The position numbers were made by a program, and so were the translations under genes. The notes under the pieces were generated by a model that did not search any database, was not told where the DNA came from, and was given only the letters and a program-made list of their open reading frames with translations. A DNA stretch of 33,042 nucleotides from Patescibacteria group bacterium (lineage in GTDB: Bacteria; Patescibacteriota; Patescibacteriia; 2-12-FULL-60-25): the NCBI GenBank assembly GCA_022703155.1, contig JAKLEH010000011.1, positions 1-33,042 on the forward strand, written 5' to 3'. Every line of letters begins with the position of its first letter. Within the stretch, counting starts at the first letter, position 1. Shown piece after piece: positions 1 through 33,042 of the stretch.

Positions 1-861
1 GCTCATGGTGCGGCCGAAATTGTTGTGCCAATAGGCGTAATGGATGTACTTGTGCGGCATGACGCGCAGGTTGAACGGCACGCTGCCCAAATCGTAGTTG
101 TCCGGGCTATCAACCGAATAAACCCATTTGTAATATACCCAAGGCAACTTGGCCAAAACGCTGAAATCGCCTTTGGGCGTCGGGAATTTTCCGCGACCGG
201 TCGAAACCAAAAAAGTGTTGACCAGCTTGCCGTTTTCGTAAGCGCGCAAACGCTGTTCCTTGAGCGAGACGCGGATGAATTTTTTCGCGTCCGGTCGCGT
301 CATGGCCGTGGACGTGGCCGGCGCTTTGGCCGGATCCTTAACCGTGTAATCGTAGGCCGCTTCGGCTATCGGATACTCGTACAGATCCGCGCTTTTGACC
401 ACCATGGCGTTAGCCACATAAGCCAAAACGTCTTCGCGCGAACGCAAAGCTTGGCGCAACCCGGCGCGACGGCGCACGTGCCACAGCAGGTCAGGGGCGT
501 TCTCGTCATACACCAACCCACGCAAAGCCGTCCATTTGGCGCGTTTGAGGTCTTTGGCCGTCGAGGTGGCCGACGTCGCTTCGGGCAAGGCCGAAATCCT
601 GGGCCACGACTCCTTTTGGGCCAAACCTAACAAGCGTTCGAACAAATATTCGTCGTCTGCCGTAACCTCGTGGCGCCGCGAAGCGGCCACATCGATGTAC
701 CAAGTGCGACCGGTCTCCTTTTCTTTGACGAAATCACCCGCATAATCGCCGATGGTAAAACCCACGGGCGATTTGGACGCGGCGGCAACTGGCGACGCAA
801 AGCCCAAAACGGCCATAGCGGGCAACAACAGCCCCAACAAAAACAGGGTTTTCCTGAACAT
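1..861 (-). CDS. L,D-transpeptidase (YkuD domain), cut by window edge
   Basis: Secreted peptidoglycan cross-linking enzyme of the YkuD family, which forms 3-3 peptide bridges. The frame is open from ATG at 861 to base 1 (287 residues). It has an N-terminal signal peptide (residues 1-28, hydrophobic, ending ASPVAAA). Residues 40-80 contain GRTWYIDV...RRH and LFERLLGLA, which resemble the repeat module of the secreted protein at 12786-13577. The YkuD domain starts near 195 (FIRVSLKEQRLRAYENG), with the family's TGRGKFPTPKGDF segment at 221-233 and HNNFG at 279-283. The catalytic HGC motif should follow immediately but lies outside the window, so activity cannot be confirmed. A promoter sits just upstream, overlapping the end of the neighbouring transglutaminase-like gene. 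There is no Shine-Dalgarno sequence. The family call is firm; the substrate is inferred from the family. Confidence 0.9.
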   Translation of the reverse strand, partial: MFRKTLFLLGLLLPAMAVLGFASPVAAASKSPVGFTIGDYAGDFVKEKETGRTWYIDVAASRRHEVTADDEYLFERLLGLAQKESWPRISALPEATSATSTAKDLKRAKWTALRGLVYDENAPDLLWHVRRRAGLRQALRSREDVLAYVANAMVVKSADLYEYPIAEAAYDYTVKDPAKAPATSTAMTRPDAKKFIRVSLKEQRLRAYENGKLVNTFLVSTGRGKFPTPKGDFSVLAKLPWVYYKWVYSVDSPDNYDLGSVPFNLRVMPHKYIHYAYWHNNFGRTMS

Positions 862-871
862 ATGATTGTTT

Positions 872-900
872 ATGATACGCAAAAAACGCACCCTTGTCCA
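872..900 (-). promoter_or_regulatory. Promoter of the L,D-transpeptidase gene
   Basis: On the minus strand TGGACA (895-900) is followed by 17 bases and TATCAT (872-877). The -10 box ends 10 bases before the ATG at 861, so the leader would be only a few bases. It overlaps the stop codon of the upstream gene, which suggests separate expression of the two envelope genes. Confidence 0.6.
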
Positions 901-1791
901 TTAAATGACACGGTAAACGACCGGCGTTTTTTTGCGGTACGCGTCCGGCACCACTCCCCTGCGCCAAGCCGGATCCGTGGGTTCTTGATAAACGAAAAAG
1001 CGATCGCCGTCTTTTATGGCGCCGCTGGACGCGTTTAAGGCGGATTGATTCGCGGTTTGGCGTATGCCCACGCCCATATGGTCGCCCCAAAATACGAACG
1101 CGGCCTGATCGTAACCTTTAAGTTGGCCGATGAGGTTGACGGCCAAAATTGACACGTCTTCGCAATCGCCGGATTGGTCGACCAGGGTTTCGATGGGGTA
1201 TTTTGGATACTCCATTTGGCCGGTGTAGGCATCCGAGTTATAGGATATGCTTTGTACCAAGGCCACCAACAAACCTTCGGCGCTGACGGCCGCGTCCTTG
1301 GCGGCGTACGACTGGGCCTGGGCGACCAAATCCGTCACAAACGGTTCGTCGCGCACCACGAAGGCCGTAACGTTTTCGCCTTTTGATTTCAGTTCGTGCG
1401 GCATGCGAAAGCGATAGACGTCCACGTAATCCGGCGTCACGTTCAAACGGAAAACGTACTGCTTGCCCTGATATGGTATGCGATACACGACGTTGCACAG
1501 ATTGCCCGCCTGATTCGGGTGCGCGTCGATAACGTCGGGCACGCCATCCCCGTCCGTATCCGTCGACGCAGACGTTACGCCCAACGATGTGGGGTAAGTG
1601 TAAAATTTATGCTTGACCGGTTTGGGCGCTTTCACGTCCAAGGGTTTGGCCGCGTCCACCGTGCCCGAAGACTCGATACGCAAACCGATATATCCGGTTC
1701 CGGTTTGGCGTTCCATGCCAAAAACCGCCCAGGCGATGCCTGCGCCCGCAATCAGCGCGGCCATGGTTATGGCCAGATACGATTTCCGCAT
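901..1791 (-). CDS. Secreted transglutaminase-like protein with calcium-loop motif
   Basis: A 296-residue exported or membrane-anchored protein; residues 5-25 form one hydrophobic segment. Residues 78-88 (DTDGDGVPDVID) match the acidic calcium-binding loop seen in thrombospondin type 3 repeats. The C-terminal half has the transglutaminase-like superfamily layout. The nucleophile is probably Cys210 in SGDCEDVSIL, with His238 in GDHMGVGI, and an acidic residue near 270-273 (QEPTD) may complete a triad. Such domains act as cysteine proteases or crosslinkers, and the substrate here is unknown. A strong Shine-Dalgarno sequence (AAGGAGGGG, 1802-1810 on the minus strand) fixes the start. The gene lies 39 bases before the L,D-transpeptidase, which suggests a role at the cell wall. 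The fold call rests on the Cys/His motifs. Confidence 0.75.
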   Translation of the reverse strand: MRKSYLAITMAALIAGAGIAWAVFGMERQTGTGYIGLRIESSGTVDAAKPLDVKAPKPVKHKFYTYPTSLGVTSASTDTDGDGVPDVIDAHPNQAGNLCNVVYRIPYQGKQYVFRLNVTPDYVDVYRFRMPHELKSKGENVTAFVVRDEPFVTDLVAQAQSYAAKDAAVSAEGLLVALVQSISYNSDAYTGQMEYPKYPIETLVDQSGDCEDVSILAVNLIGQLKGYDQAAFVFWGDHMGVGIRQTANQSALNASSGAIKDGDRFFVYQEPTDPAWRRGVVPDAYRKKTPVVYRVI

Positions 1792-1827
1792 AAATCAATC
1801 CCCTCCTTCCAACTAAACCAATGCGAA

Positions 1828-1856
1828 AATTTGGCACATTTTAGCCTTTTTGTCAA
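1828..1856 (-). promoter_or_regulatory. Likely promoter of the transglutaminase-like gene
   Basis: Minus-strand TTGACA (1851-1856), a 17-base spacer and CAAATT (1828-1833), preceded by TGC as in an extended -10. The -10 match is poor, but the -35 box is perfect. An alternative -10, TAAAAT, lies inside the spacer. Confidence 0.45.
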
Positions 1857-2033
1857 GGGTGTATAACCGCCCCATCAATCGAAAAACGTCCGTTTGCCGC
1901 GCAACATTGATAATCGTGGCTTTTGTGGCTGTCTTTAGGAACTTGCCATTTAGCCTTCGCTCTGGCGGCCATGCCCGGCGCCATGGCTTTCGCGTCGTCA
2001 ACCCTGCTGTACGCGGTTTTCTATACGATCATA
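1857..2033. other. Intergenic stretch without recognised content
   Basis: Between the promoter of the transglutaminase-like gene and the terminator of the next gene I see no convincing gene, RNA or repeat. The short open frames here have no start signals and no protein-like composition. Confidence 0.5.
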
Positions 2034-2058
2034 CGAAAAACCGGCCCGCGGCCGGTTT
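2034..2058 (-). terminator. Rho-independent terminator of the carboxypeptidase-regulatory-like gene
   Basis: Perfect 9-bp stem (AAACCGGCC with GGCCGGTTT, 2038-2058) and a 3-base loop, followed on the minus strand by a T run. It lies 20 bases after the stop codon at 2078. Confidence 0.85.
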
Positions 2059-2077
2059 GATGCTTTGAAACGACACG

Positions 2078-2950
2078 TCACACCGCGCGCTTCATGGACA
2101 CGTCGCGGGCCAACAGATAACCGTCCTGTTTGATGTTGGGATAATTGACGATGATTTTTTTATAGCCCTTCTTTTCGATCATGATGCGGTACGTTCCAGG
2201 TTTGACCACGAAAGCGTAACGGCCTTGGGGCGAAGTGACTTGCGTGTCCAAAACCTTGTTGAACTTCTGTTCGATCAAACGCACCACCACTTGCTGCATG
2301 GGCTGGCCCGTGGCCGCGTCTTTGACCGTGCCATAAGGCGGCTTGGCCGGCCGGTACGACAACATGCGGCGGACCATGACCAAAAAATACACCGCGAAAA
2401 TTGCCCAGGCCAACCAATTCGTCTTCTGCATGAGGACGATGGCGAAAGCCACGAGGGTGCCGAAAAACGCAAGCGAATGCTGAAGGCCCTTGCTCAAACC
2501 CATGCGCATGGAAAATACGGACGGGCCTTTGCCGGGTTGCGCCGGATCGATGGGAATGTTTTTGGTGATGGTGCCGTAATCTTTGACGATGATGCGCGCT
2601 GACGGCAACAAGTTGTCGAAAAAAGGATTGGTCTTGTTCTTGAGCGCGGCCGACGGGAAAACGAACCCGGCCTTCGCGACCTCGACTGTGTATTCGCCTT
2701 TGGGCACGGCCACTCGGTAACGCCCCTGCTTGTCGGAAACGGCGGTGCGTACGATTTGTCCGTGGTAGTCGCGCAAGCGGATGACGGCCGTATCCTCGGG
2801 CTCGCCGGTCCGGCTATTGAAAACGATGCCGAAGCCGCTGCGTTTGCGCCGAAAATCAAGGTACACGGGCCGTGAAAGCAAGCCAATCAAAAACAAAAAA
2901 AACGCATAAACGCCTTGTTTGATGATTTCCAAAGCCACGTCCCAAAGCAT
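2078..2950 (-). CDS. Membrane protein with two carboxypeptidase-regulatory-like domains
   Basis: About 290 residues. An N-terminal hydrophobic segment (IIKQGVYAFFLFLIGLLS) is followed by a beta-sandwich of the carboxypeptidase-regulatory/CNA-B type (GIVFNSRTGEPEDTAVIRL...GRYRVAVPKGEYTVEV). Two central membrane spans come next (LAFFGTLVAFAIVLMQ and WLAWAIFAVYFLVMV). A second copy of the same domain follows (GTVKDAATGQPMQQVVVRL...GRYAFVVKPGTYRIMI). Such domains are usually structural surface modules, and no catalytic residues are visible. I place the start at ATG 2950, because an extended -10 box (TGC-TATACT) lies exactly 8 bases upstream. A longer reading from ATG 2968 would start inside or upstream of that promoter. 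The specific role is unknown. Confidence 0.75.
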   Translation of the reverse strand: MLWDVALEIIKQGVYAFFLFLIGLLSRPVYLDFRRKRSGFGIVFNSRTGEPEDTAVIRLRDYHGQIVRTAVSDKQGRYRVAVPKGEYTVEVAKAGFVFPSAALKNKTNPFFDNLLPSARIIVKDYGTITKNIPIDPAQPGKGPSVFSMRMGLSKGLQHSLAFFGTLVAFAIVLMQKTNWLAWAIFAVYFLVMVRRMLSYRPAKPPYGTVKDAATGQPMQQVVVRLIEQKFNKVLDTQVTSPQGRYAFVVKPGTYRIMIEKKGYKKIIVNYPNIKQDGYLLARDVSMKRAV

Positions 2951-2958
2951 ACCGGACA

Positions 2959-2967
2959 AGTATAGCA
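2959..2967 (-). promoter_or_regulatory. Extended -10 promoter, leaderless start at 2950
   Basis: Minus-strand TGC-TATACT, with TATACT at 2959-2964 and 8 bases to the ATG at 2950. No -35 box is visible at the proper distance, as is usual for extended -10 promoters. Confidence 0.6.
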
Positions 2968-2977
2968 TGTTTTTACG

Positions 2978-3613
2978 TCAAACCGCTTCGACCAGCGCGG
3001 CCGAGTCCAGATGCGGGTCATTAACCGCTTGGCCGACTTTAACGGCAATCATCTTCGATGACGGATACGGCTCGACCAAATCGAGCAAAGCATCAAGCGA
3101 CGCGTCGCTTTGCAGCCAGGCTTTGACCTTAGGCAGTTCCAAGATGGCCGGCATGCGGTTATGGATTTTTCCGACCAAAGGGTTGGCCGGCACGGTCAGC
3201 AGCGAACACGCGCTCACTCCCCCCTCCTGTTCCCACACGGCCGGAAAAAAGAACGGCGCGCCGGATTTGAAACGAAAGAGATACGGCTGGCTGGGTTTTG
3301 AAGATTTGTCCCATTCGTAAAAACCGTCCGCCAACATGGCGCAACGGCCGTGCGCCAAAAGGCGTTGGAAAAAAGGCTTGGAACGCACCGTCTCGACGCG
3401 CAAGTTTATGAGTTGCCGCGATTTGAACTTCCACCATGCGGGTTCCATGCCCCATTTCATGAACGTGATGCCGTCCGGCGCCATATCCGTGACGGTCATG
3501 ACGTTTTGCGTTGGCGCGACGTTATACCTGGGCGCGTAGCCCAACTTAATCTTGACCTTCAAGGATTTTTCCAGAACGTCTTTGTCGCTCGTTAAGATGA
3601 AACGGCCGCACAT
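2978..3613 (-). CDS. SRAP-family abasic-site DNA-crosslink protein (YedK/HMCES)
   Basis: This 211-residue protein covalently caps abasic sites in single-stranded DNA through the alpha-amino and thiol groups of Cys2, protecting them during replication. All family hallmarks are visible: MCGRF at the N-terminus (Cys2 after Met removal), YNVAPTQ at 30-36, NLRVET with Asn70 and Glu74, DGFYEW with Glu100, and HNRMP with His151. Length matches E. coli YedK. The gene is transcribed away from the DUF218 gene, and the two promoters share their -35 region. Its promoter ends 8 bases before the ATG, so the transcript is probably leaderless. No LexA-type operator was recognised. Confidence 0.95.
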   Translation of the reverse strand: MCGRFILTSDKDVLEKSLKVKIKLGYAPRYNVAPTQNVMTVTDMAPDGITFMKWGMEPAWWKFKSRQLINLRVETVRSKPFFQRLLAHGRCAMLADGFYEWDKSSKPSQPYLFRFKSGAPFFFPAVWEQEGGVSACSLLTVPANPLVGKIHNRMPAILELPKVKAWLQSDASLDALLDLVEPYPSSKMIAVKVGQAVNDPHLDSAALVEAV

Positions 3614-3621
3614 ACGTTTTG

Positions 3622-3650
3622 ATTTTAAACCGGATTACGACCCTTGACAA
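3622..3650 (-). promoter_or_regulatory. Promoter of the SRAP gene
   Basis: Minus-strand TTGTCA (3645-3650), 17 bases, TAAAAT (3622-3627), then 8 bases to ATG 3613. It overlaps the -35 box of the divergent promoter by five bases. Confidence 0.75.
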
Positions 3651-3672
3651 AACCGCAAAAATATTTCAGGAT
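3644..3672 (+). promoter_or_regulatory. Promoter of the DUF218 gene
   Basis: Perfect TTGACA (3644-3649), 17 bases and a weak -10, CAGGAT (3667-3672). The start codon lies 20 bases downstream with a Shine-Dalgarno sequence. The weak -10 makes the exact placement uncertain. Confidence 0.5.
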
Positions 3673-3691
3673 TCGACGGCTGGAGGGAACC

Positions 3692-4243
3692 ATGAAATTG
3701 CACCCCACAATCTACGTCAACGGTTACGGCGCCACGCACGATGCGAACGACGGCAACTACGGCCGCTACATCGGAGAACTCATGCGGTTGTTGCGTCTTA
3801 ACGACTTCGGCAAAGGCATGACCGTGTACCTGTGCGGCGGACATGCCAACCGTACGGACCTGACCGAAGCCCGCTGCATGCTCAACGTCATCCAGCATTC
3901 GGGATTGCCCGTGGCCGCGGACTTCGTTCTCGTGGAAGAGTCTACGACGTCCCGCGACAACCTGCTGAACGTCTGCCAACGCGCAGGACGCGTGCCGCTC
4001 ACGGTATTCTGCGAGTACACGCGCGCGCCGGCCATCAGCGTCATCGCCAAACAGTACTTCCCCGAAGTCCAAATGGCGCCCGTGGCTTTCGACCACCGGT
4101 CTTTGGCCATCGGGCAACAGTTGCGCCAACGGTATCTGAATAACGTCCTGGACGTGGCCGCGCTCTACTCCCCGACCCTTGATGCCTTGCGCACAATCCT
4201 ACGCGAGCGCCACGTGGCCAAGTGCCATGCGCAAGAACGCTAA
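3692..4243 (+). CDS. DUF218 (YdcF/SanA/ElyC-like) domain protein
   Basis: A 183-residue protein of the DUF218 fold, a Rossmann-like family with E. coli members YdcF, SanA and ElyC that have been linked to envelope homeostasis. The family pattern is visible in order: VYLCGGHANRTDLTEARCM, then FVLVEESTTSRDNLLNV (the conserved E-x-x-S-x-x-T-R-x-N core), then VFCEYTRAPAISVIAKQYF. No membrane anchor is present, so unlike many family members it is probably cytoplasmic. The start at 3692 is chosen for its GGAGGG at 3682-3687; the in-frame TTG at 3644 is part of the promoter. The gene ends in a terminator shared with the convergent helicase gene. Its substrate is unknown. Confidence 0.75.
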   Translation: MKLHPTIYVNGYGATHDANDGNYGRYIGELMRLLRLNDFGKGMTVYLCGGHANRTDLTEARCMLNVIQHSGLPVAADFVLVEESTTSRDNLLNVCQRAGRVPLTVFCEYTRAPAISVIAKQYFPEVQMAPVAFDHRSLAIGQQLRQRYLNNVLDVAALYSPTLDALRTILRERHVAKCHAQER

Positions 4244-4275
4244 AAACCCCGACGAACTGCCGGGGCTTTTTCTTT
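4242..4275. terminator. Shared bidirectional terminator
   Basis: A-run, CCCCG stem, 9-base loop, CGGGG and a T-rich tail. It sits between the convergent DUF218 and helicase genes and works in either direction: A5 on one side, T5 on the other. Confidence 0.75.
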
Positions 4276-4284
4276 TGTATTCTT

Positions 4285-5499
4285 TTATCGACGACGAGGC
4301 TTAAAACGCCGGAAGGGACGGCCGGCGCCGGTCGGGCGCGACGGCGCGGGAGCGCTCGACATTTGGGTTACGGGCATGTCCGGCACTTTGACCACGGGCA
4401 GGTACGATCGGGTCAGCCGTTCGATTTCTTCTACTTCTTTGCGCTGGTCGGGGGTGGCGATGGAAATGGCGCGCCCCGTCTGTCCGGCCCGGCCCGTACG
4501 GCCGATGCGGTGCACGTAATCCTCGGCTTGGCTCGGCAGGTCGTAATTAACCACCAATTCGATGTTTTTGACGTCGATGCCGCGCGCCGCGATATCCGTG
4601 GCCACCAACACGCGGTACTTGCCGTTTTTGAAACCGTCCAATGCGTCGCGACGTTGGGCCAACGAACGGTTGGAATGGATTTCGGCCGAAGCGTGCCCCA
4701 TCCTGCGGACCGCGAAGGCGACCTTTTTGGCGCCGTATTTGGTGCGCGTAAAGACCAATACCGAACCGCGGTTTTCACCTAAAATGCGCTGGAGCAAGCG
4801 TGGCTTGTCGTCCTTGTTGACCACGTACAGTTCCTGCGTGACTTTTTCGGCCGTGGTGCCCGGACGCGCGATTTCAATCTGAACGGGCAGCTTCATGTAC
4901 TGGCTGGCGATCTTCACGATTTCCGCGGGCATGGTGGCGGAAAACAACAGTGTCTGCCGCTGCGCCGGGATGTTCTGCAGGATGCGCTTGATTTGCGGCG
5001 CAAAACCCATGTCCAACATGCGGTCGGCTTCGTCCAGCACCAAAATTTTCACGTCCTGCAAATCCACGGTGCGCTGCTCAAGATGGTCGATGAGCCGACC
5101 CGGCGTGGCGATGAGCACGTGCGGTTTGCGTTTGAGCATTTGGATTTGCAGGTTCATGGACGCGCCGCCGATGAGCACGGCCGTGCGCAAGCCGATATCG
5201 CGCCCCACCTGGCGGAACACTTCGTCGGCTTGGAGCGCCAATTCGCGCGTAGGCAAAACGACCAAACCCTTGCCTTTGGTTTGGGCCAAGCGCTGGATGA
5301 GCGGAATGCCGAAGGCCAAAGTTTTGCCCGTGCCGGTCTGGGCCACGCCGATAAGATCCTGGCCTTCGATGGCGATGGGAATCGACTTTTGTTGGATGGG
5401 CGTAGGCGTTTTGAACTTTAGTTTCCACAAAACGTCCAAAAGCTTGGGCGCGATACCCAAGCCGTAAAAACCTGGCGGCAACTGCGTGACATTAGTCAT
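4285..5499 (-). CDS. DEAD-box RNA helicase, RhlE-like
   Basis: An ATP-dependent RNA-unwinding enzyme of 404 residues. In order it shows a Q-motif (TPTPIQQKSIP, 31-41), Walker A AQTGTGKT (53-60), PTRELA, GG, TPGR, DEAD (156-159), SAT (187-189), then in domain 2 FTRTK, ATDIAARGIDV, NYDLP and HRIGRTGR. The C-terminal tail is short and basic (RPFRRFKPRRR), typical of RhlE-type enzymes, where it holds RNA. Family members act in ribosome assembly or RNA turnover; which applies here is not visible. A -10 box 8 bases upstream of the ATG and no Shine-Dalgarno sequence point to a leaderless mRNA. Confidence 0.95.
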   Translation of the reverse strand: MTNVTQLPPGFYGLGIAPKLLDVLWKLKFKTPTPIQQKSIPIAIEGQDLIGVAQTGTGKTLAFGIPLIQRLAQTKGKGLVVLPTRELALQADEVFRQVGRDIGLRTAVLIGGASMNLQIQMLKRKPHVLIATPGRLIDHLEQRTVDLQDVKILVLDEADRMLDMGFAPQIKRILQNIPAQRQTLLFSATMPAEIVKIASQYMKLPVQIEIARPGTTAEKVTQELYVVNKDDKPRLLQRILGENRGSVLVFTRTKYGAKKVAFAVRRMGHASAEIHSNRSLAQRRDALDGFKNGKYRVLVATDIAARGIDVKNIELVVNYDLPSQAEDYVHRIGRTGRAGQTGRAISIATPDQRKEVEEIERLTRSYLPVVKVPDMPVTQMSSAPAPSRPTGAGRPFRRFKPRRR

Positions 5500-5507
5500 A
5501 CGGGCAC

Positions 5508-5536
5508 AGTGTAGCCCAAAACGCCAAAAAGGTCAC
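5508..5536 (-). promoter_or_regulatory. Promoter of the DEAD-box helicase gene
   Basis: Minus-strand GTGACC (5531-5536), 17 bases, TACACT (5508-5513), then 8 bases to ATG 5499. Confidence 0.6.
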
Positions 5537-5545
5537 GCCTTAGAC

Positions 5546-5572
5546 AAAAAAAACCGACTGGCGTCGGTTTTT
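5546..5572 (-). terminator. Terminator at the end of the MacAB operon
   Basis: AAAAACCGAC stem and GTCGG partner around a 4-base loop, with eight Ts on the minus strand. It follows the last operon gene (stop at 5585) by about 13 bases. Confidence 0.85.
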
Positions 5573-5584
5573 GCGAAAATTTTA

Positions 5585-6079
5585 TTAGGGCTGCGGTTGA
5601 CCGTCTCGCGGAGCCGCACCGCCTTGGCCTGCCGGCGGCGGACCGCCGAAACCAGGCATATCGTCAGGACGGATTTGCACGGTTTGGGCCGTCAAACTGC
5701 CGTCGGAGTTGGCCGAACCCGTAACCATGACCTGTTGGCCCACGTTAAATTCGTCCAGCGTCCCCTCGGACATCTTCATGGCCTTGGTGGACGAGGTGAT
5801 GAGCACCAGCTTCATGCTCCCGTCGCGTTGTTTCAAAGAAAAAGAACCAGCGTCTTTTTTGACCAGCTCACCGTTGATGAACCCGCCAAGCGAATTGCGG
5901 TTGCGCATTTGCGCGTTTTGCCGCTGTGCGCCGTTGCCGCCGGGCGCGAATTGCATGCCGCCGGGCGCTTTGGGACCGGCCAATTTGCTGGAAGTGAAGT
6001 AACCCGCGCCGAAAAAAACCACGGCCACCAGCACCCCGGCGATGGCCAAAGTGTTTTTTGCGAGACTGACGTTGGGCAT
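5585..6079 (-). CDS. Membrane-anchored DUF5666-like small-barrel protein (operon end)
   Basis: About 164 residues. One N-terminal membrane segment (NTLAIAGVLVAVVFFGAGYF) is followed by a Gly/Gln/Asn-rich linker. Then comes a roughly 70-residue beta-rich domain (GFINGELVKKDAGSFSLKQ...VLITSSTKAMKMSEGTLDEFNVGQQVMVTGSANSDGSLTAQTVQIRP) and a Pro/Gly-rich tail. The pattern of G-x-(I/V)-x-x, T-x-(S/T)-x-x-T-K and V-G-x-x-V-x-V-x-G...A-x-x-(V/I) matches DUF5666-type barrels. It is the paralogue of the protein at 10059-10538 at the other end of the same operon. The ATG at 6079 is preferred over a TTG at 6091; no good Shine-Dalgarno sequence supports either. The function is unknown; placement suggests an accessory role to the MacAB exporter on the outer face of the membrane. 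Confidence 0.7.
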   Translation of the reverse strand: MPNVSLAKNTLAIAGVLVAVVFFGAGYFTSSKLAGPKAPGGMQFAPGGNGAQRQNAQMRNRNSLGGFINGELVKKDAGSFSLKQRDGSMKLVLITSSTKAMKMSEGTLDEFNVGQQVMVTGSANSDGSLTAQTVQIRPDDMPGFGGPPPAGQGGAAPRDGQPQP

Positions 6080-6093
6080 AGTATGGATCAATT

Positions 6094-6142
6094 GACTAAA
6101 GACTAAGGACGAAAGACTAAGAACTATGAACTAAGCACTAAA
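6094..6142. repeat. Seven degenerate 7-bp tandem repeats
   Basis: Seven consecutive heptamers: GACTAAA, GACTAAG, GACGAAA, GACTAAG, AACTATG, AACTAAG, CACTAAA. They fill most of the gap between the permease gene and the last operon gene. Each unit differs from a RACTAAR consensus by one or two bases. Confidence 0.85.
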
Positions 6143-6157
6143 GAAATTAACCTTCCC

Positions 6158-7384
6158 CTACTCAAACCTCAACGCTTCGATCGGATCGAGTTTGGCTGCG
6201 CGGCGCGCCGGATAATAGCCAAAGACGATGCCGATGACGGCCGAAACGCCAAAGGCCAGCAAGACGTTGTCCCACGTGACTTTGGTCGTGGTCACGCCGA
6301 GCGACTGGATGCCGTAAGCGATGGCCCAACCGATGAGCACGCCGATGCCGCCGCCCAAAAAGGTCAAAGCCACGGATTCCAAAAGGAATTGGGTGGTGAC
6401 GTCGCCCTCTTCCGCGCCGATGGCTTTGCGCAATCCGATTTCGCGCGTGCGTTCCGTGACGTTGGTCAGCATCATATTCATGATGCCCACGCCGCCTACC
6501 AACAGCGATATGCCAGCGATGGAGGCCAGCAGGATGGTAAACGTGCCGGTCACGCTTGAGATGGTAGCCACCAAATCCGTTTGGTTCATGACGCTGAAAT
6601 CCGCCTGCGTGGCGTCCTTGATTTTATGGCGCTGCAGCATCAAATCCGTTATTTGCTGTTGGACCGTGGACATTTCGTCCGACTGCGCGGCCTGGACCGT
6701 GATGTTGGACACGTAAGATTGTCCGCTCAAATACGCTTGGGCCGCGGTGATGGCCACGTAAATGGCGTCATCCGGGTTGCTGAAACCGCTGCCGCCCTTG
6801 GCTTGCGTGACGCCGATGACGCGGAAAATCTCTTGGTTGATTTTGATGGTCGAACCCACGGCGTTGGACGCGCCGGCGCCGAACAAATCGTCGCGCGTGG
6901 TCGGACCGAGCACGGCCACGCGGTTCTGCGACTTCAGGTCGCTTTCGGAAATGAAGCTGCCTTGTTCCATGGCGAGGTTATGCACGTCCAAATACGCGGG
7001 CCGGCAACCAATGACCGAAGTGTTGGTGTTGGTGCCCTTGGCCGCGACCTGGTAGCGGCGCGACAATTCTGGCGACACGGCTTTGGCCAAGGTAATCGTT
7101 TCTTCGATGGCGTCAGAATCGTCGAGCGTTAGGGATTGGGCCGACCCCTGGCCCGACCTGACTTGCGTGCCCACCCCCTTCATCTGTCCTGGTTGGACAT
7201 ACAAAAGATTCGAACCGGCCGAAGTGATGCTGGACTGCACGCTGGCTTGCGCGCCTTGGCCGATGGCCGTCATGGCGATGACCGACGCGATGCCGATGAC
7301 GATACCCAAAACAGTCAACGCCGAACGGGCCTTGTTGGCCGAAAGCGCGATGTACGTTTCCTCAATCAAATCCAAGATACGCAT
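6158..7384 (-). CDS. MacB-type ABC transporter permease
   Basis: A 408-residue permease of the FtsX/MacB family, which couples cytoplasmic ATP hydrolysis to work on extracytoplasmic substrates. It begins with the family's N-terminal segment and first membrane span (ANKARSALTVLGIVIGIASV). A large outer MacB-PCD-type domain follows (about 45-270). Three C-terminal spans complete the FtsX domain (ILLASIAGISLLVGGVGIMN, FLLESVALTFLGGGIGVLIG, LLAFGVSAVIGIVFGYYPARRA). The motif MLTNVTERTREIGLRKAIGA is typical. Unlike E. coli MacB, the ATPase is a separate protein, encoded 7 bases upstream. The likely cargo is a peptide, lipid or drug; nothing in the sequence decides it. Confidence 0.93.
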   Translation of the reverse strand: MRILDLIEETYIALSANKARSALTVLGIVIGIASVIAMTAIGQGAQASVQSSITSAGSNLLYVQPGQMKGVGTQVRSGQGSAQSLTLDDSDAIEETITLAKAVSPELSRRYQVAAKGTNTNTSVIGCRPAYLDVHNLAMEQGSFISESDLKSQNRVAVLGPTTRDDLFGAGASNAVGSTIKINQEIFRVIGVTQAKGGSGFSNPDDAIYVAITAAQAYLSGQSYVSNITVQAAQSDEMSTVQQQITDLMLQRHKIKDATQADFSVMNQTDLVATISSVTGTFTILLASIAGISLLVGGVGIMNMMLTNVTERTREIGLRKAIGAEEGDVTTQFLLESVALTFLGGGIGVLIGWAIAYGIQSLGVTTTKVTWDNVLLAFGVSAVIGIVFGYYPARRAAKLDPIEALRFE

Positions 7385-7391
7385 AAGTGCA

Positions 7392-8096
7392 TCATTCGTG
7401 TTTCTTTTCCGCGCGGTGCCGCAACTTTTCGTCTTTCACGATTAGGCCGTCTTTGATGAAAATGACACGGTCCGCATGCTCAGCCACGTCGCGTTCGTGG
7501 GTGATAAGCAAGACCGTATGTCCAGCCTCGTTGAGTTGGCGGAACGTCTCCAAAACGATTTCGCCGGTTTTGGTGTCCAGATTGCCCGTGGGTTCGTCGG
7601 CCAAAATGATGGACGGTTTGCTGACCAAAGCGCGCGCGATGGCCACGCGTTGCATCTGCCCGCCAGAAAGCTGATTGGAAAGATGCGTGTGGTAAGTTTC
7701 TTCCAATCCGGCCTTGAGCAGCGCGTCTTTGGCGCGCTTGGCGCGGTCATGGCGCGGCACATTGGCGTAAACCAAGGGCAACATGACGTTGCGCAAAACC
7801 GTGGAACGCTTCAGCAGGTTGAACGACTGGAATACGAAACCGATTTTTTCCTTTCTGACTTTGGCCAACTCGTCCTCCGTGTACGACGAGACGTCGTGGC
7901 CGTCCAAAAAAAACCTACCGCCGGACGGCCGGTCCAAAGCGCCCAAAATATTCATGAGCGTGGATTTGCCCGAACCGGACGGACCCATGATGGCCACGTA
8001 TTCGCCGTCTTTGATCGTGAAATCTATACCCTTAAGCACCAGCACTTCACCCGTGCCCGTGGGGTAGCTTTTGACGATGCCTTCAAGCTTGATCAT
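7392..8096 (-). CDS. MacB/LolD-type ABC transporter ATPase
   Basis: A 234-residue nucleotide-binding subunit. Walker [11 protein letters not shown]-loop FVFQSFNLL, signature LSGGQMQR, Walker [13 protein letters not shown] and the H-loop ITHERD are all intact. The EPTGNLD version of Walker B is typical of the LolD/MacB/FtsE group. It is encoded between the adaptor (7 bases upstream) and the permease (7 bases downstream), so the three are surely translated together. It energises the permease at 6158-7384. Confidence 0.95.
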
Positions 8097-8103
8097 ACGG
8101 CGG

Positions 8104-10062
8104 CTAGCGGCCCGGCGGGCCGCCGCCCATGGCGCCCATGCGGAAAACGTTGGCGTTGGACGAGCCGTTGGTCGCGGTTTGGGCCGTACCCGATTTGATG
8201 GTTTGGGTAACTATCACATCGCCTTCCTTTAAGCCTGAAACGATTTCGGTCAACGTGTCGTTGGAGATGCCGGTCTGGACCGTGATGCGCGACGGCGTGG
8301 CGTCGGACGTCAGGTAATCCGAGGTTGAAGACGAAGATCTTTTGACGCCTTCCAAAGTTTCCACATACGACATTTCGCCTTGGGTTTTGACCGCCGAATT
8401 AGGCACGGTCAACACGTCGGATTTGACTTGCGTAACGATAGCCGTGGTCACGCTCATGCCTGATTTGACCCGGTCATCCTGCGCGTCGAAGCCGACCTGC
8501 ACCTCGTAACTGACCACGCCCTGCGAGACCGTGCCCACGGGGCTGACCTGCGCCACTTCGCCGGTCATGGTCAAACCGTCGATGGCGTCGAACGTCATGG
8601 TGGCCTTTTGTCCGACTTGGATTTTGGCCGCGTCCACTTCGTTCAACGAAATGACGGCCATTTGTTGCGACGTGACCAAGGTGGCCACGGCCGTGCCGGC
8701 CGAGACGTCCTCGTCTTCCTGAATCGGGATTTTGGCCACGATGCCGTCGAACGGCGCGGCTACCGAGTAATACGTCAATTCCTGGTTGGCGTCCTGCAAC
8801 TTCAATTCGGCGGCGCGCAGCGACGAGGCACTGCGGTCCACGCTGTTTTGGGCGATCTTTAAATCGATGGGATCGGCGCCAGCTTTGAGCTTGTCCACTT
8901 GGGCCTGGGCTTCCTGCACCTTCTCTTGGGCCGTGGCCAAATCCGCGGCCGTGGGCCCGGCCTTGAGGTTGTTCAAAGAATTGACCGCTTTTTGGTAATT
9001 GATGGTGGCCGAATCGAAACTGTCCTTGGCCTGCTGCACGGCCTGCTGCTGGTTCAGGAGCGACGTGATTTTTGAATTGACCGAAGTCTTGTCGCTATCA
9101 ATGAGCGACTTGAGGCTGTCAAGATCGCTCTGGCTCAAATCAGATGACGTAAGCGTGGCCTGTAACGCGTCCACCATATCGTCGAGCATGGCCGAGGTCG
9201 TGTCCAAAGCCGCGTCCACGGCCGCGGAAGCGGCCTCGATATTTTCGACTTTTTCATCGCTCAAATCCAGCTTGTCAACCAAGGCTTTTGAATCTTGGAC
9301 CGCTTTATTGGCCATGTCATAACTGGCGCGGACCTTGTATTCGGCCGCGTCGTTCAGGATCGAGAACATGCGCGTCAAACCGATTTTGACCACGGGCTTG
9401 TCCACGCCCAAAATGCCGTCCGCGTCCTGCACCGATTTGTACATGGCTTGTTGGATGGACTGCAGCGTGGCCACATATTGATCGTACTCATCGCGTACGA
9501 CTTGGGGCATGGTACCGTCGCTCGACATGCGGATGTTCTTGGCTTGCGCGTCCACGTCGGCCTGCGCTTGGCTCAATTCGTATTCCGTGGGTCCGGCTTT
9601 GAGCGTTTCGTAATCGCGTTTGGCTTTGTCCAAAGAGTTTTGCGCCTGCAACAACGCGACCGCGTCATTGGGTTGTTTGGATTTTTCGTATTGTAATTGC
9701 GCCGATTGCAGGGATATGCGCGCGTCCTGAACGGATTGCTGGGCATCGCGTACGGCCTTGAGCGCGTCGGTGCGGTCCAATTCAACCAACTGCTGGCCGG
9801 CCGTGACCTTGTCGCCCACTTTGGCCAAAACCTTGGTCACGCGCGCGCCCGCACGCGGTTTGACGTCGAGTTGGCGGTTGCCGCTCACTTGCCCCGTGCC
9901 GTTCACCGTGGTCACGATGGTGTCTTTGGTTACGGCCGCCAAAGCGTAGCGCGTGGCCGTAGAACTTGTTTTTGACGAGCTGTACCACCAATAGCCTCCA
10001 CCTGTGGCCACGACGGCCACCAGAATCCACAACCATTTTTTCTTCAGAAAATTCATACTCAT
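8104..10062 (-). CDS. MacA/HlyD-type membrane-fusion adaptor, unusually long
   Basis: An extracytoplasmic adaptor of 652 residues, well above the roughly 370 of E. coli MacA. One membrane anchor (WLWILVAVVATGGGYWWYSS, about 10-29) is followed by the first half of a lipoyl/barrel-sandwich domain (VNGTGQVSGNRQLDVKPRAG...VGDKVTAGQQLVELD). A very long Ala/Gln/Asp-rich coiled-coil hairpin runs from about 100 to 430. It contains two copies of a (N/E)-x-L-K-A-G-P-T segment. The second lipoyl half (YYSVAAPFDGIVAKI) and a beta-barrel (GQKATMTFDAIDGLTMTGEVAQV) follow. The start overlaps the previous stop as ATGA, so translation is coupled. In a cell without a conventional outer membrane, the long hairpin might cross the wall or bind a partner; that is inference. 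Confidence 0.93.
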   Translation of the reverse strand: MSMNFLKKKWLWILVAVVATGGGYWWYSSSKTSSTATRYALAAVTKDTIVTTVNGTGQVSGNRQLDVKPRAGARVTKVLAKVGDKVTAGQQLVELDRTDALKAVRDAQQSVQDARISLQSAQLQYEKSKQPNDAVALLQAQNSLDKAKRDYETLKAGPTEYELSQAQADVDAQAKNIRMSSDGTMPQVVRDEYDQYVATLQSIQQAMYKSVQDADGILGVDKPVVKIGLTRMFSILNDAAEYKVRASYDMANKAVQDSKALVDKLDLSDEKVENIEAASAAVDAALDTTSAMLDDMVDALQATLTSSDLSQSDLDSLKSLIDSDKTSVNSKITSLLNQQQAVQQAKDSFDSATINYQKAVNSLNNLKAGPTAADLATAQEKVQEAQAQVDKLKAGADPIDLKIAQNSVDRSASSLRAAELKLQDANQELTYYSVAAPFDGIVAKIPIQEDEDVSAGTAVATLVTSQQMAVISLNEVDAAKIQVGQKATMTFDAIDGLTMTGEVAQVSPVGTVSQGVVSYEVQVGFDAQDDRVKSGMSVTTAIVTQVKSDVLTVPNSAVKTQGEMSYVETLEGVKRSSSSTSDYLTSDATPSRITVQTGISNDTLTEIVSGLKEGDVIVTQTIKSGTAQTATNGSSNANVFRMGAMGGGPPGR

Positions 10063-10538
10063 TTATTGATTGCCGGCGCTTCGCCCATTACACGAATGAA
10101 GTTGGCTTCGATCTGCCCGGTGCTGGAAGGCGCGCCGAACACCACGATGCGCTCGTCGGTTTTGAGTTCGCTGGCTTTGATCGTGGCGCTGCCGCGACGT
10201 ATCACGGTTTGCGGAGTGATGGCGATGGACTTTTCCGCTCCCGCGCGGTCCTTGACCGTTATCTCGTTATCTTTAACCGAAACCACGGCACCGTTGGCCG
10301 CGTCCGGTTCACGCAATTCGTCAGGCGGAAAACCGGTGCGTCCAAAGCGTTCCATCATGGGCGCGGGCGCGCGATCGCCGAACCGCTCGCCCCAATGGCA
10401 AGCGAAACTCGAACGGCGTACGCCGACTTCGGTCCCCAACCAAAAGACGCCCAAGAGGATGATGACGGCCAAAACGCCGATGATGACCCCGAACAAGAGT
10501 TTGGAGTCGAACTTCTTGACTGACTGTTCAGTAGGCAT
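10059..10538 (-). CDS. Membrane-anchored DUF5666-like small-barrel protein (operon front)
   Basis: A 159-residue protein. A short cytoplasmic tail and one membrane span (LLFGVIIGVLAVIILLGVFWLG) precede a linker rich in Arg, Pro and Phe. A beta-rich domain follows (NGAVVSVKDNEITVKDRAG...IAITPQTVIRRGSATIKASELKTDERIVVFGAPSSTGQIEANFIRV). This domain has the same order of elements as the paralogue at 5585-6079. Its stop overlaps the adaptor's start, and the putative anti-sigma gene lies 9 bases upstream. Its function is unknown; it could bind the adaptor or act as a sensor. Confidence 0.72.
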   Translation of the reverse strand: MPTEQSVKKFDSKLLFGVIIGVLAVIILLGVFWLGTEVGVRRSSFACHWGERFGDRAPAPMMERFGRTGFPPDELREPDAANGAVVSVKDNEITVKDRAGAEKSIAITPQTVIRRGSATIKASELKTDERIVVFGAPSSTGQIEANFIRVMGEAPAINK

Positions 10539-10547
10539 AGGCTTTGT

Positions 10548-10967
10548 TTACGCGAGTAAGGCGGATGACCGCGTTTTGAATTTGAATCCCATCTTGAAGA
10601 CGGCGTTGGCCAAGCCGCACAACAAAAACGCCATAAGCGACCATGCCATCAGGTTGGCCAAAGGCAAAGTCTCGGCCAAGCCATAAAGAACGGATTTCCA
10701 ATGGAGCAAGGCCATGTCGTAATCCGTGAGCACGACTTGCGCGTAGTCCAAAAACGACGACTTGACCAATTCGTCCAAAAACATGTTCCAATAAATGGAC
10801 ATGGCCGCAGCCAGAGTCATGGCGCCCGCGCCAAAAGACGCGGCTTGGATTTTGACCCACTTGAGCCGCGCACGGTCCCGTTTTGCCGACACGATCCTCT
10901 CAAACATATCCTTAGGCGGTTGCGCCAAAGACAGGGTTTTTAACAAACGCTCGATGTCGTTTTGCAT
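10548..10967 (-). CDS. Small membrane protein, candidate anti-sigma factor
   Basis: About 139 residues. A charged N-terminal cytoplasmic stretch (NDIERLLKTLSLAQPPKDMFERI...AKRDRARLKW) is followed by roughly three hydrophobic segments (FGAGAMTLAAAMSIYW; YGLAETLPLANLMAW; LMAFLLCGLANAVFKMG). It lies directly downstream of an ECF sigma gene, the usual place for a membrane anti-sigma factor. A helical N-terminal region before a membrane span is also typical. However, I see no zinc-binding HxxxCxxC motif, and similarity to any named family is not evident. The start at ATG 10967 has an AAGG ahead of it; a GTG at 11003 is an alternative. The role is inferred from position. Confidence 0.6.
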   Translation of the reverse strand: MQNDIERLLKTLSLAQPPKDMFERIVSAKRDRARLKWVKIQAASFGAGAMTLAAAMSIYWNMFLDELVKSSFLDYAQVVLTDYDMALLHWKSVLYGLAETLPLANLMAWSLMAFLLCGLANAVFKMGFKFKTRSSALLA

Positions 10968-11024
10968 GACCTTAATACGACGTCCGGGGCGATTTTGGTT
11001 CACTTTGGCGTTTAATGGCCGTAT

Positions 11025-11591
11025 TTAGCCAATATTTTCCAGCAACATCTTCTCCAATTTGGCCAAAGCGCGCCGGTAACGGGTTTTGACCGTTTCCATG
11101 GGCTCGCCCAAAACTTCGCCGATTTCGGCGAACGTCATGTCCTCGAATACGTGCAAAACCACGGCCGCGGCTTGTTCGGCAGACAGACGCTTGAGCAATT
11201 CCCCCACCTTGGCGTCGGCTTGGGCCCGCGCCAAAATTTCGTCCGGCAAAGGCCGTTCGTCCGGAACGTCAGCCGACGCAAACGCATCCGAATCGGCGTT
11301 AAGAAACGAAAACCCGACGGTTTTACGCTTCTTCAAATCATCGAACAAAACGTTTTTGGCAATGGCGAACAGCCAAGTCTTGAATGGCTTGGATCGGTCG
11401 TAACGTTTGAGATGGTTCCATGCCCTGACGAAAGCTTCCTGCGTCAGATTTTCGACGTCTGTTCCGGCTGGCGCCAAACGATTGATGAAATTAAAAACCG
11501 CGGGGATGTGCTTTCCGTACAGTTCCCGGATGGCGTCCTGGTCGCCGGACAGGTGGCGCTTGACCAAGGCGGCGTCGTCTTGCTGGTTCAC
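11025..11591 (-). CDS. ECF-type RNA polymerase sigma factor
   Basis: About 188 residues with the two-domain ECF layout. Region 2 has DDAALVKRHLSGDQDAIRELY, then VENLTQEAFVRAWNHLKRYD and KTWLFAIAKNVLFDDLKKRK. Region 4 has LSAEQAAAVVLHVFEDMTFAEIGEVLGEPMETVKTRYRRALAKL, a helix-turn-helix for the -35 element. The GTG at 11591 gives a typical ECF N-terminus (MNQQDDAALVK); a TTG at 11630 would add 13 residues (IGWCGCAIL...) without family resemblance. It precedes a small membrane protein and the MacAB genes, which it probably controls. It directs polymerase to a specific promoter set; the target sequence cannot be derived from one locus. Confidence 0.92.
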   Translation of the reverse strand: MNQQDDAALVKRHLSGDQDAIRELYGKHIPAVFNFINRLAPAGTDVENLTQEAFVRAWNHLKRYDRSKPFKTWLFAIAKNVLFDDLKKRKTVGFSFLNADSDAFASADVPDERPLPDEILARAQADAKVGELLKRLSAEQAAAVVLHVFEDMTFAEIGEVLGEPMETVKTRYRRALAKLEKMLLENIG

Positions 11592-11632
11592 ACGAGACGT
11601 CAGGATGGCACATCCGCACCAACCTATCAATC

Positions 11633-12244
11633 TTAGCCGCGTCGGACTAAACGTGTCCGCGTATTGAAAAACATCAGATAAGTTATAACGCCCAGCGCCA
11701 TGCCGCCGACCACGTCATATATGAAGTGCTGTTTGATGAGCAAGGCGGCGACCGCGATGAGCACGGGCCAAACCAGCATCCAAGCGTGTTTTTTGTGCCA
11801 ATCGAAACAGGCCAAGGTCGCGATCGTGGCCATGGATACGTGCAGGCTCGGAAAAGTATTGTACGGGCCGTCGGCCGCGTGCTGGAAGCCGTAAATCCAC
11901 GCGTAAAAATACGACATGCCGGAAGGTTCGGGACGGATGATTTTTGCGGGGTAAATCAAAAAAACCAAAAACGACACGGTCAGTACGAAAAAATACGCCA
12001 TGACCACCCGTTCAAAACGGCTTCTGTCTTTGACGATGAAATACGGCACCACGGGCAACGGATAACCCAACAGATAAACCACGATGAAAATCGGCACGAA
12101 CGGCAAGCGTTCGTCCAACGCCGTGGACAAGGAATGCGCCGACAGGAAAGGGCTGACGGCGTTGATGGCCAGATAACCGATGGCGAAATACCCCGCCACG
12201 GCCAAAAGCATCGTCAACTTGCGCATGTCGGTCGATAACTTCAT
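11633..12244 (-). CDS. PAP2-family membrane phosphatase or phosphotransferase
   Basis: A 203-residue multi-pass protein with about six spans. The catalytic triad motifs of the PAP2 superfamily are visible: a KIIRPE-type motif 1 (after LIYPA), FPSLHVS as motif 2 with its His, and KQHFIYDVVGG as motif 3 with the nucleophilic His. Motif order and spacing resemble the PAP2_3/inositolphosphorylceramide-synthase-like branch rather than undecaprenyl-diphosphatase BacA. Substrates of this branch are lipid phosphates, and a role in undecaprenyl or phospholipid turnover would fit. The start at 12244 gives a clean N-terminus, 7 bases after the stop of the kinase remnant. The sigma factor gene follows closely. 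Confidence 0.88.
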   Translation of the reverse strand: MKLSTDMRKLTMLLAVAGYFAIGYLAINAVSPFLSAHSLSTALDERLPFVPIFIVVYLLGYPLPVVPYFIVKDRSRFERVVMAYFFVLTVSFLVFLIYPAKIIRPEPSGMSYFYAWIYGFQHAADGPYNTFPSLHVSMATIATLACFDWHKKHAWMLVWPVLIAVAALLIKQHFIYDVVGGMALGVITYLMFFNTRTRLVRRG

Positions 12245-12251
12245 GTTGCTT

Positions 12252-12651
12252 TCATTTCGTCGGGTTACGTTTGGGCACCGTAAAATAAAACGTGGTCCCC
12301 CGTTTTTTGTCTGATTCAAACCAAGCCTCGCCGCCGTTGGCTTCGATGCCGGTTTTGGCGATGAACAATCCCAGGCCGCTGCCCATGGCCAGCTTCTGCG
12401 CATCCGCGCCGCGATAAAACTTTTCGAAAATCTTCTTACGGTCGTTCAAAGGCATGACCGCCCCCAAGATTGTTGACCGACACCAGATGATCCTTAGGCC
12501 GGGGCGTTAAAACGATTTTTATGGCCGTGCTTTCGGGCGCATAATTGATGGCGTTGTTGACGATGTTGGCCAAGGCCTCTTTGAACAACATCGGGTCGAC
12601 GAGGGCTTTGAACGCGCCGCACCGCCCCCCACAATTTTGGCATATGATCAA
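12252..12651 (-). pseudogene. Histidine-kinase ATPase domain, frameshifted remnant
   Basis: Only the HATPase_c part of a sensor kinase remains. The first piece has the N-box (FKEALANIVNNAINYAPES). The second has the F-box (RKKIFEKFYRG), a G2 box (GSGLGLFIAKTGIEANGGEAWFES) and a C-terminal TTFYFTVP. The two pieces are in different frames and would join if one G were removed from a G5 run near 12468-12472. The G1 box then reads NNLGAVMP rather than D-x-G-x-G, so it is also damaged. No sensor, membrane or phosphoacceptor His region lies upstream. A TGATAAAAT box at 12680-12688 could still give a transcript. A run of six Gs near 12624-12629 is a second possible error site. It may be decay or a sequencing error; the missing front half favours decay. 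Confidence 0.7.
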
Positions 12652-12679
12652 GGTTCGCGGCTCGATGATTGACGATTGA

Positions 12680-12688
12680 ATTTTATCA
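12680..12688 (-). promoter_or_regulatory. Extended -10 promoter before the kinase remnant
   Basis: Minus-strand TGA-TAAAAT with TAAAAT at 12680-12685. No clear -35 box. It would drive the kinase remnant, PAP2 and possibly the sigma/MacAB run. Confidence 0.4.
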
Positions 12689-12727
12689 TCATTTCGGTAC
12701 GCGTACCAGAAGCGAAAAACGCGCGGA

Positions 12728-12756
12728 TGGATAGCCGGTGGCCGGTAAGCTATACT
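12728..12756 (+). promoter_or_regulatory. Promoter of the secreted repeat protein gene
   Basis: TGGATA (12728-12733), 17 bases, TATACT (12751-12756). The ATG at 12786 lies 29 bases further on and has no Shine-Dalgarno sequence. Confidence 0.55.
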
Positions 12757-12785
12757 AGCCGTGCCTAAAAATAACCATTTGTCTT

Positions 12786-13577
12786 ATGCGACGCCTTTTA
12801 ACGATTGGCCCGTTGTGCGCCCTGTCCATCGGCGCCGCCCTGCCTGTTTGGGCCGGCACCGAATGTTTCGTAGACCCGGTTTACGGATATACGGGCAGCG
12901 GCACCATTTCCTCGGCCGTGTTCATGCGCGACCAGGCCTGCGTCTCCGGGAGCGTTGTCCTCTCGACCTTATCGGCCGGCACCGCAATAAAAGTGGTAGG
13001 TTTTACGGATGGTTGGTATGACGTGGAAGTGAACGGCGGACGCGGCTGGGTGGGCCAACAATTCGTAAACACGTCAGCCGACCGCACCGACAAGGTTTGG
13101 AGTTCGTATAACGACTACATGCATCAGGCGCCAAGCGTCAAACCCGGCGCCGGCGCCGTCTCCCCCACTGCGGGCGCAACGGACGCCACGCTCGTCAACC
13201 GTTTGCGTGGTTACATCCTGCTGCAGACCCAAGCGCACGGTGAAGCTTGGTACCTCAACCCCACCACCAACAAACGCTATTACATGCAGGACGGGCCCGC
13301 CGCTTACCAAATGATGCGCAGTTTCGGTTTGGGCGTCACGGAAACCGACTATGCCAAAATCGCAGCTGACGATTGGGCTGTCAAAAACCGTTTGCGCGGC
13401 CGAATCGTATTGCGCGTGCAAGCCCACGGCGAAGCGTATTACATCCATCCCAAAAACTTGGCCGTATATTACCTCAAGGACGGCGCCGAAGCTTACCGCG
13501 TGATGCGCCTGTACAGCCTAGGCATCACGGACGCCGACTTGAACAAAATCCCTTCGGCCGCGATACCGGTGAAGTAA
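12786..13577 (+). CDS. Secreted SH3-like protein with two wall-type repeats
   Basis: A 263-residue exported protein; the signal peptide covers 1-23, ending VWAG. Residues 25-95 look like a bacterial SH3 domain (VSGSVVLSTLSAGTAIKVV...GWYDVEVNGGRGWVGQQFV). A Pro/Ala/Gly linker follows. Two 50-residue repeats come next; both have N-R-L-R-G-x-I-(L)-L, Q-A-H-G-E-A-(W/Y)-Y, Y-Y-(M/L)-(Q/K)-D-G, A-Y-x-(M/V)-M-R and a final (L)-G-(V/I)-T-(E/D)-(T/A)-D. A shortened version of this module is visible in the L,D-transpeptidase at 1-861. Such SH3 domains usually bind peptidoglycan, so a wall-binding role is likely. No catalytic site is visible. Confidence 0.85.
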   Translation: MRRLLTIGPLCALSIGAALPVWAGTECFVDPVYGYTGSGTISSAVFMRDQACVSGSVVLSTLSAGTAIKVVGFTDGWYDVEVNGGRGWVGQQFVNTSADRTDKVWSSYNDYMHQAPSVKPGAGAVSPTAGATDATLVNRLRGYILLQTQAHGEAWYLNPTTNKRYYMQDGPAAYQMMRSFGLGVTETDYAKIAADDWAVKNRLRGRIVLRVQAHGEAYYIHPKNLAVYYLKDGAEAYRVMRLYSLGITDADLNKIPSAAIPVK

Positions 13578-13618
13578 TTCCGTGGAACGAGTCTCGGTTT
13601 TGCGACGAACGCGCGGCA

Positions 13619-13647
13619 TTGACCAACCCATCAACCGCTGGTAAAAC
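13619..13647 (+). promoter_or_regulatory. Promoter of the HD phosphohydrolase gene
   Basis: TTGACC (13619-13624), 17 bases, TAAAAC (13642-13647) preceded by TGG (extended -10). The expected start of transcription lies just before GGAGG (13656-13660), so the Shine-Dalgarno sequence is almost at the 5' end. Confidence 0.65.
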
Positions 13648-13664
13648 GGCGCCATGGAGGAACC

Positions 13665-14255
13665 ATGCTCATAGGGCTCTTTGAATTGATGGCGCGCATC
13701 CACGAACTCAAGACGACCGCGCGCACCGGCTGGAACATGGAATTCCCGCCGGACCACAAGTTTAAGACGCGCCGCGTCCCGGAAGCGGAAAGCGTGGCCG
13801 ACCACAGCTACGGCCTGGCCATCTACGCTTTTGCCTTGGCGACCGAGCTTGGCCTGGACGTCGAGAAGACGGTCACCATGGCGCTCGTGCACGACGCCCC
13901 CGAACTCATCACCCTGGACATCGTGACCGCGACGCTCGGCCCTGAGGAGAAGGCGCAGGCCCAAACCGACAAACGGTTGCGCGAAGAAGCCGCCGCCCGA
14001 ACGCTCTTTTTGCCCCATGGCGCGTTCGGCGCCCGTTGCTTTGAGCTGTGGCTCGAATTCGAAGACCAAAAAACAGAAGAAGCCCGCCTGGTACGCCAAC
14101 TCGACAAATTCGAATGCGCGGCCCAAGCCGTGTTTTACGCCAAGCAGGGGCATCAAGTCGATCCGCTCGAATTCGTCACCCACGCCGCGGCGGAAATCAC
14201 CCATCCCCTGCTCGTCGAAGCGCTCGCCGACCTGCGCCGGCAATGCGGAGCGTGA
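13665..14255 (+). CDS. HD-domain phosphohydrolase, YfbR/HDDC2-like
   Basis: A 196-residue metal-dependent phosphohydrolase. The HD motifs are complete: ESVADHSYG with His47, ALVHDAPE with His76-Asp77, and a late Asp in RQLDKFECA (about 146). The E-x-V-A-D-H-S and HD-x-P-E elements are those of 5'-deoxynucleotidase YfbR and its relatives, which cleave deoxynucleoside monophosphates. GGAGG before the ATG fixes the start. A clear terminator follows. Nucleotide clean-up or salvage is the most likely role; the exact nucleotide is not decided. Confidence 0.88.
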   Translation: MLIGLFELMARIHELKTTARTGWNMEFPPDHKFKTRRVPEAESVADHSYGLAIYAFALATELGLDVEKTVTMALVHDAPELITLDIVTATLGPEEKAQAQTDKRLREEAAARTLFLPHGAFGARCFELWLEFEDQKTEEARLVRQLDKFECAAQAVFYAKQGHQVDPLEFVTHAAAEITHPLLVEALADLRRQCGA

Positions 14256-14262
14256 GAGCTTC

Positions 14263-14288
14263 AAACCGTCATCATAATGACGGTTTTT
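14263..14288 (+). terminator. Terminator of the HD phosphohydrolase gene
   Basis: Perfect 10-bp stem (AAACCGTCAT with ATGACGGTTT), 4-base loop, T run at 14284-14288. It marks the left border of the AT-rich island. Confidence 0.9.
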
Positions 14289-14484
14289 AAATATCTAAAA
14301 AGCGTTGGCCAAAGCCGACACTTTTTTGATTAAGAAATTCGTATGACTATTGCTACTAACTTAGATTAAAAAACAGGTGGCATCTTATATTCTTGCGTCA
14401 ATATAGTTATGGGTATATACTCTTTATAGCAACTCACCAAAGGTCGAATCTTAATTCAAACTAACGATTTTTTTCGAAAAGCAT
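14289..14484. other. AT-rich leader region of the island
   Basis: No gene is visible. The stretch holds the promoter at 14393-14421 and a roughly 60-base leader before DUF5320. Base composition is visibly lower in GC than the genes to the left. Confidence 0.5.
14393..14421 (+). promoter_or_regulatory. Promoter of the island genes
   Basis: TTGCGT (14393-14398), 17 bases, TATACT (14416-14421). The leader to ATG 14485 is about 55-60 bases, longer than at most promoters here, leaving room for control. Confidence 0.65.
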
Positions 14485-14724
14485 ATGCCAAACATGAATG
14501 GAACGGGTCCGCTGGGCCAAGGTGCAGGCACCGGTCGAAGAATGGGTTCTTGCGGTGCCGGCGTGGGAATGGGACGTGGTTGTTGTGGCGGCTACGGGCA
14601 AGGGCGCAGGAGATTCATATCTACCAAGAATGAATTGTCTGCTTTGGAAGAAGAGGAAAAGAGACTATTGGCAGATTTGGAGGTCGTCAAAGCCGAAAAA
14701 GAAGCCCTTAACGCTGAAAAATAA
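14485..14724 (+). CDS. DUF5320 small Gly/Cys-rich protein
   Basis: A 79-residue protein with the DUF5320 signature. The start MPNMNGTGPLGQGAGTGRRMG is followed by a Cys- and Gly-rich middle (SCGAGVGMGRGCCGGYGQGRRR). A charged coiled coil forms the C-terminus (LSALEEEEKRLLADLEVVKAEKEAL). Proteins of this family usually accompany UPF0251 regulators and NifX/NifB-type cofactor proteins in anaerobes, and their role is not established. The UPF0251 partner is the next gene, but no NifX-like gene is present. The three Cys residues could bind a metal. AT-richer than the flanking core genes. Confidence 0.8.
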   Translation: MPNMNGTGPLGQGAGTGRRMGSCGAGVGMGRGCCGGYGQGRRRFISTKNELSALEEEEKRLLADLEVVKAEKEALNAEK

Positions 14725-14737
14725 AATTGATTTTTTG

Positions 14738-14771
14738 AACCCGCCCCTTCTTTATCACGAAGGGGCGGGTT
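14738..14771 (+). promoter_or_regulatory. Strong hairpin between DUF5320 and UPF0251 genes
   Basis: A 13-bp perfect inverted repeat (AACCCGCCCCTTC with GAAGGGGCGGGTT) and an 8-base loop. There is no T run after it, so it is not a standard terminator. It may pause or partly stop transcription or protect the upstream mRNA end. Confidence 0.6.
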
Positions 14772-14779
14772 GCGGCATG

Positions 14780-14785
14780 TATAAC
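14780..14785 (+). promoter_or_regulatory. -10 box of the UPF0251 gene
   Basis: TATAAC, 7 bases before ATG 14793, which has no Shine-Dalgarno sequence. The spacing matches other leaderless starts in the window. No -35 box is visible. Confidence 0.45.
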
Positions 14786-14792
14786 AAAACTT

Positions 14793-15080
14793 ATGCCAAG
14801 ACCAACGCTTTGTTTTTGTAAACGCATAAAATTCGAGCCGAATGCCGTTTATTTCAAACCGCAGGGCATTCCAATACAAAGTTTGCATGTCATTGAGCTT
14901 ACGATGGAAGAAATCGAGGCGTTTCGCCTGCGTCATATAATAAACTTGGAGCAAAAAGAGGCGGCCGTTAAAATGCAAACTTCAACGAGCACCTACCAAA
15001 GAATCCTTAATTCGGCTTATGCAAAAATCGCTGATGCCATCATAAACGGAAAAGCGATTAAAATCATTAAACACGAATAA
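14793..15080 (+). CDS. UPF0251/DUF134 helix-turn-helix protein
   Basis: A 95-residue DNA-binding protein of the UPF0251 family. Family elements are visible: MPRP...C-x-C at the start, the F-x-P-N-x-x-Y-F-K-P-x-G-I-P segment, LTMEEIEAFRLRHIINLEQKEAA, then a helix-turn-helix (VKMQTSTSTYQRILNSAYAKIADAI) and NGKAIKI. The Cys pair near residues 7-9 is usually part of a metal site, and members are suspected metal- or redox-responsive regulators. As the neighbour of DUF5320 it probably controls this island. Confidence 0.85.
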   Translation: MPRPTLCFCKRIKFEPNAVYFKPQGIPIQSLHVIELTMEEIEAFRLRHIINLEQKEAAVKMQTSTSTYQRILNSAYAKIADAIINGKAIKIIKHE

Positions 15081-15157
15081 TATGTTTTTGAAAGTCGGGT
15101 TGGCTTAAGCTTTCCCAATCTCTAGATTATTAGCCAGCTCAACTCATAAAAAGGATC

Positions 15158-15439
15158 ATGAACCCACCTATGAAAATACTTAAATTCGGCGCAGTTTGGT
15201 GCCCGGGCTGTCTTGTTATGAAGCCGCGATGGAAGGAAATCGAGGCTGAAAATCCGTGGCTTGTGACGGAATACCACGACTTCGATACGGATAAAGACGT
15301 CGTCCGTATATTCAATATCGACAATACCTTGCCAACATTCGTTTTTTTGGACAAGGATCAACAGGAGTTCTTGCGACTCAATGGAGAAATCGAAAAAGAT
15401 AAACTCATCGAAATCATCAATACAAACAAGGACAGATAA
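15158..15439 (+). CDS. Thioredoxin-like protein with CPGC active site
   Basis: A 93-residue thioredoxin-fold protein without a signal peptide, so probably cytoplasmic. The active-site segment is FGAVWCPGCLVMKPRW (the CxxC reads C-P-G-C), followed by a long helix, a beta strand with the cis-Pro loop (NTLPTFVFLD) and a closing helix. Family members reduce disulfides or pass electrons to membrane carriers. An AAGGAT Shine-Dalgarno sequence precedes ATG 15158. Only 3 bases separate it from the DsbD-like gene, so the pair probably works as an electron relay: this protein inside, the fusion protein across the membrane. Confidence 0.85.
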   Translation: MNPPMKILKFGAVWCPGCLVMKPRWKEIEAENPWLVTEYHDFDTDKDVVRIFNIDNTLPTFVFLDKDQQEFLRLNGEIEKDKLIEIINTNKDR

Positions 15440-15442
15440 GTT

Positions 15443-16726
15443 ATGAATAGAATCGTCCGCAAATCGATTTTCTTGTCGTTATTCGTATTTTCAATGTTTG
15501 CGCATTCCGCCGCCGCGCAGTCTCTGTCTGTTAATGCTTATTTCTACTACAGCGACGGATGCCCGCACTGCGCCAAGGAGAGGCGGTTTTTGTTCGACGA
15601 ACTATCGAGAGAATCCCCAAGCCTAAAAATTTACGAATACGAGGTTTCGAATAATGAAAAGAACGCGTCACTTTTATTGAAAACGGCTCAAACGCTCGGT
15701 GTCAGTGTGGATGGGGTGCCGTTTTTAGTCATCGGTGACAAGCACTTTGTCGGTTATGCAAACGGAATAAGCTCCGATGCAATCGAACGAAGGGCGCAGG
15801 AATGCTCATTGAAAGAATGTCCGGATTCGATCGCCTCAATTGTTGGCTTGAGCGCCATAAACGCTCGTATGGATGGATCATCGAAACCTGACGCGATTAC
15901 GCAGACGGCTGCACTGATTAATGACAGCCAAAGTACCGACGGTGTCCATACGACGGATAGGCAGGGCATGAATAGCGAAAAAATAGTACGCATTCCTTTG
16001 CTGGGCGATGTAAACGTCATGAGTTTTTCCTTGCCGTTACTGACCGTCATCTTAGGAATATTAGATGGTTTTAACCCATGCGCGACGTGGACGTTACTTT
16101 TTTTGATCAGCTTGCTTTTAGGCATGGAAAACAAGCGACGGATGTGGATTTTAGGAAGTGCGTTCATCGTCGCTTCCGCCTCAGTCTATTTTCTATTCAT
16201 GTCGGCATGGCTTAACCTTATCCTATTTTTAGGATTCGTGGTTTGGATAAGAACGTTTATCGGAATCTTGGCTTTTGCGGGAGGCGGTTATAATCTCAAA
16301 GAATTCGTTTTTAACAAAACCGGTGGATGCAAAGTGGCCGGAGATGAAACGAGACAAAAGGTTTTCGGGCAACTACAAAAAACCGTCCAGCAAAACAGCT
16401 TCTGGTTAGCTTTAGGTGGCATCGTTATTTTAGCGTTTATGGTGAACCTTGTTGAGCTGATCTGCTCGGCGGGACTTCCGGCTGTTTATACTCAAGTACT
16501 AGCCCTAAATAAAATGGATGGCTGGCAATACCATCTTTACATTTTATTGTATATTCTGTTTTTCATGTTGGATGACCTATTTGTTTTCTTTATCGCGATG
16601 ATCACGTTGGAAATGACTGGCATAACCACCAAATACGCACGTATCTCCCGTCTTGTTGGCGGAATCATCATGTTGATCATTGGCATCGCACTGATTTTTA
16701 AACCAAGCCTGCTGATGTTTGGGTGA
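15443..16726 (+). CDS. Exported thioredoxin domain fused to DsbD/CcdA-like membrane domain
   Basis: A 427-residue protein. A signal peptide (residues 1-25) is followed by an outer thioredoxin/glutaredoxin-like domain with active site C-P-H-C (YYSDGCPHCAKERRF). It keeps the GVPFLVIG cis-Pro loop. A polar linker of about 70 residues leads to a six-span membrane domain like DsbD/CcdA. That domain has one Cys in FNPCATWTLLF and another in ELICSAGLPAVY, the pair expected to carry electrons across the membrane. The short cytoplasmic thioredoxin encoded just before is the probable donor. Together they could reduce disulfides outside the cell. The domain order differs from E. coli DsbD, where the gamma domain is C-terminal. 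Confidence 0.87.
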   Translation: MNRIVRKSIFLSLFVFSMFAHSAAAQSLSVNAYFYYSDGCPHCAKERRFLFDELSRESPSLKIYEYEVSNNEKNASLLLKTAQTLGVSVDGVPFLVIGDKHFVGYANGISSDAIERRAQECSLKECPDSIASIVGLSAINARMDGSSKPDAITQTAALINDSQSTDGVHTTDRQGMNSEKIVRIPLLGDVNVMSFSLPLLTVILGILDGFNPCATWTLLFLISLLLGMENKRRMWILGSAFIVASASVYFLFMSAWLNLILFLGFVVWIRTFIGILAFAGGGYNLKEFVFNKTGGCKVAGDETRQKVFGQLQKTVQQNSFWLALGGIVILAFMVNLVELICSAGLPAVYTQVLALNKMDGWQYHLYILLYILFFMLDDLFVFFIAMITLEMTGITTKYARISRLVGGIIMLIIGIALIFKPSLLMFG

Positions 16727-16966
16727 CGGTCTAACGGCCGTGATGTACGCCTCGTAGTAAACAAGTTTCAGCTGCCGATGCGGTCGAGTAGCACCCACTT
16801 TACCGTTTGAGTACATCTGTGCGAATCGCTGTGGAGCCTTTATAGAACAAGTTTGTATCCCTTTGGCTCTGGGGGATGTAGAAATATGTCAATACAAAAG
16901 CCGCTCGCAAGCTACGCGGCCCACCATCCAATTCGGAGTGGTAGGCCACATCGCTCGCGAGCGACG
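16727..16966. other. Intergenic stretch downstream of tRNA-Trp with 50-bp-spaced repeats
   Basis: No coding region or RNA gene is recognised between the DsbD-like gene and tRNA-Trp. It holds a candidate tRNA terminator and two related 20-bp units described separately. Everything between 16727 and 16890 is unexplained. Confidence 0.5.
16895..16920 (-). terminator. Candidate terminator of tRNA-Trp
   Basis: Minus-strand stem GCCGC/GCGGC with an 11-base loop and a TTTT tail. It lies about 47 bases past the tRNA 3' end. Confidence 0.45.
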
Positions 16967-16970
16967 TGGC
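16901..16970. repeat. Two related 20-bp units, 50 bp apart
   Basis: Units at 16901-16920 and 16951-16970 share 16 of 20 bases (core GCTCGC-R-AGC-K-ACG-Y-GGC). The second contains the perfect palindrome CGCTCGCGAGCG and runs into the 3' end of tRNA-Trp. An imperfect inverted repeat (GGCCCACCAT with AGTGGTAGGCC) lies between them. Confidence 0.6.
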
Positions 16971-17040
16971 AGGGGCGGCAGGAATCGAACCCGCGCTAGA
17001 GGTTTTGGAGACCCCCGTACTACCATTATACGACGCCCCT
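16967..17040 (-). tRNA. tRNA-Trp (CCA anticodon)
   Basis: A complete cloverleaf on the minus strand. Acceptor AGGGGCG/CGCCCCT, D-stem GTAT/GTAC, anticodon stem GGGGT/ACCTC with loop CTCCAAA (anticodon CCA), T-stem GCGGG/CCTGC with loop TTCGATT. The discriminator base is G, and the 3' CCA is encoded (16967-16969). Confidence 0.97.
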
Positions 17041-17116
17041 GTGGTTTTATTTTCAGCGTGGATAAGTTATCAGAGCAACGGAATTATTTCAAGGCCCGAG
17101 TTATCAACGAGGCGAC

Positions 17117-17145
17117 TTCAAAATTCGTTGCGACTGACATAAAAT
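17117..17145 (+). promoter_or_regulatory. Promoter with leaderless start
   Basis: TTCAAA (17117-17122), 17 bases, TAAAAT (17140-17145), then 6 bases to ATG 17152. No Shine-Dalgarno sequence. Confidence 0.65.
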
Positions 17146-17151
17146 GACCGC

Positions 17152-17763
17152 ATGTTCAATCTCACCCAACAGGAATTGTGCTTGTTGAATCGATTAAACA
17201 CGCCCGGAAAAATCCAGGATTATTTGGATTCCATACCTATGAACCATGAGCGCGGCGGCGTCACTTGCCTCTCGCCCCGCCAAGTCATGCGCGAGCGCCG
17301 CGCCTATTGCCTCGAAGGGGCCATGTTCGCGGCTTTGGCGTTAAGGCTGCACGGCCATCCGCCTTTGGTCATGGACCTTTCGAGCAGCCCCCACGATTAC
17401 GACCACGTGGTCGCGCTCTACAAACGCCACGGCTGTTGGGGCGCCATTTCAAAAACAAACCACGCGGTTTTGCGTTACCGCGAACCGATTTACCGCACCT
17501 TGCGCGAATTGGCGCTCTCTTTTTTCCACGAATATCTTGACGACGACGGCAACAAGACCCTGCGCAGCTATTCCGTTCCCGTCGACCTTTCGCGGTTCGA
17601 CAAGCAGGATTGGATGACGAACGAGGACGGCAACTGGTTCGTGGTCAAAAGCCTCTATGAGGCCAAACACTATCCCCTGCTCAACCGCGCCCAAATAGCT
17701 TCGCTGCGCAAAGCGCACGCCATGGAAATCAAAGCCGGCGACATGTTGGAATGGAGAAAATGA
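17152..17763 (+). CDS. Transglutaminase-fold conserved protein
   Basis: A 203-residue soluble protein with the Cys-His-Asp/Asn arrangement of the transglutaminase-like superfamily. RRAYCLEGAMFAALALRLHG carries the likely nucleophile Cys. YDHVVALYKRHGCWGAISKTNHAVLRYREP carries the likely His and a following Asn or Asp, and RTLRELALSFFHEYLDD closes the conserved core. I recall similar unnamed proteins in many bacteria with the same WGAISKTNHA motif. There is no signal peptide, so it acts in the cytoplasm. The reaction is unknown; hydrolysis or peptide cleavage is possible. Confidence 0.75.
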   Translation: MFNLTQQELCLLNRLNTPGKIQDYLDSIPMNHERGGVTCLSPRQVMRERRAYCLEGAMFAALALRLHGHPPLVMDLSSSPHDYDHVVALYKRHGCWGAISKTNHAVLRYREPIYRTLRELALSFFHEYLDDDGNKTLRSYSVPVDLSRFDKQDWMTNEDGNWFVVKSLYEAKHYPLLNRAQIASLRKAHAMEIKAGDMLEWRK

Positions 17764-17793
17764 CGGCTATTCATTAATCCGGACGTAGAACGT

Positions 17794-17799
17794 TATAAT
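17794..17799 (+). promoter_or_regulatory. -10 box of the small membrane protein gene
   Basis: Perfect TATAAT with no clear -35 box. The leader to ATG 17857 is about 50 bases. Confidence 0.5.
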
Positions 17800-17856
17800 C
17801 GGGTCGGCGTCGATTTGATCGCGTCGGCTTTAAAAAACCCTTTAACCGATGCGTTT

Positions 17857-18171
17857 ATGAAAAATTCTCGTTTGCCCTTGTTTGCGCTGCTGCACGCCTT
17901 GGGCACAATTTTATATGTAGGCCTGGTGGCCACGGTCATATCGCATGGCGAACGCTGGTTCGGCCGCGCTTCAGGCATCGCCGGACCAGTCGCCATATTG
18001 ATGCTGTTCGTGCTCTCGGCCACCATCGTGGGCACGCTGGTTTTAGGCCGCCCAATCTGGCTGTATTTTGAGGGCAAGAAAAAAGAAGCGTTGTCTTTTT
18101 TCGCTTACACCGTCGGCTTTTTAGTTTTGGCCACCTCGGCCTTGTTCTTGGGCTTGGCCCTTTGGGCTTGA
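17857..18171 (+). CDS. Small three-span membrane protein, unknown function
   Basis: A 104-residue protein of mostly hydrophobic sequence with three membrane spans (LFALLHALGTILYVGLVATVI; GPVAILMLFVLSATIVGTLVLG; SFFAYTVGFLVLATSALFLGLALW) and a basic loop (FEGKKKEAL) before the third. No catalytic or metal motif is visible. The ATG at 17857 is preferred to an upstream in-frame TTG. It ends 7 bases before the convergent transporter gene. I do not recognise a named family. Confidence 0.7.
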   Translation: MKNSRLPLFALLHALGTILYVGLVATVISHGERWFGRASGIAGPVAILMLFVLSATIVGTLVLGRPIWLYFEGKKKEALSFFAYTVGFLVLATSALFLGLALWA

Positions 18172-18178
18172 TTTTGGC

Positions 18179-20914
18179 TTAAGCCCGGAGCGTAAACGGA
18201 TTGGCGTCCGCATCTTTAGCCACGGATCGCGGAACGTGCGCCAAGGCCGCGATCAATTTGGAAGGCGCATAATGCGTCCTGACGACCCGATTGGGAGCCG
18301 TGGCGTTAGCGTCGACCGTCAATACAACGCTTTCCGGACCCAAACCGGCGACTTCCTCAAAACCGACCACGAAATCGTCCCGCTCGACGCCGGCCATGTC
18401 GCTTTCGACCCTGACCTTATAGCCGTGCGCCAACAAGGCGACGCTCGCCATTTCCCGCCAATCCTCATCCAAGCCCACCAAAACCACATCGCCTTTGACG
18501 GGCGGAAATTTTTTAAGGCTTTCCAAAGCGCGTTTGATTTTTTCCGCTTCCGCGGCGTCTTGGGCGCGGGTGTAATGCCGCGACAAGTCCTTCAGGCATT
18601 CGCGCGGCACTTCGCACAACCGCACGCGCAAAGGTTCGGTAACCGGAAGGTGCTCGGGATAGTGCAAATGGTTCAAATGGATCAACGTATCGACGCGTTT
18701 CCTTTCGCGCTCCGACACGTCCGAATGGTACACCAGCCGCTTCACCTCGTAGGCCTCTTCCGCAGCGCCACGGCGCAACGCGTCTTCCAAGACGGCCGTG
18801 CCCATGCCATCGCCCAATTTGAGCAGTGCTATGGCCGCAGTCAACGCAACCCGACGGTTGTGGCGGTTTAGCGCTTCCACCAACCGGTCGCGGTAATTCG
18901 GCAAGTGCAAGGCTCCGATGAGATACAGTCCTTGAATCTCGGCTTCCGAATCGCGCGGGGCGGCCAAAAATTCGTCGAATTTGGATTTTATCAAGTGCCT
19001 TTCCCAATCGAATTGCCACAACGCTTTGACGGCCATGGCCACTATCTTGTGTTCGGGATTTTGCAGATACGGCCTGACAGCATCGATGATTCCGGGATCG
19101 TGGAAATTGCGCAAACTATGGAGACAGCGGATACGCATCTCGTCGGGCCCCTGTTCCAACAAACCGAGCAAAAACGGCACGATCTCCGGATCCCTTAAGG
19201 ATATAAGGGCCGTCAGGATTTCCCCTTTGGCTTCGGAAACCGTCTCTGCGGCATAAGCCTCATGCAGTTTCTCGAGCAGCATCTGGCGCGAAAAACCCAA
19301 ATCGAACAGCAGTTCCGGGGTATAACGGAAAGAAGCTATGGTCCGATAAGCTTCGCGCCGCAAATCTTCGTGTTCGTCCTGCAACAACTTGCTCACCGCC
19401 CTTAAAACCGACGGATCGCCGATGGTCGAGAGGGTTTTTAGGGCCGTGACGCGCAACATCACGGACTCGGCCGGATCGCGCACGATGTCCAAAATTTCGG
19501 CCAAATGCCGGTCGCGCATATGCTTGACCTCGGCCAAAGCCTCCATGGTGCGCACGCGGGTCTTAAAGTCGCATTCCTTGAGGCTGTGCAGCAAGACCTG
19601 CGGGTAAATGCGCCGCACGTGCATGGTGATGAAGATCTGGAGGACGATGAACTCCACGGCGAACAAAGCTACGGAACGGATCGAGCTTTCCGGTTCCGCG
19701 TCCGAAAGGAAATACGCCACCCCGGCCAAAAAGACGCTGCCCAACAAATTGCCCAGCGTCAAAGCCGGACCGTTCATCCAGGTCCAAGCCTGGCTGCGTT
19801 GATAGTCGCTGATGCCGCTCAACAAGAAACGCAATGAAGATTTTTGCAGAAAAATGAAAACCTCTCGCGAAAACACCACCATCACCACCACGAAAAACCA
19901 CGGCCAGATGAACATGGCGGCCGCGCCAAGCAGCATGAGGAACGGCGGCACGAACAGGTTATGCGTCAAGCCGTAACGTTTGAACAGCCAACGCTGCAGG
20001 GTATTGATGTACACCAACGTCACCACGCTCAAAATGGCGGTATACGTGCCGATGAATTCGTTCAAAGCGCTTTCCGATCCGTAACGGCTGTTCGACGCGA
20101 TGGCGAACTCATAGCTAAAAATGCGCGTGAAGACCATGTACAAGGCCATGATGCCGCCAAGCAGATACACGAACCGCCGCAGCGCCGGATCCGTATACAG
20201 ATTTTTCAAACCCCAAGAACCGGCTAACGAGGCCTTGCGCTTGCCGTTGCCGTTCTCTTGGGCCATGACCATGGACCCCAACGACCGCCGGGCCTTATTG
20301 CGCAGGAACAGGCAAAACGGCGCGGACAAGACCAACAACGACGGCACCAGCAAAAACATGCCCGTATGGTCCAGGCGCGCGCTCAGAAGCGCGGCCAAGC
20401 TGCCGGCGACCAACGCGCCCAATTGCATGCCGCTGGCGAAAACAGGCTCCAGGCGCTGCATCTGCTCCACGTTAAACACGTCCGCAGGAGAATTCAGGAA
20501 CTTATGGAGACCGATGTACAGCAAAGACGTGGTAATGACCAAGCCCAAGCCCACAAACGCGACGATGACGGCCAGACCGGATTCCTTGACGAAGAATTGC
20601 TGGGTCAAAGCGAACGCCAAAGCCAACGGGATGGCCAACAAAACCATTTCCATGCTTTGCGACATGGCCCGCATGCGGCGCAGGAATTTGATGGCGAACC
20701 ACGAACCCAGATAAAACGCGAACGAACTGGCGATGTAGAACGGCGGAAGCCACGCCACGCCCAAACGTTTGATGAGCAACGCCTGCAACAGGTTCCAAGC
20801 CAAGGTGTTGGCCGCGGAAATGAAAAAAATCGCCCCCGTGAAACCAAAAACCCAAGGCCTTTCCGTCGCATCAATCCTAAACCAGTCCCCTAGCCTGTCC
20901 AAAGTTTTTGGCAT
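18179..20914 (-). CDS. Nucleotide-transporter-like membrane domain fused to HEAT repeats and a receiver-like domain
   Basis: A 911-residue protein in three parts. Residues 1-430 contain about 12 membrane spans resembling the ATP/ADP antiporter (Npt/TLC) and MFS group (EFIGTYTAILSVVTLVYIN; SGMQLGALVAGSLAALLSARL). Residues about 440-740 are tandem alpha-helical HEAT-type repeats (R-x-T-A-L-K-T-L-x-x-x-x-D-P-x-V; L-R-x-x-A-x-R-x-x). Residues about 815-895 fold-match a receiver-like domain (VVLVGLDEDWREMASVALLAHGYKV...SVVLTVDANA), without an obvious phosphoacceptor Asp. Transporter-HEAT fusions of this kind occur in several bacterial phyla, and their substrate is unproven. The gene has its own extended -10 promoter and no Shine-Dalgarno sequence. 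Confidence 0.82.
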   Translation of the reverse strand: MPKTLDRLGDWFRIDATERPWVFGFTGAIFFISAANTLAWNLLQALLIKRLGVAWLPPFYIASSFAFYLGSWFAIKFLRRMRAMSQSMEMVLLAIPLALAFALTQQFFVKESGLAVIVAFVGLGLVITTSLLYIGLHKFLNSPADVFNVEQMQRLEPVFASGMQLGALVAGSLAALLSARLDHTGMFLLVPSLLVLSAPFCLFLRNKARRSLGSMVMAQENGNGKRKASLAGSWGLKNLYTDPALRRFVYLLGGIMALYMVFTRIFSYEFAIASNSRYGSESALNEFIGTYTAILSVVTLVYINTLQRWLFKRYGLTHNLFVPPFLMLLGAAAMFIWPWFFVVVMVVFSREVFIFLQKSSLRFLLSGISDYQRSQAWTWMNGPALTLGNLLGSVFLAGVAYFLSDAEPESSIRSVALFAVEFIVLQIFITMHVRRIYPQVLLHSLKECDFKTRVRTMEALAEVKHMRDRHLAEILDIVRDPAESVMLRVTALKTLSTIGDPSVLRAVSKLLQDEHEDLRREAYRTIASFRYTPELLFDLGFSRQMLLEKLHEAYAAETVSEAKGEILTALISLRDPEIVPFLLGLLEQGPDEMRIRCLHSLRNFHDPGIIDAVRPYLQNPEHKIVAMAVKALWQFDWERHLIKSKFDEFLAAPRDSEAEIQGLYLIGALHLPNYRDRLVEALNRHNRRVALTAAIALLKLGDGMGTAVLEDALRRGAAEEAYEVKRLVYHSDVSERERKRVDTLIHLNHLHYPEHLPVTEPLRVRLCEVPRECLKDLSRHYTRAQDAAEAEKIKRALESLKKFPPVKGDVVLVGLDEDWREMASVALLAHGYKVRVESDMAGVERDDFVVGFEEVAGLGPESVVLTVDANATAPNRVVRTHYAPSKLIAALAHVPRSVAKDADANPFTLRA

Positions 20915-20929
20915 ATTTGTTTGATTTGA

Positions 20930-20938
20930 ATTTTAACA
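20930..20938 (-). promoter_or_regulatory. Extended -10 promoter of the HEAT-transporter gene
   Basis: Minus-strand TGT-TAAAAT with TAAAAT at 20930-20935, 15 bases before ATG 20914. The leader would be about 8 bases. Confidence 0.55.
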
Positions 20939-21016
20939 AATTTTCGCCCGGCCAACAAATGCCTGTTATGAACAATCGGACCGTTGATATTTTCCGTGCC
21001 CCTGAGTGTCACACGA

Positions 21017-21025
21017 TGCTATCAT
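21017..21025 (+). promoter_or_regulatory. Extended -10 promoter, leaderless start at 21032
   Basis: TGC-TATCAT with TATCAT at 21020-21025, then 6 bases to ATG 21032. The upstream in-frame ATG at 20984 lies before this box. Confidence 0.6.
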
Positions 21026-21031
21026 GAAGGC

Positions 21032-22270
21032 ATGGAACCCGCCGCACAAAACCTTGCGTCGGATACGAAAACCGGTAAAAAACCGTTTTGGTTTTTATTC
21101 GTCTTGTGCGTTCTGGTTGTTACGGCCGTCGCCGTCTGGCTCCAAAGGTCTTCCGCGCGCCCCCTCCCCGCCACGGCGCAGACGGAAACGCCCGCAACCG
21201 AGTTGGCCGTCCCCACTTCAACCCAAAAGGACAGTTTTTACTTTTTGGCCGACAAATACTTGGGCCGCGTTCCCTTGCCCGACGAAGTCCGAGGCATCTA
21301 CCTCACGGCCTACACGGCCGGGTCCTCGCGTTTCGACGAACTGTTGGCTTACGCCGTCAAGTCGCATCTCAACGCTTTCGTCATCGACGTGAAGTTGGAC
21401 AACGGTTCGCTGGCGTTCGCGCCTAACGATCCGAATATCAGCAAATACGCGACCGAAGACCTACCGCTCGCGGATTTGGACGGTTTGCTCGCCAAACTCA
21501 AAGGCAAAAACATTTACCGCATCGCCCGCATCTTCGTGATGCGCGACGGCGCGTTCGGCAAACTCAATCCCGAAGTTTCGCTCAAAGACACCAAGGGCAT
21601 GGTGTGGCGCGACAAGACGGGCACGCCGTGGCTTGACCCGGCCGCGCCCCAAGTGGCGGACTACGCCGTCGAATTGGCGCGCGAAGTTTACGCCCGCGGC
21701 TTTGACGAAGTTCAGTTCGACTACGTCCGCTACCCGACCGACGGCAACGTGTCGCAAATCGTATATCCGTACTACGACGAAAAAACGCCCAAGGCTTTGG
21801 TCATGAAAAAATTCTTCGATACGGTCAGCGGCGAGTTGCGGAAGGACGGCATCCCCGTGTCCTACGACTTTTACGGCATGACCTGCTGGCGCACGGACGA
21901 CTTCGGCATCGGCCAGCGTCTGGCCGGCGTGCACGACGCGGCCGTGGCCATTTCGCCCATGGTATATCCGTCGCACTATCCGGACGGCTTCGAAGGCTTC
22001 GCCAACCCGTCCGAGCACCCGTACGACATCGTCAAACTGTCGCTCGACAAAGGCATGGACATCCTCAAAATCGATTTTCCGCAACTTGACGCGACGGCCG
22101 CCAGGCGGAAGATGCGCCCCTGGATCCAGGACTTTGACTTGGGCGCCGAATACGATGCGCCAAAAATCCAAGCGCAAATCCGAGCGGCACGCGACGCCGG
22201 CGCCGGCGGGTGGCTGATTTGGAACGCCCGCAACGTTTACACCCCGACGGATTACGCGGCGGAACATTAA
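21032..22270 (+). CDS. DUF4015 glycosidase-like exported protein
   Basis: A 412-residue protein with an N-terminal membrane anchor (FWFLFVLCVLVVTAVAVWLQ) and a TIM-barrel-like domain of the DUF4015 putative glycoside hydrolase family. Visible elements in order are RGIYLTAYTAGS at the barrel start, NAFVIDVKLDNG, YRIARIFVMRD, GFDEVQFDYVRYPTDG (a DxxR-type strand with probable catalytic acids), VSYDFYGMT, ISPMVYPSHYPDGF, DILKIDFPQ and GWLIWNARNVYT. Family members are predicted to cleave surface sugars, but no substrate is established. The promoter ends 6 bases upstream of ATG 21032, which fixes this start. It sits beside a GT-B transferase gene, which suggests surface-glycan work. Confidence 0.85.
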   Translation: MEPAAQNLASDTKTGKKPFWFLFVLCVLVVTAVAVWLQRSSARPLPATAQTETPATELAVPTSTQKDSFYFLADKYLGRVPLPDEVRGIYLTAYTAGSSRFDELLAYAVKSHLNAFVIDVKLDNGSLAFAPNDPNISKYATEDLPLADLDGLLAKLKGKNIYRIARIFVMRDGAFGKLNPEVSLKDTKGMVWRDKTGTPWLDPAAPQVADYAVELAREVYARGFDEVQFDYVRYPTDGNVSQIVYPYYDEKTPKALVMKKFFDTVSGELRKDGIPVSYDFYGMTCWRTDDFGIGQRLAGVHDAAVAISPMVYPSHYPDGFEGFANPSEHPYDIVKLSLDKGMDILKIDFPQLDATAARRKMRPWIQDFDLGAEYDAPKIQAQIRAARDAGAGGWLIWNARNVYTPTDYAAEH

Positions 22271-22313
22271 CGGCATGCCATCGAAGTTTTCATGGCCGAG
22301 TGACGAAGAGATG

Positions 22314-22322
22314 TGTTATAAT
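22314..22322 (+). promoter_or_regulatory. Extended -10 promoter, leaderless start at 22331
   Basis: TGT-TATAAT with TATAAT at 22317-22322, then 8 bases to ATG 22331. No Shine-Dalgarno sequence. Confidence 0.65.
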
Positions 22323-22330
22323 CTTGCGGT

Positions 22331-22807
22331 ATGTCACACCAAGAATTTTATTTGCCAGGGACCAGCGACAATCCAAAAACGGGACACAGGCCGCTGACCA
22401 AAAAATGGTCAGGCGATGAATACGTGGCGCCAAAAAACCCGTTCCTTGAAGGCGTAGGCCTGTTCCACGGCCAAGTCCTGGGCCCCGAAGAAGAACTGAT
22501 GCGCCGCGAGGAAGAAGGCGAGGATATTTGGGCCGCCGAAAGCGCCGATGCCCTGCCGCAAGAAGACCAGGCCGCGCCCGAGGACGTTTGGTCCGAAGTC
22601 ACGGCCGAAAAGACATCCGAAGACGAAGCCGAACCGGCCGAGATGGATTTTGGGCCGGCCATGGAGTCGGTGGCCGCCGCGAATTATGACGAAAGCGTTT
22701 CGCACAAGGGCGGCAACCGCAAGAAGAGCCCGAACATCGTTCAAATAAACCGCGCCGTTGCCATGACCGCAAAGCGCAAAGGCGCGGAAAAAAGAAAGGC
22801 GGCCTAA
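22331..22807 (+). CDS. Acidic disordered protein with basic tail, unknown
   Basis: A 158-residue soluble protein that I do not recognise. The N-terminal part (SHQEFYLPGTSDNPKTGHRP) has some conserved-looking order. Residues 60-115 are very acidic and rich in Glu, Asp, Ala and Pro. The last 30 residues are basic (KGGNRKKSPNIVQINRAV; KRKGAEKRKAA). This charge split suggests binding to nucleic acid or to a basic partner and little stable fold. It has its own promoter and terminator, so it is expressed alone. Function unknown. Confidence 0.75.
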   Translation: MSHQEFYLPGTSDNPKTGHRPLTKKWSGDEYVAPKNPFLEGVGLFHGQVLGPEEELMRREEEGEDIWAAESADALPQEDQAAPEDVWSEVTAEKTSEDEAEPAEMDFGPAMESVAAANYDESVSHKGGNRKKSPNIVQINRAVAMTAKRKGAEKRKAA

Positions 22808-22810
22808 AGC

Positions 22811-22837
22811 AAAACCCGACGGAAGTCGGGATTTTTT
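22811..22837 (+). terminator. Terminator of the acidic-protein gene
   Basis: CCCGAC/GTCGGG stem with a GGAA loop and six Ts. It follows the stop codon by 7 bases. Confidence 0.9.
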
Positions 22838-22856
22838 ATTCCAACCAAGCCGGATG

Positions 22857-22865
22857 TGGTATAAT
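22857..22865 (+). promoter_or_regulatory. Extended -10 promoter of the GT-B transferase gene
   Basis: TGG-TATAAT with TATAAT at 22860-22865. An ATG at 22864 overlaps the box and cannot be the start. The ATG at 22879 lies 13 bases downstream, with GGAGGG just before it. Confidence 0.65.
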
Positions 22866-22878
22866 GTTTTCGGAGGGT

Positions 22879-24231
22879 ATGAACAACCATCAACCTTGTC
22901 CCCTGAGCCACAAGTGCGCTTATGTGGTTTCCGTCAACATGGGGTATGGCCACGAACGCGCGGCCTACGGACTTAAAGAGATCGCCAACGGCGGCGTGAT
23001 TACGGCCAACGACTATTCGGGCATCCCGCATCGCGACAAAAAACTCTGGGGTTCGAGCCGCAAAGGCTACGAATTCGTCTCGCGGCTGAAACCCATTCCC
23101 CTGGTGGGCGATATGGCGTTTGCCATCATGGACAAAATCCAGGAAATCCCGTCGTTTTATCCGCGCCGCGACCTTTCCGCCCCGACTTATCAGGTCGCAC
23201 AGACGTATTACATGATCGAAAAGCTGGGATTGTGCCGGCATTTGATAGAAAAATTGAGCAAAAAACCCTTGCCTTTGGTGTGCACGTTCTTCATACCGGC
23301 GTTCGCGGCCGAGGTTTACGATTATCCGGGCGACATTTACGTGGTGCTGTGCGACGCGGACATTTCGCGCGCCTGGGTGGCCCGCGACCCCAAAAAGAGC
23401 CGCATCAAATATTTTGCGCCTAACGGCCGCGTAGTGGAAAGGTTGAAGCTGTACGGCGTGCGCGAAGAGAACATCTACCACACGGGTTTTCCCTTGCCCA
23501 AAGAAGCCATCGGCGATTTGGCCGGAACGGTGACGCGCCGCGATACCATGACCCGCATCTGCAACCTGGACCCCAACGGCATCTTCCTCAAGCGCTACCA
23601 ACGCGTCATCGAAAGCGAGCTGGGCAAAGACACCTGCGCCGTCAAACCCGACCATCCCCTAACCGTCATGTTCGCGGTCGGCGGAGCGGGCGCGCAAAAA
23701 CAACTGGCCATAGACATCCTTTCCAGTCTCAAAAAACGCCTCATCCGCAACGGTTTGCGCTTCCGCTTGATGGCCGGAACGCGCAAAGAATCGGCGCACG
23801 ATTTCATGAACGCCGCGCGTCAACTCAAAATCGGGCACTTGGTGGGCAAAAAACTTTTCATCGATTACTACCCGGATCGGCCGTCTTATTTCCGCGAATT
23901 CACCAAACTGCTGCGTAAAACCGACGTGCTTTGGACCAAGCCATCGGAACTTTCCTTTTACTGCGGCATGGGTTTGCCCATCCTGATGGCGCCGACCGTG
24001 GGTTCGCAAGAGGACTTCAACCGAACCTGGCTCATGTACATCGGAGCGGGCATCGACCAAGGCGACCCCAAATCCACGGACGAATGGCTGTACGACTGGA
24101 TCAATTCCGGCGGCATCGCCCGCGCCGCCTGGAACGGCTACATGGAAGCCCCGCAACACGGCTCGTACCGCATCGAAGGCATCATCACGGGCACGCGCAT
24201 GGATGTTGAAACGCTGCCCATGATTGTCTAA
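22879..24231 (+). CDS. GT-B-fold glycosyltransferase (MurG/MGDG-synthase-like)
   Basis: A 450-residue soluble or peripheral enzyme of the GT-B fold, which moves a sugar from a nucleotide donor. The N-terminal domain opens with SVNMGYGHERAAYGL, the variant of the G-x-G-H motif of monogalactosyldiacylglycerol synthase and MurG-like enzymes. The C-terminal domain has MFAVGGAGAQKQLA, VLWTKPSELSFYCGMGLPILMAPTVGSQE (the acceptor-side G-x-P-x-(L/I) and E signature) and a donor-binding loop. It is too divergent to assign a substrate; a lipid or surface-glycan acceptor is plausible. It ends at a strong terminator. Confidence 0.8.
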   Translation: MNNHQPCPLSHKCAYVVSVNMGYGHERAAYGLKEIANGGVITANDYSGIPHRDKKLWGSSRKGYEFVSRLKPIPLVGDMAFAIMDKIQEIPSFYPRRDLSAPTYQVAQTYYMIEKLGLCRHLIEKLSKKPLPLVCTFFIPAFAAEVYDYPGDIYVVLCDADISRAWVARDPKKSRIKYFAPNGRVVERLKLYGVREENIYHTGFPLPKEAIGDLAGTVTRRDTMTRICNLDPNGIFLKRYQRVIESELGKDTCAVKPDHPLTVMFAVGGAGAQKQLAIDILSSLKKRLIRNGLRFRLMAGTRKESAHDFMNAARQLKIGHLVGKKLFIDYYPDRPSYFREFTKLLRKTDVLWTKPSELSFYCGMGLPILMAPTVGSQEDFNRTWLMYIGAGIDQGDPKSTDEWLYDWINSGGIARAAWNGYMEAPQHGSYRIEGIITGTRMDVETLPMIV

Positions 24232-24245
24232 AAAATTTGAACATA

Positions 24246-24270
24246 AAAAAGCCCCTTGGGGGCTTTTTTT
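24246..24270 (+). terminator. Terminator of the GT-B transferase gene
   Basis: AAAAAGCCCC/GGGGC stem with a 3-base loop, then seven Ts. Confidence 0.95.
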
Positions 24271-24277
24271 GTAACCA

Positions 24278-24306
24278 TTGACCCGCGTTTTTACACGTGA
24301 TAACAC
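24278..24306 (+). promoter_or_regulatory. Promoter of the ribbon-helix-helix gene
   Basis: TTGACC (24278-24283), 17 bases, TAACAC (24301-24306) preceded by TGA. A strong GGAGGAG follows at 24329-24335. Confidence 0.5.
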
Positions 24307-24339
24307 GTTGGCCCAAGGCGCCTTGCGCGGAGGAGTGGC

Positions 24340-24572
24340 ATGAGACAATCCAAGAAAGACCTCAAAAAACGACCAACGCCAAACCGCCATCGACTTATTG
24401 CGTCATTTGCCTCTCAACCTATCTTGGCGATTTCGAGGAAATGGACAACAAAGTCCAAGAGCTAAAGACTCGCGGCCTCAAATGCGCCTCGCGCAGCTTG
24501 CTCATACGATACGCGATCGCCCAACTCGACCTGGACAAAGCCTTCAAAGACCTGTCCGACCAATCCTTTTAA
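24340..24572 (+). pseudogene. Ribbon-helix-helix-like gene with apparent frameshift
   Basis: The best start signal is ATG 24340 behind GGAGGAG. That frame begins MRQSKKDLKKRP and runs into unrelated sequence. The protein-like body lies in the -1 frame: YCVICLSTYLGDFEEMDNKV, then LKTRGLKCASRSLLIRYAIAQLDL. This resembles a ribbon-helix-helix DNA-binding protein. The frames could join at the A6 run at 24364-24369, giving roughly 77 residues. A one-base error or decay is the simplest explanation; slippage is possible but unproven. A reading from GTG 24297 is open but starts upstream of the promoter -10 box. Confidence 0.6.
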
Positions 24573-24590
24573 CCCCATATGGGGTTTTTT
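24571..24590 (+). terminator. Terminator of the ribbon-helix-helix gene
   Basis: The perfect palindrome AACCCCATATGGGGTT followed by four more Ts. The opposite gene's stop codon lies directly beside it. Confidence 0.8.
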
Positions 24591-24807
24591 ACACGCCGCC
24601 CAATCGCGCGAAGAGAATGAATCCGCCGGCGAACACGACCGCTATGGCATATGGGGCGAATTCAGAAACCCAACAGCTGTCCGTGGGCACTTCTTGTGTT
24701 TGTATCACCCCTTTTAGACGTTCGACACAACCGGCACCGAACGAAGATGCCATAACTAACGACGCGAAGGCGCAAATCTGAACGGGTGAAAAAGGCTCTT
24801 CAGGCAT
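24589..24807 (-). CDS. Possible small two-span membrane protein
   Basis: A 72-residue frame with two hydrophobic segments (ICAFASLVMASSFGAG and FAPYAIAVVFAGGFILFARLG) and two Cys. The ATG at 24807 has a weak -10-like TACAGT about 16 bases upstream. It ends at the terminator palindrome shared with the convergent gene. The composition is protein-like and no competing gene exists, but there is no family match. A real gene is more likely than not. Confidence 0.45.
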   Translation of the reverse strand: MPEEPFSPVQICAFASLVMASSFGAGCVERLKGVIQTQEVPTDSCWVSEFAPYAIAVVFAGGFILFARLGGV

Positions 24808-24873
24808 AAGTCCGAACGTCTGCACTGTATCCAATGTACGACCGCCGGTCCACCGGCGGACACCGATCCGAGA

Positions 24874-24901
24874 TTGACATATGAAACAATTATGCTAAAC
24901 T
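24874..24901 (+). promoter_or_regulatory. Promoter of tRNA-Glu
   Basis: Perfect TTGACA (24874-24879), 16 bases, TAAACT (24896-24901) preceded by TGC. The transcript should begin about 8-9 bases before the mature tRNA. Confidence 0.85.
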
Positions 24902-24916
24902 ATGGCCCGTAAATGC

Positions 24917-24991
24917 GGCCCGTTCGTCTAGGGGCTAGGACGTCACCCTCTCACGGTGAAAACAGGGGTTCAATTCCCCTACGGGCTACCA
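24917..24991 (+). tRNA. tRNA-Glu (CTC anticodon)
   Basis: Complete cloverleaf. Acceptor GGCCCGT/ACGGGCT (G-T first pair), D-stem GTCT/GGAC, anticodon stem TCACC/GGTGA with loop CTCTCAC (anticodon CTC), T-stem AGGGG/CCCCT with loop TTCAATT. Discriminator A and an encoded CCA follow. The first 7 bases are duplicated at 24904-24910 in the leader. Confidence 0.97.
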
Positions 24992-24994
24992 CGC

Positions 24995-25022
24995 AAAATC
25001 CTCCGACAAGTCGGAGGATTTT
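24995..25022. terminator. Bidirectional terminator between tRNA-Glu and murF
   Basis: A 13-bp perfect stem (AAAATCCTCCGAC with GTCGGAGGATTTT) and a 2-base loop. It ends tRNA-Glu on one strand and murF on the other. Confidence 0.88.
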
Positions 25023-25064
25023 GAAATTCCACACAGCAAACGAAACAAACGAAACGATGTTATT

Positions 25065-26366
25065 TTACAGCCACTCCTGGCTCTGTCTGACCAGCAATTC
25101 CGGCGCTCGCAGCGGTTCAGCCATGAGTTCTTTGGTGATTTTTTCCATACGCGATCCCTGCGAGCCCTTGATGAGCAAAGCGTCGCCGGGCTTGATGATT
25201 TCCTGTTGCAGGAACAGACCGGCGTCCGAGCTGGCATCGAACATGAAAACTTTTTCGTTGGGCATGCCGGCCTTGGCCGCCGCCTCCCCTATCAATTTGC
25301 CGTACTTGCCGCAAGTGACCAGAATGTCCACGCCGGTTTCCGCGGCCATCTTGCCGACGGCCTCATGTTCCGACTCGGTCAACGACCCAAGTTCCAACAT
25401 GTCGCCGAGAACGGCGATGCGCCGTCCGGCAGGCGTAACCGGAAATCTGGCCAAATCGCGCAAGGCCGAAGCCATGGCTTGAGGTTGGGCGTTGTAGCTG
25501 TCATCCAGCAACGCCGTGCCTTTGATACCGGGCACGATACGCGTACGCCCCGGCATGCCGACGTAATTGTCTTGGATATAATCCATGGCCGCCTCCAAGC
25601 CTTGGTCCAAGGATAAAAGAAAAGCCAAGGACGCCGCCACGGCATAGGCGTGCGCCTCGCCGTAAACCCCACGCAACCTAATGGTCTTAACGTGGTTGCG
25701 TAAAATCTCAAATTCTATGTCCAATCCTGCGGATTCTGGATTTTGCGGATCGTAAACCGTTTGGACATTCTTGATGCGCACGGCCGCGGACGACGACTTG
25801 CCGAAGCCGATGACTTCGGCTTTGGTCAGATGCCTGGAATTCCAAGTGGATTCATCGTCGGTGTTCAGCAAAGCTTCGCCGTCTTCGGGCAAAGCGAGAA
25901 GCACTTTGCGCTCCTCGTCGATGGCCGCGTCCACGGTGCCGAAATATTCCGTATGCTCCGCCCCCATGGAAGTCATGATGGCGACGTTGGGTTTGAGCAT
26001 ATCCAAAAGATAATCCAAATCCCCGGGATGGTCGGCCGCAATCTCCAAAATCAACCATTTGACTTTTATCTTCTTTAAACCAATCGCATGGGCCGTGGCC
26101 ACCCACAAAACTTCCAACCACTTGGCCACGCTCTTGCCGGGCATGTCGCACGCAAAAACGGACAGCGGTACGCCCAATTCGTTATTGAAGTTTTTCCGTG
26201 AAGACCTGTACGTCTCCTCTTGGTTGGGGCGTGACATGGCCACGGACAAGGCATAACGCGCCGAAGTCTTGCCCACGGATCCAGCAATCGCCAAAACCCT
26301 GGGTTTGTCTCGGCCCAGCGTCCTTTTGACACATGCACCCAAGTATTTTTCGAGCTGTTTTCGCAT
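25065..26366 (-). CDS. murF: MurF-like UDP-N-acetylmuramoyl-tripeptide:D-Ala-D-Ala ligase
   Basis: The ATP-dependent enzyme that adds D-Ala-D-Ala to the peptidoglycan precursor in the cytoplasm. Its 433 residues show the Mur-ligase order: P-loop AGSVGKTSARY (28-38), NNELGVPL, the LEIAADHPGDLDYL acidic segment, the HTEYFG loop, DDSYNAQPQAM, LGDMLELG (typical of MurF) and KGSQGSRMEK at the C-terminus. The P-loop reads GSVGKTS rather than the usual GTNGKTS. The N-terminal UDP-binding domain of E. coli MurF seems missing. Together with the ftsI gene 54 bases upstream it forms a wall-synthesis pair. A Shine-Dalgarno-like GGCGGAG lies too far upstream to help. Confidence 0.9.
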   Translation of the reverse strand: MRKQLEKYLGACVKRTLGRDKPRVLAIAGSVGKTSARYALSVAMSRPNQEETYRSSRKNFNNELGVPLSVFACDMPGKSVAKWLEVLWVATAHAIGLKKIKVKWLILEIAADHPGDLDYLLDMLKPNVAIMTSMGAEHTEYFGTVDAAIDEERKVLLALPEDGEALLNTDDESTWNSRHLTKAEVIGFGKSSSAAVRIKNVQTVYDPQNPESAGLDIEFEILRNHVKTIRLRGVYGEAHAYAVAASLAFLLSLDQGLEAAMDYIQDNYVGMPGRTRIVPGIKGTALLDDSYNAQPQAMASALRDLARFPVTPAGRRIAVLGDMLELGSLTESEHEAVGKMAAETGVDILVTCGKYGKLIGEAAAKAGMPNEKVFMFDASSDAGLFLQQEIIKPGDALLIKGSQGSRMEKITKELMAEPLRAPELLVRQSQEWL

Positions 26367-26420
26367 ACCGGTTAAACGTAACTCCGCCTACGCGTTTTGT
26401 CGAGGCCTATGGACGAAGCG

Positions 26421-28172
26421 CTAGCGGTTAGGCTTAACGCCCAAGTATTGCAATAAAAATTTGGCCATGTCACCCCAGACCGGGGCCGCGCAACTTTCCG
26501 CCCATTGGGCTTTGCGCGGATTGTCGAATTTGACCAGCATCACGAATTTTGGGTTGTCGGCCGGCGCAAAACCGATAAGCGAAGCGATGACTTTGCCATC
26601 TTCGTATCCCGGGCCGTTCTTTTTTGGGACTTGGGCCGTGCCGGTTTTTCCAGCCACCCAATAGCCAGGCACGCCGGCCTTTTGCCCGTGGCCGTTCTCG
26701 ATCACCGAAACCAGCATGCCGGAAACCACATGCGCCGCCCGCGCCGATATCGGCTGTCCGACCTTCTCAGGTTCGGTTTTTACGGTCCGGCCGTCGGGAT
26801 AAATGGTTTCCGCGACGATATTGGGGCGCATGAGCGTGCCTTGGTTGGCGAGCGCCGCAAACGCGGACGTCATCTGCAGCGGCGTGACGGTAATGCCTTG
26901 ACCGTATGAGGCCGTGGCCGCGAACACGTCGCCCTTGCGGTCCAAAGGCGAGATGTCGCCGGCCGATTCCGGCGTGAGTCCGATGCCGGTTTTTTGCCCG
27001 AAACCGAACGCTTTGACGTATTCCCTAAAAGACTTCTTGCCCAATTGCCGTTGCACGAAAATCGAACCCGTATTCAACGACAGCTCCAACACTTGGGTCA
27101 TGGTCTGCACCCCATGGGCTTTCAAATCCGAATTCCTGATGGTGTGGTCGTCGATGTTCTCTTCGCCCTTGTCCACGTACGTGGTTTTGGGCCCGACTTT
27201 GCCCGCGTCCACGCCGGCGGCCATGGTTATGCCCTTAAAAATCGAGCCCGGTTCGTACGACACGAAAGTCACCGGATTGTTGAAAACCCCGACGTCGGAA
27301 ATTTCCTTAAGATTGGCCGGATCGAAATCCGGATACGAACACATGGCCAAGACCGCTCCGGTCTGCGGCTCCATGACCACGATGCTGCCGCCGTCAGCCG
27401 CGTATTCCAACACCCCTTGTTTGACGTGTTCGCAGGCCTGAAATTGGATGGAACGGTCCAAAGTCAAAACCACATCCGCGCCGTTGACGGCTTCACGCAA
27501 ATTGTTGGTGGCAAAAACCAAGCGCCTGCCCTGGGCGTCCTTTTCCCCCTCCAGCATGCCCGGTTTGCCGGCCAATACCTCTTGAAACGCGTTTTCCACG
27601 CCGTACCGGCCTGTCAATTGCCCCTTGTCGTCAGGCGTGACCAACCCGATGACCTGGCCGCCCATGCCCGGTTCCGGATACAGGCGCGCGGGTTGGCGCG
27701 AATAGCCTATGCCTCGCATGGGTTGTTCGCGAAACCTTTTTATCAAATCGATAGGCGCATCCTTGACCAAAACTTCATACGGGTCGTCTTTCTTGGCCGT
27801 GAGTTTTGTGACCAAATCCACGTCCGGCATGCCCAAAACCGGCGCCAACTCATGTGCGGTCTTCACCGGGTCATCCATGTCTTTGGGCACGGCGTACAAG
27901 GTCCAAGAATCGCGGTTGGCGGCCAAAGGGTAGGCTTTGCCGTCGGTGCGGTCGCGGATCAGGATGCGCCCGCGGGTTGGCATGAGGCGCGACTGCAGAT
28001 CGTGCTGGTCCGAAGCCAAAAGCTGGTACATCTGCCGGTCGGCAATCTGCAACTTGGCCAAACGCAAACCCATGACCGCGAACAAAACGCATACCCCGAC
28101 GGTCAACATCAAAAAACGGAAATCCGTTTTCCGGCCGTCGTCGCGTTCGAGCCTGGCTACGCCGTAATGCAC
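26421..28172 (-). CDS. ftsI: FtsI/PBP2-type transpeptidase
   Basis: A penicillin-binding protein of 583 residues that makes 4-3 peptide crosslinks, probably at the division septum. It has one N-terminal membrane span (FLMLTVGVCVLFAVMGLRLA), the PBP dimerisation domain, then the penicillin-binding triad: S309-x-x-K312 (EPGSIFKGIT), S365-L-N (SLNTG) and K509-T-G (AGKTGTAQ). It starts with GTG, and an extended -10 box lies 6 bases before it, so the transcript should be leaderless. murF follows, which supports the division/wall assignment. It could also serve elongation (PBP2); no PASTA domain is present. Confidence 0.93.
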   Translation of the reverse strand: MHYGVARLERDDGRKTDFRFLMLTVGVCVLFAVMGLRLAKLQIADRQMYQLLASDQHDLQSRLMPTRGRILIRDRTDGKAYPLAANRDSWTLYAVPKDMDDPVKTAHELAPVLGMPDVDLVTKLTAKKDDPYEVLVKDAPIDLIKRFREQPMRGIGYSRQPARLYPEPGMGGQVIGLVTPDDKGQLTGRYGVENAFQEVLAGKPGMLEGEKDAQGRRLVFATNNLREAVNGADVVLTLDRSIQFQACEHVKQGVLEYAADGGSIVVMEPQTGAVLAMCSYPDFDPANLKEISDVGVFNNPVTFVSYEPGSIFKGITMAAGVDAGKVGPKTTYVDKGEENIDDHTIRNSDLKAHGVQTMTQVLELSLNTGSIFVQRQLGKKSFREYVKAFGFGQKTGIGLTPESAGDISPLDRKGDVFAATASYGQGITVTPLQMTSAFAALANQGTLMRPNIVAETIYPDGRTVKTEPEKVGQPISARAAHVVSGMLVSVIENGHGQKAGVPGYWVAGKTGTAQVPKKNGPGYEDGKVIASLIGFAPADNPKFVMLVKFDNPRKAQWAESCAAPVWGDMAKFLLQYLGVKPNR

Positions 28173-28178
28173 TACCGA

Positions 28179-28187
28179 AGTATAGCA
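28179..28187 (-). promoter_or_regulatory. Extended -10 promoter of ftsI
   Basis: Minus-strand TGC-TATACT with TATACT at 28179-28184, then 6 bases to the GTG at 28172. No -35 box visible. Confidence 0.65.
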
Positions 28188-28226
28188 AGAGCGTTTTAGG
28201 CCAGGGAAGAAGGCCTGCGGATAGCC

Positions 28227-29489
28227 TTACAGGTATTTTTTACCTTTAAGCTCCGGGGGCAGATATTCTTGGTCGACCGGACCGTCGTATGACGGATTGT
28301 ATTTGTAATCTTTGCCGTAGCCCAAATCCTTCATCAGCCTGGTCGGGGCGTTGCGCAAGTGCAACGGCACGCCCAAATCCGAAGTTTCGCGCGCGTCGGA
28401 GGCTGCCCGGCCGTAAGCCAAATACACGGCATTGGATTTGGGCGCCTTGGCCAGATACGCGGCCAGTTCGGCCAAATGCACGTTGCATTCGGGCATGCCG
28501 ATGAGTTGGACGGCTTGCATTACGGCCACGGCCAAAACCACGGCTTGCGGGTCGGCCAAGCCCACGTCTTCGGCCGCGAACCGTACCAAGCGGCGCGCCA
28601 CGTACACCGGATCCTCCCCGGCTTCCAACATGCGCGCCAACCAATACAAACTCGCGTCCGCGTCCGAACCGCGCAACGACTTGTGCAGGGCGCTAATGAC
28701 GTTGTAATGCTCCTCCCCGTTCTTGTCGTACCTGACCTGGCTGCGTTGAATAATTTTTTTGACCAATTCCAAACCGATGGACTTTTTGCCTTTCGCGTCC
28801 GCCGACGCTTCTGCCAAGTTGGCCACCATCTCCAAAATATTCAAAGCCGTTCGCGCGTCGCCGTCCGCAAAACCCACCATGGCGTCCATGGCGTTTCGAT
28901 CCACTTGGATGTCGGAACCGCCCAAACCATTGGTTTCGTCGGACAAAGCGCGCTCCAAGATGGCCTTGATCGCCGTCTCCGAAAGCGGCTCAAGCACGAA
29001 AACCCGGGCCCGAGACAGCAACGCCCCATTGACTTCGAAGCTTGGGTTTTCGGTCGTGGCGCCGATGAAGACCAAAGTCCCGCGTTCCACATGCGGCAAA
29101 AGCGCATCCTGTTGTCCTTTGTTGAACCTATGTATTTCGTCAATGAACAAAATCGTGCGCCTTCCGGTTTTTTTTAATTGTTCGGCGCGCGCCACGATTT
29201 TACGGATATCGGCGACGCCCGAAGTCACGGCCGACAACCTGACGAAATCCGCCTTGGCCGTCTTGGCGATGACTTCGGCCAAAGTGGTCTTGCCGGTTCC
29301 GGGCGGACCCCAAAAAACGCAACTCGGAACCTGGTCGCTCTCAACCAGTCGTCTGAAGGCGGCCGACGGACCGACCAGGGCGTCTTGGCCTACGATTTGG
29401 TCCAGGGTCTGGGGACGCATCCGGTCGGCCAAAGGCGCGCGGGCCACGGCATCTGAGGCTGAATCGTCACCGAATAAGCTTTGGGGCAT
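28227..29489 (-). CDS. rarA: RarA/MgsA-type AAA+ replication-recombination ATPase
   Basis: A clamp-loader-like AAA+ ATPase (420 residues) that works at stalled replication forks. Visible elements are RPQTLDQIVGQDALVG, Walker A GPPGTGKTT, Walker B ILFIDEIHRF, sensor 1 GATTENPSFEVN and the arginine finger region SRARV. The RarA-specific C-terminal part follows (RGSDADASLYWLARMLEAGEDP, RRLVRFAAEDVGLADPQA, YLAYGRA). The start at ATG 29489 gives MPQSLFGDD, close to family N-termini; an upstream in-frame start at 29546 adds 19 unusual residues. The gene ends 54 bases before ftsI. Confidence 0.95.
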   Translation of the reverse strand: MPQSLFGDDSASDAVARAPLADRMRPQTLDQIVGQDALVGPSAAFRRLVESDQVPSCVFWGPPGTGKTTLAEVIAKTAKADFVRLSAVTSGVADIRKIVARAEQLKKTGRRTILFIDEIHRFNKGQQDALLPHVERGTLVFIGATTENPSFEVNGALLSRARVFVLEPLSETAIKAILERALSDETNGLGGSDIQVDRNAMDAMVGFADGDARTALNILEMVANLAEASADAKGKKSIGLELVKKIIQRSQVRYDKNGEEHYNVISALHKSLRGSDADASLYWLARMLEAGEDPVYVARRLVRFAAEDVGLADPQAVVLAVAVMQAVQLIGMPECNVHLAELAAYLAKAPKSNAVYLAYGRAASDARETSDLGVPLHLRNAPTRLMKDLGYGKDYKYNPSYDGPVDQEYLPPELKGKKYL

Positions 29490-29548
29490 ATGTTTCGTAC
29501 CGACTTTCACTAGAACAAGATTAGAACGCCGGACGCTTGCCGTCAAAC

Positions 29549-29574
29549 AAAAACCCGCGACGGTCCGCGGGTTT
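29549..29574 (-). terminator. Terminator of the cysteine-rich protein gene
   Basis: AAACCCGCG/CGCGGGTTT stem with a 6-base loop and a T run on the minus strand, right after the stop codon at 29595. Confidence 0.9.
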
Positions 29575-29594
29575 GGGATTCTGAATGAAACGGC

Positions 29595-31148
29595 CTATTT
29601 AATCGTGCCGTAGCACGTGTTCTTGCACTGCATCAATTCGTTGGAGCAGATGTCCATGTTGGCGTTGTCCAGCATTTGGCAATTTTGGTATTCTGGTACG
29701 CATTTTTCCTTATAACACGTTTCGCCGGCCGTATTGAGCGGAGCGGCTGCGGGAGAAGTTTGCGCCTCGGTCCCGCCGGTCTGTCCTGAACCGCTCGACG
29801 CCGAACCGCAACTGTCGAAACAGTCCGTGATTTCGTTGAAGCATGAAGCCGATTCGCACTTGGCGTATTTGTCATGACAGGCTCCCAATTGTTCGACGCC
29901 GCATGTGGTGCAGGTTTTTTGGCAATAGCTCTGCACGGCGTCGCACACCGCTTCGTTCTTGTTCAGGTCCATGCAACGCGACCGGATCTTGTCGCACGCG
30001 TAAGCCTGCTTGTCGTCGCAAGACGCTGCCGCATCCTGGGGAGGCTGGCATTTTTCCAAGCACATTTTTTTATTCTTGAAACACACAATTTCGTCGGTCT
30101 TTTGGTCGCCTTGGGCCACGCCCGAGGAGCACTTCTTGTACTCTTCCTCGCAAGCCATGGCTTGTTCGTCGGAACATGCTCCAGTGCCGCCGGAAGCCTG
30201 TTCAGGGTTATTTCCCGTGCATTTGTCTATGCAGTCCTGCTGCATCTTTTTGGCGCCGGCCTCATCGCCGGCCTCAATGTATTTTTTGTACGTGTCGTTG
30301 CACGCCGCCAATTCCTTTTCCGTGCACTTGCCGGTTTGCGGCTGCGATTTGCAGACTTCGGATTGGCACGTCCCCTTCAGCTTGTCGCACAGGGCCAACG
30401 CGTCTTTGCTGTAACTCGCCGAACCGCCTTTGCAAATCGCTTCCATGCGCTTGCATTGGTCAGGACAGGCGTCGTCGGGAATGGAATTTTCGTCCTTGAG
30501 CTTGCAGGCTTTGACCAAACACGTGCGGTTGTTGGTCCGGCAAGACTCGACCGCATTGGCTTTTGACGACAGCGAGGCGTATTCAAGACAGCCGCCCAAA
30601 GCCACGGCGCAACGGTCTTGGCAGGATATGGGGGGACGCGGCATGTCGTTGCATTTGGTCACGCAAGAGTTCGCGTCGGCCAAGCATTGGTCAAGACCGC
30701 CGACCGCCAAGACCGAAGGTTTGGCCGTGGCGCTCCCGCCTTTGGCTTTGCATTGCGCCAAAGCTTTGCGGCAATCATTGAGACATTCAGAACGTCCGTC
30801 TTCGGCTTTGCACGTCACTCCGGATTTGAGCATGTCGGTCACCATGCCGGCCTGCTGCGTTCCGGACATGGTCTGCAAAGTCTGTTCCATACTCTTCAGT
30901 TGGTCTTGGAGCTTTTGCAGTTGCGCCGCGTCCACGGAAACCTTCTTGCCACCCGTGTCGCTCTGCGCCCAAAGCGCCACCGGACCGCCGATCACCAGCA
31001 ACGACAAAACCACCAATCCCACCAGCCATTTGGCGAAAGGGTTTTGCGGCGCTGTTGACGGAGCCGTGGGTGGAACAGTGTCCGGCTCGCTAATCGGCGT
31101 CGGCGGTTCGTCCGCCAAGCCACGCTTGCCGCGTTTGGTTTTGACCAT
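29595..31148 (-). CDS. Membrane-anchored protein of eight six-cysteine repeats
   Basis: A 517-residue protein not assignable to a known family. Residues 1-40 are basic and Pro-rich, and one span follows (WLVGLVVLSLLVIGGPVALW). A short coiled coil (LQKLQDQLKSMEQTLQTM) precedes eight repeats holding 46 of the 47 Cys. Each repeat has one helix-like arm C-x(3-7)-C-x6-C, a linker, and a second arm C-x6-C-x(3-4)-C. Examples are CSDEQAMACEEEYKKC then CFKNKKMCLEKC. The fourth repeat has lost one Cys from each arm. The seven complete units could each make three disulfides. The protein should lie outside the cell, tethered by the span. The TTG at 31154 is rejected for ATG 31148. The promoter at 31190-31198 and a palindromic leader suggest regulated expression. 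Confidence 0.85.
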   Translation of the reverse strand: MVKTKRGKRGLADEPPTPISEPDTVPPTAPSTAPQNPFAKWLVGLVVLSLLVIGGPVALWAQSDTGGKKVSVDAAQLQKLQDQLKSMEQTLQTMSGTQQAGMVTDMLKSGVTCKAEDGRSECLNDCRKALAQCKAKGGSATAKPSVLAVGGLDQCLADANSCVTKCNDMPRPPISCQDRCAVALGGCLEYASLSSKANAVESCRTNNRTCLVKACKLKDENSIPDDACPDQCKRMEAICKGGSASYSKDALALCDKLKGTCQSEVCKSQPQTGKCTEKELAACNDTYKKYIEAGDEAGAKKMQQDCIDKCTGNNPEQASGGTGACSDEQAMACEEEYKKCSSGVAQGDQKTDEIVCFKNKKMCLEKCQPPQDAAASCDDKQAYACDKIRSRCMDLNKNEAVCDAVQSYCQKTCTTCGVEQLGACHDKYAKCESASCFNEITDCFDSCGSASSGSGQTGGTEAQTSPAAAPLNTAGETCYKEKCVPEYQNCQMLDNANMDICSNELMQCKNTCYGTIK

Positions 31149-31150
31149 AT

Positions 31151-31171
31151 GCAAAATTTTGCGTAACGCAA
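31151..31171. promoter_or_regulatory. Two overlapping palindromes in the leader of the cysteine-rich gene
   Basis: The perfect palindrome GCAAAATTTTGC (31151-31162) overlaps TTGCGTAACGCAA (31159-31171, odd-length dyad). Both lie between the promoter and the start codon. They could be an operator or an mRNA hairpin. Confidence 0.5.
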
Positions 31172-31189
31172 ATAAAAAATCTTGTACTG

Positions 31190-31198
31190 ATTATATCA
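31190..31198 (-). promoter_or_regulatory. Extended -10 promoter of the cysteine-rich gene
   Basis: Minus-strand TGA-TATAAT with TATAAT at 31190-31195, about 41 bases before ATG 31148. No clear -35 box. Confidence 0.6.
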
Positions 31199-31224
31199 TT
31201 TTATGGTTTGAATTTTATCCACAA

Positions 31225-32784
31225 CTAACCTTTCAATAAGCCTTTTGCATAAGCCATGGCTCGGGCCTTGTCAGGCACGTTGTCCGGTCCGTCAAAATAG
31301 CCGGAAAGCTGGGCTTCGAATAATTTTTTAAGCAATCCCCCCATCTGCGGTCCGTTGGGCACTCCCAGGACTGCCAAGTCCTCTCCGGATAAGATATTGG
31401 CCGGTGGTTTGTGGGCCACATTCAAAAATTCAGCGCGCGCGACCAAAGCGTCACCGGCGGGATAAACCGAAGCCAATCCGTTTTTGACGGCCGCTTCGTT
31501 CGACAAGCGTCCAAAACGCAAAGCCCAAGCCAGCAGCGCCGTATCTTCAACCATAAGGCCGGCTTTGGCCCTGCCGAGATCAAACGACAAGCGCCTCAAA
31601 TCCGCGTCATGCTCCGAAGTCCAATCCTTGGTCCCGACCAAAGCCGCGAGTCGGTCGGCGGTCGGATAATGCTGAATGAGGTAACGCGCTCCGGCCGCGG
31701 CCTTGGACGACAAGTCGGCTTCCTCAAAAAACAGTTCCGATTCTTTCTTGTCGCCATAAGCGCCTTGTTTGTCCAACGCTTGGCCTATGACCGCAAACAT
31801 CAAATGCCGGGCGCGCTCATCGGACAACCCGCGCAACCGTACGATCAAAGCCGCCATATCCAAAGAGCGCAAGGCCTTTGCCCAATCCCCCGCCTCACCG
31901 GCAGAAGCGACGTAAAGCCGGTCCAGCCCGGTGTGGCGTTGTCCGAAAATGCCCAAGCCGCGCGCCACGCCCAAAGCAACGCTCGGTTTTGGCGACTTGA
32001 GCAGCATCTTGTCCCATTCCTCGCCCATGCGTTCTTTAGCCAAATACTCCAATGGCACGGAACGGCACAGTTCCGCGGTTTCGGCATCCACCGCAAAGCC
32101 AAAACGTCCGGCGAATTGCATGACGCGGAACACGCGCAACGGGTCGTCCACGAAAGTTTCGGGGTCAACATGGCGCAGGCGCCTGTTTTGGATATCCAGC
32201 AAACCGCCATAAGAGTCCAGGATTTCCCCGGTCAGCAAATCCAAACCCAAGGCGTTTATGGTCAAGTCGCGCCGGCGCGCGGCTTGGGAAAACTCCAACA
32301 CCGGATCGCTCACGACCCTGGGCTTGCGCCCGCGGCCCGGCGGCGTTCTGGCCTCGCGTCGAGCCAAGGCCACGTCCAAGCCTTTGAATTTGAAAACACC
32401 AAAACTTTTGCCCACTTGGTCAACGTCTGCGTTCCTGCCGTCATCGGCAGTTTGGGCCATACGGCCCAGAATGAGCTTGAGGGCGTCTTCGGACAAACCG
32501 TATACTTCCAAGTCAATGTCTTTGGACATGGCGCCGTAACCGAATTTGCGCATGACCAAATCCCGCACAAAACCGCCGACCACCAGCGCCCGGCCGCCCC
32601 CGTCGCGCACCTCGCGGCTCAAAATCTTGGCCATGTCCAAACGCGCGGCGAATTCCCGGTCGCCGGCCATGTCCGCCGCATCAACCCGGCACCACAGTCC
32701 CTTGGGGGTCTGTCGGATGGCGGTTTGGGTCGCAAGTTGGGTTTTGCGCATAGGATTAAAGGGGTTTCCGAAATCAGAACTCAT
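31225..32784 (-). CDS. CCA-adding/poly(A)-polymerase-type nucleotidyltransferase
   Basis: A class II nucleotidyltransferase (519 residues) that adds CCA or poly(A) to RNA 3' ends. Visible elements are VVGGFVRDLVM (motif A, 68-78), SKDIDLEVYG with the catalytic Asp89-x-Asp91 pair, RRRDLTINALGLD (motif B), DPETFVDDPLRVFRVMQFAGRFGF (motif D region) and a long helical tail. Both tRNAs in the window already encode CCA, so repair or poly(A) addition may matter more. The start overlaps the end of the methyltransferase gene by 11 bases, so translation is coupled. An internal ATG at 32751 is a possible alternative start. Confidence 0.93.
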   Translation of the reverse strand: MSSDFGNPFNPMRKTQLATQTAIRQTPKGLWCRVDAADMAGDREFAARLDMAKILSREVRDGGGRALVVGGFVRDLVMRKFGYGAMSKDIDLEVYGLSEDALKLILGRMAQTADDGRNADVDQVGKSFGVFKFKGLDVALARREARTPPGRGRKPRVVSDPVLEFSQAARRRDLTINALGLDLLTGEILDSYGGLLDIQNRRLRHVDPETFVDDPLRVFRVMQFAGRFGFAVDAETAELCRSVPLEYLAKERMGEEWDKMLLKSPKPSVALGVARGLGIFGQRHTGLDRLYVASAGEAGDWAKALRSLDMAALIVRLRGLSDERARHLMFAVIGQALDKQGAYGDKKESELFFEEADLSSKAAAGARYLIQHYPTADRLAALVGTKDWTSEHDADLRRLSFDLGRAKAGLMVEDTALLAWALRFGRLSNEAAVKNGLASVYPAGDALVARAEFLNVAHKPPANILSGEDLAVLGVPNGPQMGGLLKKLFEAQLSGYFDGPDNVPDKARAMAYAKGLLKG

Positions 32785-33042
32785 ACACGTACAATTTGCG
32801 GCCCAAAACGCCTTCGGGCCGGCCCAAATCGATGACCTGAACCGGCTCCATGGCAGTAAACTTGAAATCGCAAGACACGAGCCGCGTACCGGGCTTGAGC
32901 TCGCGTTTGAGCTTGGGCAACAATTTGTCCATCAAACCGGGAAAAAGGTACACAAACACGTGCGTGGCGTCGCGCAGATCCTGTCTGAAGAAATTTTTCT
33001 TTTTGATGGTCACGTCAGCCTCTTTGCCCAAACTCCGTTTGC
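32774..33042 (-). CDS. Class I SAM-dependent methyltransferase, C-terminal part (cut by window edge)
   Basis: The frame stays open to the right edge, so only the last 90 or so residues are present. The visible part has a strand-helix order typical of class I methyltransferases: EADVTIKKKNFFRQDL, then DATHVFVYLFPGLMDKLLPKL, then LKPGTRLVSCDF, and the end GRKLYVYEF. The SAM-binding glycine loop lies outside the window. The substrate is unknown. It is in one operon with the nucleotidyltransferase. Confidence 0.8.
   Translation of the reverse strand, partial: KRSLGKEADVTIKKKNFFRQDLRDATHVFVYLFPGLMDKLLPKLKRELKPGTRLVSCDFKFTAMEPVQVIDLGRPEGVLGRKLYVYEF

What the first reader, a model, noticed from the sequence alone, without database searches (positions are those of the whole stretch)
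29595..31198. Undescribed surface protein built of eight six-cysteine helical hairpins
Seen directly: 47 Cys, 46 of them in eight units, each C-x(3-7)-C-x6-C, a linker, then C-x6-C-x(3-4)-C. The spacing repeats eight times, with one degraded copy. The protein has a single membrane anchor and a coiled-coil stem, so the repeats should be outside the cell. The helical spacing recalls twin-CxnC hairpins such as CHCH proteins, but the three-Cys-per-arm pattern is unlike those. I cannot name a family. It could be a rigid surface stalk, a metal store or a cysteine-bonded wall layer. This is the strongest novelty candidate in the window.
Basis: partly seen in the sequence, partly recalled or inferred. 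Interest (0 to 1): 0.82.

Follow-up and report, generated by a model that had tools for sequence, protein, structure and literature searches.

The report
Disulfide-stapled helical hairpin surface protein
A tiny, uncultured groundwater-type bacterium (Candidatus Uhrbacteria) makes an exported protein built from eight repeats that each look like two helices stapled together by two or three sulphur bridges; the repeat matches no named protein family and is reused in several exported proteins of this lineage, most likely as a tough spacer on the cell surface.

Summary
The gene runs 31148 to 29595 (-) and encodes 517 aa with 47 Cys, 46 of them in eight mirrored units. Unit 4 has lost exactly the two inner Cys. 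The genome is a ~1.23 Mb Patescibacteria MAG; related MAGs are labelled Ca. Uhrbacteria.

No Pfam, NCBIfam, PHROG or PDB family matches. Relatives occur only in one GTDB family: long homologues in 8 of 41 genomes, and the unit in at least 16. Across 60 units, 50 have six Cys with near-fixed spacing and 10 have four; none has five. The missing pair is always C3/C4, which supports nested pairing C1-C6, C2-C5, C3-C4 in an antiparallel helical hairpin. AlphaFold2 gives two helices per unit (single unit pLDDT 82; full length weak, 55). The genome encodes a VKOR-DsbA-like oxidase.

In two sister species the window's units 4-7 are replaced by a PF03640 domain. In a near-universal membrane-anchored coiled-coil scaffold the hairpin is an optional C-terminal module. 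My best reading is a modular, oxidatively locked stalk or head on the cell surface. The stalk role is inferred. Copper storage (Csp) is less likely but not excluded. The "membrane anchor" may instead be a cleaved signal peptide.

The parts
29595..31148 (-). Gene of the Cys-hairpin protein, 517 aa (ATG 31148, stop 29595-29597)
   Evidence: homologues in 8 of 41 genomes of the GTDB family
30972..31040 (-). Hydrophobic segment (residues 37-59) after a basic N-terminus: membrane anchor or signal peptide; P56 and A61 invariant in the first six homologues aligned
30867..30929 (-). Predicted helix 74-94, coiled-coil-like stem (low confidence)
30651..30785 (-). Unit 1, Cys gaps 3-6-21-6-3, conserved in all long homologues
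30504..30623 (-). Unit 2, gaps 3-6-15-6-4 (most conserved, CxDRCAVALGGC)
30351..30467 (-). Unit 3, gaps 3-6-14-6-4
30219..30326 (-). Unit 4, four-Cys form (gaps 7-22-3), inner pair C3/C4 replaced by Tyr290/Ala299
30048..30176 (-). Unit 5, gaps 7-6-15-6-3, lineage-specific C-x7-C type
29910..30020 (-). Unit 6, gaps 7-6-9-6-3, lineage-specific type
29808..29903 (-). Unit 7, gaps 7-6-4-6-3, shortest loop
29613..29717 (-). Unit 8, gaps 4-6-10-6-3, corresponds to the last unit of the homologues
31190..31195 (-). TATAAT, possible -10 element in the 77-bp gap after the CCA-adding enzyme gene (read by eye; no good -35)
   Evidence: no consensus promoter
29551..29574 (-). Likely intrinsic terminator (10-pair stem, T-rich tail) between this gene and rarA

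Best explanation
It is an exported protein made of a new, modular domain: an antiparallel two-helix hairpin in which three Cys on one face of each helix form a ladder of nested disulfides (C1-C6, C2-C5, C3-C4). The chain is exported by its N-terminal hydrophobic segment and oxidised outside the membrane by the cell's VKOR-DsbA-like fusion. It then stands on a short coiled coil as a string of rigid, protease-resistant hairpins. I infer that it works as a hardened stalk or head on the cell surface, able to carry other domains (PF03640 in two sister species). Shown: the unit, its conservation and modularity, the pairwise loss of C3/C4, and an oxidase in the genome. Predicted: helical hairpins. 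Inferred: the disulfides, the topology and the stalk role.
For: Spacing: 49 six-Cys units in the first 18 proteins, C2-C3 gap always 6, C4-C5 gap 6 in 47; one search adds a fiftieth. Gaps 3+6 put three Cys within a 40-degree arc of one helix face; 4.7% of gap pairs do so. Co-loss: 10 four-Cys units all lack C3 and C4, and no five-Cys unit was seen. AlphaFold2: single unit two helices, pLDDT 82; full length 16 helices matching eight hairpins, pLDDT 55. Oxidase: VKOR in G000 and 29 of 41 genomes over cut-off, in G000 with a C-terminal CPGC DsbA-like part. Modularity: PF03640 in place of units 4-7 in two congeners; hairpin appended to the RYVGP membrane scaffold in 7 of 29 copies read; three units plus a large C-terminal part in L082. 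Location: all seven long homologues with readable flanks lie upstream of rarA, uppS and/or ftsI.
Against: No coordinates were available, so Cys-Cys distances were not measured. The full-length model is weak. The co-losses are not independent: five are in one protein, and at least two separate lineages are involved. Some units have gaps (C-x7-C, C-x4-C) that break the one-face rule at the outer rung. The intrinsic terminator separates the gene from rarA, so the envelope-gene neighbourhood does not prove a shared function. Six of nine genomes of the genus lack the gene.
Confidence: 0.5

Rival explanations
1. Extracellular metal store: the Cys are reduced thiolates lining helical bundles that bind Cu(I), Zn or another soft metal, like the copper storage proteins (Csp).
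For: Csps are Cys-lined helical bundles with CXXXC motifs, and Csp1 is exported (PMC5171941); Cys density is comparable (6 per two helices).
Against: No DUF326/Csp match in the protein and none over the cut-off in any of 41 genomes. An extracellular protein in a cell with a VKOR-DsbA-like oxidase is likely oxidised. Csp bundles avoid disulfides. Only one His in 517 aa, while Csp3 has conserved His at the bundle mouth. Always-paired loss of C3/C4 fits disulfides better.
Confidence: 0.12
2. Disulfide-linked wall layer: the hairpins or the odd Cys113 cross-link neighbouring molecules into a network around the cell, like a Cys-rich envelope layer.
For: Odd Cys count in the window copy; exported; gene lies among envelope genes; Cys-rich exported proteins are known in Peribacteria (PMC4736985).
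Against: Six-Cys units are complete in themselves, and L003, L004, L006, L040, L041 have even Cys counts without an odd Cys. Present in a minority of genomes, with no sign of the high copy or multi-gene family expected of a coat.
Confidence: 0.12
3. Secreted or surface binding protein: each hairpin is a small, disulfide-hardened binding head (adhesin or effector towards a host or partner cell), the segment at 37-59 being a cleaved signal peptide.
For: P56 and A61 invariant with small residues often at -3; several proteins end in a single hairpin with nothing beyond it (L042b, L083, L084); loops vary greatly (4-57 residues) and surface residues vary, as binding surfaces do.
Against: No binding partner or host known; two sister species carry another domain between the units, which suits a spacer as well; no cleavage data.
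Confidence: 0.25

Closest known systems
Twin CX3C / CHCH helical hairpins (small Tim chaperones, COX17-like, UQCRH) of mitochondria
   Same: Two antiparallel helices stapled by nested disulfides in an oxidising compartment; the four-Cys form here (C-x3-C ... C-x3/4-C) has the small-Tim layout (layout from general knowledge)
   Different: A third inner rung at +7, long tandem arrays, a membrane/secretory leader, bacterial; no sequence match (best PDB profile hits are not significant: beta-defensin 106 E = 2.3, UQCRH E = 9.8)
Copper storage proteins Csp1/Csp3 (DUF326, PF03860)
   Same: Cys-lined helices with CXXXC motifs, many Cys per helix pair, Csp1 exported
   Different: No DUF326 match; Csp thiols are reduced and metal-filled, and Csps have conserved His (PMC5171941)
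Cys-rich large extracellular proteins of Peribacteria (PMC4736985)
   Same: Exported Cys-rich proteins in the same radiation, proposed attachment role
   Different: Those average 1,655 aa and weakly resemble Myxococcus Cys-rich repeats; no relation shown to the 3-6-n-6-3 hairpin
PF03640 Lipoprotein_15 proteins (SCO0930 type)
   Same: Two sister-species homologues carry two PF03640 stretches between hairpins
   Different: The window protein has no PF03640; the domain's function is unknown

Membership tests
Twin CX3C / CHCH hairpins | Two helices with two Cys each in CX3C or CX9C spacing, nested disulfides | tested here: not met
   Main form has three Cys per arm (49 of 54 units); a four-Cys twin-CX3C form exists; disulfides not measured
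Twin CX3C / CHCH hairpins | Sequence match to a CHCH/Tim family | tested here: not met
   Pfam, PDB profile
Copper storage protein (DUF326) | PF03860 match | tested here: not met
Copper storage protein (DUF326) | Reduced thiolates that bind Cu(I) | not testable with these tools
   needs protein; VKOR-DsbA-like oxidase argues against
New Uhrbacteria hairpin domain (proposed) | C-x3-C-x6-C-loop-C-x6-C-x3/4-C (or the four-Cys form) after an exported N-terminus | tested here: met
New Uhrbacteria hairpin domain (proposed) | Antiparallel helical hairpin | tested here: met
   AlphaFold2 single unit, two helices, pLDDT 82; prediction only
New Uhrbacteria hairpin domain (proposed) | Three stacked nested disulfides | tested here: inconclusive
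   pairwise C3/C4 loss supports nesting; no coordinates or mass spectrometry

The most novel reading that the evidence does not exclude
A bacterial, extracellular counterpart of the mitochondrial twin-CX3C hairpin world: a family of modular, VKOR/DsbA-oxidised disulfide-ladder hairpins that one Patescibacteria lineage shuffles between surface proteins as stalk and head units, arisen independently of CHCH proteins.
Probability: 0.4. Interest if true: 0.65.

Novelty: new variant of a known kind. Interest (0 to 1): 0.52.

Why it matters
Patescibacteria are ultra-small, mostly uncultured, and their contact surfaces are largely unknown. An unnamed domain that is confined to one lineage, modular and reused in several exported proteins is a direct handle on that surface. 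It is also a simple, testable case of a disulfide-ladder hairpin in bacteria, with both three-rung and two-rung forms present naturally, useful for oxidative folding studies and as a rigid protein scaffold.

Tried and rejected
Pfam, NCBIfam and PHROGs scans gave nothing for the window protein; DUF7440 at E 0.073 is below its cut-off. PDB by profile and by fold: no significant hit. Viral contigs, phages, plasmids: no relative. Csp/DUF326 tested and not found. Spacing-pattern scan of 380 genomes of the phylum: the listed hits outside the family are mostly low-complexity or off-frame DNA by eye, apart from one real single-unit protein in another family, G675; that may be convergence. Weak hits of the first search to other genomes' N-termini (E 0.001-0.4) were leader-sequence matches and were dropped. 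Literature on PF03640 function and on Cys-rich Uhrbacteria proteins: nothing useful. Operon with rarA: set aside because of a good terminator in between.

Full report
Where and what. The gene lies on the minus strand, 31148 to 29595, and encodes 517 aa with 47 Cys. The window is contig C3 of a 1.23 Mb, 98% complete genome. The ATG at 31148 is the natural start; 31198 is not.

The repeat. Eight units hold 46 of 47 Cys. Their Cys gaps are 3-6-21-6-3, 3-6-15-6-4, 3-6-14-6-4, 7-22-3, 7-6-15-6-3, 7-6-9-6-3, 7-6-4-6-3 and 4-6-10-6-3. Shuffling the extracellular part gives at most one such unit, against seven found. With gaps 3 and 6, the three Cys of an arm fall within 40 degrees on one helix face; only 4.7% of gap pairs between 2 and 9 do this. 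The order is mirrored in the second arm, as expected for antiparallel helices.

Relatives. A search of 57 relatives found five clear homologues (E 1e-12 to 1e-50), and a profile of the core (A2) found two more in the same GTDB family and none elsewhere in 381 genomes of the class. Together with the window genome that makes 8 of 41 genomes with a long homologue. In the first six aligned, all 18 Cys of units 1-3 are invariant. A profile of one unit (A3) matched 15 of 41 genomes of the family; G060 adds a sixteenth. In 380 genomes of the phylum the fixed pattern 3-6-13-6-3 found one convincing protein in another family (G675). No relative was found in viral contigs, phages or plasmids.

How the protein varies. 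Two species of the same genus (L003, L004) share the leader, units 1-3 and the last unit, but carry a PF03640 stretch pair (E 1e-24) where the window has units 4-7. Units 4-7 share a C-x7-C type first arm, and units 4, 5 and 7 resemble each other outside Cys, so they are probably local duplications. Thus the eight-unit form is peculiar to this lineage. Elsewhere the hairpin closes much shorter proteins (163-190 aa: L042b, L077, L083, L084). A small membrane-anchored coiled-coil protein with the motif RYVGPxxHxRDHH is present in 35 of 41 genomes. Of 29 copies read, seven end in a six-Cys hairpin, some with additional four-Cys hairpins; the copy in the window's own genome has none. This is what an independently mobile domain looks like.

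Pairing. Of 60 units counted, 50 have six Cys and 10 have four. All ten four-Cys units lack exactly the inner pair; no unit has five Cys. Loss as a pair is expected if C3 and C4 are bonded to each other. The caveat is relatedness: five of the ten sit in one protein (L122), and the units were called by hand.

Structure. AlphaFold2 on a single unit with 25 aligned units gives two helices (9-26, 32-48; pLDDT 82, core near 90). The full-length model has 16 helices that coincide with the eight hairpins, with a hydrophobic helix (37-59) and a stem helix (74-94), but low confidence (55). Fold searches gave nothing significant, as expected for so small a fold.

Oxidation and topology. VKOR is present over the cut-off in 29 of 41 genomes, among them the window's genome, there followed in one reading frame by a DsbA-like part with a CPGC motif. 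So disulfide formation outside the membrane is plausible. The basic N-terminus before the hydrophobic segment puts the Cys part outside. Whether the segment stays as an anchor is open: P56 and A61 are invariant in the first six homologues, and several relatives read AGA, AMA or AQA before a Gln or Val, which suits signal peptidase I.

Neighbourhood. In the genus, the gene sits between a CCA-adding enzyme or methyltransferase-like gene and rarA, followed by ftsI. Six of nine genus genomes have the same neighbours without it. In the other genera it sits just upstream of uppS, then rarA and/or ftsI. The slot is thus old, with repeated loss. A good terminator follows the gene in the window, so I do not claim an operon.

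Function. The parts fit a hardened, exported stalk or head: leader, short coiled coil, rigid hairpins, sometimes another domain. I give this 0.5 overall, with about 0.85 for the disulfide-hairpin structure itself. Rivals are a binding head or adhesin (0.25), a metal store (0.12) and a cross-linked wall layer (0.12). Csp-like storage is disfavoured by the missing DUF326 match, the scarcity of His and the oxidase.

Novelty. No library names the domain. The closest idea is the mitochondrial twin-CX3C/CHCH hairpin, which it resembles in layout, not sequence. I rate it a new variant of a known kind: a new family of disulfide-stapled helical hairpins with a third rung.

Noticed in passing
L083:2474-3025 (-); also G000 contig C45 15009-15221 (L147): A small membrane protein with N-terminal CGHxGCGGGxCNVRYVGPxxHxRDHHIVHAA, a TM segment and a coiled coil is present in 35 of 41 genomes of this GTDB family with a variable C-terminus; the copy scanned (L083) has no significant Pfam match. 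The conserved Cys/His part looks like a cytosolic metal site.
   Followed up: partly
L122 (G060:C161 3961-4398 region): A 491-aa version of that scaffold carries five four-Cys twin CX3C/CX3-4C hairpins and one six-Cys hairpin, a natural series from two to three rungs.
   Followed up: partly
L085:1514-2596 (-) (G675): In another family of the phylum a TM protein starts with one perfect 3-6-13-6-3 hairpin, followed by a larger domain and a C-terminal hydrophobic segment; convergence or transfer not tested.
   Followed up: no
L082:2521-3912 (+) (G010): Three hairpins followed by a ~270-residue C-terminal part without Pfam match.
   Followed up: no
window 14001-16000: GC drops to 0.457 against about 0.56 around it, with many small ORFs; possible acquired segment.
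   Followed up: no
window 15443-16726 (+): 427-aa ORF with a sub-threshold glutaredoxin-like match at its N-terminal part (E 0.0068), near the low-GC stretch.
   Followed up: no
window 18179-20914 (-): 911-aa protein with HEAT repeats (PF13646, E 3e-19).
   Followed up: no
window 31158-31172 (-): Perfect inverted repeat TTTGCG-TTA-CGCAAA just upstream of the start codon; possible regulatory site, not tested in relatives.
   Followed up: no
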